A stretch of DNA of 64,000 nucleotides from positions 170,621 to 234,620 of the forward strand of contig QPFY01000024.1 of the NCBI GenBank assembly GCA_003665825.1, given 5' to 3'. Origin of the DNA: Microbotryum silenes-acaulis (lineage: Eukaryota > Basidiomycota > Microbotryomycetes > Microbotryales > Microbotryaceae). Under the pieces are notes generated by a model, which was given only the letters and a program-made list of their open reading frames with translations, was not told the DNA's origin and made no database searches. Made by a program: the position numbers and the translations under genes. This document shows positions 1 to 64,000 of the stretch, piece after piece (the first letter of the stretch is position 1; each line of letters opens with the position of its first letter).

Positions 1-558
1 AAGGATACGGACGATATCATCTTTCTGGACGAGGAGAGCGCGTCGAGGGATCAAGTACAGCTCAACCCCGTTCGGAACGAATCACAAGTCGTGGAACCTA
101 CGTCCAGCGTTCAAAAGATTGACCTTCACATCATCGAAAAAGAGATCCCACCTACGCAAGAGATCATCGCTCCTCGACCAGGCCAAGAAATCGATTTTGA
201 GCGACCGCTACACTCGAACCTCCCCAAACCTACAAGACCTACGAAAGGTTCCCTCGCTCCCCTCCCTTCCGATCTTCCCCCCATAGTACCCACCACAAGA
301 CCCGTACCTCCCACCACCAACCCCACGACCCGTCCTTTCGTTCCGCCCCCACCCCCTCTCCCCACCTCGGGTCGTTTCGAACATCTCTCCACCCCTCTCA
401 CCTTCCTCTCCGATCCTATCATGGTCGACCACGAAGGACAAGAGATTGAGTGGGCCGGTGTGGACGAGGAAGGGGAGGATGAGGTGATTAAAGGATGGAT
501 GGAGGATGCTTTAAGGATTCGGAGGGAGATGAGCCAGAGGGATGGGTGCAGTTCCTAG
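1..558 (+). CDS. 3' end of unrecognised Pro-rich protein (partial)
   Basis: The reading frame is open from the first base of the window to a TAG at 556-558, so this is the C-terminal part of a longer gene whose start is upstream. The visible 185 residues begin with an acidic stretch, continue through a Pro/Thr/Arg-rich middle (poly-Pro near 345-365) and end in a short acidic, probably helical tail. I recognise no domain. Frame usage and length support a real exon, but the function cannot be given from this fragment. It converges on SDH4, whose stop lies about 200 bp away. Confidence 0.6.
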   Translation, partial: KDTDDIIFLDEESASRDQVQLNPVRNESQVVEPTSSVQKIDLHIIEKEIPPTQEIIAPRPGQEIDFERPLHSNLPKPTRPTKGSLAPLPSDLPPIVPTTRPVPPTTNPTTRPFVPPPPPLPTSGRFEHLSTPLTFLSDPIMVDHEGQEIEWAGVDEEGEDEVIKGWMEDALRIRREMSQRDGCSS

Positions 559-761
559 TGCGCGCCAAGTGTATAGAGCCTTGTTGTAATCAATCACTTT
601 CGTGTTTTAGAATGCGCTTCTTTGGAAAAGGGAGAACACTGCAATCTGTTTCAACCCTTTTTCGAAAACGAGCTCAACGAACCCCCCCGTCGGACCAGAC
701 ACGTAATTCTACAAATAAATCCACCCTTCCCGTTTCTTCATGGACTTGACCCCATCCTCGC

Positions 762-1711
762 TCATGCATGCCACGCCTTCTTGACCAACTCCGTCAAGCC
801 TACGGAGAAGCAAAAACAGATAACTACCTCAGTCGCTGACCTCCAACATAAACACAAAAGCCGCGAAACGAAAGCCGCGGCCGTCTCACTCTCCGAACTG
901 ACCAATGTCATTCGTGTTGAACTGGTAGACCCCGACCAAGACACCGCCGGTTGCGATTCGAACGAGCCATTTCGAGATTGTGCCGATCACGGGGAACTTG
1001 TTGGGGTGGACGTAGTCGATCAGGACTTGGTCCAGGCCCTGTAGGAGTGCCAAGGTGGGGAGACGGACGAATTTCGGGGTGGCGGCAAGCGCTGATCAGC
1101 CCCGCCCTTTCAATTGGAACCTCTCCTCCGACATACCATGTGTGAATGAGCCACAATAGCCACGGCCAAGACCCCATCCAGAATAGGATGAACCGACGTA
1201 ACGGCCGTCGCTCCGACGAGAGGGACGAGAGCACCAGAGAGGAGACGCTCAAAGGTCCAGTGGTAGGAACCGTGGGCCTTGTTGGGGGCTGGGAAGGGGG
1301 TCGGGTCGTTGACGGTCCCTTCGATGTCTGTGGACGGTAGGGAGAGGGAGCTTAGTGCTGCCGGTGGGGGAGGCGGGGGAGAGGGGTGGAAAGAGGTGGC
1401 ACGCGAAGGAGCGGAGGGCTTACAAGCTGGAGGGAGGGGACAGAACAATGAGGAGGTTAGCTAGGATCGACTGCGGGTGCTCGACGACCCAGCCACTCAC
1501 GCTTAACAGCCGCCAAACCAGGTCGAGCTGCAGGGGCAATCAAGCGATGAGCGTTACCGCGGCGAGAACGAAGTGGTCAGCGATCGGGCCAAGTCGCTGC
1601 CCGACTGGAGAGACTCGTCCACGCCCACGACGACTTACTGGTCGAGAACGCTCGGGCCGAGCTCAGGACGCCACTTCGGAGAGCAGAGTGTCGCAGCAGT
1701 TGGAAGGACAT
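762..1711 (-). CDS. SDH4: Succinate dehydrogenase membrane anchor subunit (CybS)
   Basis: Small membrane-anchor subunit of mitochondrial complex II, which helps bind haem b and ubiquinone. I resolve four exons: complement of 1639-1711, 1137-1426, 903-1038 and 762-799. All have GT-AG introns and the phases sum to an intact 178-residue protein. The start at 1711 gives a typical mitochondrial presequence (MSFQLLRHSALRSG, ending near AFST). The core GSYHWTFERLLSGALVPL is the first membrane helix of CybS. Residues around AIVAHSHMGLDQVLIDY contain the conserved His that ligands haem and the following D-Y quinone-site motif. A further helix (ATGGVLVGVYQF) and the C-terminal ending GLTELVKKAWHA are typical of the family. 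An in-frame ATG upstream at 1858 exists, but the presequence argues for 1711. Confidence 0.92.
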
Positions 1712-1860
1712 GGTCTTGGACGGGCTTGGAGGTGGAGGCGGATCGGGTGGAGAGAGGTCGACACGGCGGGTGCGCGGCGGCTTCTGGCGGCTTCCAAAGC
1801 GGATCCGCCCGAGAGAAGTGGACCAAATCGGCAGGCCAGCCAATCGCAGCGTGTTCAAAG

Positions 1861-2587
1861 CTTCGGCTGGTCATATCATTATTTTGGTGTCAGGGGAAGT
1901 GCACAATGCAGCTAGAGTTGATTCAAGGACTGGAAGTGAAGTTCCTTGAAATTATTTTTGCACCAGGTTCACCGAAAGATCTGACCCTTTCTCATGTACC
2001 AACTTGACATTTGGGGCCGTTTCGAGTCGCCGCGGCCCGATCTCATTTGAGAGGTCCGTGCGCATCTTCGGAGCCAAGTATTGTGATTCGGGAGATTGTG
2101 AGTTCTAAAGTTATGAAACCCTGGATATATTCGCACTTTCAATGCACCCATCCGCTTAAACTTTCAGGGGCTCACTGTCGGGCCGGCAGTTTCTCGGCAT
2201 ATTTTACGGGGAGCTTCCAGGATCCAGACACCGCCTTGCACGTCCACAGGCAAAGCTGACACCCGGCGGAAGCTCCGTTGATCCCGGCCAGTTTCGTCGG
2301 AAGCGAACAGCTCCGAAGTGGGCATCACAATCGGAACTTGACACGCAGAGGAGCTCCTGTTGTTGAGCTGCACTTTTCAAGGAGACTCGGCCCGGAACCC
2401 GGAACCCTACCTGAAACAAGCCGGATATTTACCGTCTTATCCGAGCCGCGGACGACTTCTCGCGAGGGAAGGGCCTCCATAGCCCACTGTGCACTGAGGT
2501 AGATCTCGCTCCCCTTCCCCGTTCACACTTGCACCTTCACAGCCCCATCTTCTCCAAGAGCGTGCCCTTGCGCCTTTACTTCAAGTG
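1861..2587. other. Intergenic region, probable divergent promoters
   Basis: This stretch separates the start of SDH4 (minus) from the start of the next plus-strand gene at 2588, so it should hold two divergent promoters. I see no convincing coding exon, RNA gene or repeat in it. The stretch just before 2588 is pyrimidine-rich, as is common upstream of fungal start codons. Confidence 0.4.
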
Positions 2588-5087
2588 ATGGTCTCTCCTG
2601 GAGCACGATCAAGACCATTGCTGATCGACCCCTCTGCCTTGTCACCGATCGAATACGAGGCTTACTCGATCTTGGTCAATCATGATCATCACCGACGTGG
2701 ACAACCCGAGGAGCCAGAGCAGCAAGGCGCTGAGCAGAGATCACGATCTGGCACCAGTACATCGCCTTCGGAGCTTTGGCAAGTCCTCAAGAGATGGATC
2801 AAGGTCGATGTTGATCCAAAGGTTGAGAAACAGGTGCGTCCACGCTGTGTGAGACGGGTGGGGTCTATTTGGATTGAGGCAGTGCCGCGACGGACTCGGG
2901 CACTCGGTCTCGAGCACACCGAACTCGGGCAGTCGGTGGGCGTGTTATGCGACCTGTATCAAGCAGTGGGAGCTTGCGAGGTGCGGACAAGATCATTCGA
3001 TGGGCATCACTCGATTTGGTCGTACGAGACCATCTCCAACAAGCTCTTTTCGTGGCCGAGTCCACCAGCAACTGTCATGCTGACGACGTCCTGTCCCCTC
3101 CCCTCCCGCGGAAATCTTTCCCGCTTGAATGCAGATCCTCTCCTTCTACCGCGAACCATCAGCAATCCAGACCGACTCATCAGATCGGGAGCGCGCCCCC
3201 TTGCACCTCATGCTAGGCATGCTCCGATTATGGTCCCACTCGTCAACGAACAGGTTCCTCACACGTGATCTAGCCTTCATCCAGAACGATGAGCCCGCGC
3301 AATTGTTTGTGCCTGCTCCTTCTACCGAAATCTCCTTAGTCGAGCAAAATCCCTCTTCGAGTCCGACCTCACCTGCCGTTGCGACGGCTTCGTCGAACCC
3401 CTTCCGCATCACCCCTGTGGCCAGCCCTTCCCCGCCCCCACATCCGGCTGCCGCCGCCAAGACCGTGGAGCAAGATATCACTACGCCTAGCCTCGTCCCC
3501 GTCCCCGTCCCCGTCCCCGTCATCGCAAGTATTAGTCCTGGCCCACCACCTTCCTTGCCTGCCAAGAGGATCGTCAGCGAATCCGGAGTAGCTCCTGCCA
3601 AGAGGGAAATGAACCCCTTCCGATCATCGGCATCGCCTTCAACTTCGACCACCGTAACTCCAAGAGCTGTGCCGAACCAACCCAAAGATGCAGCGACCTC
3701 TTCAACAATCCCATTCCCACCCTCACTACCGCCGAGAAGACCCGCTGTTGTTTCTCCAATCGAACCGCCCCCTCGTCGAGTCTCACTCAAAAAGACCGCC
3801 GATCCACCGTCCAAACCCCGAGTCCCATCTTTGTCCATGACCCACCGACCGGGAGGAGCTGTCCCCATTCCTCCTCCAACACATCGCGCCACTTCTTCCA
3901 CCCCGACCATTTCGTCCAGAACGCCCCACATCTCAACGAGCGGCTACAACCCTTTATCGGATACCTCGAGCCCAGTCGAACCTCTCATCAAAAACCGCAA
4001 CTCATCCTCCTCGTCCAAATTGACCGGCTCGACGCACATCGGTCTCGAGAATTCAGTCCGACTTCTCCCGACGACCGACGAAAGTCCTCATCGACTGACG
4101 ACACGTATGGCCCGTTCCAACTCGGCCATCTCGAATGCTTCGTCGACGACGTCGAACCCGGATGTTGTAGGGACGTATGACGGCCGGATCGTTTATGAAC
4201 GACCTTTTTCGAGAAAGGTCTCGTCCCCAAAGACAACTTATTCCACTTCACGTGGGATGGGAATGACTCCGAAGGATCTAACGGTCGAAGGCATGGAGCT
4301 TGAAGCCAGCAGTAGCGATGATGACGACGGCGAAGACGAACTTGATCGAGCCACGGTCCTTACGGATCCATTACCTACTCGATTGAGGTTCGAAAGTTTC
4401 TCAAACGGGGAGACGATCCGACCTGATCGACTACGTAATCAAGCACCTCTTCAACCCCCTCCAAGACGAGTCATCACTGCACCTAGTAGCTTCCCATTCT
4501 TTAACCTCGACGACAAAGACGATGATCAAGATATTCCTACAGGATGGGGCGCATCAGCATCCACCCTTGCTCGATCAGCGACCCATTCAGGGGCATCTAC
4601 TTCTCGACGTAGATCGGATCTTCCTATAGGAGTGGTGAGGCCGATTCCTCAGAGAGCAAGTTCGTTGTCGTTCGGTGTGCAGAGGAGGAAACGTTTGGTC
4701 GGGAATGAGGTGCCTGGGCCGTGGACACAGGCTGCGAGAGAGGGGGAGGAGTGGATGCATAGGGCTAAAGAGGGGATTGTGAGGAGGACGTCGAGGGGGA
4801 TCAATTTGATCACTACGACGACGGGGTCATCGAAGAGGGAGAGAGGGGAACCGTTAGTCGGAGCTGGCACTGATGATGAGGAGGAGGAAGGGGTGTTCAG
4901 GGACCAGCCTGAGACCGGGAGGGTCGTGGCTTCCGAAGGAGAGGAGGATAGCGATGACGATGATGGAGGAAGAGTCGAACCTGAGCCTCCTGAGAGGGTC
5001 AAGAGGAAGACAGCGGAAGAGGTGAGGAGGGAAGTTGAGAGGGAGGTCAAGAAGAGTCAGGAAATACTTGGGGCGGAGTGGGAGTAG
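2588..5087 (+). CDS. Large Ser/Pro-rich protein, function unknown
   Basis: I place the start at ATG 2588. The first exon runs to about 2835 (donor gtgcgt), a short middle exon encodes ADKIIRWASLDLVVRDHLQQ near 2988-3060, and the long last exon runs from about 3133 to a TAG at 5085-5087. The N-terminal ~180 residues look folded and helical (ALSPIEYEAYSILVNHD, ELWQVLKRWIKVDVD, LHLMLGMLRLWSHSS). The remaining ~560 residues are low-complexity Ser/Pro/Thr with several acidic clusters and a basic C-terminal third. A (CCCGTC)n hexamer run near 3500 encodes a Val-Pro repeat. Both intron phases are slightly awkward with canonical sites, so exon borders are approximate. I do not recognise the family. 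Confidence 0.6.
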
Positions 5088-5791
5088 ATTAGAGGCGCAG
5101 CGCAGCGATCTTACGTTTCACGTGCATGTACTGCTCGTCGGACTTTCCGAGGGAATTAGCTCAGTGCAATACTCAAAAAGAACGCCACCGCACTTTTCCC
5201 TTTCATACAACTTCTCTAGCTCGGTGTGATCGCGATCGGGATTCTTGCTCTGCACCGGTCTAAGCGCTTCGATCGCCGGCGGCTCGATTGGGAATTGAAG
5301 TCGCCGCGCCGCGGTGAGTCCGAATAGCGCATTGCACCGAGGTGCTGTAGCACAATAAGCCGATATGGGCATTTCCGCATTAGAGGAACAAACCTCGAAA
5401 CATGATGGTTCTATCAGTGCATAATCCACATCTCACTGTACCCAGATACCCCGACCCCTTCAGTCCGTGGGCGAAGATTGCGCAGCCTGGGCTGCACCAC
5501 ACGCTCAGGCCATCCGAATGGAACACGAGTTCTCTTCCTCCTTCTGTCCCTGGTTTTTCTTTTTTACTGTTACTTTTTCGTACTGCACGATCACGAGGGC
5601 GTGTACGTGGCCGAGGTCAAGGAATGACGTTGGGCCCGGTTGCCAGCTCCCCGGCCTTGGCCGCAATCGTGAGGTTGGTGCGTCACCTAGACCTCGCAGC
5701 GACCGGCTTTTCATCACTCGTTATGGTGTCGAAGTCGAACGAGTTGGCCGACCTGTGCGAGGTCACGGTCTGCACGAGCACCCTCGGATCG
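5088..5791. other. Island 1 left flank, no clear gene
   Basis: No convincing gene. From about 5590 the sequence reads as a degenerate coding-like stretch that runs into the left arm of the inverted repeat (phrases such as FITRYGVEVERVG, HGLHEHPR). It could be the remaining part of the repeated gene-like sequence that the arms belong to. It is present only on this side and is not mirrored beyond 6983. Confidence 0.35.
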
Positions 5792-6359
5792 TCTCCTGCC
5801 GGCTGCGCCCTCCGGGCCCTTGCCCCGTCCGCGGACCCCACGGCTTCCAGCTCCGAAGCATCGAGGTCGATCGTGAGTCGTCTATGAACATTTCCGCTAT
5901 CGAACGTTCCAGTGCGAACAATGTCCCCGAAGAAGTGACGAGCGTCACTCATGCCATACAAGTCTTTACAGGCGACCCGTCCGCCACGCCGTTCGCCACC
6001 TCATCGACTCCACTGGCTCCATGGCAAGAGGCTCTCCGGTCGTCGCACCCCAAACTCAACGATCTGGCCTTTCCCGCCTCCTCTCTTCTGCTTCACTGGC
6101 AACTCGCACCGAACGATGAGGATCCGCGCCATCTTCTTCCACGTGACATCGAAGTGACCGACGTGTCGTTGAAAGAAGGGCACACGGCAAGCTCGGAGCT
6201 TTAATCCATCATCTACCCATCGTCGTCGCCAGCTCGCAAGCGACCATCGACCCCGCTGGCGCACTCCTGACCGAGAGCCTGATGCCCCGCAAACGGCAAG
6301 ACTTCCAATATCTTCTCTACCCCACACCGACGCCGTCTAGTCTGATGGGTCCGGAGAAG
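5792..6359 (+). repeat. Left arm of a 568-bp inverted repeat
   Basis: This arm is the reverse complement of 6416-6983. Every stretch I compared matched without an indel, with paired positions summing to 12775. The identity breaks sharply at 5791/6984 on the outside and at 6360/6415 on the inside. Read on the plus strand the arm is coding-like: an open stretch of about 105 codons begins at MNISAIERSSANNV near 5883 and includes GDPSATPFATSSTPLAPW. It ends at a TAA at 6202-6204. A related protein-like sequence occurs at 20322-21253. Confidence 0.92.
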
Positions 6360-6415
6360 GTGAGGCATCGATACAAATTCGCAGTCGCCGATAGATTCGG
6401 GGCCCGGTCTTTCGA
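6360..6415. other. 56-bp spacer of the inverted repeat
   Basis: Unique central spacer between the two arms, the predicted hairpin loop. It starts directly after tccggagaag and ends before its mirror image. I see no gene in it. Confidence 0.9.
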
Positions 6416-6983
6416 CTTCTCCGGACCCATCAGACTAGACGGCGTCGGTGTGGGGTAGAGAAGATATTGGAAGTCTTGCCGTTTGCGGGGCATCAGGCTC
6501 TCGGTCAGGAGTGCGCCAGCGGGGTCGATGGTCGCTTGCGAGCTGGCGACGACGATGGGTAGATGATGGATTAAAGCTCCGAGCTTGCCGTGTGCCCTTC
6601 TTTCAACGACACGTCGGTCACTTCGATGTCACGTGGAAGAAGATGGCGCGGATCCTCATCGTTCGGTGCGAGTTGCCAGTGAAGCAGAAGAGAGGAGGCG
6701 GGAAAGGCCAGATCGTTGAGTTTGGGGTGCGACGACCGGAGAGCCTCTTGCCATGGAGCCAGTGGAGTCGATGAGGTGGCGAACGGCGTGGCGGACGGGT
6801 CGCCTGTAAAGACTTGTATGGCATGAGTGACGCTCGTCACTTCTTCGGGGACATTGTTCGCACTGGAACGTTCGATAGCGGAAATGTTCATAGACGACTC
6901 ACGATCGACCTCGATGCTTCGGAGCTGGAAGCCGTGGGGTCCGCGGACGGGGCAAGGGCCCGGAGGGCGCAGCCGGCAGGAGA
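6416..6983 (-). repeat. Right arm of the 568-bp inverted repeat
   Basis: Mirror copy of 5792-6359. The translation of the minus strand over the arm (open frame ending at 6571) is identical to that of the left arm on the plus strand, which confirms the absence of indels. Immediately outside (6984 on) the sequence is unrelated to the left flank. Confidence 0.92.
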
Positions 6984-7908
6984 GTCGTCCTCGGCAGATC
7001 GACTCTCCAGCTTTGAAGTCCGGAAACACCCCGTCGTCAGCTACTCAGGCTTAAGGAGGTGAAGTTGAGGTTTACGTTATATTTTGTTTTCTTCAAAAGG
7101 TGTCATACATGTTACAATTTATGAAGACCTTTCCTCTGGTAAACTAAGTCTCACCAGCAAATAACGCGATCTGAACACCTCGGCAGATCTCGCGGACCGC
7201 CGAAAAATTGACCAAGATTCATTGAAGGCAAGCGGGTCTACGCGGTGGTTCTGGTCGGATCCTACACGTGCTGAATGCCAGCTTTCATGATCCTTAGCAA
7301 ATATTTCGTTTCTACGCGACAGCCATTGCTGCGTTCACAAATTGTACAAGGCGGCGCAGGGTGCAGTCGACAGGTTGAACTCGAAGGAACCCTCGAAGGG
7401 CTACTGGCGGGCGGCCAAGGACGCGCTCACTCAAGCTATGGCTGATGCGAGGAAGGTTTATCTTCTTCAGGTGAGTTCTTGAGTAGGAGCCTCTTGAATA
7501 ATGTTAATGATTGCTACCACACAGTCGAAGGAGATCAGCGATCACATTGCGCAGCACCGCAATCGGATCTACCTAATGGCCAGAGATGTCAACAACTCCC
7601 TGGTATTTTCCGACAAGCAGATGGCGTACTGGTGCTTGGGAGTGAGCGCTAGAATGCTACCAGTTTCTGCCATGTGCCAAGCTGATCCCCTGAATACCTT
7701 GATCTGGCGGGGCGCTCGGTGAGCATGGGTCTTCCCATTCCGCTTCGAGGAAAGTTAGGACGCTTTTCCCTGTTCCGATTGAGAATAGCTCGTTGAGAAA
7801 AGGACACGCCACAGGCGTCGGTTTACAGGCGTCAGCATCTACTACGAATCATAGGATGCAATGTCACAGACAAGGAGAGGTCCGGTCGGCTCGACCCTAT
7901 ACTAGAAC
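6984..7908. other. Accessory region with possible exon remnants
   Basis: The first ~250 bp are comparatively AT-rich and hold nothing I can name. At 7345-7470 and 7524-7640 (plus strand) two open stretches read as helical protein segments (YKAAQGAVDRLNSKEPSKGY, then SKEISDHIAQHRNRIYLMAR). They are separated by a plausible intron (gtgagt at about 7471, cacag near 7523). They look like two exons of an unrecognised gene or relic. No start or end can be supported. Confidence 0.35.
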
Positions 7909-10170
7909 CTACTGGGACGTCTCTCTCCCCATCGAGCGTCTCGCTGCGAGCCGTCGTATCCCCTCCTGTATCGCGTCCATCGCCTGCGATCGCTCATCGG
8001 ACGTATACAGCGAGGTTACCTTTACTGGACAGAGCCGCGTCACCAAGTCCAACGACTCGCCTAGCTCGGAATCTTCACGGCGAAGCATGTTGATCAAAAG
8101 CTCCCTGTACTGCGGTTTCACGTCGTTGCCGCCGCCCTCGCCCCAGAGACTCGCCCGACGGTCTATCAGTTGCGCCTCCCGATCTTCAGAATAGCGTGGA
8201 CGCGCACCTGGGCGGGCGGCGGGACATCGAAAGAAGTAGTCCCAGGCAGGGTCCTCTGGCCTGATGCGGTAGACCAGGGCATGAAATAGGCAATACACAG
8301 CCGATTCAAACGCGTGGACTAGCCTGTACTCAGGTGCACGATTATTGCAATCCAATCCAACCACGTTGCAAAGAAGCGCCTGTCGAGGAGCGCTTTCCAC
8401 CGTCACCCGGAGGCGGCCGTCTTCTTGGGCCACGATGGCGAACGAGGCTCCCGGATCGGCCACGACGCCGCCATCCCAATCAATGAGTACAAGGTGGCCG
8501 GCAAAGTGGAGGATGTTGCCGAGCGAAAGATCGCGGTGGTGGAAGCCGAGACCGTGAAGCGTGGTCAGCACCGTCAGGAGTTGATCGAAGACTTGGAAAA
8601 CTTGAGCCAGAGGTATGCTGGCCACGATGACGCCGGAAGAGCGGCTGTGGCAGTGGCGACGGGTTGCGCAGAATAAGCAGCTCGAGTGAGCGTCGTATTG
8701 GGGTATGCAGCGGGGTGCGCCACGTTTTGTTACGCCTCCTCTTTTTCGAGGCGGGCATTGATGCTGCTGACGACTGGTCTTCATCGTCTACCGGCAAGCC
8801 CGAGTCAAGGGAGAGGGACGCCGAAGTTTCGAGCGTAGCCAGGTGGTCAAACACGGCCGGTAGTAGAGCACCCTTGTCGCACGCGGCGTTGATCGTGCGA
8901 AGCACGTTTGACTCGACGCGTACAAAGTCCGGACCGACGAGCTGCATTTTCAGGACGAAAGAGGGCGATAAAGTGGAGACCTCCGGAGCGGTGGCGGTGG
9001 CGCTCAGGCTCGGGCGCGTCAGTTGAAACACCGTCGTGCATCGTCCGGAGAAATGGTGCCCGCCTTCCACTTTCGCACAGGACAAAAGCTCGATTGGCTC
9101 TTTGTCCTCAAATGTGACTGCGCGCCCGACGGATGACCCAAAGCCCGACATGAGTAACGACGCGGGTGCAATACCGCTCGTGGGGTGGCACGTGTAGTCG
9201 AAAAAGGGACAAAACCCGGCCGAGTAGACATCCAGGTCGAGCAGAATCGAGAGCACCGCAGCTAGCTCGCCAAAGCCTTGACCCCAGCAGTCCGAGATGG
9301 TCGCGACTCGACACGTTTCTTGGTCCAGTACGACCAGATATGACTTCCTGTCGCTGACGGCCAAGCCAGGGGCGAATAGTCGGGTTGGTTGCGAGAGCAC
9401 ATGCTCGGTTAGATCGAGTACCACCCTGACCAGCTCGGGCGCAGGTGCTCCAGGGCCATCGCCGGGGAACGGAGAGCGAGGTCGGGCACCGAACGCGCAT
9501 GGCACCAGCACGCGGTTCCACAAGAGTGTTTTTGAGCTCGTGTCGACTTTGCAGCATGCCAAGAAAGGCGTCCACTCTTTCGGTTCCTTGTCCGACTCTT
9601 GCCTAGAGTCAAATGGCCGCTCGATAATGTCGCTGAGAGAAAGCCGAGCCGGTCGCTCGGCAGTTGCAGCGGCGAGTTTAAATTGTTTCCCGTGCGTGGG
9701 ATCGGTCTGAGCCTACCGCAGACGAACGCCAGTTCGGTCAGATAGACGGGACTGGTGTCGGCTTAGCCCTCCAAGCACCCGTGCTCAACGAGCGATGTCG
9801 ATCTACATTTCGGTCGTCCTGACTTACAAGTCGTGCTACCCCCTGCATCCAGGTCAACTGGCTGGTCGAGGGTTCAATCCGCGGGTCCTGACTACTGTCG
9901 TGGGCTTCCAGGAAAAGTTTGCGGAGCTCGGCCTGGGTGTCTTGATCCTGGCCGGACGGAACCTGTTTACCTGACTGGCGAGCACGTTGTGAGATCTCTT
10001 CGAACGCCGGATGGTCGAATCCAAGTACCTGCTCGACCAATTCCGGCGCCGAGCGCAACGGAAGGCGGGGTACGATGACGCCTTTGAGCAGAGCGTAATC
10101 CTTAATGTGTGGCAGTGGTCGGTCCCGTCCTCGAGAGCTGCGACCACTGGGTCCAGGTCGCACATCGTGG
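7909..10170 (-). pseudogene. FunK1-type protein-kinase-like gene, frame broken
   Basis: Member of the fungal FunK1 kinase-like family. The N-terminal region includes ELVEQVLGFDHPAFEEISQR (near 9990-10040). An intron from GTAAGT after MQGVARL (about 9829) to ctcag (about 9708) joins it to TDPTHGKQFKLAAATAERPA. The middle contains VVLDLTEHVLSQPTRLFAPG and DCWGQGFGELAAVLSILLDL, typical of the family. The catalytic loop is HRDLSLGNIL (near 8520) and the metal-binding motif is DWD instead of DFG. Between 8620 and 8740 the frame changes by one base and I find no GT-AG intron that explains it. Either the gene is broken or the assembly lost a base, so I list it as a pseudogene with reservation. Its 5' exon start is uncertain (10100-10300). 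A deleted copy lies at 23159-24233. Confidence 0.65.
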
Positions 10171-10876
10171 GAGGACTTGAGTTTGAGCCCGACGATGATG
10201 ATGACGATGGCCAGCACCACGACTGCTGGGACGGGAATGGGCCGAATGGCGACGGCGACGGACTCTGGTAGCGGCCATGTCGAGGACGGTCGATGACATC
10301 ACGGATGCACAGGTCAGCGCTTGAAGCTGAGCTCATGCCCCGAGTCACCCCGTCATTTTCACTGGTTACTGGTCACTTGCCGTGATATAATTTTCAAGTG
10401 CCAGGACGGGCGGATCGACACTCGTTGCAGCACACTCAGCACAACCGGCGTCTGCGCTCATGCTGACCTCGCGCGTTCGCTTGCGGTTACGCTGGCTCGG
10501 ACGCTCTGGATTGGAGCTTGTAGTGGCTGGGCAAGGTCGTGAATTGGAGATCATAGTGTTCAATTGAACTACGAGCGAGTCCGGTGGGGATGGTCAACAC
10601 CGGGCTATGGTGATGCAGGTAAGGAGCGTGCTGATGGCGGCCTATTCGGGCCTACACGAGGCACTGGCAGGCAGCAGCTGGCAGCAGCCGGCTATCGGCG
10701 AGCAGGCCCCCCCCACTCAGTGCTCCCCTCCTTCTCCCTCCTTCCCCTCTCTCCGCCCCTCGATCGCCGCCGATCACTACGCAGTCGCACGCCAAAGAAA
10801 GCCGAGCAGCTAAGCTCTATCCCACTCCGACCAGCCCTCAACTCGGCACCCTCGTATACAAAGCCCGGTCAAGAAC
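10171..10876. other. Gap upstream of FunK1 and SLA1
   Basis: Divergent intergenic stretch between the uncertain FunK1 start and SLA1. It contains a (GAT)n-like run near 10190-10210 and a C-rich, pyrimidine-rich block at 10705-10760, the latter suitable as a SLA1 promoter/leader. No other gene is supported. Confidence 0.4.
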
Positions 10877-13800
10877 ATGGCGGTCGGGCGTACGTACTCG
10901 TCACTGCGTAAGGCCGAGTTCGAATACGCCGCGACGACCGAGGAGGAGCTGTCCGTGCAGGAGGATCAGGTGGTTTGGGTTGTCGAAGAGGATGATCCCG
11001 AGTGAGTTCGATGTGCGCCTTGTTCTGTGCGGAGGTGATGGTTGCTGCTGGGATGGGATGGGAGGTGCTCCCCGGGTGTGCTCGGTGTGATCGGTCACAC
11101 TGTCGAAACGATCGACTCGGGCGATCCAAGCGAGGGCGGCTATGCCGAGCTAGTGCTGTAAAGAGACCTACCAATCCAATCATCCGACTTGATACGTGCC
11201 CCCCCTTTCCGCAGATGGCACAAAGTCAAGATCAAGTCGTCCGACTCGACCGCGGCCCCACAAATCGGACTCGTACCCGCCTCGTACCTCACCTCAGCCC
11301 CCGTACTCCGCGTCGTTCGAGCCATGTATGACTATTCCCCTGCATTGAACGAAGAAGGTGTGGCCGATAACGATGAGGAACTGGCCATCACGGAGGGGGA
11401 GGAACTGAGCCTGGTCGAGGAGGAGGAGGATTGGTGTCTTGTGCTTCGGGGGGACGGGCAAGGCGCCGGCTTTGTGCCGACGAGTTATATCGAGGTGAGA
11501 AGCACTTTGGGAAGATGGCGATCCAAGTTATGGGTCACTTATCTGGCTATTGTGTGTGCGCATCTCTAAGGACGTCGACGCGGTGCATCATCAAGCCGAA
11601 CCCGTCGATCAGCCTGCCGACGTGTCGGAGGAGGAGGAGGAAGAAGAGGTGAGGTGAAGACGAGCACCGCGTCTTTCGCTACATCCTGTAACTGACACTC
11701 GGTACAATGTCTTCAGGCGCCTCTCCCTGTTGCCGCACCTGTTCCGGCCGCTTCGACGTATACGAGCACACTGCCTCCGCCCCCTCAGCGAAACGTCTCG
11801 ACCGCCAGCCCCACGAACGTCAAGACCTGGGCCGTCACAGTTCGTCGCCAGCCTCGAAACAGCTAATCGCATGTGCCATTCCCAGCTAAGACACCTTCTT
11901 GAATCTAAATAGGAGGTCGACAAAAAGAAGAAGAAGAAAAAGGGCACCCTCGGTGTTGGCAACGGCGCCCTCTTCTTCGCCAGCGAGAGTGACAAGGTGG
12001 GGCTCAACCCGGCGGAATCTGTCCGAACCCTTCTTGATCGAATGCTGACCGATCCTTGCGTTTGGGCACACAGACCCCAGTCCAACAGTACCCTTTGTCT
12101 TTACTCGAACATATCACGACCGAAAAGTTCAAGCACCTCCACCTCTCGTTCCCCTCGGCGCCCGAGCCGCTCCATTTCGTCATCGGTTCCAAGGACGTTT
12201 TCGAGGAGATCGTCGACAAGATCGAAGCAGATCGTGCCACTTCCGGTTCTTCGGCTGCAAAGGCGGCCTCCCCAGCAGTTCCTGCGTCGCCTCGACCGCC
12301 TCCCCTTGCTGCCGCTGCCGCTCCCGCCGCTCTTCCACCACCCGTCGCTACTTCAGGCTACATGCCCCCGCCTCCGCCCATCCGTAGTGCCTCCTCGAGC
12401 AGCATCGTCCCTTCCGCCCCTAGTACTCCCGCTCGTAACGGGGGATCGTCAACCCCCGTCGGAAGCGAAGCCAACGCCGTCGCTCTGTACGACTTTGAAC
12501 CCCAAGGTGATGACGAAATCGCCATCGTTGAAGGGGAACGCGTGATCCTCATCGACGACGGCTCGACTTCGGACGACCCCGATTGGGCCAAGATTCGTAA
12601 AGTGGGTAGCAACGTCGAAGGTGTCGTACCGGCGAGTTATATCGAATTGGATCCTGGAGCTTCCGCGGTCGGGTCCGCGCCGGCCAAAAGAGCGATCCCT
12701 GCTCCTCCTCCAGCTCCCGTCCCTGCCCCTGCCGCTGCTACTTCACGTGCTTCGCGAAGTCGTCCATCAGCTTATGACGAAGAGGAAGAAGACCGAAGAG
12801 AGGAAGAAGAACGTGCTGCTGCAGCGATCATTTCGAACCAACTTTTAGATGAGCAGCGTGCTCAACTGGCTCGGGACCGAGAGGCGAAAGCTGAACGCGC
12901 GTCCAAGAGGGAAGCGGAGAAGGAACGTCAACGCCTCGCGAGGATGGAGTCACAACCTAGGGCTGCACCGATCCCTGTACCTACGACCAAGTCGGGTTTG
13001 ACTCAGTTGGGAAGCGATGATGATGCTGAGCCGTCGAGGAAGTCGAGGTCGTCGAGGGGGGAGAATGGGGGCAGGTCGTCGAAGGATAAGGCGGTGAGGA
13101 AACCTGATGCGTCTAAGATTCGGACGTGGAAGGATCGTACGGGACAATTCAAGGTCGAGGCGGAGTTCATCGGGCTCAAGGACAACAAAATCCGTTTGCA
13201 CAAACTTAATGGGGTCATTATTGAGGTACCTTTAGAGAAGATGTCGGGGGAGGACACGACGTGGCTCAAGAAGAAGATGGGTGGTGGAGACGATGAGAGA
13301 AGAGACCGATCGTCGAGAGAGGCGTCGTCGAGTCGACAATCCGGGTCCAAGTCGACGTCGTCGGGTCAGCCCAAAAAGCAGAACACAACAGATTGGTTCG
13401 AGTTCTTCCTCAATGCCGGGTGCGACGTCGATGCGTGTCAGCGATACGCTCGTAATGCCGACAACGAGGGAATCGAGGATTCGCTCATTCCTGATCTCGA
13501 GGAGTCAAACCTTCGTAGTCTCGGGCTCAAGGAAGGAGACATCATTCGCGTGCGTCGGCATATCAAGGAGAAATACGCAGGACCACCACCTCCGACCAAA
13601 TCCGATCGTGAGGAACAGATCGCTGCGGATGCAAGGATGGCCCTCGCACTGCAGAACGGACGCCCCACGCCCCCTGCCCCGGGCTTGTTCTCCCGTCCGG
13701 ATGGCAAGTTACGAAGAGGGAGGAGGAACACGGCCAACAACCGAACAGCGGCGGGAGCGGTGGACCCCACTGCTCTTGTTGCTGCTGGGTCCGAGATTGC

Positions 13801-14989
13801 CAAGACGCGTGGCTCGACGCCAGTCACATCGCCTATCTCGGCGCAGTCGACAGGAGCGGCGTCCCTCGATCCTACGAAGAGGTCCAGCTCAACTCAGCCT
13901 CAGGTTGGTGGCTTTGACGACGATGCGTGGGAAGTCAAGCCTTCGCCTTCGTCGCCCGCTCCTCCTGCGCCCGCTCCTGCGGCTGCTCCGGCACCTCCTC
14001 CTGCTCCCGCTGCCCCTGCCCCGGTACCAGCTCCTGCCCCTGCCGCATCATCGCCTGTTGCTGAGACACCCCCGGTCCAGGCTCCCGCAAGGACTGGCTC
14101 AGCTGCCGGTCTGACCTACAACGATGGTTTGCTGGCGCAGCTCGGCATCGGCAACAACGTACAACGCCCTTCTTCGACTCCCACGGCCAACACAACGCAA
14201 ATGAACGCCCTCTCCGTCCCCGCCTTCAACCCCAATGCTCCACGAGGTCCCATCACGCCCATTGCTGCAAATCAAGGTCTGCTCGCCCCTCTCGTCCCAA
14301 CTCGAACGGGTTTCCCTACGCCCTTGATGCCCATGACAACAGGGTTCAATCCGATGCAGTCCCAGTTCACGGGTATCCCCAGCCCAGTGATGGTCATGAG
14401 TCAACCGACCGGATTCGTAGGGATGAACGCCTCTTCGCCTTTGGGTATGCAACCTACAGGGATAAACTTTCCCGCTCAACCTCAACCGAGTGGGTTCATG
14501 CAACCTCAACCGACGGGATTCATGCAACCCCAGCCGACGGGGTACATCCAACCCCAGCCTACTGGGTTCATCGTACCCCAACCGACGGGTTACAACCCTC
14601 AAGCTTCAGTCTTTGGTCAGCAACCACAACCACAATTCCAACAACCTCAACCTCAACCACCCGCACAACAACCCATCCAATTCAATCCCATGCCACCCAA
14701 CTCGAACAACTCCTCGAACAACTCCCAAACCGCAACCAAAACCGCTCAATTCGAACCAACCAACATCTTCGCCTCCATGAAAGACGGCACTTTCGCCTCC
14801 GGATCTACCCAACTCGGTCCTCAACAGGCAAATAAATACGATTTGTTGAGACCCCAACCCACTGGGTTTAACGGAGGTCCGATCCAGGCTCAGCCGACGG
14901 GCTTTGGGGTCATGCAGCCGCAGATGACGGGGTATAACCCCATGTTCAATGGGCAACAACAGCAGGGTGGGTATGGGGGTTATCGATGA
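10877..14989 (+). CDS. SLA1: Sla1-type endocytic actin-assembly adaptor
   Basis: Adaptor of cortical actin patches that links cargo and clathrin to actin nucleation. I resolve six exons: 10877-11001, 11215-11494, 11571-11648, 11717-11839, 11913-11996 and 12074-14989. Phases agree throughout, giving 1201 residues. Domains in order: SH3-1 (SSLRKAEFEYAATTEEELSV to ASYLTSA), SH3-2 (VVRAMYDYSPALNEEG to PTSYIE), a Lys-rich lead into the PH-like region (EVDKKKKKKK, ALFFASESD), SH3-3 (AVALYDFEPQGDDEIAI to ASYIELD), SHD1 (IRTWKDRTGQFKVEAEFIGL, NPF-cargo binding in the yeast protein) and a SAM-like SHD2 (DWFEFFLNAGCDVDACQRYA). A long Gln/Pro-rich tail follows with many QPTGF/QPTGY-type repeats (14480-14940), matching the phosphorylated LxxQxTG repeats of yeast Sla1. 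Start context is aagaacATGG. Confidence 0.93.
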
Positions 14990-15352
14990 TCGAGAAATAA
15001 GTAGGACGTGACGTTCTTGTGTGTTTGTGTTTTGTTTGTGACGTACGTTTAGGTATTGGAGACACGAGAAGAGAGAGGGAGAGGAGCGGATGGATTCGGG
15101 TCAGTGTGGAATTTCAATACATTGCTCACCATAGTCTTTTGACCACAGTGGCGTATGCCATGGGGAGAGTTATTGATGTATATGAGTGCGAATCAAGATT
15201 GAGCCATCGAGCTCACTTGCGCAACAAAGTCACAATTCGTTCACTGCGTTCGTTACATCTGCTATAAGTAGCCCTCCAATACTCCAACCACTTCGAGATT
15301 ACTCTATGAAACGATACCCCCATAACCAAGAAGCCTCTAGACTACCTCAAAA
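14990..15352. other. Convergent intergenic 3' region
   Basis: Lies between the SLA1 stop and the stop of the Snf2-family gene, so it holds two 3' untranslated regions and terminators. I see no gene. Confidence 0.5.
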
Positions 15353-18878
<3,526 letters not shown>

Positions 18879-19198
18879 CTCACTTTGGAATTTTGGCGAA
18901 GAGGTTGGGGCCGGAGCGAGCTGGGGATGTGACGAAGCGTAAGAGCGAGACGTGGGCCAGCCCGCGGCCAGAAAGTGGAGCGAGGCTCCGGAGCAAGCGG
19001 AGCACTTTGCGATCGACGACAACCACGCCCAACGCGCCGGACGCGCCCGAGCCTCGAGCAACGCGTCGAGGCGCGTCCAACATTGATAGGCCGAGGCCAC
19101 GTTGTCGGCCGGTCTTGCTCCACGGGCAGTTCGCCAGTGAACTAACCCCTTTCGCTCACATCACATCTTGAGGGCCCAACTCGGCAAGGCCCCAAAAA
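18879..19198. promoter_or_regulatory. Bidirectional promoter region
   Basis: A gap of about 320 bp between the divergently transcribed remodeller (start 18878, minus) and EXPERA gene (start 19199, plus). It must contain both promoters. I see no recognisable TATA box and no other feature. Confidence 0.4.
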
Positions 19199-20085
19199 AT
19201 GGTGCAGCAATCGACTCGTGATGTTATCTACCTGTGAGTCCCATGCAGTGCTCTGCACGCTTGCCAGTCTACTCAGCTCCGGACGGATGTCCCCTTCCCC
19301 ATGCTAAACATGACCTCGTCCCCACCGACCACCACCACCACGCTTGATTCTCTTTGGGCAGCGTCTTCCTCATCATCCATCTCCCAGCGACCTTGCTTGT
19401 TGGTATGTCAAAGTCTATCACATCCTCTTGTCAGCCCAAAAAGCGACGAAACTCTCACTCCACCAGATTCCCAAGCGCTCTTCTTCGCTCACCACATCAG
19501 TCCCACAAGTCTACGAGTGATCTGTAAGCTCCACAAAAGATCACCTCAACACTCTCTACCTGACCGTCCTAACCACTCCCTCCCCTTCCCCTCACTCACG
19601 ACTTTCACAGTCAATTTCGCATCCAAAGATGACTACCTATTACAAAACGCGACCAACCCCATGTTCAGTTGGTTCCAATCCTTCATCATACTCGAGATCA
19701 TATTCCAAGTCCCTGTGTTCGTGTTAGGAATTCGAGGGTTGTTGAGGAAGAGTAAGTCCCAACGCTATCTTCTGCATCGCACTGGTAATTCCTATTCAAC
19801 CCCTTTACTTGCTCTTCCTTACCTCTCGAAGACACAACCGCCATCCATCCCCTCCTAGCGATCTACGGTGCCTCCTCCTCCACCACCACCTGGGCCTGTC
19901 TAGCGACCGTCCTTAACGACCCCCACCTACCCACCCTCAACCATCGGCTGACGTTGTTCTTCACTTATCTTCCGTTCTTGTTGGTGCCACTTGCGATGAC
20001 GGTCGATTATACGGTTAGGTTGACGAGGGTTTGTAGGGAAGTTGATCGGGGGGCGTGGGTGAGGCAGGAGAGGAAGAAGGAATAA
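19199..20085 (+). CDS. EXPERA-domain membrane protein, TMEM97/sigma-2 receptor type
   Basis: Four-helix ER membrane protein of the EXPERA superfamily (TMEM97/sigma-2 receptor, EBP), whose members bind or isomerise sterols. Five exons resolve exactly: 19199-19233, 19362-19402, 19467-19523, 19611-19751 and 19832-20085, giving 175 residues with consistent phases. TM1 is VFLIIHLPATLLV followed by D, matching the H-x-P-x-T-x-x-x-D pattern of TMEM97. TM2 follows MFSWFQSF (ILEIIFQVPVFVLGIRGLL, with the conserved E and Q). TM3 is IHPLLAIYGASSSTTTWACL. TM4 is HRLTLFFTYLPFLLVPLAM, close to the HERLTL...YLLIPF segment of the human protein. The C-terminus is basic (RQERKKE). A G run of about 13 follows the stop. 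The last ~90 bp of coding sequence and the 3' region recur at 24738-24985. Confidence 0.88.
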
Positions 20086-20250
20086 GTCTGGGGGGGGGGG
20101 GGAGGAAGAATCCTTAGAGGGTCTATCAATTGCAAGCGAGTGATGAAGCGGACAAAGGCTGTATGCATTTCGACAGAGAGAGGGACGGAACAGGATTTCT
20201 TGCTATGACGCGAAAAGATCGGGCGAATGGATGAATAACTTCTTCAAATA
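19997..20250 (+). repeat. Left copy of a direct repeat flanking island 2 (EXPERA 3' end)
   Basis: The last coding codons of the EXPERA gene (DYTVRLTRVCREVDRGAWVR) plus its 3' region resemble 24738-24985 in the same orientation. Identity is about 75-80% by eye with several small indels. Confidence 0.75.
20090..20102. repeat. Poly-G run after the EXPERA stop
   Basis: About 13 consecutive G a few bases after the TAA at 20083-20085. Run length may be unreliable. Confidence 0.85.
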
Positions 20251-20361
20251 CCAAGGAGTGGCAACCCGTTCAATTAGCGGGAGGATGAAACTCAAAAGAA
20301 CAGGGGCATAGAACGCTATACATGATTTCAGCACCACCTCAACCCCGAAGCAGCGGGTTTC

Positions 20362-20712
20362 TCGCCAAGGCCTTCAATGGCGACCCGTCCGCCACCACAT
20401 CCACGCCCCTGGCTCCATGGCAGGTGCTCTCCGGTCGTCGAACAGCAACCTCGATGGTCTGGTCCTTGTCACCTCGTCCATCGAACTGCACTGGCAGCTG
20501 GCGCCCAAAGATGGCGACCCGCACCGACTCCTCCCAAGAGCCATTGAAGTCACCGACGTCCTGTTGAAACACGAGCACAAGCTCGGACGGATCATGCATC
20601 ATCTTCCTCTCGTCATAGCGATCCCACAAGCGACGATTGACCCCGCCAGGCAGATTCCGACCGAATACCTGCTACCTCGCAAACGACAAGATCTGCTCTA
20701 CGTACTCTACCC
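20362..20712 (+). repeat. Left arm of a diverged inverted repeat (island 2)
   Basis: Pairs with 20818-21174 in inverted orientation. Anchor matches include gcaaacgacaagat at 20679-20692 against 20837-20850 and ggctcc at 20411 against 21121-21126. The sum of paired positions drifts from 41529 to 41537, so small indels have accumulated. The sequence family is the same as the 5792-6983 repeat: the plus-strand reading has GDPSAT, STPLAPW and ELHWQLAPKDGDPHRLLPR, which parallels SLLLHWQLAPNDEDPRHLLP in the other locus. Confidence 0.85.
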
Positions 20713-20817
20713 TCGATGCTTCGTACGCCTCGAGACAGACCCCCTCAGTCGCCGGCGGATCCGGGGCCTGGCCCTTCACCTTCTCCGGGCACGTGAGGCG
20801 AGACGGCGTCGGCGTCG
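20713..20817. other. 105-bp spacer of the second inverted repeat
   Basis: Central non-palindromic segment. On the minus strand it still belongs to the repeat family (reads TCPEKVKGQAPDPPATEG after YPTPTPSRL). This suggests that an originally longer palindrome was trimmed on one side. Confidence 0.65.
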
Positions 20818-21174
20818 GGTAGAGCGTGCAAAGAAATCTTGTCGTTTGCGAGGTAGCGGGTCTGTGGTCAGAACCTGCCTGGCGGGGTCGATCGTCGCTT
20901 GCGAGCCTGCGACGACGACAGCAAAAAGATGCATGATCTGTCCGAGCTTGTGCCCTGTGTTTCAACAGGACGTCCGCGACTTCAAGGGCTCTTGCCACTG
21001 CATAGGAGCCGGTGCGCGTCGCCAACATTGGGGGCCAGCCGCCAGTGCAGTTCGATGGACGAGGTGGGAAGGACTCGACCATCGAGGTTGCTGTTCGACG
21101 ACCGGAGAGCCACCTACCTTGGAGCCAGGGGCGTAGACGTGGTGGCGGACGGGTCGCTAGTGAAGGCCTTGACT
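20818..21174 (-). repeat. Right arm of the diverged inverted repeat (island 2)
   Basis: Mirror of 20362-20712 with roughly 80% identity by eye. The minus strand keeps an open frame of 193 codons (20672-21253). It starts MDITNIGRFSANNA, related to MNISAIERSSANNV of the other locus, but passes through two frames of the family consensus, so the protein is probably not functional. Confidence 0.82.
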
Positions 21175-23158
21175 TGAGGGCGTACCAGACGGCCGTCACG
21201 CCTGCGAAGGGCGCGTTGTTGGCACTGAAGCGTCCAATGTTGGTGATGTCCATTAGGAGCGACTACGGAGACAGATTAATGTGGACTTGTGGGAAAGGGT
21301 CCAGCCTGCACCGATAATTTGAAAGTGGGAAGAGGAAATCGTCCGCATTCAGCGATCGATGCGATGTGGCAAGCTCGCAGTGCCAGCGTCATGATCGCGC
21401 CGGCGTTATACCACACCGACCAGCCCGATGATCGTGCCTCGGACACACCGACATCCACCCTTGAATTGGCCCTATTCGGCCATGAATCCGGTTCTTGCTG
21501 CCTCAATCCGTTCGGTTGGTCCTTGTAGCCATCCCTCCCATCAATCGCCTGCTCGACTCGGGTGCACGTTTCTTTGTAAAATTGAGGGGCAGAGCTCCGC
21601 AGCTCCTATGTGTGATGTAGTCCACCCAAACCTTTACCTCGACCATGTGAATGTAGCCGGTCCACTCTATACCGTGCATTATCTCGTTCTCTCGTGTCTT
21701 CATGTTCGAACTGTTGTCATGGGTAGCAGTCGAGGTGGGGACTCGGGAGGATGATGATGTCGCGGCTGCCAGCTGCGGCTCGGAAGAGCTCACGTCGGCC
21801 CAGCGCGTCGACTCGCTCGGTGTCTTGACTTCTTCGTGGGTGGTTCGGTAAATGTCATCCATTCGGATGGGTGGGAAGGGGTGTGGATGGATGAACCAGA
21901 TGAAAAGCGTAAGTGATGCCAATCTCCGACCCTTGGCAGTCGGAACTTGGATGGCTCCTCTTGCGCAGCCAAGCGTCGCTTAAACTTCGCGCTCAGCGCT
22001 CGGATCTGCAGAGCAGCTGCGTGGCTCTAGAGTCGGGCGCAGGTGCACTAGCTCGCGAGCTGGATCCTGGAGACGGCCGCGGCCGTGGCATCCACCTGAC
22101 AGCTCCATCTGAAGAGTGACTAGTGACTCACGCTAGAATAAATCTTCAACAATAGCTGGCCTGTCTGGGCACACTCGACTACTGCAACGGGCAGCGACTC
22201 GAATCAATCGACCCTCGTGACCGTCGGGTGGGGCCCCGCATAAGGTATCATTTTTGGGCTGCCAGTGCACGTGCTTCAGACGATTCCTCCGACTTTATGC
22301 GAGTGTTACACTGTCATGCACCGCGAGGCATTGTGCCTCGATGTAATCTCTCTAAATACATCACTTGAGATCACAAAGCAGCCCTCTTCACACCCCATAA
22401 ATCCCGCATTTTACTTTCGAGCATGAGAAAGAAAAAATAAAGGGGACAGAGAAACTAAACAGTGCGAATCCGGGGCCCATGTACGTACCTCATGTTCCTT
22501 AAACCCTGTTTCTGTTCATATTGCGGGACGGATATTAGGAATGTATCAATGTACTGTTAGACCTGCCTCCCTTGTCCACGTTCCGATCAGAGGCCAGTCC
22601 TGCAGATTCGGAAACTGGTTTGTCGGGGGGCCAAGCTTGTTTCTCAACTTTTCCTGCAGGCTCTTTGGGTCAACGATAAGGCACTTACTTACAGCTACTT
22701 ACAGCAGCGGGTGGCTGCGGTCCCGGTATCGGCACAGTGACTGTCACTCTGAGAAAGTGGCTGCCGGTCGCCCCCCGCTCGCCCGAAGATGCCGACGGAC
22801 CGACTGGGGCCCATGGCATTCCCAGCGACCGCTAGATGAATCCCATCCGACATACGAAATCTTTCTGTTGCAGCATTCTTTCATTTCTCTCCGTACTATT
22901 CCATACTTCTCAGTTCTTGACGCTCTTGTTGCGTATGATCGTGTCCCATTACCTCAACGGATGAGTCTCTACCTTGTGAAGTAAGTCAAAAGATCGCTGC
23001 GAGGAAGCTGAGGGTAGGACGCTCGCACCTGTTCGAAGTAAGGGTGCTCCTCATGGAGAGTTCGGCTATAGTTACAGGCACAAGTATATACCACCAGTCG
23101 TAGCACGGAATGGCGGATACAAAAAGATGTCTGGTCGGCTCGAGCCCGGCACTAGATT
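21175..23158. other. Accessory region without supported genes
   Basis: About 2 kb with only short scattered open frames. I see no domain, RNA gene or further repeat. The stretch 22300-22520 is comparatively AT-rich. It may be decayed mobile or accessory DNA, but nothing positive supports that. Confidence 0.4.
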
Positions 23159-24233
23159 CTACGACTCGGTGGACATTGCCTTTCCCTTCCAGCGTCTCGC
23201 TGTGAGCTCTCGTATTGCCACCCGGATCGCGTCCTTTGCTGGCGAGCGCTCATCCGAGGTATACGGCGAGGTCATCTTCACCGGGCAGAGCCGTGTCACC
23301 GAGTCCAACGAGTCGCCCAGTTCGGGATCTTCACGACGGATCATGTCCATCAAACGCTCCCTGTGCTGCGGATCCACGTCGTGGCCCGCGCCCTCGCTCC
23401 AGAGACTCGCCCGACGGTCCACCAGTTCGAAAAAGGGACAAAAACCGGCCGAGTAGACATCCAGGTCGAGCAGAATCGAGAGCACCGCAGCTAGCTCGTC
23501 AAAGCCTTGACCCCAGCAGTCCAAGATGGTCTTGGTCCAGTACGACCAGATATGCCTTCCTGTCGCTGACGGCCAAGCCAGGGGCGAACAGTCGGGTTGG
23601 TTGCGAGAGCACATGCTCGGTTAGATCGAGTACCACCCTGACCAGCTCGGGCGCAAATGCCCCCGGTCCACCGGGGAACTGAGAGCGCTGAGGGGAAGCA
23701 TCGAACGCGCATGGCACCAGCACGCGGTTCCACAAGAGTGTTTTTGAGCTCGTGTCGACTTTGCAGCATGCCAAGAAAGGCGTCCACTCTTTCGGTTCCT
23801 TGTCCGACTCTTGCCTAGAGTCAAATGGCCGCTCGATAATGTCGCTGAGAGAAAGCCGAGCCGGTCGCTCGGCAGTTGCAGCGGCGAGTTTAAATTGTTT
23901 CCCGTGCGTGGGATCGGTCTGAGCCTACCGCAGACGAACGCCAGTTCGGTCAGATAGACGGGACTGGTGTCGGCTTAGCCCTCCAAGCACCCGTGCTCAA
24001 CGAGCGATGTCGATCTACATTTCGGTCGTCCTGACTTACAAGTCGTGCTACCCCCTGCATCCAGGTCAACTGGCTGGTCGAGGGTTCAATCCGCGGGTCC
24101 TGACTACTGTCGTGGGCTTCCAGGAAAAGTTTGCGGAGCTCGGCCTGGGTGTCTTGATCCTGGCCGGACGGAACCTGTTTACCTGACTGGCGAGCACGTT
24201 GTGAGATCTCGTCGAACGCGGGATGATCGATTC
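23159..24233 (-). pseudogene. FunK1-type pseudogene with deleted kinase core
   Basis: Deleted duplicate of the 7909-10170 gene. The N-terminal part (23430-24233) is nearly identical to copy 1 at 9195-10023 and includes LTEHVLSQPTRLFAPGLAVS. Copy 2 lacks 17 bases between gatggt and cttggtcc (near 23530; copy 1 has them at 9300-9317), which shifts the frame. After DELAAVLSILLDLDVYSAGF and CPFFE the sequence jumps directly to LVDRRASLWSEGAG, which in copy 1 lies about 1 kb further on. This removes the HRD loop, the DWD motif and most of the kinase fold. The remaining C-terminal part (23159-23425) is only ~80% identical to copy 1. Not functional as a kinase. Confidence 0.88.
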
Positions 24234-24737
24234 CAAATGTCATGCAGGCAGAGGAGGACTACCGTCAGCGATGCCGCAACCTAGGCTAAGCCCCACCCGG
24301 CAGGTTGCAAGAGGCTGCAAGAGGCGACTCACGGGCGCGCGGAGCGAGACGAGGAAAATGCGCCGACAAGTGCTCGAGCCTCTCTCATTCTACAACATCT
24401 GTTCTCGTTCGCAGTCATTCGACTGTTCTCTCGCTGATGAATTCCGATTTTTTACTGCTCTCCCGCCCGCTTCTCTGGTCTTGCCTCCCGTTGCTTTCGC
24501 TGCCTTGCTGGTTCCTTCGCGGGCCCGTATCGCGGGGTAATTCGCCCCGAAACCCAAACACTTTTACCAAAATAACTTAGACTACTAACTCTCAGACTAG
24601 TATTGTTCGATCGACGAACTGATCGCACATCTGATAATTCTCAAAATATTGACTGCGCTTTCGACGACTCGAGCGACGATAGCGCCTTATGGACTCGCCC
24701 ACGGGCTTGGTCGTTGCTCAGCGCTGCAGCCTTCGTC
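24234..24737. other. Island 2 right part, no gene
   Basis: No supported gene. The homology to the FunK1 5' region ends at about 24233 and the EXPERA 3' copy begins near 24738. Short open stretches only. Confidence 0.4.
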
Positions 24738-24985
24738 AACGGTGGTGGATTATACGGTCAGGTCGACGAGAGTTTGTAAGGAGGTTGATGAGGGGAGGTT
24801 GGTGAGGCAGGGGAGGAAGGAAGAGTAAGAGACTGGCCGAAAGAGATATTTTCATCGGATTCCATCAACTGCCAGCAAGTGAACAAGCCGAACAAGCTTT
24901 ATTTCATTCGAGAGAGGAACGTAGCAGGTTCTCCTGCTACTACAACGAGAGAGAACGACTGAATGATGATGCAAGAGAGGCAAAA
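24738..24985 (+). pseudogene. Duplicated 3' fragment of the EXPERA gene
   Basis: Encodes VDYTVRSTRVCKEVDEGRLV followed by RQGRKEE and a stop, against DYTVRLTRVCREVDRGAWVR in the intact gene at 19997-20085. The similarity continues into the 3' region (for example tccatcaactgccagcaagtg against tctatcaattgcaagcgagtg). No upstream exons of the gene are present, so this is a fragment that forms the right border of accessory island 2. Confidence 0.78.
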
Positions 24986-25231
24986 CGACGAGGGGAAGGC
25001 GACGAGAGCTAGGGGGTGGAGGCAGTTTAGATTCGAGAGCAGAGCGGGAATGAGAAGGGGCAAAAAGTAGGGTGGATCGAAATGCTAGTGAAAGAACGGG
25101 AAAAGAAAAAAAAACATGGAGAAATGCAAGCATGCTCTGCAATGAGGTGGAAGAAAAAACAATTTTGAAACAAGGATGATCCTCTAGTTCTACTCCTTCC
25201 TCTTTTTGACGTGTCTCTTTCATCTCAGCGC

Positions 25232-27632
25232 TCAAAGCTTGATCGGATCGGCCCAAATCCACCGCTGCTCATCGTAACCCCTCAACGTATCCTCCAACAA
25301 GACCTTGCACCTCTTCGCGACATAAACGGTGCGATCCGTCGTTTGTTGACGCAATTGCGCAATCTTGTCTTCCTCCAAAGGTCGTTCAACGAGTTCGGCA
25401 AGGGATTCGACGGCTTGTTCGAGATCACTGTATATGCAGAAGACAAGGTGTCTAGTAAATACTTATTCGTTGGCCCAGTCTAGCCTCAGATTCGGCGCTC
25501 ACTTTTGGTTATCCTCAAACATCTGCGTCTGGTTGTTTTTCGCGAGGTAGAACGTCATCGCATACGTCCACTTGAGGATCGTCCTTGCCCTTGTCAATTC
25601 CTGCACGGCCTTGGCAAGGAACTGGACCTCGATCCATGACAAGGTTGAATGCTCTTGCATCTCGTCCATCTTCTTTTCCGTACGGAGGGCCAACTCTTTC
25701 TCGAGCTTGATCGATTGCTCGTGGTTCGCATAGCGGTTGTAGTACTGCAAAGTCCAATCGAAACATCAGTTCGAAACTTTTCCCACAGAAGCGAGCGATG
25801 CCAAAGAGAACGTACATGGAGGTATCGCTTCAGACTCGCCCTCGACTTGCTCTGCACATCCTCGATCCCCTTCTCACCCTTCTCCTCGAACCGTGCGCAA
25901 TTGTACCAAGCCGTGCCATGATCGGACCACGGGCCCATGCACACCCAGCAAAACTCCCACTGACACCTCTTGCACGTCATATGATTGCACCCTCCGTTCT
26001 TCTCGATCGTCGAATTGCACTTTGTGCATTCCTTGGTGTTAGCTTGGATCCAATTGCTCGTTTCGGAATCGTCGGCGCACTTCTTGAGCCAGCGCTTGAC
26101 GATCGGGCAAACACAGGGGCGATGATCGGCTTCGCCGCAGCCGAAGCAGGACATGTGCGAGCACGCGCACTCGACGGTCGGGATCACGCAGTCGAGTTGT
26201 CGCGGCGTGACGTTGCATTCGATCGCGTAGTCGCAGTTGGGCGCGGGGCACCATCGCAGCTGGTTGTTGTCGTCAACGTAGGTGCGGTTCAACAGAGAGC
26301 GGTAGCGCGCCAACGTATCGTCGTCGGCGAGGAGTTCAACGGTCCGTTCGTCGACAATGACGTTGCAGTCCTTGCCCATGCACTGTATCCGTCGACTCTC
26401 GCCTTCGTCGTTGATCTTGGCCATGACGTAGGTAAAGTAGCACGCCTTGCAAACTGAGCAGACGGCAGCGCTGGAAAGGTCAGTCGCTCAGCATAATGAC
26501 CTATCAAACCACCGGCAGCTCACATCGATGATCGCAACTCAGCGCGAGAGTCACTTGGTTCGAGTCGTCGTAGCAAATGCTACATTCGAAACCTCGCACG
26601 CGCTTGAGGCGAGGCTGAGAACCACTTTCCTGAATGCCGGCTTTGGCCAAGGTCCCTTCCGAGTCTTCCATGTAGGCCTGTGCGCGAGCGTGCATGCCGT
26701 ACAGGTTAGTACTTGCAGCGACAGCAAGTTTTTGAAAGAGCACGCACCTCGAGCAGCTTCTCCTTCTTCCAGGCAAAGTAGCGCAACAGAACGGCGGCTC
26801 CCTCGGGCTATAAGTGGCAAGAGGGCGAGGCGCGAAAAGTCAGTTCGGCACAATCATAGGCAGAACGAGGAAGCGGTCGTTGTTGAGGACAGGAAGAAGC
26901 GATTCCAAAGAACAAGCGATGAACTCGTCGTACACAGCTTGTCCCTTGGCTTGGTTCGCGCTATGTCATCCAGATTCCCCGCCCGATGTCAACGAGACGG
27001 AACTGACCTTGAGCTTGAGCATATCCGCAACGTAATCGACGGCCCTGCTCTGTTCATCCTTGAGTTCCTGCGAACTAAGGACCCTGAACTCGACCTCCCC
27101 GACGCGACGAAAGGAAGAAATGTTGGACGCGCGAGCCTTGCCTTTGCCTTTGGGGTCGAGCGAGCCTCGTCGATCGGTCGGGCAGGTCGAGGACGGATCG
27201 CCGAGTGGGGAGAAGCCCGAGTCCGAGATGAAGCCTTCGGACAGTTCGGAATCGTCGTCGTAGTCTGTGGGAGTGGTCACAGTGTCAGCATGGGTGTGTG
27301 CACGGTGCTTTCGGCGGTGATACGTGGGCAGTGGCTTGGTTGGCCCAGCCCGGTGTCTCTGGTGGAGGCGATGTCGAGGCGCGTCATCATCATGTGTGCG
27401 GAGGCGCGCGCGACACACTGACCGACACGGCCCAGAGCGGCAGGAAGCGAGGCGGCGCCGGCGGCCAGGGGAAGGGGAACGAGCGAGAGCACGAGAACAG
27501 GGCAAAAATCCATCCCATGTGCAGCTACAGTACCACTAACTGACCTTGCTCCATGTCCTCATCATCAAAGTCATCGGCCGCATCCGAGTAGTTATCGGAC
27601 AACTCGCTCATCGAGGCTTCTTCGTCCGACAT
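25232..27632 (-). CDS. Ariadne-type RBR E3 ubiquitin ligase
   Basis: RING-between-RING ligase that takes ubiquitin from UbcH7-type E2 onto its own cysteine and then to substrate, often with neddylated cullins. Start ATG 27632 (MSDEEASMSELSDNYSDAAD), stop 25232-25234, several short introns. An acidic N-terminus is followed by a UBA-like segment (FRVLSSQELKDEQSRAVDYV). RING1 starts at FECSICYDD...LSCDH. The IBR contains WCPAPNCDYAIEC and CSHMSCFGCGEADHRPC. RING2 is ECTKCNSTIEKNGGCNHMTC followed by EFCWVCMGPWSDHG, in which the Cys of GGCNHM is the catalytic residue by comparison with HHARI. The C-terminal Ariadne domain (YYNRYANHEQSIKLEKELAL, SWIEVQFLAKAVQELTRAR) matches HHARI closely. Orthologue of the ARI1/HHARI group. 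Confidence 0.92.
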
Positions 27633-28347
27633 GATGAGACGTCGATGGGAAAGAGAGGTGTGGGTGAGTCGAGGTAAGGCCTGAGCTAATCGGTGTGGCG
27701 TCTCGATCGCGTCGTGGTGTCGGCGATGGGGTGTAACTTGGGAGGATGAACTGCGATTTGCTGATGTAGCACTGATACGAATCGAAAGCACCTGGAGTCC
27801 AACGACACGGACGATAGGGTATGGAGAGAGAGGGGAGAGAACAGCAAACAACCGGCGAACACGGGTCTCGTCGAGATGGGGGTGGTGGTCAAGAGTTAGA
27901 GCGAGGCCAAGCCCGGATTCCTCAATAGACGCGGGTCGGGCAGTCTCCCGAGCGCTCTCACTGATCACGCTTTGCACTCAAGTCACACTTGTCATCAAGT
28001 GCACCGAGATGTACATTTCCTTCGCAACATGGTATCTCTACCGTGTGGCCCATCTGTTCTCGCCGGCTAAATTCTACGGGACAAAGCCGGCGTCCGTGTC
28101 TCGGCCTTAGCGTTTAGGAAAAAGATGAACGAGTAAACCTTGACCCCCTAATTCTAGTGCGCTTGCCCTCGCAGCAGGAAAAGCAACCAAGCCAAGTCTC
28201 TCAACCTCATTGATGTGATTATACAATTTCGAAGACATAAAGGATACGCTTCGACTGTAGATGAAGGCTCGGGTCACAGCAAACCCGCTATCATTGTTTT
28301 CGGTCCCGATCCTCTTGACATGCTGCTTCTTCCCAAACATCGACCCA
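27633..28347. other. Upstream region of the ariadne gene and 3' region of SmD1
   Basis: About 700 bp holding the promoter of the ariadne gene and the 3' untranslated region of SmD1, both on the minus strand. No other gene supported. Confidence 0.45.
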
Positions 28348-29346
28348 CTACAGCCCCCTACCGCGACCACGGCCACGGCCACGACCACGACCACCTCGCA
28401 GCACTTCCTTGACGCGTCCTCGACCAGCTCCGGAGCCACCCTGAAAACCGAAAAGCGAGCCCAAGTCAGCAAATCGAAGTTGAACGCAGACTCTCGCTTC
28501 CAACGCTGAGAGCACGTACATCCTTTCGCTTCTTTGGTTTCGGTGCGTCGTCAATCAAGAGCGTGTCCAACGGTAACGAGTCGGGGAGGATGAAGTAGCG
28601 CACGTTGTTGCCTCGGATCGCTAACGAGTCGAGCGATTGGGGTTCCCGGTTGCGCACGGTCATCTTGACCGCCTTCAAGTGCGTGTTCATCGAGAGGTCG
28701 ACACCTGCGAGAAGGATTAAGAGTTAAAGAATGAGGTCGCGGACATAGCATGGTGTCTTCGCTGGCTGCATGGCCAAACGCACCGGTGATGGTGCCGTTG
28801 ACGACTGTGCCGTTCTTGAGCTCGATCGTCACCGTCTCATTGTTGAGCTTCATCTGATCGAGTTTCAAATTGAATCACATTAGCACACATGCCCTCCAGC
28901 TGCCTGCTCTGGTAGAGTTAGATGCCGAGGTGGGTGCGACCTGAATGGGCACCGAGCGATGGAAGTCGTCGGATCCATGTAGGAGATGGTGACAGTACTT
29001 GAGCTTACAAGGAATCTGCGAATAGATGCGAAAGATGTCAGTCAGGTTCGATATGCATGGGGTTCACGCCGTGTCTGTGGTCTGAGCGAGCGGAGGTGGA
29101 TGTGAATCGACTTGGGAGTCGCGGTCGAATGCAGGTCGAGGTCACAAACAGATGATCCGGTACACGGCCAGATCAGGGAAAGCATGCTCAAACCGAGGTA
29201 GTCGTGACATGACTCGTATAATCGTGCCTCCGTGATACCAGTCGGTGTCGATCGAGGTGTCACACGAGCGCAACTTGCGCGTCCATCGCTTCGACGGAGA
29301 CAAAGTCCAAGTAGTGGATTCTGAGAGCTTACCTGACCAACTTCAT
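28348..29346 (-). CDS. SMD1: Small nuclear ribonucleoprotein SmD1
   Basis: Core Sm-ring protein of spliceosomal snRNPs in the nucleus. Five exons resolve exactly as complement of 29333-29346, 29009-29015, 28784-28853, 28520-28704 and 28348-28440, giving 122 residues with no phase conflict. The protein starts [19 protein letters not shown], contains Sm1 ([20 protein letters not shown]) and Sm2 ([20 protein letters not shown]), and ends in the Arg-Gly tail ([15 protein letters not shown]) that is symmetrically dimethylated in other species. Exon 2 is only 7 nt (attcctt), completing codons 5-7 (R-F-L). Long introns relative to this genome separate the first three exons. Confidence 0.95.
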
Positions 29347-29822
29347 GGTGAAGGATGTGCGGGTAAGTGAATGACGCGGATGGGTGTGAAGAGTCGAACG
29401 AGCGCGAATGTACCGGGCCCAGCTTTGGCCCAGCGCACGGACTGCAGCGGCCGGCTCAAGCAGGCGCGCGTAGGGCAGCGTAGGACAGCGTCCGGCAGCG
29501 CTGCGTCAGTGCAGCGTCTGCTAATAGCGTCTGAGTAGCGTCTGAGTAGCGTCTGGCGCTGTCAGTGCGCGTGGGTGGCCGCGGCTGGCAGCTGCTCTTT
29601 GGATTGTGGCCGACCACCTACCGTCCCGAGACCCGAGCCTCAGACCACCTTGGGGGTGTTGACACCTCTCCACCAGGGGTTCGAGTGTGATCTTTGCCCA
29701 CACCTCACCCTCGGTTCACTCTGCACTCGACTCTTTACTCGGGCCCACCAGCTGATCCGTCGATCCGATCCCGGTCCTGCCTTCTCCCGACGCGACCGCC
29801 GACTGAGGGCCAGCCAACGACA
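29347..29822. promoter_or_regulatory. Bidirectional promoter with short tandem repeat
   Basis: Divergent gap between SmD1 (minus) and STE50 (plus). At about 29515-29560 there are three tandem copies of an 11-bp unit (tagcgtctgag-like), preceded by several related gcagcgt units from 29475. Short repeats of this type may bind a factor or be simple slippage. No gene seen. Confidence 0.5.
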
Positions 29823-32800
29823 ATGGACAAGACGAGCCCCAGTCCCACGCCCACGGCGACCACTTTCGCACCTCGATCACCTCAATGCCCCTTGATCGAA
29901 CTCGACGAATCTGGTGTGGCCGACTTGTTCGCCTCGCTTGGGTTTCCGTTCTATCAGGAGCAGCTCAATCGTCAGTTCACCACGCGCTGCCTATTCAGGA
30001 GACACCCGGACAGGAGGCCAGGGCGGGATGGTCACAGACACGCCAGGGCCACGGAAAGCCCGCTCCACGATGTGATCCTGACTGAGTGATTTGCTCCCAT
30101 AGAACATGCCATCACGGGCGAGATCCTTGTACACCTCGACCACGAGGCGCTCAAGGACGTCGGCATCCATTCGGTCGGACAACGGTTGGCGATCCTCAGG
30201 AGCGTCTATACCCTCAAGGTGCAGCAAAACATCCCCATCGAAGCGGGGCATTATGTTCCTCCTTGTGCGTTTTGAAGTTTATTTGAATCGGTACCACTCC
30301 ACTTCGTGTGCTGACGTGACCATGCATTTCGAACTCGAATTCGGCCTCACCCCACCCCCACCCCACCTCGGTTCGCCGTTCCTCTCCCCGTCTCTTGCTT
30401 TGCCCCAGCCGAGGACATGGAATCCGCAATAATGGATGGTCAGCTTGGTGTAGCAGCCTCGACGCAACAGGTCGTCGATCTACTCGGCGAAAGAGGTACG
30501 TGGAGAGCCCCTCATTCGCTTCCGTTTGGCCACCAATCCTGATCTCGGACTGTCACGTCACGGGTCGTATCAGATCAACGAATTCGGAACCTCGAGATGG
30601 AAGTGCAACGGTTGTATGACACGCTACAGACAATACGGGATGATACGCTATTGCGGTCGTCCACCAAGGTACGGTGATGAATACAGCCCGCAGATGATGA
30701 TACAAGGGACTAACACACTTTGACCTCGCATTGCTCTCGTTGCAGGCTCCTCGACCGACCGTACGGTCCCCGACATCCGGCCTATTCCCTCACCCACTCT
30801 CGAACCAGTCGACCTTGTCCAGGGCAAATTCGACCTCGGTACGCCCATCGACGACGGCCGGAGTGCTCTCTCACAGCGCCTTGCCCGACTCTCCTCGCTC
30901 GCCCATGGACTCGCCTCGTCTCCTCGTCTCGGACGGGTCCCTGTACCCTTCTGGCGCCTCAAGTGTAGGCGATCTTTCACCTCAACACCACTTCTCGCCC
31001 CACGAGTATCAATCCGTCTCGCTTCCCGCTACGGCCGTGACCCCGACAACTTCCTCCACTCACGTCACGAACGACCACCACGGCGGCCACGGTGATTCGC
31101 ATCCCTTCAATCATCAGTTGAACTCGTCGACCAACTCGAACTATTCACATTCTCAAGACCTGAGTTCATCGACGACCTCCTCTTTGGCCGTCCCAAGCCG
31201 TCAAGCCAGCGATCGTGATCGTGACCGTGACCGTGACCGTGACCGTACCGGCTGGGATCGCTCGGCCGATTCGAACAGCAAACCCGTCTCCTCTCCTTCG
31301 GCGATGACCACCACCAGTGTTGCAAGCGGTACTGCGTCCTCGTCGGCTGATAACCCTTATCGAAGCTTCCGAGTCACGCTGGAGGACCCTTGTTACAAGG
31401 TCTTGCCCGCTGCGTTGAAAAAGTACAAGATCAACGACGACTGGAAACAATACGCGCTGTTCATTTGTTACGGCAATACAGGTGAGTGGTCTCGATGCTT
31501 ATGTATCAGACGCGGTCTTTGCTCACTCTGGTTCCATTTACGATGTGCCCCACCGATAGAGCGATGTTTGGCCTACGATGAGAAACCCTTGATTCTTTTC
31601 CAGAAACTCAAAGAATCGAACAACAACCCCGTCTTCATGCTCCGCCACATTAAGGACATCAAATCGCCCATCGCGTTCGCTACAGCCAAGCACGCTGCCA
31701 AAAAAGAGAAACGCGCTCCCGGGATCGGAAACGGAGTCGACAAAGTCCCGACGATGAATCGGGATGGTGTGAGTGCGCGACCGACGAGGTTGCATCATCC
31801 GCCTGTGTTGTTGCCTGTCGGGAAGGAGGCGGGCAAGCAGGGCTTAGGCGGGGAGGAGGATATGAAACCGCCTATTTCGCCGAGAGAGGTACCCGGGTAT
31901 TGTATTGCTATCTACCCTTATCTGGCCGAACGAGAGTGAGCTGTTGTGGCGGTATGTTGTTTGACGGGTTCAAGGCTGACCTCTACACGCCTTCTTTTCA
32001 CCAGGGACGAATTTGATGTTTCGGTCGGCGACAGTGAGTCATTGGCCCCGGACCCGCGTAATTCGTGACGAGTCTGAACTGACCTGGACTCGTATTCCTG
32101 TCTCACAGCCTTCATCATTATCTCCAAAACCAAAGGATGGTGGGTCGTATACCGGGATCTCGGCCCCTCGTCCTCATCACTCGACTCCCCCGTCCCCCGC
32201 AAATCCGCCTGGGTACCCGCCGGTTGTCTCCTCGAAACGACCGTCCCTCCCCTATCCCTCGCCGATCCATCGATCCTTGCCTCGGCTTCCTCCCTCCCTA
32301 GTACGGCCGCGAACGTCCCTATCGAACCTCAATACGTCGTCTCCGTTTCGACGCCGAATATTGCTTTGACGGATTTTGCGAAGACGAGGAGTGATGAGTT
32401 AGATATCAAGAAAGGGCAACAGTTGAGGATTTTGAAGAGGTATAATCACTGTCAGTTTGATAAACAGTTGAATGACTTTGGGAGGGTGGTGGAGTGTGAG
32501 CTTACTTCTTCGGACTTATCTTCCTGACAGGGTCGTATGCGATTCGAGAGGATGGACATCGTGGATGGGTGAGTCTAAACTAAAGTACATACCGTATAGA
32601 GCGTTTCGAGGACAAGAGCTGACGGCTTATGTCCGTGTAACACTTGTCCTGCCACGCAACTTGATACGCGAAGATTCCGAGCTGGTGAGGGTTTTCTCCT
32701 ACTGCTTAGAGCGCGCGAGGTAAAGTCATGCTGGCCGTGCTAATCATTACTTCGATCGTATTCCAGGTTCTGTGGCCGCATCCCCCGAACAGGAGAAGGG

Positions 32801-33028
32801 ACTCCCACAACACCAACCACTGCCGAAGGACTCAAGTCCTCCACCGGCGCCTCGTCAGCCAATCTATCCCATTCGACGGGCTCAACTTCCAACCCCTCAA
32901 CTACAACCTCGACGTCAAATGGACTACCCAAATTAGGCTCTACTCTCCCACCCATCAAGACGGGTGGCGGGTTGATGGATGATGTGCCTTTGCTTGGTGG
33001 GAGAACGGAGAGGAGTGAAGAGGTTTGA
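29823..33028 (+). CDS. STE50: Ste50-type MAPK adaptor with SAM, RA and C-terminal SH3 regions
   Basis: Adaptor that links Ste11-type MAPKKKs to upstream GTPases and membranes in mating, filamentation and HOG signalling. Exons: 29823-29970, 30103-30264, 30409-30495, 30574-30668, 30746-31481, 31560-31935, 32005-32033, 32109-32450 and 32531-32568, plus a last exon from about 32766. The SAM domain spans exons 1-2 (DESGVADLFASLGFPFYQEQ to QRLAILRSVYTLKVQQ). A short coiled coil (RIRNLEMEVQRLYDTLQT) and a long Ser-rich linker with a DRDRDR repeat (31216-31250) follow. The RA domain is YRSFRVTLEDPCYKVLPAAL to FMLRHIKD. Two SH3-like segments follow (YCIAIYPYLAERE...KGWWVVYRD...VPAGCL and YVVSVSTPNIALTDFAKTRS...REDGHRGW). 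The frame of the last exon is unresolved: the most protein-like frame ends at 33028 (MDDVPLLGG) but needs one base that the splice does not supply. Confidence 0.85.
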
Positions 33029-34512
33029 GTGTGACGTGGTAGTCTGTGGAGTTCGCCGAGGATCCACGCGTGGCGTGATTATTTCTTGCGCCTTCTATTT
33101 TGGTGTAGGCTTCTTTCATGATTGTAAATTCTCGGTCACGGTAGGTGCTAGGGCTCGGGGGGCGTTGTGCGCCCACGCTGCGTGATTCGAGGTCGTTGCG
33201 AGCTTGGGAGGGAAAAAAAGATCGGCGCGGGTCCGAGAACCTCATTTGATGGAGGTGTTTTGTGTGCAATCTTTTAAGAAGATGTAACTTTGGCCGCGAT
33301 AAGAATGAGCTGTTCACCATAGCCAACATGACGTGACCAGCATGACGTAGTATCTACCTAGCATGTCAAAATAATGACTTTGGAAGGTCCTAGGCACGGG
33401 CGAGCGCCTGGTCCAGCAGTATGAGTTGGGGTGACGAAACCCGGCAGCCACTGGTCCTCCTCAAAGCGATGAGCCTGCGCCAAAATCGGTCGAAATCGCC
33501 GAGAGCCGCCCGAATGGACATCGGGTCGACGGGCGTAGGACTCCGACGGAGTAGAGACGCGTAAAAACCCGTTGTCTCGGGGGCCGACAACCCGGGAGGA
33601 GCCACGACACGACGCCTAGGCCCTCGCTTTGGCGCGATCTTGCCCAACTGGTCCCCAAACTCGCCACACGCCACACGCTCGAATTCCTTGAATATAGATT
33701 TTGCCCCAAGAGGGGGTTTGTTGACGTTAACGCAGATGCAACAAGACAAAAGGCCGACATGGAAATACAGCATTTCATCGCTGGGTGCAGTGGTGGAGGG
33801 ATTTGCCGGTTACGACTTTGGGTTGGAAGGAGGGAGAAGGAAAAAAGAGGTTCGAGGATAGGAGGGAGGAAGATGAACGGTCCTTTCCAGAGCGTTGGTA
33901 ATTTTCTGAGTTTCACAGTATCTACTGCTGAACATCTCTTCTGAATTTCAAGCTTTACAAATGTTGGTCTTTGGGAGTCCTGTAGTAGTGTTTTTAAGCT
34001 CGCTAGACGCCGTTTCGGGCATTCCACTGACTTTCGCAAACAGGCGCACAGGCGGGGCCCGGCCGACGGCCGACGCTCGCGTGCGCTTCTGCTTGGTGCC
34101 GGTCGCCCTCACGCGAGATTCAAGCTATTCAAGCGCGCGATCAACACGGCTGATCGAGACGGCAGAGGGCGGACTTTTGGACGAGAGAGCTCCCGTTGTC
34201 ACTACCTCCGACGGTTTATTTCTCCAACCTCTCGTCGGCAATCTGATCCTCGGCCACGTTGATCGACCTATCAGCTGCAGCTGCCCGCCGGGAAAGGGAT
34301 CATCAACTCTGTCCTGACGTCGACTCGAGTCCCGCTTCCGTCGCGGTCGATCGAGTGATCTGCGCTTGGCGTGCCTTGGTCGTCCCTTTGACGAAACTCG
34401 CCGCCGCCGCCGCTCGTGAGCCCACGTAGGGAGATACAACGCATCGGTGGAGAACGATTCGTCTACAGATTCAGGTCGTCTCAACCTGTACTCTACGGGG
34501 TCCAAGACACAG
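33029..34512. other. Gap between STE50 and the histidine kinase
   Basis: A 1.5-kb stretch containing the STE50 3' region, a possible minus-strand ORF (33390-33773) and the upstream region of the histidine kinase gene. Nothing else recognised. Confidence 0.4.
33390..33773 (-). CDS. Possible small protein or last exon, unrecognised
   Basis: The minus-strand frame is open from 33773 to a stop at 33390. The part after a possible acceptor (ttcaag near 33688) reads EFERVACGEFGDQLGKIAPK and ends RRLIALRRTSGCRVSSPQLI...ALARA, with mixed hydrophobic and charged composition like a real protein. I cannot connect it to a convincing upstream exon or to a family. It may be chance. Confidence 0.3.
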   Translation of the reverse strand: MLYFHVGLLSCCICVNVNKPPLGAKSIFKEFERVACGEFGDQLGKIAPKRGPRRRVVAPPGLSAPETTGFYASLLRRSPTPVDPMSIRAALGDFDRFWRRLIALRRTSGCRVSSPQLILLDQALARA

Positions 34513-37500
34513 ATGCCGTTCCAACTGTCGACGGCCAGGCCGGGCAAGAGCGAGTACCCGTTGCCTCCCCCCGCAGTCGCCTTCCAACCGCCTTCGGCCA
34601 AGGATGGGCTTAAGGTCCGATGGAGCAAGGTCAGTCGAGCAAGAGCCCAGGCCAGGCAGAGCCCCCGAGCGACGACGAAAGCGCCTCTGCCTTGGTGGGA
34701 TGTAGGGCATAGATTGCATCACTGACGCATGCACAACTCTGTACTCGGTCGCATCAGATCAAGAGAAGGATTGGGAATGGCTCCGCTCCAGGTACGTCGA
34801 GGACTCGTGTCGGATTCGGTCTGGGGATGAACGTTCCTAGCCCGCGACCCGGGGTGCGACGGTAACGCTGCACACTATATTCGGCACGAAGAGATGGTTT
34901 ATCATCTTTGGACGAGGGGCACAACTTGACCTTTTCTTGGCCCGAGATTGACGCAATTTGGACGTGTTGCAAAACTTTTGCAGGTGATTCACTAGGAGAT
35001 CCGACGACCGAAGGGACATCGGACAACGGCAGCTCGTACCGTGAAGGGGGGCTTTCGAGGAGACGAGAGCGAAGAGGCAGCGTCGACGACGACAAGGACG
35101 TGGAGGACCAGGGGGTGGATGTCGTCGTTGTCGAAGCACAGGGTGCACCCGAGGATTGGCGACGCGCCGTACCGAGAAGCTCGGGAGGTCAAGGCCCACC
35201 CGCGTCGGGAACCAGTCCGGGAGGAACCCATCTCAAGGGCGACGCAACGGCGATGCAGAGTGAGGGCAGCTCGATGCACCATCTGACAACGAACGAGAAT
35301 ATGGGCATCTTTTCGGCCGTGTGGAGCTTCTTACGATGGCGCATATGGGGCATGATATGGTGCGTTCAACACCGGCGAGGCGAACAAGGACTTTCTTCTG
35401 AGCTACCCTGGACTTACCATTGTTCTTGCGTGGTCTTGCTGCAGTCGCTTCTTCTTCCCCGCTTACGTTGATGCCAAGGTCGAAGACGGCTTTCAGGAGG
35501 AGCAATGGTGGAGCGCAAAATCTGTGAGCTGATTGCAAGGCTTGTGCCAAGGCTCTCTGACCTCGGTGCTCACTGTGTGCGCTTTGCTGGCACAGGTCCA
35601 TATCTTCGGTTCTTGCTTCCTCGTGTTCAGTTGGGTACTTGCCACCGCGATTCTCCAGAGGCCATGGTCACTGTGGAACAAGATTTCGTTCTACGGAATA
35701 CAACCAGTGTTCACCATCCCGCTCGCCCCCATGGCTGCACTGGATGTCCCGCGCAGGCGACCATGGCTTTGGCAAACGGTGGCGTTCTGCGCGCTTTGGA
35801 TTTATGCGATCAATAATGTCATTGACATGTACACTTGCGGGTAGGCCTTTGACGATTACCTAGCTCAATACCTCTGATCAGTGGGGCCTGATGTCATACG
35901 CTTGATTTTTCCGCGTATACAGTTTTTACACCACTCGTGCAAGATGCGGCAAGAAGGACTTTTTGGGCACGATGTACTATCCCAGTTGTCAGATTGTCAT
36001 CGGCCTCTTCGCGCTCGGGCAGAAAAGACTATACGCCTTGATCGGCGCCCTCTCGTGGGTCGTGGTCGTGGGCGCAACACTGCTTCCGCATCGCGTCACC
36101 TTCATCCGAAACGTCGTCAACCTCTTGCTCTTCCAGGGTTTCGTCCTATACCTGCACTATATGCGCGAGCTCTCCGACCGACGAATGTATACGCTTCGAG
36201 CGGAGCTCAAGATCCAGTATCAAGGCAAAGCACGGGCGCAGCAGAATGAGCGCAAACAGATGGACGCACGTCGCAGGTTCAGCTCGTGAGTGCCTGCACG
36301 ATTTGGTGGGCGCAGCACGCAGGGCGGCTCCCTAACCAAATTGCTCCTGCTTTTTTCGGACAGGTACATCTTCCACGAGGTTCGCGTGCCGCTTAACACA
36401 GCCAGTCTCGTCGTACAGCAGTGGAAAGCACTTGGCCTCATCGACCCCAACTCGGAGGCCGCGGTCGAATTTCAGGCCCTCGACTCGTCGCTGACGGCCA
36501 TGAGCCAAGTCTTGAACGACACGCTCGACTTCACGCGCATGGAGAGGGGTGGTTTCACCTCGGTCTCGCGGCCGTTCAGTCTCCACGATGTGATGAACTC
36601 GATCTTTGGGCCGTTGAAGCTGGATGCGCATGCTCGGGGGCTTGCCTTCGAGACCGCTTTGGACCTGCGCATCGACGATGTCGCAAAGCGGGCCATGTAT
36701 CCGGATGGTGCGAATGTGGAGCCGATTGCCGAAGGTGACGGTTGGATGATGGGTGACGAGATGAGGGTAAGTATCCGACATGTTCATGTCTTAGGTAGCC
36801 GAATCCTGATCCCATCTCTTGTCCCCTCGATCAGCTGCGACAAGTGATCAACAACCTGGCTTCGAACGCTTGCAAGTTCACGCCGGCCGGAGGTACGATC
36901 ACAATCGTCACTCGCCTCGTCTTTCCCGACCCAGAATGTGGCTCGCCCGACTGGCCCAAACACAGTACCAGCACGGACACGACGGCGGTCGATGGCGATG
37001 AATGCAAAGCCACAACCTTGTCTTCGAACCGGCTTGAACAGCACAACGTCGCGACTTCGCCCTCGGCTCCACCACAGAAGAGGGTACTCGTGGCTAGGAT
37101 AGAGGTTCGAGACACTGGAGTGGGAATCAAAACGCGGGCCATGACGGGCGATCGTAGTCTCTTCTCGGCGTTCGTGCAGACCGAGATTGGGAGACAGCAG
37201 GCGGGCAAGGGTACCGGGTAAGCACACGCGTATCGCGCTTCGTGGAGTGGGGAATATGACTGACCAATTTTTGCCTTCGTTGCCCGCCCCCGCAGATTGG
37301 GTCTGAGTCTCGTGCGCCAAATCGTGATGCTCAGTGGCGGTCGACTTGGAGTCAAGAGCAAAGTCGGCGAAGGTTCGACGTTCTGGGTCGAGATGCCGTT
37401 TGGTGTTGGACCGCAAGCCCGCGAGGTCGACGACGGGTTCCACATGGTCGGGATGCACCTCGAGAAGTCATCGTCATCGCCGTCACCTCCGTCCAACTCA

Positions 37501-38674
37501 GCTCACTCGTCCGATCTTCGCTTCACGTCATCGCTAGCTTACCGACCGGGTGGACCTGGACTTGGATCGATTGGCGAGAAGGACGGGATCGAGATGAAGC
37601 AGACGAGCTACACGTTCTCGCCTCCGAGTTCGATGACGCAGCCCAAGACCTTCATCCCCCTCGGCCGAGACAGCGCAGAAAACACTCCCCCAGCGACACC
37701 GCTGCCGCCCTCGGCTGGTCAGCTCGACAACTCTCAGTCCCTGTCTATCTCGACGAGCTTTGCTCGAGAAAAATCGGCTTTCATCTCATCGGCTCTTACC
37801 CCCGCGGATGGCGGGCTTCACCGACCTGCGGGACCGAGCCACCTGCTCTCTTCGGCTTCGGCACCGGCGACGATGTTCTCGAGCGGACCGTCGACACCGA
37901 CCATGTATGCGTCGACAAGTATGAACTCCAGTACAGTAACGCGCACAGTCTCGCCCGTCGCGACCCCAAGTGGTACCGTGATGGTTGGGACCGTGCCCTC
38001 GGCTGCTGCGCGCAAATCGGCCGCACTCGAGTTCGCAGATGGCGCACTGCGTGTGCTCGTCGTCGATGACGACATGCTCACGCGTAAGTTGATGAGCCGC
38101 ATGCTCGAACGTCTCGGTTGCCTCGTCAGCACGGCGGAGAATGGAGCCGTTGCGCTCGACATGCTGCTGGGTCCGGAGAATAGGTCGACGCCCGAGTCGG
38201 GAACCATCGGCTCCTCCTTCTCGATGAAAAATATATCCTCGATGCCGATTACGCCGACCGACGTCAACCCGCCTTATCTGTCAATGCCGCCGTCTTATGA
38301 TATCACATTCCTCGACAATCAGGTGAGTCGTTGGTATGTGAGAACAATTCATTCTGCTCCTGTGCTGACGTTTTCTCTTGAAAATCCATCAGATGCCCGT
38401 CACTTCGGGACTTCAAGTCGTCCGAAAAATGCGATTACTGGGTCGCACGGATCTCATCATCGGCGTCACCGCGAACGCACTACGCACCGACCAGGAAGAA
38501 TATCTCGAACAAGGGGCTTCGTTCGTCCTGACCAAGCCCGTACTCGAAGCGGATCTGAGAAGGTTTTTGATGCTCGCCGATCGAAGGCGAACCGAAGCCA
38601 AAAACTCGGTCGCACAACTGCAACGCCAATCGACGTCCGAATCTCGACCCAAGCTTCCCCTTCAGGTTGGTTAA
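34513..38674 (+). CDS. Multi-pass membrane hybrid histidine kinase
   Basis: Two-component sensor: autophosphorylates a His, then passes phosphate to its own receiver domain and on to an HPt protein. Supported exons include 34513-34629, 34758-34791, 34984-35359 and 35445-35523, then others to the stop at 38672-38674. The acidic N-terminal region precedes about six hydrophobic segments (for example SVLTVCALLAQVHIFGSCFL, LWQTVAFCALWIYAINNVID, LYALIGALSWVVVVGATLLP, VNLLLFQGFVLYLHY). The H-box is FHEVRVPLN (near 36372), with Val-Arg where most kinases have Leu/Ile-Arg. The ATPase has an N-box (NNLASNACKFTP), DTGVGI and GKGTGLGLSLV. A ~200-residue Ser/Pro linker leads to the receiver: VLVVDDDMLTRKLM, phospho-acceptor Asp in ITFLDNQMP, and TKPV Lys. 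The donor at 35524 gives a phase that needs one extra G. Ligand unknown; neighbour STE50 acts in the same kind of pathway. Confidence 0.87.
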
Positions 38675-39145
38675 AGACTGTCGACCTGTTCCTTCTGGAA
38701 ATGGTCGGGCACCTCCTTCACTCACGATTAATCCATTTTCTTGACTCCTCCACTCTTTCTTTCGTTTTGTCGGTAGTCGACTTGCTCCTTCTTCATAGCA
38801 TATTCATAACCTTGTGTCGCTCTTGCTTGTTGGTCTGTACCGTGTTCTGTTTTTCTTTGTGTGTAGGAAATAGGGGGCTCATCAGTAGCGGGATCGATTC
38901 TGGCTGCACCTTGGCAATGTCTATTTCATCATCATGTCGTTCATCCAAGAAAGCTACGTGAGTGGGCCAGCCATTCACTGCCTACCAGGTGCTCTAAGAT
39001 GTATCTCGACGTCACGAGAGAGCTCGCCGATCGCGATGTCTGAGCCTGTCTGACCGAAGCGGCCTAGGGTGTTTTACGTGGTCCCCCGCCCAACGCGGGT
39101 CGGCCTCCACCTGTGCCCCATCCATCACCTCACGGCGCTCTCAGA
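38675..39145. other. Intergenic region
   Basis: 3' region of the histidine kinase and promoter of the DUF1769 gene, both plus strand. A T/C-rich stretch at 38740-38870 follows the kinase stop. No gene seen. Confidence 0.45.
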
Positions 39146-40480
39146 ATGACGCCTCGTATCATTTGCAATGCCGGACCTTCGGTACATGATCTCAAGCCCG
39201 TGGCTGTGAGTGATCTGGTCTCTCACATCTCACGATCTTGATCTCGTGGGCTATCCTCTCCTGAGTCGGCGCATGAAGCGAGATATGACGTAACTGCTCT
39301 GACCCCGAACTCGTTCGGTCGATCGGTCCGCCGAGTTCGGGCACCAGTGGAAGGATGAGAATGGCCTCGAACCCGCGTCCATCCCGACTGAGCAAACTTT
39401 CTTTCTTACAGGTCAACGGGGCACCCATCGAAATCAAAGCAGCAGGTTTCGAAGGCAGAATCTCGGTCCGCCTGAGCAACTTCCATGGCACAGCTCCGGG
39501 AGGAGGGGAGGCGCCTTCCAAGCCGAAGACCGAGTATACCACACCGACAGATACGATGAGCATCAGCTTTTGTGGTCGGTTCAATGAGGAGAGCCTGAAT
39601 GCGGATGATGTACTTTGGGGGAACCAGGTCAATATGGATGGCGCCGATCATGACTTTCCCCAGCGAGTGACTGATTCGATCGAATGCTATCATCGGGACC
39701 TGTCGAACAGTGGGAGCAGCCGATCCGAGATTATCTACCTTATGGAACAGCCGCTGCACTCAAGATCGCTCCTCTCATCGATCCCGCGTTGACGCACGAC
39801 ATCTACGCCGATCGACCATGGGCCTTAGTGAGTCGAGATTGGCGAGAGAGATCTAGCCAGGACTTGGGCTGACATGGTCCCTGGTCATCTCGGGCTCTTC
39901 TTGCGCAACAAGTCCCCGCTCCTAGCCACGATGCAACACATCCAAGCTGAAGAGACCAATCCCTCCGCCACTATTCCCGACTACACTCCAGGGCCAGTGA
40001 ACGAAGACATCTCGATCCTTTTCGAGAACGAAGCCGACGCGACGAAACTTCACGGCAAGCCCGATCAACGTCGCAAGTGGATGGCCAACGCCGAGCACCG
40101 CAAGCTCGTCAAGCTCAACAAGAAGCATCTCCTGACTTGCGATTTCAGTAACGGATTCATCGACTGTACGCGCGAAGCCACACAGACCATAAAGATTGAG
40201 CTCAGCTGATCGATGCGATGTCTTGGGAACTGTAGTTGCGAACCTCTCGCTCAAGCTTCCCGGAGGGCTCAAGTTCTCGCTCGAGAAGTACTGGGATGGG
40301 CAACCCGTCACCTTCGTGTGCCGCAAGCGCGAGTCGATCGACCACGTCTACTTCGTCATCACGTTCGAGCTCGAAGGAGACAAGCGAGCACAGCCTAGCC
40401 ATGAGGAGGTCGAGAAGAAGGAAGAGCAGCCTACATCCGACGAAGTGGTCGAGGCGGTCGATGAGTTGGGTGTCGATTGA
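39146..40480 (+). CDS. DUF1769 (UPF0590) family protein
   Basis: Conserved fungal protein of unknown biochemical role. Five exons resolve exactly: 39146-39205, 39412-39627, 39711-39827, 39913-40165 and 40236-40480, giving 296 residues. Family signature segments, in order: IICNAGPSVHDLKPVAVNG, GFEGRISVRLSNFHG, SISFCGRFNEESLNADDVLW followed by GNQWEQPIRDYLPYGT, DPALTHDIYADRPWAL, SPLLATMQHIQAEE, and SLKLPGGLKFSLEKYWDGQP with VTFVCR. The C-terminus is acidic. No signal peptide or membrane segment. I infer the family from the pattern of these blocks; no function can be added. Confidence 0.85.
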
Positions 40481-40794
40481 TAGCAATAGAGTGTATGCTA
40501 TAGATGGACAAGGCAGCGCGTTGACAATTTCAAAATCACCCGTGTGTACAATGTTTACGCCGTTTCTTCGCTCTAATACTTCATGTTGCCCCTTTTGAAA
40601 CCCCCTTTGATGCCCATGCAACACTCCCGTCTCTCGCAAAATGAAACACCGCCCCGTCGCAATCTTGGCCCCCAGAAAAGAACCCCTTGAAATCGACCCG
40701 CCCCCAATGTATCCCCTCTAAACCTCTGAACGCATCCCCAACGCCATCATTGAAACTATACAACATCGTCATCACAACACCGGTCATTTCACCC
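40481..40794. other. Convergent intergenic 3' region
   Basis: Holds the 3' ends of the DUF1769 gene (plus) and the two-RRM gene (minus). Nothing else seen. Confidence 0.45.
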
Positions 40795-43700
40795 TCAACC
40801 CCAAATGCTCTGACCAAACTTGGGTCTCCTCTGCCCCTCTTCCCCCGAACTCGCCCTCCTCCCCGCCCCTTCCATCCCTCCACTTGCACCATCACCAAAC
40901 CCATCCCCTTCAAACCTCCTCCTAATATCGAATGCTTCCTGTCCTCTTTGAGTAACTTGACTCACACCAGGGACGAACGACTTCCTCCTTAATGCATTGG
41001 AAGGGTGTAATAAAGCGGCCATGTCGGCATGTTCTGTCGTCGTTGCGGGAGGTGGACTGGGTGGTGAAGGCCCTGAGGCCCATCCGTCCGGTTGAGGAGG
41101 GGGTGAGTTCCGATTTGCGGCGTTTGATAATCGAAGAGCGGCCAGGGACGCGTCTAGAGAAGAGGTGGCCGACGTCGCGGCATCCGACGAGGGCGTTGGC
41201 TCATCGGTGATGGCCAGTTTCGAAGCAAAGTAACTCTGCTCTGTTCCGGCCCCGCTCGCCGACGCTATTTGACCATTTGCAGGAGGCGTCTTGTTCGAAT
41301 CTTCCTGTGCCTCATTCGAAGTCGCTTCTGGCGTTTTGGCATCGTTCGAGATCGTCGAACCGATGGGGTATTCGAAGCTAGACGGGTTGGTGTTGTGGTT
41401 GACGGGAGGAAGCATGGGGTCGTCGTTATGATTCACAGGTGCACCTGGTGCGGCGTTGATCCCATAGGTCGGGAAAAAGGGTGAACCCATTTGAGGCGAA
41501 AACGGTCCAACCCCGGGCGAGAAGAAGGAGGCTGGGTGCAAAGGCGGTGTTTGAGGGAAAGCGCCGAAGGTGAAGGCCGGCATCGAAGGTGTCATAGGAG
41601 GTAGACGACCGACCATGGGCGAATACGGTGTACCGGGTGAAAGAGGTCCACCTGCGGGACCGAAGGGATACGAAGGTGGCGGCATCGTGATGCGCTCTGG
41701 TCGAGGGACTGGGGCTCGACCTCCGGCGCCTACACCACTAACGACGTTCGTGTTGATCTCTAACCAACTACCGGCCTGTCTCCCTTCACGCTGCTCTTGT
41801 TCGGATGTCGAAGAGACGGACGAGTTGACCGAGGCTGCCAAAGGGTGCAGGGATGTCTCGGCACCTTCGAGTTCCGCTCTGTGGGCCTCGCGTACCTCCT
41901 CACTCAGCTCGTGTAGCGCCAGAGGCTGTCGATCCTGCAATGTGACCGAGACCATCTCGCGCGTAGCTTGTTGCTGGTATGGATGTGGGTGCTGCGGGTG
42001 ACCTCGCGACTGGTCCATAGGGCCACCGAACTGCGAGGGCGGGCCCGGTTGAGGTGCCCATCCAACCGGAGGCGGTCCGTACATCGACGGTGGACCCCCA
42101 GGACCTCCCGGACCTCCGGGACCGCCTGGACCGCCTGGGCCGCCAGGTCCGGCGTACTTGTCAAAGTGAACTTTGAGCGTCCGACCGTTGAACTCGTAGC
42201 CGTTGAACATCTGCACCGCCCTCTCCGCATCGGCCGCATTCGCAAACACGACCGAACCGAATCCCCTACTCCGTCCATCGGGTCCTTGAGCGATGTCGGC
42301 GCGCGAGATCGATCCTCCTGCGCCTCGCATCAGATCCTTCAAGTCTTGCCATTGAACATTGAACGGCAAATTTCCGATGAACAATTGTCGACCGTTAAAG
42401 GGTGGCGGCCCCGGTGGTCGTTGACCCTGTAACCGTTCAAGAAGACTTTCAGCGCGTCAGTGCAGCTCGCGTGCACACGCCGACGAATGCTGTCCTTTCT
42501 GCTCACATATGGTGGTGGCATATGACCTGCCACGGGCATCATCATCATCATCATTGAAGGCATTGGCGGCGGAGGTGGGGCGTGTTGCCCGTTGTAGGGT
42601 ACCGGTCCTTTGAACTGCTGATTGGGCCGATCCCGACCGTTCGCCGATCCATTCGGATACCCGCCCCGACCCTGCCCACTGTCATTGCGACCACTGATGT
42701 CCGGCCGCACATCGCTCCAGTCCAAGTGGCCGTTCGTGGATCCTGGGATTGCAGTCGTGGAGGGCCGAGGCGTTCGGGCGCCTACTCTCAGTTCCGGTGA
42801 TGAGCCGATCACTTCCACGCTCGAAGGAGCGGTGGTGGTGGACGTAACACTCGAGGGTGCTGGCGATCCGATCAATGAGCTGGAACCAGCGTTCGATGCA
42901 TTCGACGGTGGGTGGCCGCTTTGGGGTGGTGCGTTCGGGTACGAGTTGTAGGGCATCGTGATGGGTGGGGGAGGTGGGGCACCGTACGGCATCGGCGCAC
43001 CGGCGTACGGCCACCCGTAGCCCCCCATTTGCGCCGCAGCCTGCTGCTGCTGTTGCTGCACCATCTGGTAATGCGAGGCTTGTTGTTGCAAAGCGTTCTG
43101 TCGGTTCGCTTCGGCGAGGGCGATTTCGCCTCGAGGATCGACGGTGTCGACTCGCACGTCGAGCACCCGGGTCTGCCAGGTGTAGCCGTGGTAGACCTCG
43201 ATCGCCTTGAGGGCATCCTCGTTCCGGGCAAAGAGTACTACGCCGAAACCTCTACTTCGTCTGTGGGGTGAGATGAGTATGACTTATCAATCGAATGAAG
43301 CGGCTCTTGTAAGGAGGGCGAGGAGAGGACCTACCCGTCCGTCGGTGACAAGGCGACGTCGGCCCTCAAGACGGTTCCGACCTTGCGACACAAGTCCTTG
43401 AGATCCTGCCACCTGACCTTGAAGGGCAAGTTGGAAACAAAGAGCTGGGTCCTGGTGTCGTTGCTGGACTGGGGTACGGGCGGGCCTCGCGACGAGTGCT
43501 GGGCGTTTGGTAAGCCGGGACGAGCGCCGTGGTGGTCGGTCGGCCAATGCTGCGGGTGTTGATGCGGATGTAATGGAATATGAATGGGTCCTTTGTTGTT
43601 CACAGACGACTCATGGTGTGGTGCAAATGCATGGCCTCTGTGGTCGGTCTGCGCCGACGGCGGGGACGAAGACATGATATCGGCACTCGGGCTGACCCCG

Positions 43701-43813
43701 GTCGTGCTGGAGCTGGTCACCGCCGGGCCAACAGCAGCAGGATTCGCTGTGGTAGCCGAGGGCGAAGCTTGAGGTTGTGGCGACGGGGTCGAGTACAACT
43801 CGACATGCTGCAT
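40795..43813 (-). CDS. Two-RRM RNA-binding protein with low-complexity linkers
   Basis: Three exons: complement of 43335-43813, 42507-43260 and 40795-42426, 954 residues with consistent phases. RRM1 is TQLFVSNLPFKVRWQDLKDL...GRSRGFGVVLFARNED and RRM2 is RQLFIGNLPFNVQWQDLKDL...GRSRGFGSVVFANAAD. Both have canonical RNP2 (LFVSNL/LFIGNL) and RNP1 (RGFGVVLF/RGFGSVVF). The shared phrase Q-D-L-K-D-L and spacing resemble the Gbp2/Hrb1 group of mRNA-export SR-like proteins, but I see only two RRMs and no N-terminal RS/RGG region, so the assignment is tentative. The linkers contain poly-Gln (near 43050), poly-Met (42538-42556) and a GGP repeat after RRM2 (42093-42155). Transcribed divergently from the vWA gene. 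Confidence 0.83.
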
Positions 43814-44588
43814 GTGGGTTCAACCCGACGTCCCAGATCGAGTCAGCTACGGTGAGGTCAAGCGCGGTCGCACGGCGTCGCGCTCGGCGAACGACGACGG
43901 CAACCGACGGCCGCGACTTCCACCTGACATTGGTTACTCACAGCTTGATCGAGCCGATCCGGCACCATGACGGTCTGGTGAACTCCACCGAGTCTGCGGT
44001 TACAGTCGAGACGCGCACGGGACAGGTACGTAGCACGGAGCAAACCCACGGCGGGGCCAAGCGCAAGAGCATGTCCTGGCAGGCTGGCACCTGGCGTGTT
44101 CAGCACCAGTCAGCACCCTTCACGACGAATAAAGTACAAATCTATAACTTGGGAATATCGATATGACTTGTGTTTCGATTGTTTCGTTTCAGCCCCTGTC
44201 AATATTCGGCTTCCGAGTCTGAGCTCGGACCCACGGACGGACTTGGCCGAAATTGGTCCGGCAGGTTGACCCGAATGTGTTGTCTTGCCAGATCACCATG
44301 CAGGGCCGGTGAAAGAATTTAGTTTGATGAGAATCGTACGTTTGCACGTAAAATCGCGTGTATCGAGTGCTTCAACTCGAATGTGTGACGTATCTCGATC
44401 GATCTCCACTTGCTTCCGTCCCAGACCGGCGTCCGGAGAAAGTTCTTCGACTGTTGCACCGCCACCTCGCACACGCGCTCGCCCAGTCGAAGGCTGAGAT
44501 CTGGCTGGATCGCGCTTCGTCGCTCTTGGTTCTCCTTCGGCTTCCTTCGGCTTCCTCCAGCGACCCCGACCACGAAAAGGCAACAATC
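43814..44588. promoter_or_regulatory. Bidirectional promoter region
   Basis: Gap of about 775 bp between the divergent two-RRM gene (minus) and vWA gene (plus). I see no supported gene or RNA in it. The 44110-44220 part is comparatively AT-rich. Confidence 0.45.
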
Positions 44589-46718
44589 ATGGTCAGTACA
44601 CACCTCGAAACTTTGCTCCCTCCTTTTGCACCTCCTTCGCTTAAGGAAACCATTTGCCGAGCAACGACTCCGAGACGCTGCACGAGGGTGGGCCGGGCGA
44701 GCTAACCTGTAACCTGTCGAGCACTCGCACCACAGGGGCTCGCATCAGCACTCCTCATGGGCGTGGTCGCGAACCAGCTCAAGCCGATGCTGCAACAACA
44801 ACTTTCGGGAGGCAGCAAGCCCAGCCAGAATCAGCAGTACCAGCAGCAGCACCCCCAGCAGCAGCAGCAGCAGCAGTACCCACAGCCGCCTCAACAGCAG
44901 GGGCAGGCGCAGGCGCAGCAGCAATACTACGGAGCTGCCGCAGCGGGCGCAGGAGCCGCGTATGGAGCTCAACAAGCCTACCAATCACAGCAGCAGTACC
45001 AATCACATTGCGGGCCTCCCCAGAGTGAGTCCTCTCCGTCTGAGCGTGGCGCCCAGTTCGAGCTGCGGACTGACGCGAGCTTGTCGTACCGGATAGACGC
45101 CTACAACGATCAGTACCCGTCGCAGTATGGTAATGCCGCGCCTTTAAAGGGTATGCTCGTTAGCCCCCGTCTTCCCCAGGCTCCTATCGGGCACTGAAGA
45201 ACAGGGTTTTACCTCGCCCTCTTTCACTCAGTCATGCCCGAAAATCACGGCGGATACCACCCCGACTACGTCCATCAACAATCACCCCCCCCCCCCACCA
45301 CAGTACAGTGCGCCACCCCAACAGCAACACGGCGGTCAGCAGTACGGCATCATGCCTTTTCCCGGTGCCGGCGGAGGCATGCCCATGCCTGGAGGATCGA
45401 TGCCGATGCCGGGACAAGGAGGACAGATGCCCATGCCAGGACAAGGGAATGGAGGATACCAGGATGGCTCGAGAGGGGATCATCGTAAGCGGCCTGAGGC
45501 TCACTAGCGACAATTCTTCGGGACCGCAGCTCACCGCTCCAATCTCCCGTGAGCAGATTACGGAACCTTTGCCGCGGGTGCCCTTGGCGTCGCTGCCCTC
45601 GGAGCGGGCGCATACGCGTATCAGCATCATCAACATTCACAGCAGGCTGGTGGACCCATCGATTACAACAGGGTGCTCCAGGTTCTTCAGCGCGGCGTCC
45701 AAGACCAAGTACGTGCCACCTGAACGTCGAGCCCGGATCCATTACTTATTTTCATTCCGGTACCTCTCCCGTCCGCAGAACCTGTACGCTTTCTACCCTC
45801 AAGGCTCCCTCGAGCCTCTGGCCCAACGTATCGTCCAATCAAATGCTCTATCTCAGATCGCTTCGGCGTGGAACGTCCCTTCCGAAACCGTGATCGAACT
45901 CGCCCGTCTCGCCTTGTTCGACATCGTGCTCTACGTTGACGACTCGGGGTCGATGAGATTCGAAGAAAATGGCGAGCGTATCACCGACTTGCAGCTGATC
46001 GTTAAGCGAGTGACTTCAGCGGCATGTTTGCTGGATACGGATGGGTTGCAGGTGCGTTTGCCAGTTTACCTCAGTGTTTCAGCTCTACGTGAGCTGACAC
46101 CTGTTAATCTTTCCGGTTGCTCAGATCCGCCTTATGCACTCACAAGGACAACAAATCAACTCGGAGCAAGCCGCGGTCGATCTCATCAGTCGCACCAAAT
46201 TCAACGGCAACACCCCCCTCGGAACCGAACTACAACGCCAAATCCTCGGACCGCTCGTTGTCGAACCGGCCCGACGAGGCGCATTACGCAAACCCGTCCT
46301 CGTCGTCATTCTGACCGATGGCGAACCCAGCGAACCAAGGGATACCCTCGTCCGAGTGCTTAAAAGCACCGACTCTGATCTTCGTCAAACAAGGTACTCG
46401 TCCGATGCGGTGTCGTACCAACTTGCGCAGATTGGGAATGATGAGAAGGCTTATCGGTTCTTGAATGAGGTCGATCAAGGGGAGGTGGGCAAGTTGATTG
46501 ACGTGACGAGCAATTATGAACGCGAGTCGGAGAACTGCAGAAGTGCCAATCCGCCGTGAGTCGTGCACCTTCGAACCATCAGTCGCGCACATGACTGAAA
46601 AGAGTTGCGGGTTCACAGATACACTTTGACCCCTGATGGATGGTGTTTGAAGCTGCTTCTAGGAGGCATCGATTCGACCTTTGACGCTCGAGATGAAGGC
46701 AGAAAGAGTGGATGGTAG
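44589..46718 (+). CDS. von Willebrand factor A-domain protein, Gln/Pro/Met-rich N-terminus
   Basis: Eight exons: 44589-44591, 44736-45024, 45097-45150, 45232-45484, 45557-45708, 45779-46051, 46125-46555 and 46619-46718. The first coding exon is the ATG alone, giving MGLASALLMGVVANQLKPML. The N-terminal third is poly-Gln (44835-44930) and Pro/Met/Gly-rich (GGSMPMPGQGGQMPMPGQ). A small hydrophobic, Ala/Gly-rich segment (GTFAAGALGVAALGAGAYAY) precedes the vWA domain: FDIVLYVDDSGSMRFEENGE carries the MIDAS D-x-S-x-S motif, and VLVVILTDGEPSEPRD the later MIDAS Asp. The C-terminus (YTLTPDGWCLKLLLGGIDST) matches fungal cytoplasmic vWA proteins of unknown role. Exon 4 contains a C12 run at 45285-45296. 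All phases fit only if this run is 11 or 14 bases, so the frame is broken as written. Confidence 0.82.
45285..45296 (+). repeat. C12 homopolymer inside the vWA coding exon 4
   Basis: Twelve C between atca and acca. Exon 4 as written is 253 bases, leaving phase 2, while the flanking exons require phase 1. A run of 11 (or 14) restores the frame and gives a run of Pro. Confidence 0.9.
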
Positions 46719-46886
46719 TTTATGAAGCGGATATGGTACTGTCCCGGATTTTGGAAGTGTTGTCAATACCTTATAGTTCTTATCCTGTGACAACGCTGTA
46801 ACACCCGAGTGGTGCGCGAGAGGATAAATGAACACCGAAGTGTCGTCAAGTTCGGTTACAGATGAATACACTATGTTGTTCTACTT

Positions 46887-49346
46887 CTAGTTCTTACTAT
46901 GTTCTACAGTACTATGCTCTACAGAAGACGTATGCGACTTGGCCTCCTCCTCCCCGCCCTTCTCCAAATCGACTCCCCCCCGCTTCGCTCTCTTCTTTCT
47001 CTTCCTCTCCTCAAGTATCTGCGTCCCCCGTTCCTTCAACGCCTCCTCATCCTTCCTCACCAAATTCAACCTCTCCATGAAAATCATCGTAATCACGAAA
47101 TTGAACGCTTGTAAACTCGCGAACACGATGAAGACGACGCGAAAACCTTTGACGTAAGCGGCGATGATCTCGACCTTCTGTTGCGCCGGGAGAGCGAATA
47201 AGGTTTGCCCGTCGACGGTCGTAGCTCGCCATATTTCGGTAGGAGAGTCTATGATCTTGCCCACTAGACTTCCTTCAAAGCCTTCGGGTAGTAAGGTGTG
47301 TTTGAGGGTATTGTTAATGATCGTCGAGGCGATCGCGAGCGAGAGAGTACCCCCGAAAGCACGAAGGAAATTCCTCGTTGAGGTCGCAACCGACATATCT
47401 GCCCTCTGTACGGCCGCTTGAACGGCTACGAGGGACGACTGTAGTGTTTGACCTTGACCGAATCCGGTGATGATCAAGAACCCGACCAGCTTGGCCGTTG
47501 AGGAAGATTCGTTCAGAGTCGAGAGAAGCCCAAGGCCAATGGACCAAATCGCATAGCCGCAAACGATGAAAACCTTGTATTCCCCTGTACGAGCGATACC
47601 TTGACCGGTGCAGAAGACCATGAGGGTTACCATCATTAAGAGCGGGATGAAGAGGACTCCGGAACGGATCGGGGATACGCCTCGGACGATTTGTAGGAAT
47701 TGAGGCTGGAGATGTGAGGGAATCAGCACGCGCGGATGCCACGATAAAACTGAAGACGCAAGACGTACAACGTAGAAGACTTGAGCCATGAGAGTCCCTC
47801 CGGAGATGGTGGTACTCGCGAAGACTGCGCCGGGAGGTTACGTTCGACACGCGTCAGACGCTTATCAAACCAGCCTGGCACGGATGAAGCGGAATGGGGG
47901 GGGGGGGGGGGACTCACCTGAGGCGGCTGTCCGGATCTTGAAGATGTACATCGGGATCACGGGAATTTTGGGGACCTTCCACTCGTACAGGATGAAGACG
48001 ACGAAGCAGACGAACCCGCCGATAAGACATCCAAGTACCCTGGGTGAATTCCATGCGAAAGTCACACCGCCCCTAACATTCGATCAGACCCCCTACGCGT
48101 CAGTCCGGCTGCTGTAATCTAGCACCCGTGGAACAATTAAGACGCACCAATTCAAAGGCAGGAGTATGAGTGTGCAAGCACCAATCGTCAAAAGCGATCC
48201 GAGGTAGTCGATCTGTGCGAGCTTGGTTCGCATACTGCCCTTGACGGCTTTCAGCGGCAGGAATATTTGAACGATCACAATGCCAACTGACGAGACATGC
48301 GGGAGGTCAGTATACGAGAACTTTTTGGAAACTTTGTGTGCAAGTCTGGCGGCAGCACACTGACTCGGCGCAATGATGACCGTCAACCAGAAGATCCATC
48401 GCCAGGACATTTTTTGCGCAAACACTCCGCCGATGATTGGTCCAGCACAATTGGCGAGGATGATGGTCATCTCGGTGATACCTTGGTATTTGCCTCGGTC
48501 CTTGAGCGAAACGATGTCCGAGACGATGATGAAGACGAGTGTGATGAGTCCTCCCCCACCCACTCCAGCGAGCGCACGAAAGAAGATCAATTGCTTCATC
48601 GTCTGTGCGACACCGCACGCGACCGAGCCAATCGTGAAGACGAGGATGCAGCCTTGTAGCGTGAGTTTGCGACCAAAAATGTCGCTGAAGCGACCCAAGA
48701 TCGGTTGGAACGCCGTCGTGGTCAGCAAGTACGCGCTTGCTACCCAGGAGCTGCTACGACCGGCGCCAAAATGGGCCGAGATGGTCGGTAACGCGGACGA
48801 GAGCATCGATTGATCGAGGAACGAGAGCAGCACGGCCAGCTGCATTGCTGCGAAGACCTGTTGGACATTTTATCAGCGGGATCAGTTCGCGCTGCCATGG
48901 GATGTCAAAGGTTGATGGGCGACCGCGTATGGACTCACTATGAGGATTTGTCTAAAAAATGGAAACAAACGCGTGAGGGGAGGTATCGACGTCAGCATGT
49001 TCAAGTTCAACTAAACGCTGATGTTGCGGACTCACCTGACTGGGAGATAGTTGGTTTGGTCCTGGAGATTGTTGCTATGCCGTGCCGGCAGCTTCTCGGC
49101 GTCGCCCGAAATCTCGGCCGCCGACTCCTGTTGCGACTGGCCGGCGTTCGGCGCTGCGGACGCGACGATGTCTTGTTCGTGGACGGTCACGTCGTCCGGA
49201 CCATCAATCGAATGTTCGGGTGCGTGTTGGTAGCCAGCTCTGTCAGTATCGACTCGTGCGGAAGGTGCTGTTGAACTCTGCCGCGGCGACGACGATTGAG
49301 CCGCGGCGTCCGACGTCAGGCCATCGGAGATAAGTGTCGGCTGCAT
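46887..49346 (-). CDS. MFS multidrug-type transporter (DHA2-like, 14 TM)
   Basis: Plasma- or vacuolar-membrane H+ antiporter of the major facilitator superfamily. Start ATG 49346, stop at 46887-46889, several short introns. A hydrophilic N-terminus of about 105 residues precedes TM1 (QLAVLLSFLDQSMLSSALPT, the LD-x-x-x-x-x-ALPTI motif of DHA2 carriers). Motif A follows TM2 (LGRFSDIFGRKLTLQ). Motif C-like residues lie in TM5 (ANCAGPIIGGVFAQ), then MSWRWIFWL before TM6. Later segments (VRGVSPIRSGVLFIPLLMMV, VQAAVQRADMSVATSTRNFL followed by RAFGGTLSLAIASTI) are typical of this group. The C-terminus is basic then acidic. An intron near 47896-47911 contains a run of 16 G (plus strand). The substrate cannot be predicted. 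Confidence 0.87.
47896..47911. repeat. G16 homopolymer in an MFS intron
   Basis: Sixteen consecutive G on the plus strand (C on the coding strand), immediately 5' of gactcacctg, which marks the exon border on the minus strand. Confidence 0.85.
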
Positions 49347-49988
49347 GCTCTTGGTTGTGAAGGGATCTCAAGGCCTTCAAAGTAGTTCAAGGTCGATCCA
49401 TAGACGAGAAGGATGGAAGAGAAAGGTTACGTCACTCGTGAATTTGTACCTTGTCGATGATTCGTAAGAGATCCCCCGCAAGAGCGCGGCAACGCCTGCA
49501 CGGCGGCGACGGCTTGTTCGGCCCGCAACGTACGCTACTGATCGAGCGGGGGCGACGGCGGACTCGCAATTTCAGCGGAGGACTGGGGGTCTCGGATCCG
49601 GGTTCTCGTGGGGAAGAGCGCTAGCAAGCTGCAATGCTTGCTTGACGCCGAAAATCGTGCAATTGCGCGGCAACGAAGTTCTTCTCTCCCAGGTGTACCT
49701 AAAGTGCCTTTCCCCGCTCAAACGTCGAGCTTGAAAGTTCACCCCGTTCCTGCTCTCCTGAAGTTTTCGGAGGAGCGACGAAATGGCAGCGTGGGGGCTA
49801 GAATCAAACCGGCAGTGTCCAAAAGTTGTCTTGTTTCACAGATTGAACTACGTAAGAGAAAAGAAGAAACAGACAGACGTCGAGAACTTCGATAAAGAAA
49901 TGTGCCGCGAGGCGAGACGTGTAGGGACAGGCATGATGAAGGCTACAGGTGTCGAACGAGCTAGCGGGCTTGCAACAGTGTTGACGGA
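49347..49988. other. Intergenic region
   Basis: Promoter of the MFS gene and 3' region of the carboxypeptidase gene, both minus strand. No other feature seen. Confidence 0.45.
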
Positions 49989-52269
49989 TCAGGCAAGGGA
50001 CGAGAAGTTGCCGTTGTGGATCCAAGAGTTGAACATGGCAAGGGACTCGACAGGGTGGTCGTAAGGAACCTGTAGGCAAATCGGCGAGGCAGGTTGTCAG
50101 ATCCTGAGCAGGGCATCATCCGGGAAACTCGTGCGGCCAGACGGCGGCGAAAAGAATAACTCACAAAGTGACCCGAAGCGTCCACGATCGCAAACGCGAG
50201 GTTACCGTACTGTCGGAACTCGCCAGCTTGCTTCGCGCCAGCTTCCTTGGCCTCCTGCGAGGCGTACCACGGAGCGAGCTCCTCGGCGTTGAAGCCCTCC
50301 TTGCCCTCCCACTCGAGAGCCTCGGTCCACCACTTGTTGCCCGTCCAGTTGGTGCTGCGGGCAGATAGAGACATGATCAGGACATGCGAGAAGAGATGGC
50401 GAGCAACAGGCAGTAGTGTTGACTTATCAGATCCAGTCGCGCTTGCCGGCGTAGATAAGGGTTCTGACGCCATTCTCAACCATGTGGGTGACGTGGGGGT
50501 AGGTTGCCTTCGATCTGTAAGAACGAACGAGCAAACGCTCAGTTCGGCATGCTGGTGACAGCCCGGCATGATTCGATGCATCATCAACTCACTGGTCACC
50601 AGTCGTGGAGAATCGGAAACCAACGGGGTCCGAGCAGCCGATGAACTTCTTGACACCGCCCGACACTTCATTGTCGACGCCGAGCTGGTGACGGATGTCG
50701 GCACTACAAGTCGACAAGACACGCTCGTGAGTAAGATAACTCCCACCTGGCCACAAGCTTGATCATCGACCTACCGGTTGAGCCACTTGGCAACGTCGGG
50801 CTCCTCGGCGTAGCCTCCGAACTTCTCCATGTCGTAGGGATTGCGACCGGTCTCGTAATACCTAGTAGTCGGCGACGACGGATCAGCAAAAGGACACATT
50901 ATCTACTGCAAAAAGAGCTTACCTCTCGGTTTGAGTCGCCTCGCAGTACTGGTTCGCACTGAGGCACACAGCGGCGTCGGTAGGCTACACGAAGGATGGA
51001 CAAAGCTTTCGTATCAGCGTGAGCACCGTCCTGGCGCATGTCGTCTCCACTCACGTCATCGTAGCACTTCTGGATGAGCGCTTGGCAGCGGGGGAGAGCG
51101 GCGGCCATCGACGCGCAGTCCTTGGCATCGACGTAAGGGCCGTAGCCAGTCGAGTTCGTGCAGCCGGTTGGGAAGTAGGCGCCGTACTGCATTTTGGGGT
51201 TGGTGCTGCAGGAACGTGATAAAGTTCCGGGGTCAACCGACAGCAACCAAGCGTCATGGAACAGTGAGTGACTTACAAGCCGTTGCCGATAAGAACACCT
51301 TGCAGGCTGATCTTGGGCTTGCCGTTGAGCTCGTTCTTGAGATTCTGAGTCACGATATAGTCGGCGAAAACGGGGATGTAACGACCGGCGTAGGACTCGC
51401 CGGCGATGAAGAAAGGTCGACCACCGAACTTGTCGGCGTAGTTCTCGAAGAAAATGGTCAAGAAGGCAAACACCTGTTGCCGACAGATCACATTTATGAT
51501 CGTATTCAGGAGATGTCAGGGTCTCGCTCGGAAAATGATCAAGATCAAATCGAGGCAAACTCACGTCCTCGGCAGCAGCCTCGGTCGTCCAGGTGCCCTT
51601 ATCGCCATTCTCGGCGTAGGAGTATCCAACACCAACGGGCTGGTCGAGGAAGATGAGCGAAGCGTTGTTGTTCCATGACCAGGGGTTGCGGGCGGGCACG
51701 TGTTCGGGAGCGCGAATTCCGCACGGACCGAGTTCCATCAGCAGACCGGTGAAGGACGAGCAGCCGGGTCCGCCGTTGAGCCACATGACGACCGGGTCGT
51801 TCTTGGGGTCATTGCGAGAGTCGAACTGCCAGAAGTAGAAATGACGGCCGTTGGCGGTATCGAGATAGCCACTCTTTTGCTCAACATCGCTGAGAGTAGG
51901 TTCGGAGGTCGGCCGCGGGCGGAGGTCAGCGAAACAAGTTCTGTAGCGCCGTCTCGGTTCTCGACGACACCACACTCACGGATCACACAGTCCTTTGGGA
52001 GTGCGAGCTCGGACTCGGTGCTCGGGATGGTCGGCCGAGTAGAGGACCTCGAAGTCGTTTTGAGGGTTTTCGGGCGTGGTCAAGAACGCCGAGGCGACGG
52101 GGCTGCGAAGGGGTGGTGGATACCGTATCTCAGCAGGCGAGACCTTTTGGGCCGAAAATGACACCTTTCGAACGATTGAGACTGACGCAGGGGTCGTGAA
52201 GGGGAGCTGGTTTGCAGGAAGCGCTGCAACGACGGGCAAGAGCGCCGCCAAGGCGCTGAGGACGAGCAC
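49989..52269 (-). CDS. Serine carboxypeptidase, carboxypeptidase Y type
   Basis: Vacuolar or secreted S10 peptidase that removes C-terminal residues at acidic pH. Stop at 49989-49991. The signal peptide LVLSALAALLPVVAALPANQ is followed by a short propeptide. The mature part contains NGGPGCSSFTGLLMELGPC (oxyanion region), SLIFLDQPVGVGYSYA, FFIAGESYAGRYIPVFADYI (catalytic Ser in GESYAG), NEVSGGVKKFIGCSDPVGFR, RTLIYAGKRDWI (catalytic Asp region, CTNWTGNK following) and VDASGHFV + PYDHPVESLAMFN (catalytic His). Many short introns separate these. The expected initiator of the signal peptide is GTG at 52267-52269. The same frame meets a TGA further upstream, so either a 5' exon supplies the ATG or the start codon is altered. 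A TTTTAAAA element lies near 52352-52359, on the right side for this promoter. Confidence 0.86.
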
Positions 52270-53442
52270 TGTGCAGTGGGCGGAGCACCAAAGACGACCA
52301 CACGGTCAGCTTGGTCAGGTGGCTTAGATCACGAAACGTAGTTGAACTCGCTTTTAAAAGGTGTGATGTTGGACAGACGGGTTGGAACGAAGAAGAGCGA
52401 GCGGAGAAGTGCGAAATTGCTCGACTTCGCAAACGATTCTCGCTGGCCCTCGCTGGCCCCGGCATCCCGTCAGCCCGACTAGCCCGACGGGTCTCGCAAA
52501 GTCGGCCCTTAGTAGTGAGCGGCCGAGTTTCTTTTAGTGCGCGCGACTCTGGTCCGTGGGCCCAACATAAAAATCAACCATTACAGCATTGGTGTATTTT
52601 CAAATTTTCTGATTTCACTCGCCTTTTTGTGCCAGCCGTAGGATCAGTGTGAAGATTTTGTCCCTCACGTGAAATAGGCGTTGGGGTATCGGTTCGGCTG
52701 CCGCCCGGTTGCCACGGAGAGTGCATAGATCCAGCCATGCCAGCTGAGCTTGGTGCCTGATGCGACAAATCCCACGTAATCGGGTCTGCGGTGATGTAAC
52801 GAGAGTAGGTGATTGTCGAAGAAATAGTTTGATGCCTCTGCGGGAGACTCCCTGGAAGAACCTTCTCATCACCACACCAGAAGAACATTCGAGGCAAACT
52901 TTCTCTCTCAATCAAGCCAAGCTTGCGCCGCGCCTCGGACGATTGAATTTGAGCCGAGTTGAGTGATCTCGCAGATTGGGAAGCGCTTCGCCGGCCGTCA
53001 ATCTCACGACATCGCTCCCACCACTTGCAAGTCGCTGACACGCACAGGTACTACTTCTCTGGTACCCGTACTTACTACTCTTGAGCTCGCACCAGCCATT
53101 GAGTAGCTCGTTGGCTTTCGTCTAGTGCCGCGGAGGACCGAAGCGACGAGGACTGCGAGCTATTCGTCCGGACTCGACCTCTTTCGTAACATCGCAGCTC
53201 AAGGGCCGCTTCAAGCCGCTCGCCTGCTAGCACGCTACAGCGACGGTATTAGCAGCATTCTGATTCCCTATAAACCAGACCGCAAGAACCTCATGCCTCC
53301 TCACACGGCGACTCGAGCCTAGACCCCTCCTCACCATCGCTTCCCCCCCACACGACCCCGGCGTGAGGAGGCGACACTCCACCGCAACTTTGCTCTTGGC
53401 TCGGGGTTGTGGGCCACACACAGTCCACCATTCTCTGTCAGG
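52270..53442. other. Divergent intergenic region
   Basis: About 1.2 kb between the carboxypeptidase (minus) and the single-pass membrane protein (plus). It must hold both promoters and possibly missing 5' exons of either gene. I see no repeat or RNA gene. Confidence 0.4.
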
Positions 53443-56400
53443 ATGGCACAAGTTCCTCCGCCATTTTATTTGACCTACATCCCGCCGGCTGCCCCTTTGC
53501 CTTCTTGGCTGAAGTATACCTCCTCGCCCATCGCAACATCGACGCTGTATTACACGGTCGAAACTCTGCTGGACGGAACGCCGACGGTACAATCGGGCGC
53601 GGTCGTCGTGACAAAGTATTTGACTCAAATCATTCAACTTCCATTAACTGTGGATGTGCCTTATAAAGTCGCGGCTCCCTACACGAATGCCGGAGGAACG
53701 GGTCCCACGGTGGTCAGCATCCTTGGTGCGACGGGGTCAGGGGCCACTTTTGTTCTCGCCGCCTCGATGGTCAGCGCGGCTACGCCGACTGCCGCGCCCT
53801 TCCCCACACCAGCAGCTGCGCCCCAGGGTAAGTTTCACATGAGCGCGTTTTCTTTCCGAAATTTTAGAAGCCGCTGACTCATCTGCTTTGCACGTGAGCA
53901 GAACCTGCGACCACGGCACAGCCCGTTTCCGCGCCCACCGATGCGACCCCTTCCGCGTCTAGCTTCAACAACGTGTCCGTGTCCGTCCCTAGTGCCACTA
54001 ACGGGGCAGCCATCGATCCTTCTTCGGCCAGCAATACTTTACCGGCTCCTCCAACTTCAACTATTCCAACGTTGGATTCTGCAGCGTTCCCAGCCACTCC
54101 GGCGCAGTCGGATACTCCAACTTCCGATTCTGCTTCATCTCCAGCCACTCCGCAGACAGGTAGGTTCACATCTCGAAGAGACATGCGAGGTTCTGGGTAC
54201 TAACATTGCTTGCTGTTGAATTCGCGCATCAGCCGCAAGTCCATCCGATGGGCCTGCGATACCGTCTCCGAGCATACCCTCTTCAAGCGCACCCTCTCCG
54301 AGCACCACTTCCACCGGAAATACCCCTCCTGTCGCTATGCTAACCTATATGACGGATTCCGAGGGCGTTGCCATGCTCACATTCGTCACTGACGGCACTT
54401 CGGACGGCCTCTTGACCATGTCGAGCTCGACTTCGACAACGCCAGCAATCACCATCACTGGACCTGCGACTGCCGTACCTCGTTCCTTGTCGAGTCAACT
54501 CAACGGCGGCGAGATCGCCGGCATCGTGATCGGGTGCCTCATCTGCGCCTTTCTCGTCTTCGTCATCTTCGTGTTGTGCTTCATTCGTCGACGCAGAGCA
54601 TCGAGGCAACAGGCACCTGGGACTCATTACTGGGAATTTGCGCATTCGAGACAGGTCCCCTCGGAAGTCTCGCCCGTGCTTTCGAGTCGTCAAAACAGCG
54701 CCCCGACCACTGGTGAGAGTGGATCTCGGTCCGAACGATTCTTGGGGATCCTCGGGATCAGGAGGGGAAGTAATCGTAGTCAAGAAGGCACGGCTCCCCA
54801 CACAGGCGATGGAAACGAGAGCTTTGGTGGTGGAAGGAGCAGTGGACCCCTTTCGATCGGCTCGAGGGATGGAGTAGGGCCGATGATGCGTGAAGTGACG
54901 ATGGGTGGACCAGCGCCGATGACACCGCGCCGCGGCGAAAGGGGGACGCTTCTCGGCGCCTTCCACGAGCACCTCGACTCGTCAAGCAACGAGTATGAAC
55001 CCGAGTCCCGCAACCAATTCGGCACCGACCCGGATGGTTATGAAGAGTATTCGCAACGAGGTTTCGGTTCCCACCACCAGCGCAGCGCGTTGGACGCTTT
55101 AGTCGCCACGTCAATGTTGAAAGGGCTCGAAGACGATTGGCAACCCAACTCGCCGATGACACCCCTGCTGGTGCGCAACAGCGATCCCAACTCGTCCAGG
55201 TTGGCTACGCCGCCGCGGGATCTCGACAGCCGAGCTCGAAAACCTCCCAAGCGTCGACCCGTGTCGGAGATGGGGTGGTTGAGCGGTCGAGGTAGTATCG
55301 ATCCCTCGACTAAAAGCTCTCGAGTAAGCAGCGTGCCGACATTTGGGAGCCGAAACTCGGGAGGAGGCAGCAGTGGGAGAGCCAAGAGAGGATCAAAAGG
55401 GTTGGATGTACCCTTGAGTCGTTCGGCATCGGTGGGCAACATCTCGAGGGAAGGAAGTCGAGGAGTGAGCCTTGACCATAGCCCAAACCTGAACGAGCTC
55501 TTTTATACCAGTGAGTCTGTCTTGAGAGGAACCGACGTTTTCGCCTAACCTGCCGCTGATCCGCAGCTCGATGTTCCAGCCCCGAGATGGACAGGAGGTC
55601 TTTCGCACACGGTGATGGGGACCCCTCCGCGTCGCATGGTCATTGACAACAACGATCGCAACTCACCCTACCGTTCGCCCTACCGTGATATTCCCTACAT
55701 CATCCCATCACAAGATGAGCGACATCCGTCGATGACACCGCCGGCAACTTCGGGCACAGGCGCCGGATCCGCTCTCCTCGACCGCATCGCTGCAGGGTGG
55801 GGTTCGACTCTGAGCGGCCTAGGTCTGGCGCCTGCTCCGGCAATTTCAGCTCGACAAAGAGAACGATCTCGGACTTCCAGCGCCGGGGATCATAGCCTAA
55901 TGGATCCTTTCGCCTCGCACGGGATGATGAGCCCGAGTGCTTCGGCGCCATTGATACTCGATCATCAGTCCTCGCCTTCGCGCTCACTGCGGAGAGGTCT
56001 TCGTGGCCCACGGGAGCCTTCGAACAGGAGCACGATACAGGGTCGAAGGTCGCTGACGTTCGGGGAGCCCATCCAAGTTCCCCCGGTCTCGATGGCGGGG
56101 TCGATTTCCGACTTCAATCATACGACAGAGAACGCGTCGGCTCGCCCCGACTCGGAGAGCGAGAATGGCATCTTTGCGGACGCGGTCGAGTCAGGAGAGG
56201 ATGCGGGCGAGGATGGCGACGAATACGATTGCAGCAATCACCGGTTATCAATGGGAGGCAGCAGCATTTATGGCGGGTTGAGATCGGGGACCCCCCATGA
56301 CACAGACGCCGAGGATGATTTCGCTCCTCGACCCTACCGAGCTTCGCACTTGAGCTCGGCTCCGAGATCATGGAGCACTACGATACCCGACATTCGAGAT

Positions 56401-56860
56401 TTCAGATCCGTAACTTCGGAGAGTCTCAATGCACGAGGAGTGTGAGTTCATGTCCGCACCCTCATCGAAGCAGGCGGAAGCTAGGCTAAACCCTCCTCAC
56501 TTGGTGCCCTCTCCTTGCAGCAGCGCAACCGATAATACCGCGCAAGGATGGCAAGATACGGACCCGAAATCCGCGTCCGAATTTGGCCTGAAACCCTATC
56601 CAACCATGAGTCGTGGTGCAGAGTATGACCCGTTCATCGCACATGGCCACCGAGGCTCAACCTCGACCTCGCGGAGTCTGGGACCAGGGCGTAGCCCATC
56701 GATCAATTCCGGCCAAGGCAGCTCACCTGCCACGCTGTATCCGGGGTCATCACCTCAGACGGGACAGACACGATTCCCGGGAGGTGATGAGCTGAACAGA
56801 AGGAATACGCTCGGCCGAGGAGACGAGCTTGAGAGGCTAATGATCGGCAAGGCGCTGTGA
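53443..56860 (+). CDS. Single-pass membrane protein with Ser/Thr-rich ectodomain and long cytoplasmic tail
   Basis: Five exons: 53443-53827, 53902-54159, 54233-55510, 55580-56441 and 56521-56860, 1040 residues, all phases consistent. The N-terminal ~340 residues are rich in Ser, Thr, Ala and Pro (mucin-like, probably O-mannosylated), with a small folded-looking region near the start (ATSTLYYTVETLLDGTPTVQ). One membrane helix (GEIAGIVIGCLICAFLVFVIFVL) is followed at once by FIRRRR, a stop-transfer signal. The ~650-residue cytoplasmic tail is Ser/Pro/Gly/Arg-rich and disordered. This layout recalls fungal wall sensors (Wsc/Mid2) and Skg6-like proteins, but I see no WSC domain and no N-terminal signal peptide, so a 5' exon may be missing. 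Exon 4 uses the acceptor ttccag at 55574-55579; the nearer ccgcag would terminate the protein early. Confidence 0.75.
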
Positions 56861-57523
56861 AAACTCGGCTTTCTAGGGGCAATAAATATGAGGGGGAGAT
56901 GGGTTACTTAGATTTGTTGGGATGGAAAAAGCACCTCGGCCCACACCTGCTCCGGTGACCCGAGGAAGCATCCAAGGATCAACACCTGTCCGTCTTTTCT
57001 TCTGCTACGTTTACCGTTTTGACACCCCTATATCTTGTTTACTCTTATTGGCGTTGCTCCGTGCAATACAATGTACCATGCCGCGGATATTGCCACAATG
57101 ACGCGGTGCAGCCTCTCCGATCGGGCGTGTCGCTCTTCGATCTCGATAGAGCCCACAGTCCAACCTAGTCCAACTTGCCCGTGCCAGCCCGTGCAGGCCC
57201 GAGGTAGCCGGGCGAGCCGGTTGGCTGCTTGCCGTCATTCCATCCCAGCGGTCCAACTGCAAGTCGTCTGTTCTCAGCAAGCAGCCAGGCATCATCAGTG
57301 AGTTTTGACGTCAACCACTCGATGCAACCCATCATGGAGTAACTACCTTTCGCGAGACCTCTGATAGCGCATCCGCCGTCGACGTTGGTTTCCACTGCAA
57401 CTTCTTGAAGCTCGATTCGGTCCAGCTCACTCATTACCTCTCATTACTAGCTGCCCTAACCCGTACCTCGCCAGACCGCGCCCGCGCCTACGCCTATCTC
57501 ATTCGACGTCAGGCACCGTCAGC
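56861..57523. other. Intergenic region
   Basis: 3' region of the membrane protein gene and upstream region of AAT. No additional gene is convincing. Confidence 0.45.
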
Positions 57524-59833
57524 ATGTCGTCTTCTGCACAATCGCGTCTCTCGCAAGTGTCTTCCCAAATGAGTTCAACTCAAGATGGTCAGTCGTTCGA
57601 TCCGGCCAGGATCTCGCTTGAGCATCTTCTGCTGCAGCCATCCCTGCCCTGCAGTCGTATCTCCCATCTGACGCAGCCCCACTTTCCCTCCCTCATGCGC
57701 ACTCACGACCACCACCACGCGCTGCCCGGCTCCGGCGCGACCGCTCGACCGCTCGACCGCTCGACCGCTCGAATGACCCGACCCGACTCGCCCCTTCATT
57801 GTATTCTTGGCGTGCCAATTCGCAGTATTTGCCGAGACACCGCTCACACCCCGGATGCGATTTTCGCGTTAACGGCCAACTACAAGGCCGACTCGTTCGC
57901 GCAAAAGGTCAACCTCGGTATCGGCGCTTACAGGACAAACGAGGGCAAGCCTTACGTGCTCCCCGTTGTCCGCAAGGTAAGCCATCCGGATTGCATCGCT
58001 TCAATGGGGGAAGTTGCAAGCCATTCGACTGGAGGCATACCGCACGATGAGCAGTACAGCGTTACATTGGACTTGATCGACTTGGGCTGCGCCATCCCGG
58101 ACCCCAACCCCCGGTGCCCACGTTCAATCGCTCGGCAACGCTCGGCATCATCTTCATCGCACTATGTCGACTCCGGGTGGGCTTTGTAATTGTCGATGCT
58201 ATTTAGAATACAAGATAGACGTATCGTCGACTGGACAGCTTCGTCCGCAGCGCGCAACGCGAGAGGGCCGCAGATCGATGAGACTGCTTCCCACCTCGAC
58301 CGACTTGACTCGATTGGCCGGGGCCGCTCGATACAAGGCTCGTTCCCATCCCTCGCGCGCTCTTGACTGATGCAGTTACGTCATCTCTGCTTCCATCGTC
58401 ACAGGCCAAGTTGGAGATCGCGCAAGATGAAACACTCGACCACGAATACCTCCCATCGCCGGCCTGCCGACCTTCACCCAAGAGACGAGCAAGCTCATCT
58501 TTGGCGCCGACAGTGCCGCTCTCAAGGAGGGCCGAGTGTCTACGTAGGTGGCTTGCCACGCGCTCGAAGTGAGGAAGTGCTTCCATTCTGACGCTTTACA
58601 TCGTCTGTGATGCAACCCCACAGTATTCAGACCATCTCCGGTACCGGCGCAAACCACACTGGAGCGGCATTCCTCGAGCGATTCTACGGGCCGTGGAGGG
58701 GCAAGTCGCAGAAGGAGAAGGTCGTCTACGTGTCCAATCCTACCTGGGGTGAGTCGAGGTGTGGTTACGGGATGCTATCGGCGACTCAAACCTGACCAGA
58801 CCCCGATCCATCCCCACAGCCAACCACAAGTCGATCTTAACGAACGTCCGGTGCACGGCCGTCGACTACCCTTACTACGACCCCCAAACGATCGGTCTCG
58901 CTTTCGACAAGTTCACCGCTTTCTTGAACGAGGCACCACCTCAGTCGGTCTTCCTCTTGCACGCGTGCGCCCACAACCCGACCGGTGTCGACCCGACTCG
59001 TGACCAGTGGAAGCATATCGCCGACATTTTCCAGGCCAAAGGACACTATGCTTCTTCGATTGTGCCTACCAGGTAGGTTGATTATACCCTTGCGGGCGGA
59101 AGATGTGGGGGTGCTCAAGACGATCTGGCACTGACGAATAGTCGAATTCGCCTTCTCACTCGCACAGGGCTTTGCCTCGGGCGACCTCGACAACGACGCC
59201 TGGGCCGTGCGCCACTTCGTTTCGCGGAGCATTCCCCTGCTCGTTTGCCAGTCTTACGCCAAAAATGCGGGTCTCTACGGCGAGCGTATCGGTGCGCTCA
59301 ACATCGTGGCTGCGCACAAGGGCGACGTCGAAGGTGGTTCGGACCGAATCGAGTCGCAGCTGTTGCTGCTGCAGCGATCCGAGATTTCGAACCCTCCGAC
59401 GTACGGTGCACGCATCGTGGCTCTGATCCTTAGCAAACCCGAGCTGTTCGAGGAGTGGAAGCGGGACATCAGGGGCATGGCTGAACGAATCATCGAGATG
59501 CGTCAGCAATTGTACAATCTGCTCGTGGGGAAGTACAAGACCCCTGCTCCCGATCGAACGGCTGGAAGCACATCACGTCGCAAATCGGCATGTTCTCTTT
59601 CACCGGGTTGAATCGTAAGTCGCAGTCTATGCTCGAAGTTTGGCTCGTTTCAACACCCAGCTCACCCCCTCCCCCGGCTGGCTTTTATGCTCAGCCGCTC
59701 ATGCAAGGCGCTCTTGGAGAAGGGTCACATCTACCTCACCGCGAACGGTCGCATCAGTATGGCCGGACTGAACGCCAACAACGTCGATTACTTTGCTCAG
59801 TGCGTCGACAAGGCCGTCCGAGGTACCCTTTAA
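57524..59833 (+). CDS. Aspartate aminotransferase (frame broken by five single-base shortages)
   Basis: PLP-dependent transfer of amino groups between aspartate and 2-oxoglutarate. Exons: 57524-57587, 57826-57976, 58405-58543, 58624-58748, 58820-59072, 59168-59614 and 59695-59833, with clean GT-AG borders. Blocks include ANYKADSFAQKVNLGIGAYR, TISGTGANHTGAAFLERFYG, LLHACAHNPTGVDPTRDQWK, LVCQSYAKNAGLYGERIGAL (PLP Lys in SYAKN) and YLTANGRISMAGLNANNVDY. The frame slips by one base at 57849-57852 (CCCC, five needed), 58452-58454 (CCC, four needed), 59052-59053 (TT, three needed), 59557-59558 (AA, three needed) and 59705-59706 (AA, three needed). Each exon is exactly one base short of the phase its neighbours require. 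No substitution stops occur and no signature residue is lost. No clear mitochondrial presequence, so probably the cytosolic form. Intron 1 contains four tandem gctcgacc-type units (57742-57774). Confidence 0.85.
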
Positions 59834-60953
59834 GCCCGGGAGGTGATAGTTCAGCGTAGATTTTTAGCTCGCGCCGCCGCGCCCCCCCTTTCTTGCAATT
59901 TGTTCTGGCTCTTCGGAGCTTTCTGTGGAACGAATGTGGATGAGTATCTGCTGCGTCCGCCCCAAAATCGGGAGAAAGATACCGATTCGGGCCAGATTTC
60001 CAGTTTGGCCCCTATCGCCTCAAAGCAGAGCCCCATCCTTTTAGGATGTGTCTCCTCGACCAATGGGGCTGACCACTGCAGTGAATCAGAAATGTCGGTT
60101 GACTGCCTGTGCCGGGAATGAGCCGATCCATCTGATGTAGCACACGAGGACCAATCCGAGCCAAGCTCTCGCTCTCGCTCGCGACCTCATCGAAGTCAGC
60201 CTACCAACTTTTCCTTCCTGCACTGCCCCAAGTCTCAACTTGAAGGAGGAAGGGATTGCCCCTTTTTGGCGAATCATACCGCCTCCTAAGCCCGCATTCG
60301 AGCTGAAGGACGTGACGTCCCTTCGATCGAACAAACGACTGTTTAAGTTTTGCCTGCAGTGCGCCTGTCCGTCAATCCGTGGTCGTACTCGGAGGAAGAA
60401 GGTGCCCCCACTGCAGCCCGTATCGGATCCTTTGCTCGAGCGAATCGTCCACCAGCGCCAGGCGGTGCCTCTAGTCTAAATTGGGAACTAAACTCGAACC
60501 TCTCCGGGCCCGGGCTGGTGGAGTAGTCAGCCCTGAGCTTGTGGAGGTTGTCGCAGCGCGTATGCCGAACGGACTTTTTTGTTCGCAATTTCGAGCCTGA
60601 AAGCTAAAAGTGTGTAGCGGGTATCTACCGTCACATCTGATTTTCTTGATTAGGCCGGTCATACTGATCGGGGTTACCCTAAAGGGCCTAAAGCAGAGGG
60701 AGAGGCTTGCGTGATGACGAAGGCAAGGAAACTTGGAACTTCCCCTTAGCCTGCAGTGCGTCGTGTGGGGGGGGCGACTCTGGGAGAGGATGACTGGGCT
60801 AGCCCCCTCCCCCATGGTCGATCGCCTCGATTACTTTTGATCGCTCGACAGCCGAGGATCCATCGCCGCGAGGAGGTCACTACTCGCTTCTAGCTCACAA
60901 CGAACACAAGCTCACCGTCACCTTCCCGATGACTCCCCTGCCATCACGCTGGT
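59834..60953. other. Intergenic region
   Basis: About 1.1 kb between AAT and YOS9, both plus strand. I see no coding exon, RNA gene or repeat I can support. Confidence 0.4.
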
Positions 60954-63311
60954 ATGGCTCTTGCTCGCAAGCGCGAGTGCTCCTGTGGCGGTCCATTCGC
61001 TGTCGTCGCATTCGCCGCGAGATCTCTACTCGCACCCACAGTTCAAATTGTCGTCAGCGAACAAGTCGCGTTGAACGATACAATACCCAACCTACTATCC
61101 CAAGCCAAGGCCGTATCTGTGAGTGTTACGTTCAAAGGCGCGCTCGTCACCATGTCGTGGCCGAATCGACGGACCAAGTGGGGGCCGGAGTCTGGTGTGC
61201 GTGCCTCGAATGACGTGTCCTGACCCCACCTCCCTTCCCCACCTCCCTTGACCTCACCAGACGATATCGCGAATGTTCACGTCCTCCGAACGGCCTCGGG
61301 ACAAGCCTTCCTCTGCACTGTCCCTTCCGTGAGCGAAGATGAGTCGAACACTCGGTCAAGGAATCGACAAGGATGCGTCGTCGGCAGGAGGAACGCGAGC
61401 GGGGTTGGAGAATGGCTGGCGTTATGGAGCCGTTGAGGACGCAATGCTTGTATTCAAAGAAGAACTGGTTCAGTGAGTGCGCGTCTTCTCTCTATGATTC
61501 GGGAACTCGGTCTAGATAAGCTGACACATCGACGATCGTCCCGAACTTCCCCCACACCGGTTCGACGCACCGTTCCCATCCGCTTCAGCTACAGCTTTTG
61601 GTGATGTCTACACCCTGCATATCACGAATGGCAACATACTTGATACGATGTTTCTCTTCTCAGCTACGGCAAGCACATCCGACAATTTCATGAACTCCGA
61701 TCGCCGGCTCGGTCGAACCCTCGAAGACTCAACAACTGTCCTACACACTCGGACGATACCCCGCACCCCAATCCGCGATCGAAAAGGTCTCACCACCTCG
61801 ACATGTAGGCGCAGGTACGGCGAACCACAACGGTCGAGCCCATCCGGCGACTTTGGCACCGGGTACGATCTCTTCGGTCTCGACGAGCGCGCCGGGGACG
61901 TTGGGGGAGGACCGGAGCTGGGCTTGGGCGACGATAAGGGGGTTGTACCTCACTCAGATTGGGATGATGGTACGATTGCGACAAGACGGATTACCGAGGG
62001 AGGTCGAAGTGCAGGTGAGCTTTTTCTTTACTTCCGCGGTCCAGGAGCGAGAAAAAGGCTTTGCTCGATCTGACTCGAAACGTTCCTCACCAACAGTTTC
62101 ATTGCAACACGCAAACGATCGATCGCATCGCACTCATCCGAGAAACGGCCAGTGAGTGCTTCCCACCTCTGAAACGAAAGCTTTCAGTATTTGATATCTG
62201 ACCGGTCCAACACCCTTAGTCTGCCGCTACGTCATGATCATCCACACCCCACGGCTCTGCAGCGAGCCCGTCTTCTCGAACGACAAAGAACGTCTTCCTC
62301 ATCGGAAAGAGGTCCTTCGGCGATCGAATGCCGAGCCGTCGTTCGTCAATTGAGAGAAAGCGTCGATGCGCCCAAAGTGCCGACGGGACCGCCGATCGTT
62401 CGAGACGATCAGAGGTGTTGGCGGACCATCGACTACCCAAGAAAACGTATCCTACCGTACCGGCGACGGTACCACAACCTCAAAAACAACAAAATCAAGC
62501 ACCACCTCAACGAATCGCACCAGAGGAGATCGGAACCGACCTTGATGCTCCGAAGGACACGAGGGAGGGGAGGACTGGGGGCAAAGTATCGACGTCGAAT
62601 TGGTGTACGACCCGACAACGGGTGAAGTACTCGAAGCTGCCATCTTGGCTCCTATCGAAAGTGAAGCCGGTTCGATAAGCCCCCCACCCCATAGTACTGC
62701 AGACGATGCTCAGCCGAATGTCGTGGGTCAAGAAGCGGCTTCCTTGGAGGAGATGAAGGAACAGTTGTTGGCTCAACTTGGTGCGAAAGCAGGGAAGACG
62801 AAGGAGGTGGAAGAGGAGAAAGAGGATGATTATAAGTTGGGTCGGGTGGAGAATATGCAAGAATTGGCCAAGGCTTTGAATGCGCTTCTCTTACCTGGGG
62901 ATGGGCGGGCGGGGAGGGCCAGGACTTGTTGCTGGTGCTGGTGCTGCTGGGGATGGAGGCGGAGGTGTAGGACAAGGAGGGCAGGAGCAGGAGCAGAAGG
63001 GAGGATCATCAAACCCTTCGTTTATACCTGTCGACGCACCGGGCGGTCTAGAAGGCGCCGTCAAAGCCGCCTTGGAACAGATCACAGCATTGCCCGGAGC
63101 AGGAGTAGGAGGTGTAGGGGGCAGAGAGGGTCCCCCTGCTGGACCTATTGGGTATGATGGGGATGAGGATGTTGGGAAGAAGGGGTTGGAGGAGGTCAAG
63201 GTTTCGAAGGAGTATGAGAAGTTGACGGAGGCTTTTGGGAGGAAATGGGAGGGCGCCGAAGGGGAAGAAGGAGAGGAGGAAGGGCAAGAGAGGAGGAGGG
63301 ATGAACTTTGA
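60954..63311 (+). CDS. YOS9: Yos9/OS-9 ER-quality-control lectin (frame broken by homopolymer shortages)
   Basis: ER-lumenal lectin that reads trimmed N-glycans and hands misfolded glycoproteins to the Hrd1 ligase for ERAD. I start it at ATG 60954 (alternative 60929); an N-terminal hydrophobic stretch could be the signal. The MRH domain is recognisable in pieces: LRTQCLYSKKNWF (61435-61472), SYSF + CYGKHIRQFHELRSP across 61587-61700, then SYTLGRYPAPQSAIEKVSPP and LYLTQI + DDGTI...LPREVEVQ (61940-62015), and CRYVMIIHTPRLCSEPVFSN (62220-62280). A C-terminal segment (VELVYDPTTGEVLEAAILAP, then a Gly-rich linker) ends RRRDEL and a TGA at 63309-63311, an ER-retrieval signal like HDEL of yeast Yos9. 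The pieces lie in different frames: one base is missing at several homopolymers, and at two donors (61119 and 61473) GG|GT appears as G|GT. Exon borders are approximate. Confidence 0.8.
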
Positions 63312-63463
63312 GAGGCCTTCGGTTCGGATAGAAGCCTTCTTTCACTGTTCGCTCGTAGGACCCGCATGTTCTTCGTGCTGGTTGCTGCAAATATCGCATT
63401 CTTTCGCACATTGGGTGGTTGGGTAGTCAGATTACAAGACAGAGAAGAAGAGGTGGGTGTCTG
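63312..63463. other. Short convergent 3' region
   Basis: Holds the 3' ends of YOS9 (plus) and alpha-MPP (minus). No other feature. Confidence 0.45.
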
Positions 63464-64000
63464 TTATGGGGATACAAAGGAAAGAAAATGCATTCTATAA
63501 ACCACTCCACTTATGCCTCGCCGTTCAACCCCTTCCTCGCCAATGTCCCCGGGATATCCGGTAAACCCATTCAGTTGTCCCTGCACCACAATGGTCGGTT
63601 TGCCACTCCTCTTCCGATCCCCCACGATCGAACTCATGTTGGGTCTCAAAACCCTCCCTGCAACTCTATAGATATCGTTCAAGCTGACTTGATCGATCAA
63701 GGCGACCATTTCCTGCATAGGCGTTTTCTTCCCGTGAACTTGAACTTGTCGTCCCAAATCCTCGACTTGAACCATTCGAGATTCCAATGCCATCATCAAC
63801 GAACTCTTCAACTGATTCCTGGCCCTTTGAACGTCGCCATGATCGATCCCTCCCCTCGTCGGTCGAGTGATGGCGTCGAGTTCGTTAGCCAAGACCCAGG
63901 GAGCCGAAGCGATCCATGTAGGGTTCACGGCGATACTTAGACCGAAGAGACCCGAATCAAAGATAGCAATGATGGAAGGCGGCGCAGAAATCGACGGCGT
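63464..64000 (-). CDS. MAS2: Mitochondrial processing peptidase alpha subunit, C-terminal part (partial)
   Basis: Non-catalytic, substrate-recognising subunit of the matrix peptidase that removes presequences. The gene runs off the window end. From 64000 down it reads AAFHHCY (one frame), then DSGLFGLSIAVNPTWIASAP, ITRPTRGGIDHGDVQRARNQ and LKSSLMMALESRMVQVEDLG + RQVQVHG, a block strongly conserved in alpha-MPP. It continues DQVSLNDIYRVAGRVLRPNM and a C-terminal tail that ends at a stop at 63464-63466. Between CY and DSG (about 63950) one base too many or two too few are present, similar to the frame slips in the neighbouring genes. The metal-binding HxxEH of the beta subunit is not expected here. 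Confidence 0.85.
   Translation of the reverse strand, partial: TPSISAPPSIIAIFDSGLFGLSIAVNPTWIASAPWVLANELDAITRPTRGGIDHGDVQRARNQLKSSLMMALESRMVQVEDLGRQVQVHGKKTPMQEMVALIDQVSLNDIYRVAGRVLRPNMSSIVGDRKRSGKPTIVVQGQLNGFTGYPGDIGEEGVERRGISGVVYRMHFLSFVSP

Follow-up and report, generated by a model that had tools for sequence, protein, structure and literature searches.

A perfect inverted repeat of kinase-like pseudogene sequence and its diverged sister in the fungus Microbotryum silenes-acaulis

How does a genome come to hold two arms of more than half a kilobase that are perfect inverted copies of one another, and does it make use of the hairpin RNA that such arms could encode? Here, we describe a locus of this kind, repeat 1, in a 64,000-nucleotide stretch of DNA from the fungus Microbotryum silenes-acaulis (C24:170621-234620). 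We refer to this whole stretch as the “window”; the genome searched with it comprises 29.85 Mb in 88 contigs. Repeat 1 is a real, gene-derived inverted repeat, and it has a diverged sister, repeat 2, 14 kb away in the same window (Table 1). It is ordinary in kind and a good test case. The two paralogous hairpins, one apparently homogenized recently and the other decaying, form a natural experiment on the lifetime of gene-derived hairpins, and the pair bears on whether arm identity reflects conversion or selection on the RNA, as well as on whether such hairpins are used by fungal RNAi. The explanation that we favor, with a probability of roughly 0.6, is that one ancestral gene-derived inverted repeat was duplicated, and that the arms were later homogenized by gene conversion.

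Table 1. Features of the two inverted repeats and of the kinase-like sequences around them (positions in the window)
Feature	Position	Strand	Remarks
Kinase-like pseudogene fragment	5657..6338	+	tblastn; residues 64-284 of the C7 relative; covers the greater part of the repeat 1 left arm
Repeat 1, left arm	5792..6359	+	568 nt; middle piece of the kinase-like pseudogene; continuous with upstream kinase sequence
Repeat 1, spacer (hairpin loop)	6360..6415	.	56 nt; same-orientation alignment to the center of repeat 2
Repeat 1, right arm	6416..6983	-	Perfect inverted copy; outer flank without kinase match
Block A, kinase-like gene or pseudogene	7823..10024	-	Paralogous to 23072-24236
Kinase remnant, 12 codons	20332..20367	+	Directly before the left arm of repeat 2; 9/12 residues, E = 0.005
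Repeat 2, left arm	20366..20714	+	300/342 aligned bases identical to the right arm
Repeat 2, center	20715..20817	.	Spacer and spacer/right-arm junction common to repeat 1; left side without part of the inner arm
Repeat 2, right arm	20818..21171	-	Kinase homology runs outward to ~21253, past the counterpart of the left arm
Block B, kinase-like copy, partly deleted	23072..24236	-	Arranged with repeat 2 in the same order and orientation as in block A

Anatomy of repeat 1 and the origin of its arms

An inverted-repeat search of positions 4500-8500, together with a base-by-base check, found the arms of repeat 1 to be complementary at 568 of 568 positions (100%), with 0 mismatches. Directly beyond the arm edges, both outward and into the spacer, pairing drops to chance level, and the sole further pair listed for the searched region is 23 nt long at 74%. 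An earlier note on this DNA had described a perfect 568-bp inverted repeat with a 56-bp spacer and sharp edges, and that description is exact. Across the window, self-inverted matches with E <= 1e-3, within 5 kb and after low-complexity filtering, are limited to repeat 1 and 20366-21171. Repeat 1 is far above chance expectation. Rfam gave 0 matches at the gathering threshold over positions 1-30000, and a check for foreign DNA against a plasmid collection found no match. On its outer right edge, repeat 1 has a small fold-back that was considered as a copy of the left junction and rejected, the alignment being at chance level (20 of 500 shuffles as good).

The arms resemble a kinase-like sequence on C7. 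In tblastn, 5657-6338 matches this C7 relative in three successive frames, with 47%, 41%, and 48% amino acid identity, and one of the pieces has an internal stop. The first piece (5657-5875, 47% amino acid identity) crosses the left-arm edge at 5792. With its shifting frames and internal stop, the arm sequence is a frameshifted kinase-like pseudogene. On the outer side of the right arm, beyond 6983, a tblastn search with the C7 protein found no kinase match; positions 7201-7705 belong to a different sequence family, which matches C4, C11, and C9 at 71-72% and has shorter matches on C8 and C5. Since the upstream kinase sequence continues from the left arm and not from the right, the left arm is in its native setting and the right arm is the inverted copy.

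These flanks also bear on whether repeat 1 is a foldback transposon or a MITE. The genome holds multi-copy inverted-repeat elements (e.g., L042 9028-9999 and L045 22-863), as an explanation of this kind would have it. However, one relative of repeat 1 was found genome-wide at the DNA level, and its left arm runs into kinase-like sequence without an insertion boundary. On the grounds of copy number and the native left flank, a foldback transposon was rejected for repeat 1; this explanation is largely refuted, and we give an element of either type almost no chance.

The C7 relative lies within a 376-codon stop-to-stop open frame (L041 4394-5524) identified by whole-genome protein searches. Searching the genome with its protein gave 37 matches, a count that includes itself and several matches per locus, and some of these lie in frames of 500-800 codons. 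In a large protein collection, 7993 candidates were scored and none was a homologue of the C7 relative at E <= 1e-3, and the five frames over repeats 1 and 2 matched no Pfam family at E <= 1. Neighboring or related frames gave matches to APH, Pkinase, or PF17667, all of them weak and below the curated Pfam cut-offs. The best PF17667 score came from the C4 relative (L057), of which a 399-aa piece reached 16.3 bits where the cut-off is 24.1; the sequences scanned were pieces rather than full-length members. The likeness to FunK1 / Pkinase_fungal (PF17667) consists of weak PF17667, APH, or Pkinase matches in pieces of members of the kinase family, and the difference is that the matches here are all sub-cut-off. 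Because every Pfam match sits below its curated cut-off, we treat the FunK1 name for the origin of the arms as a lead suggested by these scores. The neighboring kinase frame in the window carries the motif HRDLSLGN, which we take to be the catalytic loop.

Repeat 2 and the origin of the pair

The sequence at 20.3-21.2 kb had been described in the earlier note as a diverged copy of repeat 1. It is related, but it is not a plain copy: 20366-21171 is itself an inverted repeat, a feature that had been missed; its identity to its reverse complement is 80% over the full length and 88% for the arms alone. At ungapped sites, arm identity is 100% within repeat 1, 88% within repeat 2, and 76% between repeat 1 and either arm of repeat 2; by BLAST, with gaps, the two repeats are 68% identical. 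Among 344 sites that are ungapped in repeat 1 and both arms of repeat 2, all three sequences agree at 224 and all three differ at 13. Of the other sites in this set, 73 group the arms of repeat 2 together, 22 place repeat 1 with the left one of these arms, and 12 place it with the right one. With the C7 relative as an outgroup, the informative sites divide in the same order as 19 : 5 : 4. The arms are more alike within each repeat than with the homologous arms of the sister repeat.

The meaning of this pattern depends on the relative age of the repeat and of the duplication that gave rise to the pair. If the repeat is older than the duplication, the likeness of arms within each repeat implies arm-to-arm homogenization in both copies. 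If the repeat is not older, there must have been two inverted duplications that turned at almost one point. The centers of the repeats bear on this choice. The spacer of repeat 1 matches the center of repeat 2 at 36 of 49 bases in the same orientation, with a score of 40, and the maximum among single-base shuffles was 22 (0 of 200 as good); in the opposite orientation, the score is that expected by chance. The junction between spacer and right arm also aligns between the repeats. In both, it is the left arm and not the right that is joined to upstream kinase sequence, strongly in repeat 1 and over 12 codons in repeat 2. Chiefly because the centers are common to both repeats, we favor a single origin over two duplications.

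The repeats are not alike where the left arm meets the center, nor at the outer ends of the arms. Alignment of their outer flanks, compared with shuffles, revealed no convincing homology: 5 of 50 shuffles were as good for the right flank and 1 of 50 for the left, and 53 of 200 were as good for the outermost part of the right arm. When the C7 relative was compared with the four repeat stretches, just one of them, the right side of repeat 2, beat the shuffles (2 of 200), and it did so over arm sequence, so that the native direction of the spacer is not given by this comparison.

Each repeat is part of a larger block, block A at 5.4-10.6 kb and block B at 20.3-24.3 kb. The order in both is the same, i.e., an inverted repeat and then a minus-strand kinase-like copy. 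The gap between the repeat and the kinase homology is ~0.84 kb in block A versus ~1.9 kb in block B. Because this spacing is unequal and the outer flanks have no convincing homology, a duplication relating the two blocks would appear not to have been clean. As a separate observation, 9198-10024 and 23427-24236, within the kinase-like copies, are 95% identical, versus merely 76% for 7823-8171 and 23072-23427, a contrast that suggests conversion or exchange between blocks A and B. A third kinase-like copy, with 86% identity, lies at C5:99819-102002.

For a single origin, we propose the following series of events. A 56-nt spacer separates a frameshifted, truncated kinase-like piece from its own last 568 nt, present again in inverted orientation. 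This arrangement would have formed once, and would then have been copied, along with the adjacent kinase gene, to give blocks A and B. The flanks would have been rearranged or would have diverged after the block duplication, a step at which the flank result counts against the proposal. Lastly, arm-to-arm gene conversion, the presumed homogenizer, would have re-equalized the arms, very recently in repeat 1 (100%) and longer ago in repeat 2 (88%).

The pair could instead have arisen by independent, repeated inverted duplications, with the kinase region as a template-switching hotspot, an old repeat 2, a very recent repeat 1, and no role for conversion. Independent duplications at almost one point would give an identical arm pattern, with arms clustering within repeats (73 : 22 : 12), and the common center that argues for a single origin comprises 49 bases only. 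At a third locus of the kinase family (L043 7382-7603), there is a separate short inverted repeat with a different turn, which shows that inverted copies can arise repeatedly in this family. The differing inner and outer arm ends, and outer flanks without convincing homology, likewise fit independent events. However, repeats 1 and 2 can be aligned across the spacer and its junction with the right arm, and the position of both repeats before a minus-strand kinase paralogue would have to be a coincidence if they arose independently. We regard independent duplications as possible but doubtful. The “very recent inverted duplication” suggested in the earlier note is not needed if, as the common center suggests, the repeat is older and its arms have been homogenized.

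The earlier note had also allowed for a palindromic assembly artifact. An artifact of assembly or library preparation would account for the perfect identity of the arms, and short-read polishing can render arms falsely identical. Against it stand the flanks, which are unlike on the two sides of repeat 1, with the right flank made up of the different sequence family that matches C4, C11, C9, C8, and C5, and the presence at a second site of a diverged repeat with an alignable center. Given the differing flanks and the second repeat with a common center, we consider an artifact very improbable.

Arm-to-arm gene conversion, the homogenizer in our preferred reading, is described for the palindromes of primate X chromosomes (PMC8981503). 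The likeness is that arms are more similar than their age would permit. The primate palindromes have arms of tens of kilobases or more and are conserved across species, whereas the arms of repeat 1 are 0.57 kb long and the pair consists of two loci in one genome (PMC8981503).

The predicted hairpin RNA and its possible targets

In the predicted fold of the 1192-nt transcript of repeat 1, all 568 pairs lie in one unbroken stem with an energy of -1331.9 kcal/mol. This agrees with the earlier proposal that a read-through transcript would fold into a hairpin of ~570 bp. Long hairpins are also predicted for both strands of repeat 2 (z = -37.6 and -39.4, with 20 shuffles each). The genome encodes an RdRP and a Dicer-like protein, the latter with Dicer_dimer and two RNase III matches. 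The genome also has two Argonaute-like genes with PAZ, Mid, and Piwi matches, and one of these genes has stop codons inside the Piwi match. In the second Argonaute-like gene, L048/L051 (C7:1143690-1147474), one Piwi-matched stretch spans two stop codons, consistent with either an intron or a pseudogene.

Loci with a similar architecture are found in a rust fungus. In Puccinia striiformis f. sp. tritici, long inverted repeats account for 14 of the 33 sRNA loci that overlap genes; some consist of gene pairs arranged tail to tail, and the predicted fungal sRNA targets include FunK1 kinases (PMC4578785). These loci are like repeat 1 in that they are long inverted repeats built of gene sequence. 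They differ in that the featured P. striiformis pairs have ESTs and mapped 18-22-nt reads (PMC4578785), whereas both arms here are frameshifted pseudogene fragments described from genomic DNA. Because RNAi genes are encoded in the genome and rust-fungus sRNA loci have a like architecture (PMC4578785), it is plausible that the hairpin of repeat 1 would be processed by Dicer if it were transcribed. Read-through transcription would give rise to long dsRNA, Dicer would cleave it, and the proposed siRNAs would mainly target repeat 1 itself or repeat 2, because the searches described below revealed no further close target.

These searches covered the genome in two ways and selected regions in a third. 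A whole-genome DNA search with the repeat 1 locus, which has limited sensitivity, returned only the locus itself and repeat 2. One well-conserved 23-mer, searched genome-wide with <=3 mismatches, occurred only in both arms and once in repeat 2 (1 mismatch). Among the 548 arm 21-mers, those that recur with <=3 mismatches number 25 (+) and 49 (-) in the rest of the window, the best of them in repeat 2, 4 (+) and 0 (-) in L041, and 0 and 0 in L043. Apart from repeat 2, no close silencing target emerged from the DNA search, the single 23-mer genome-wide, or the 21-mers in the window, L041, and L043.

The earlier note had proposed a hairpin aimed at other copies of the sequence. In its full form, this would be a working hairpin-siRNA gene under selection that silences kinase-like paralogues in trans. 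Such a gene would make sense of the perfect 568-bp stem in the predicted fold and would have an RNAi gene set to act through, and the tail-to-tail inverted-repeat sRNA loci and predicted FunK1 targets reported in P. striiformis (PMC4578785) offer a parallel. However, the genome-wide DNA search hit only two loci, the other copy being repeat 2, itself a hairpin; the 23-mer is confined to the arms and repeat 2; and the near-matching 21-mers number 25/49 in the rest of the window, 4/0 in L041, and 0/0 in L043. Repeat 2 also has no pairing-preserving bias. The 42 differences between its arms comprise 8 of the G.U type and 15 of the A.C type on the plus-strand transcript and 19 others, which amounts to no significant G.U bias on either transcript (8 versus 15). 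Because of this, repeat 2 bears no apparent sign of selection for RNA pairing. We consider silencing in trans unlikely.

A broader version of the idea is a recurrent system in which an expanded kinase family would turn its own fragments into tail-to-tail hairpins, at three loci, with the arms kept alike for self-directed siRNAs that would hold the family in check. We find this quite improbable. Elsewhere, pseudogene-derived hairpin loci that yield endo-siRNAs, and plant miRNAs that arose by inverted duplication, come with small-RNA evidence and defined targets. Repeat 1 resembles these in that an inverted copy of part of a gene, itself non-coding, should be able to fold into long dsRNA; it differs from them in being known from its sequence. 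In the literature, we found no work that joins a fungus, a pseudogene, an inverted repeat, and hairpin siRNA. Small RNAs on repeat 1 but not on repeat 2, if that were the case, would tie arm identity to function.

Inverted repeats elsewhere in the genome

Among control stretches of 10 kb each (L046 and L059-L063), 0 of 6 have an inverted repeat at E <= 1e-3, in a thin background sample of six hand-chosen stretches. A first scan at E <= 1e-6 omitted L001-L020 except L009 and L011, most of the omitted stretches being copies of the window's own repeats. At this threshold, inverted repeats occur in L042, L043, and L045, three of the seven 10-kb stretches (L041-L047) that surround family loci or lie next to the window, and also in L030 and L031.

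The inverted repeat in L043 (7382-7603; C7:1423381-1423602) is short, with 71% identity over 228 columns and an outer ~60 nt that is nearly identical. It lies within another kinase-like pseudogene, of the same kinase family as repeats 1 and 2, and its center has no detectable homology to the centers of those repeats. L043 also contains a 33-nt inverted pair.

The remaining loci involve other sequences. L042 9028-10000, on C7, has 384-nt inverted arms that are 99% alike and belongs to a repeat family with 194 matches from the best 40 of 102 candidates; it is probably a transposon. L045 22-863 (C24:121021-121862) consists of two copies of a repeated element of ~350 nt in inverted tandem; many contigs carry additional dispersed copies (86 matches), and another inverted pair is located at C2:959994-960711. 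Lastly, L030 165-335 and L031 2859-3029, matching loci on C23 and C2, hold a 171-nt near-palindrome, at 87%, that looks like a MITE.
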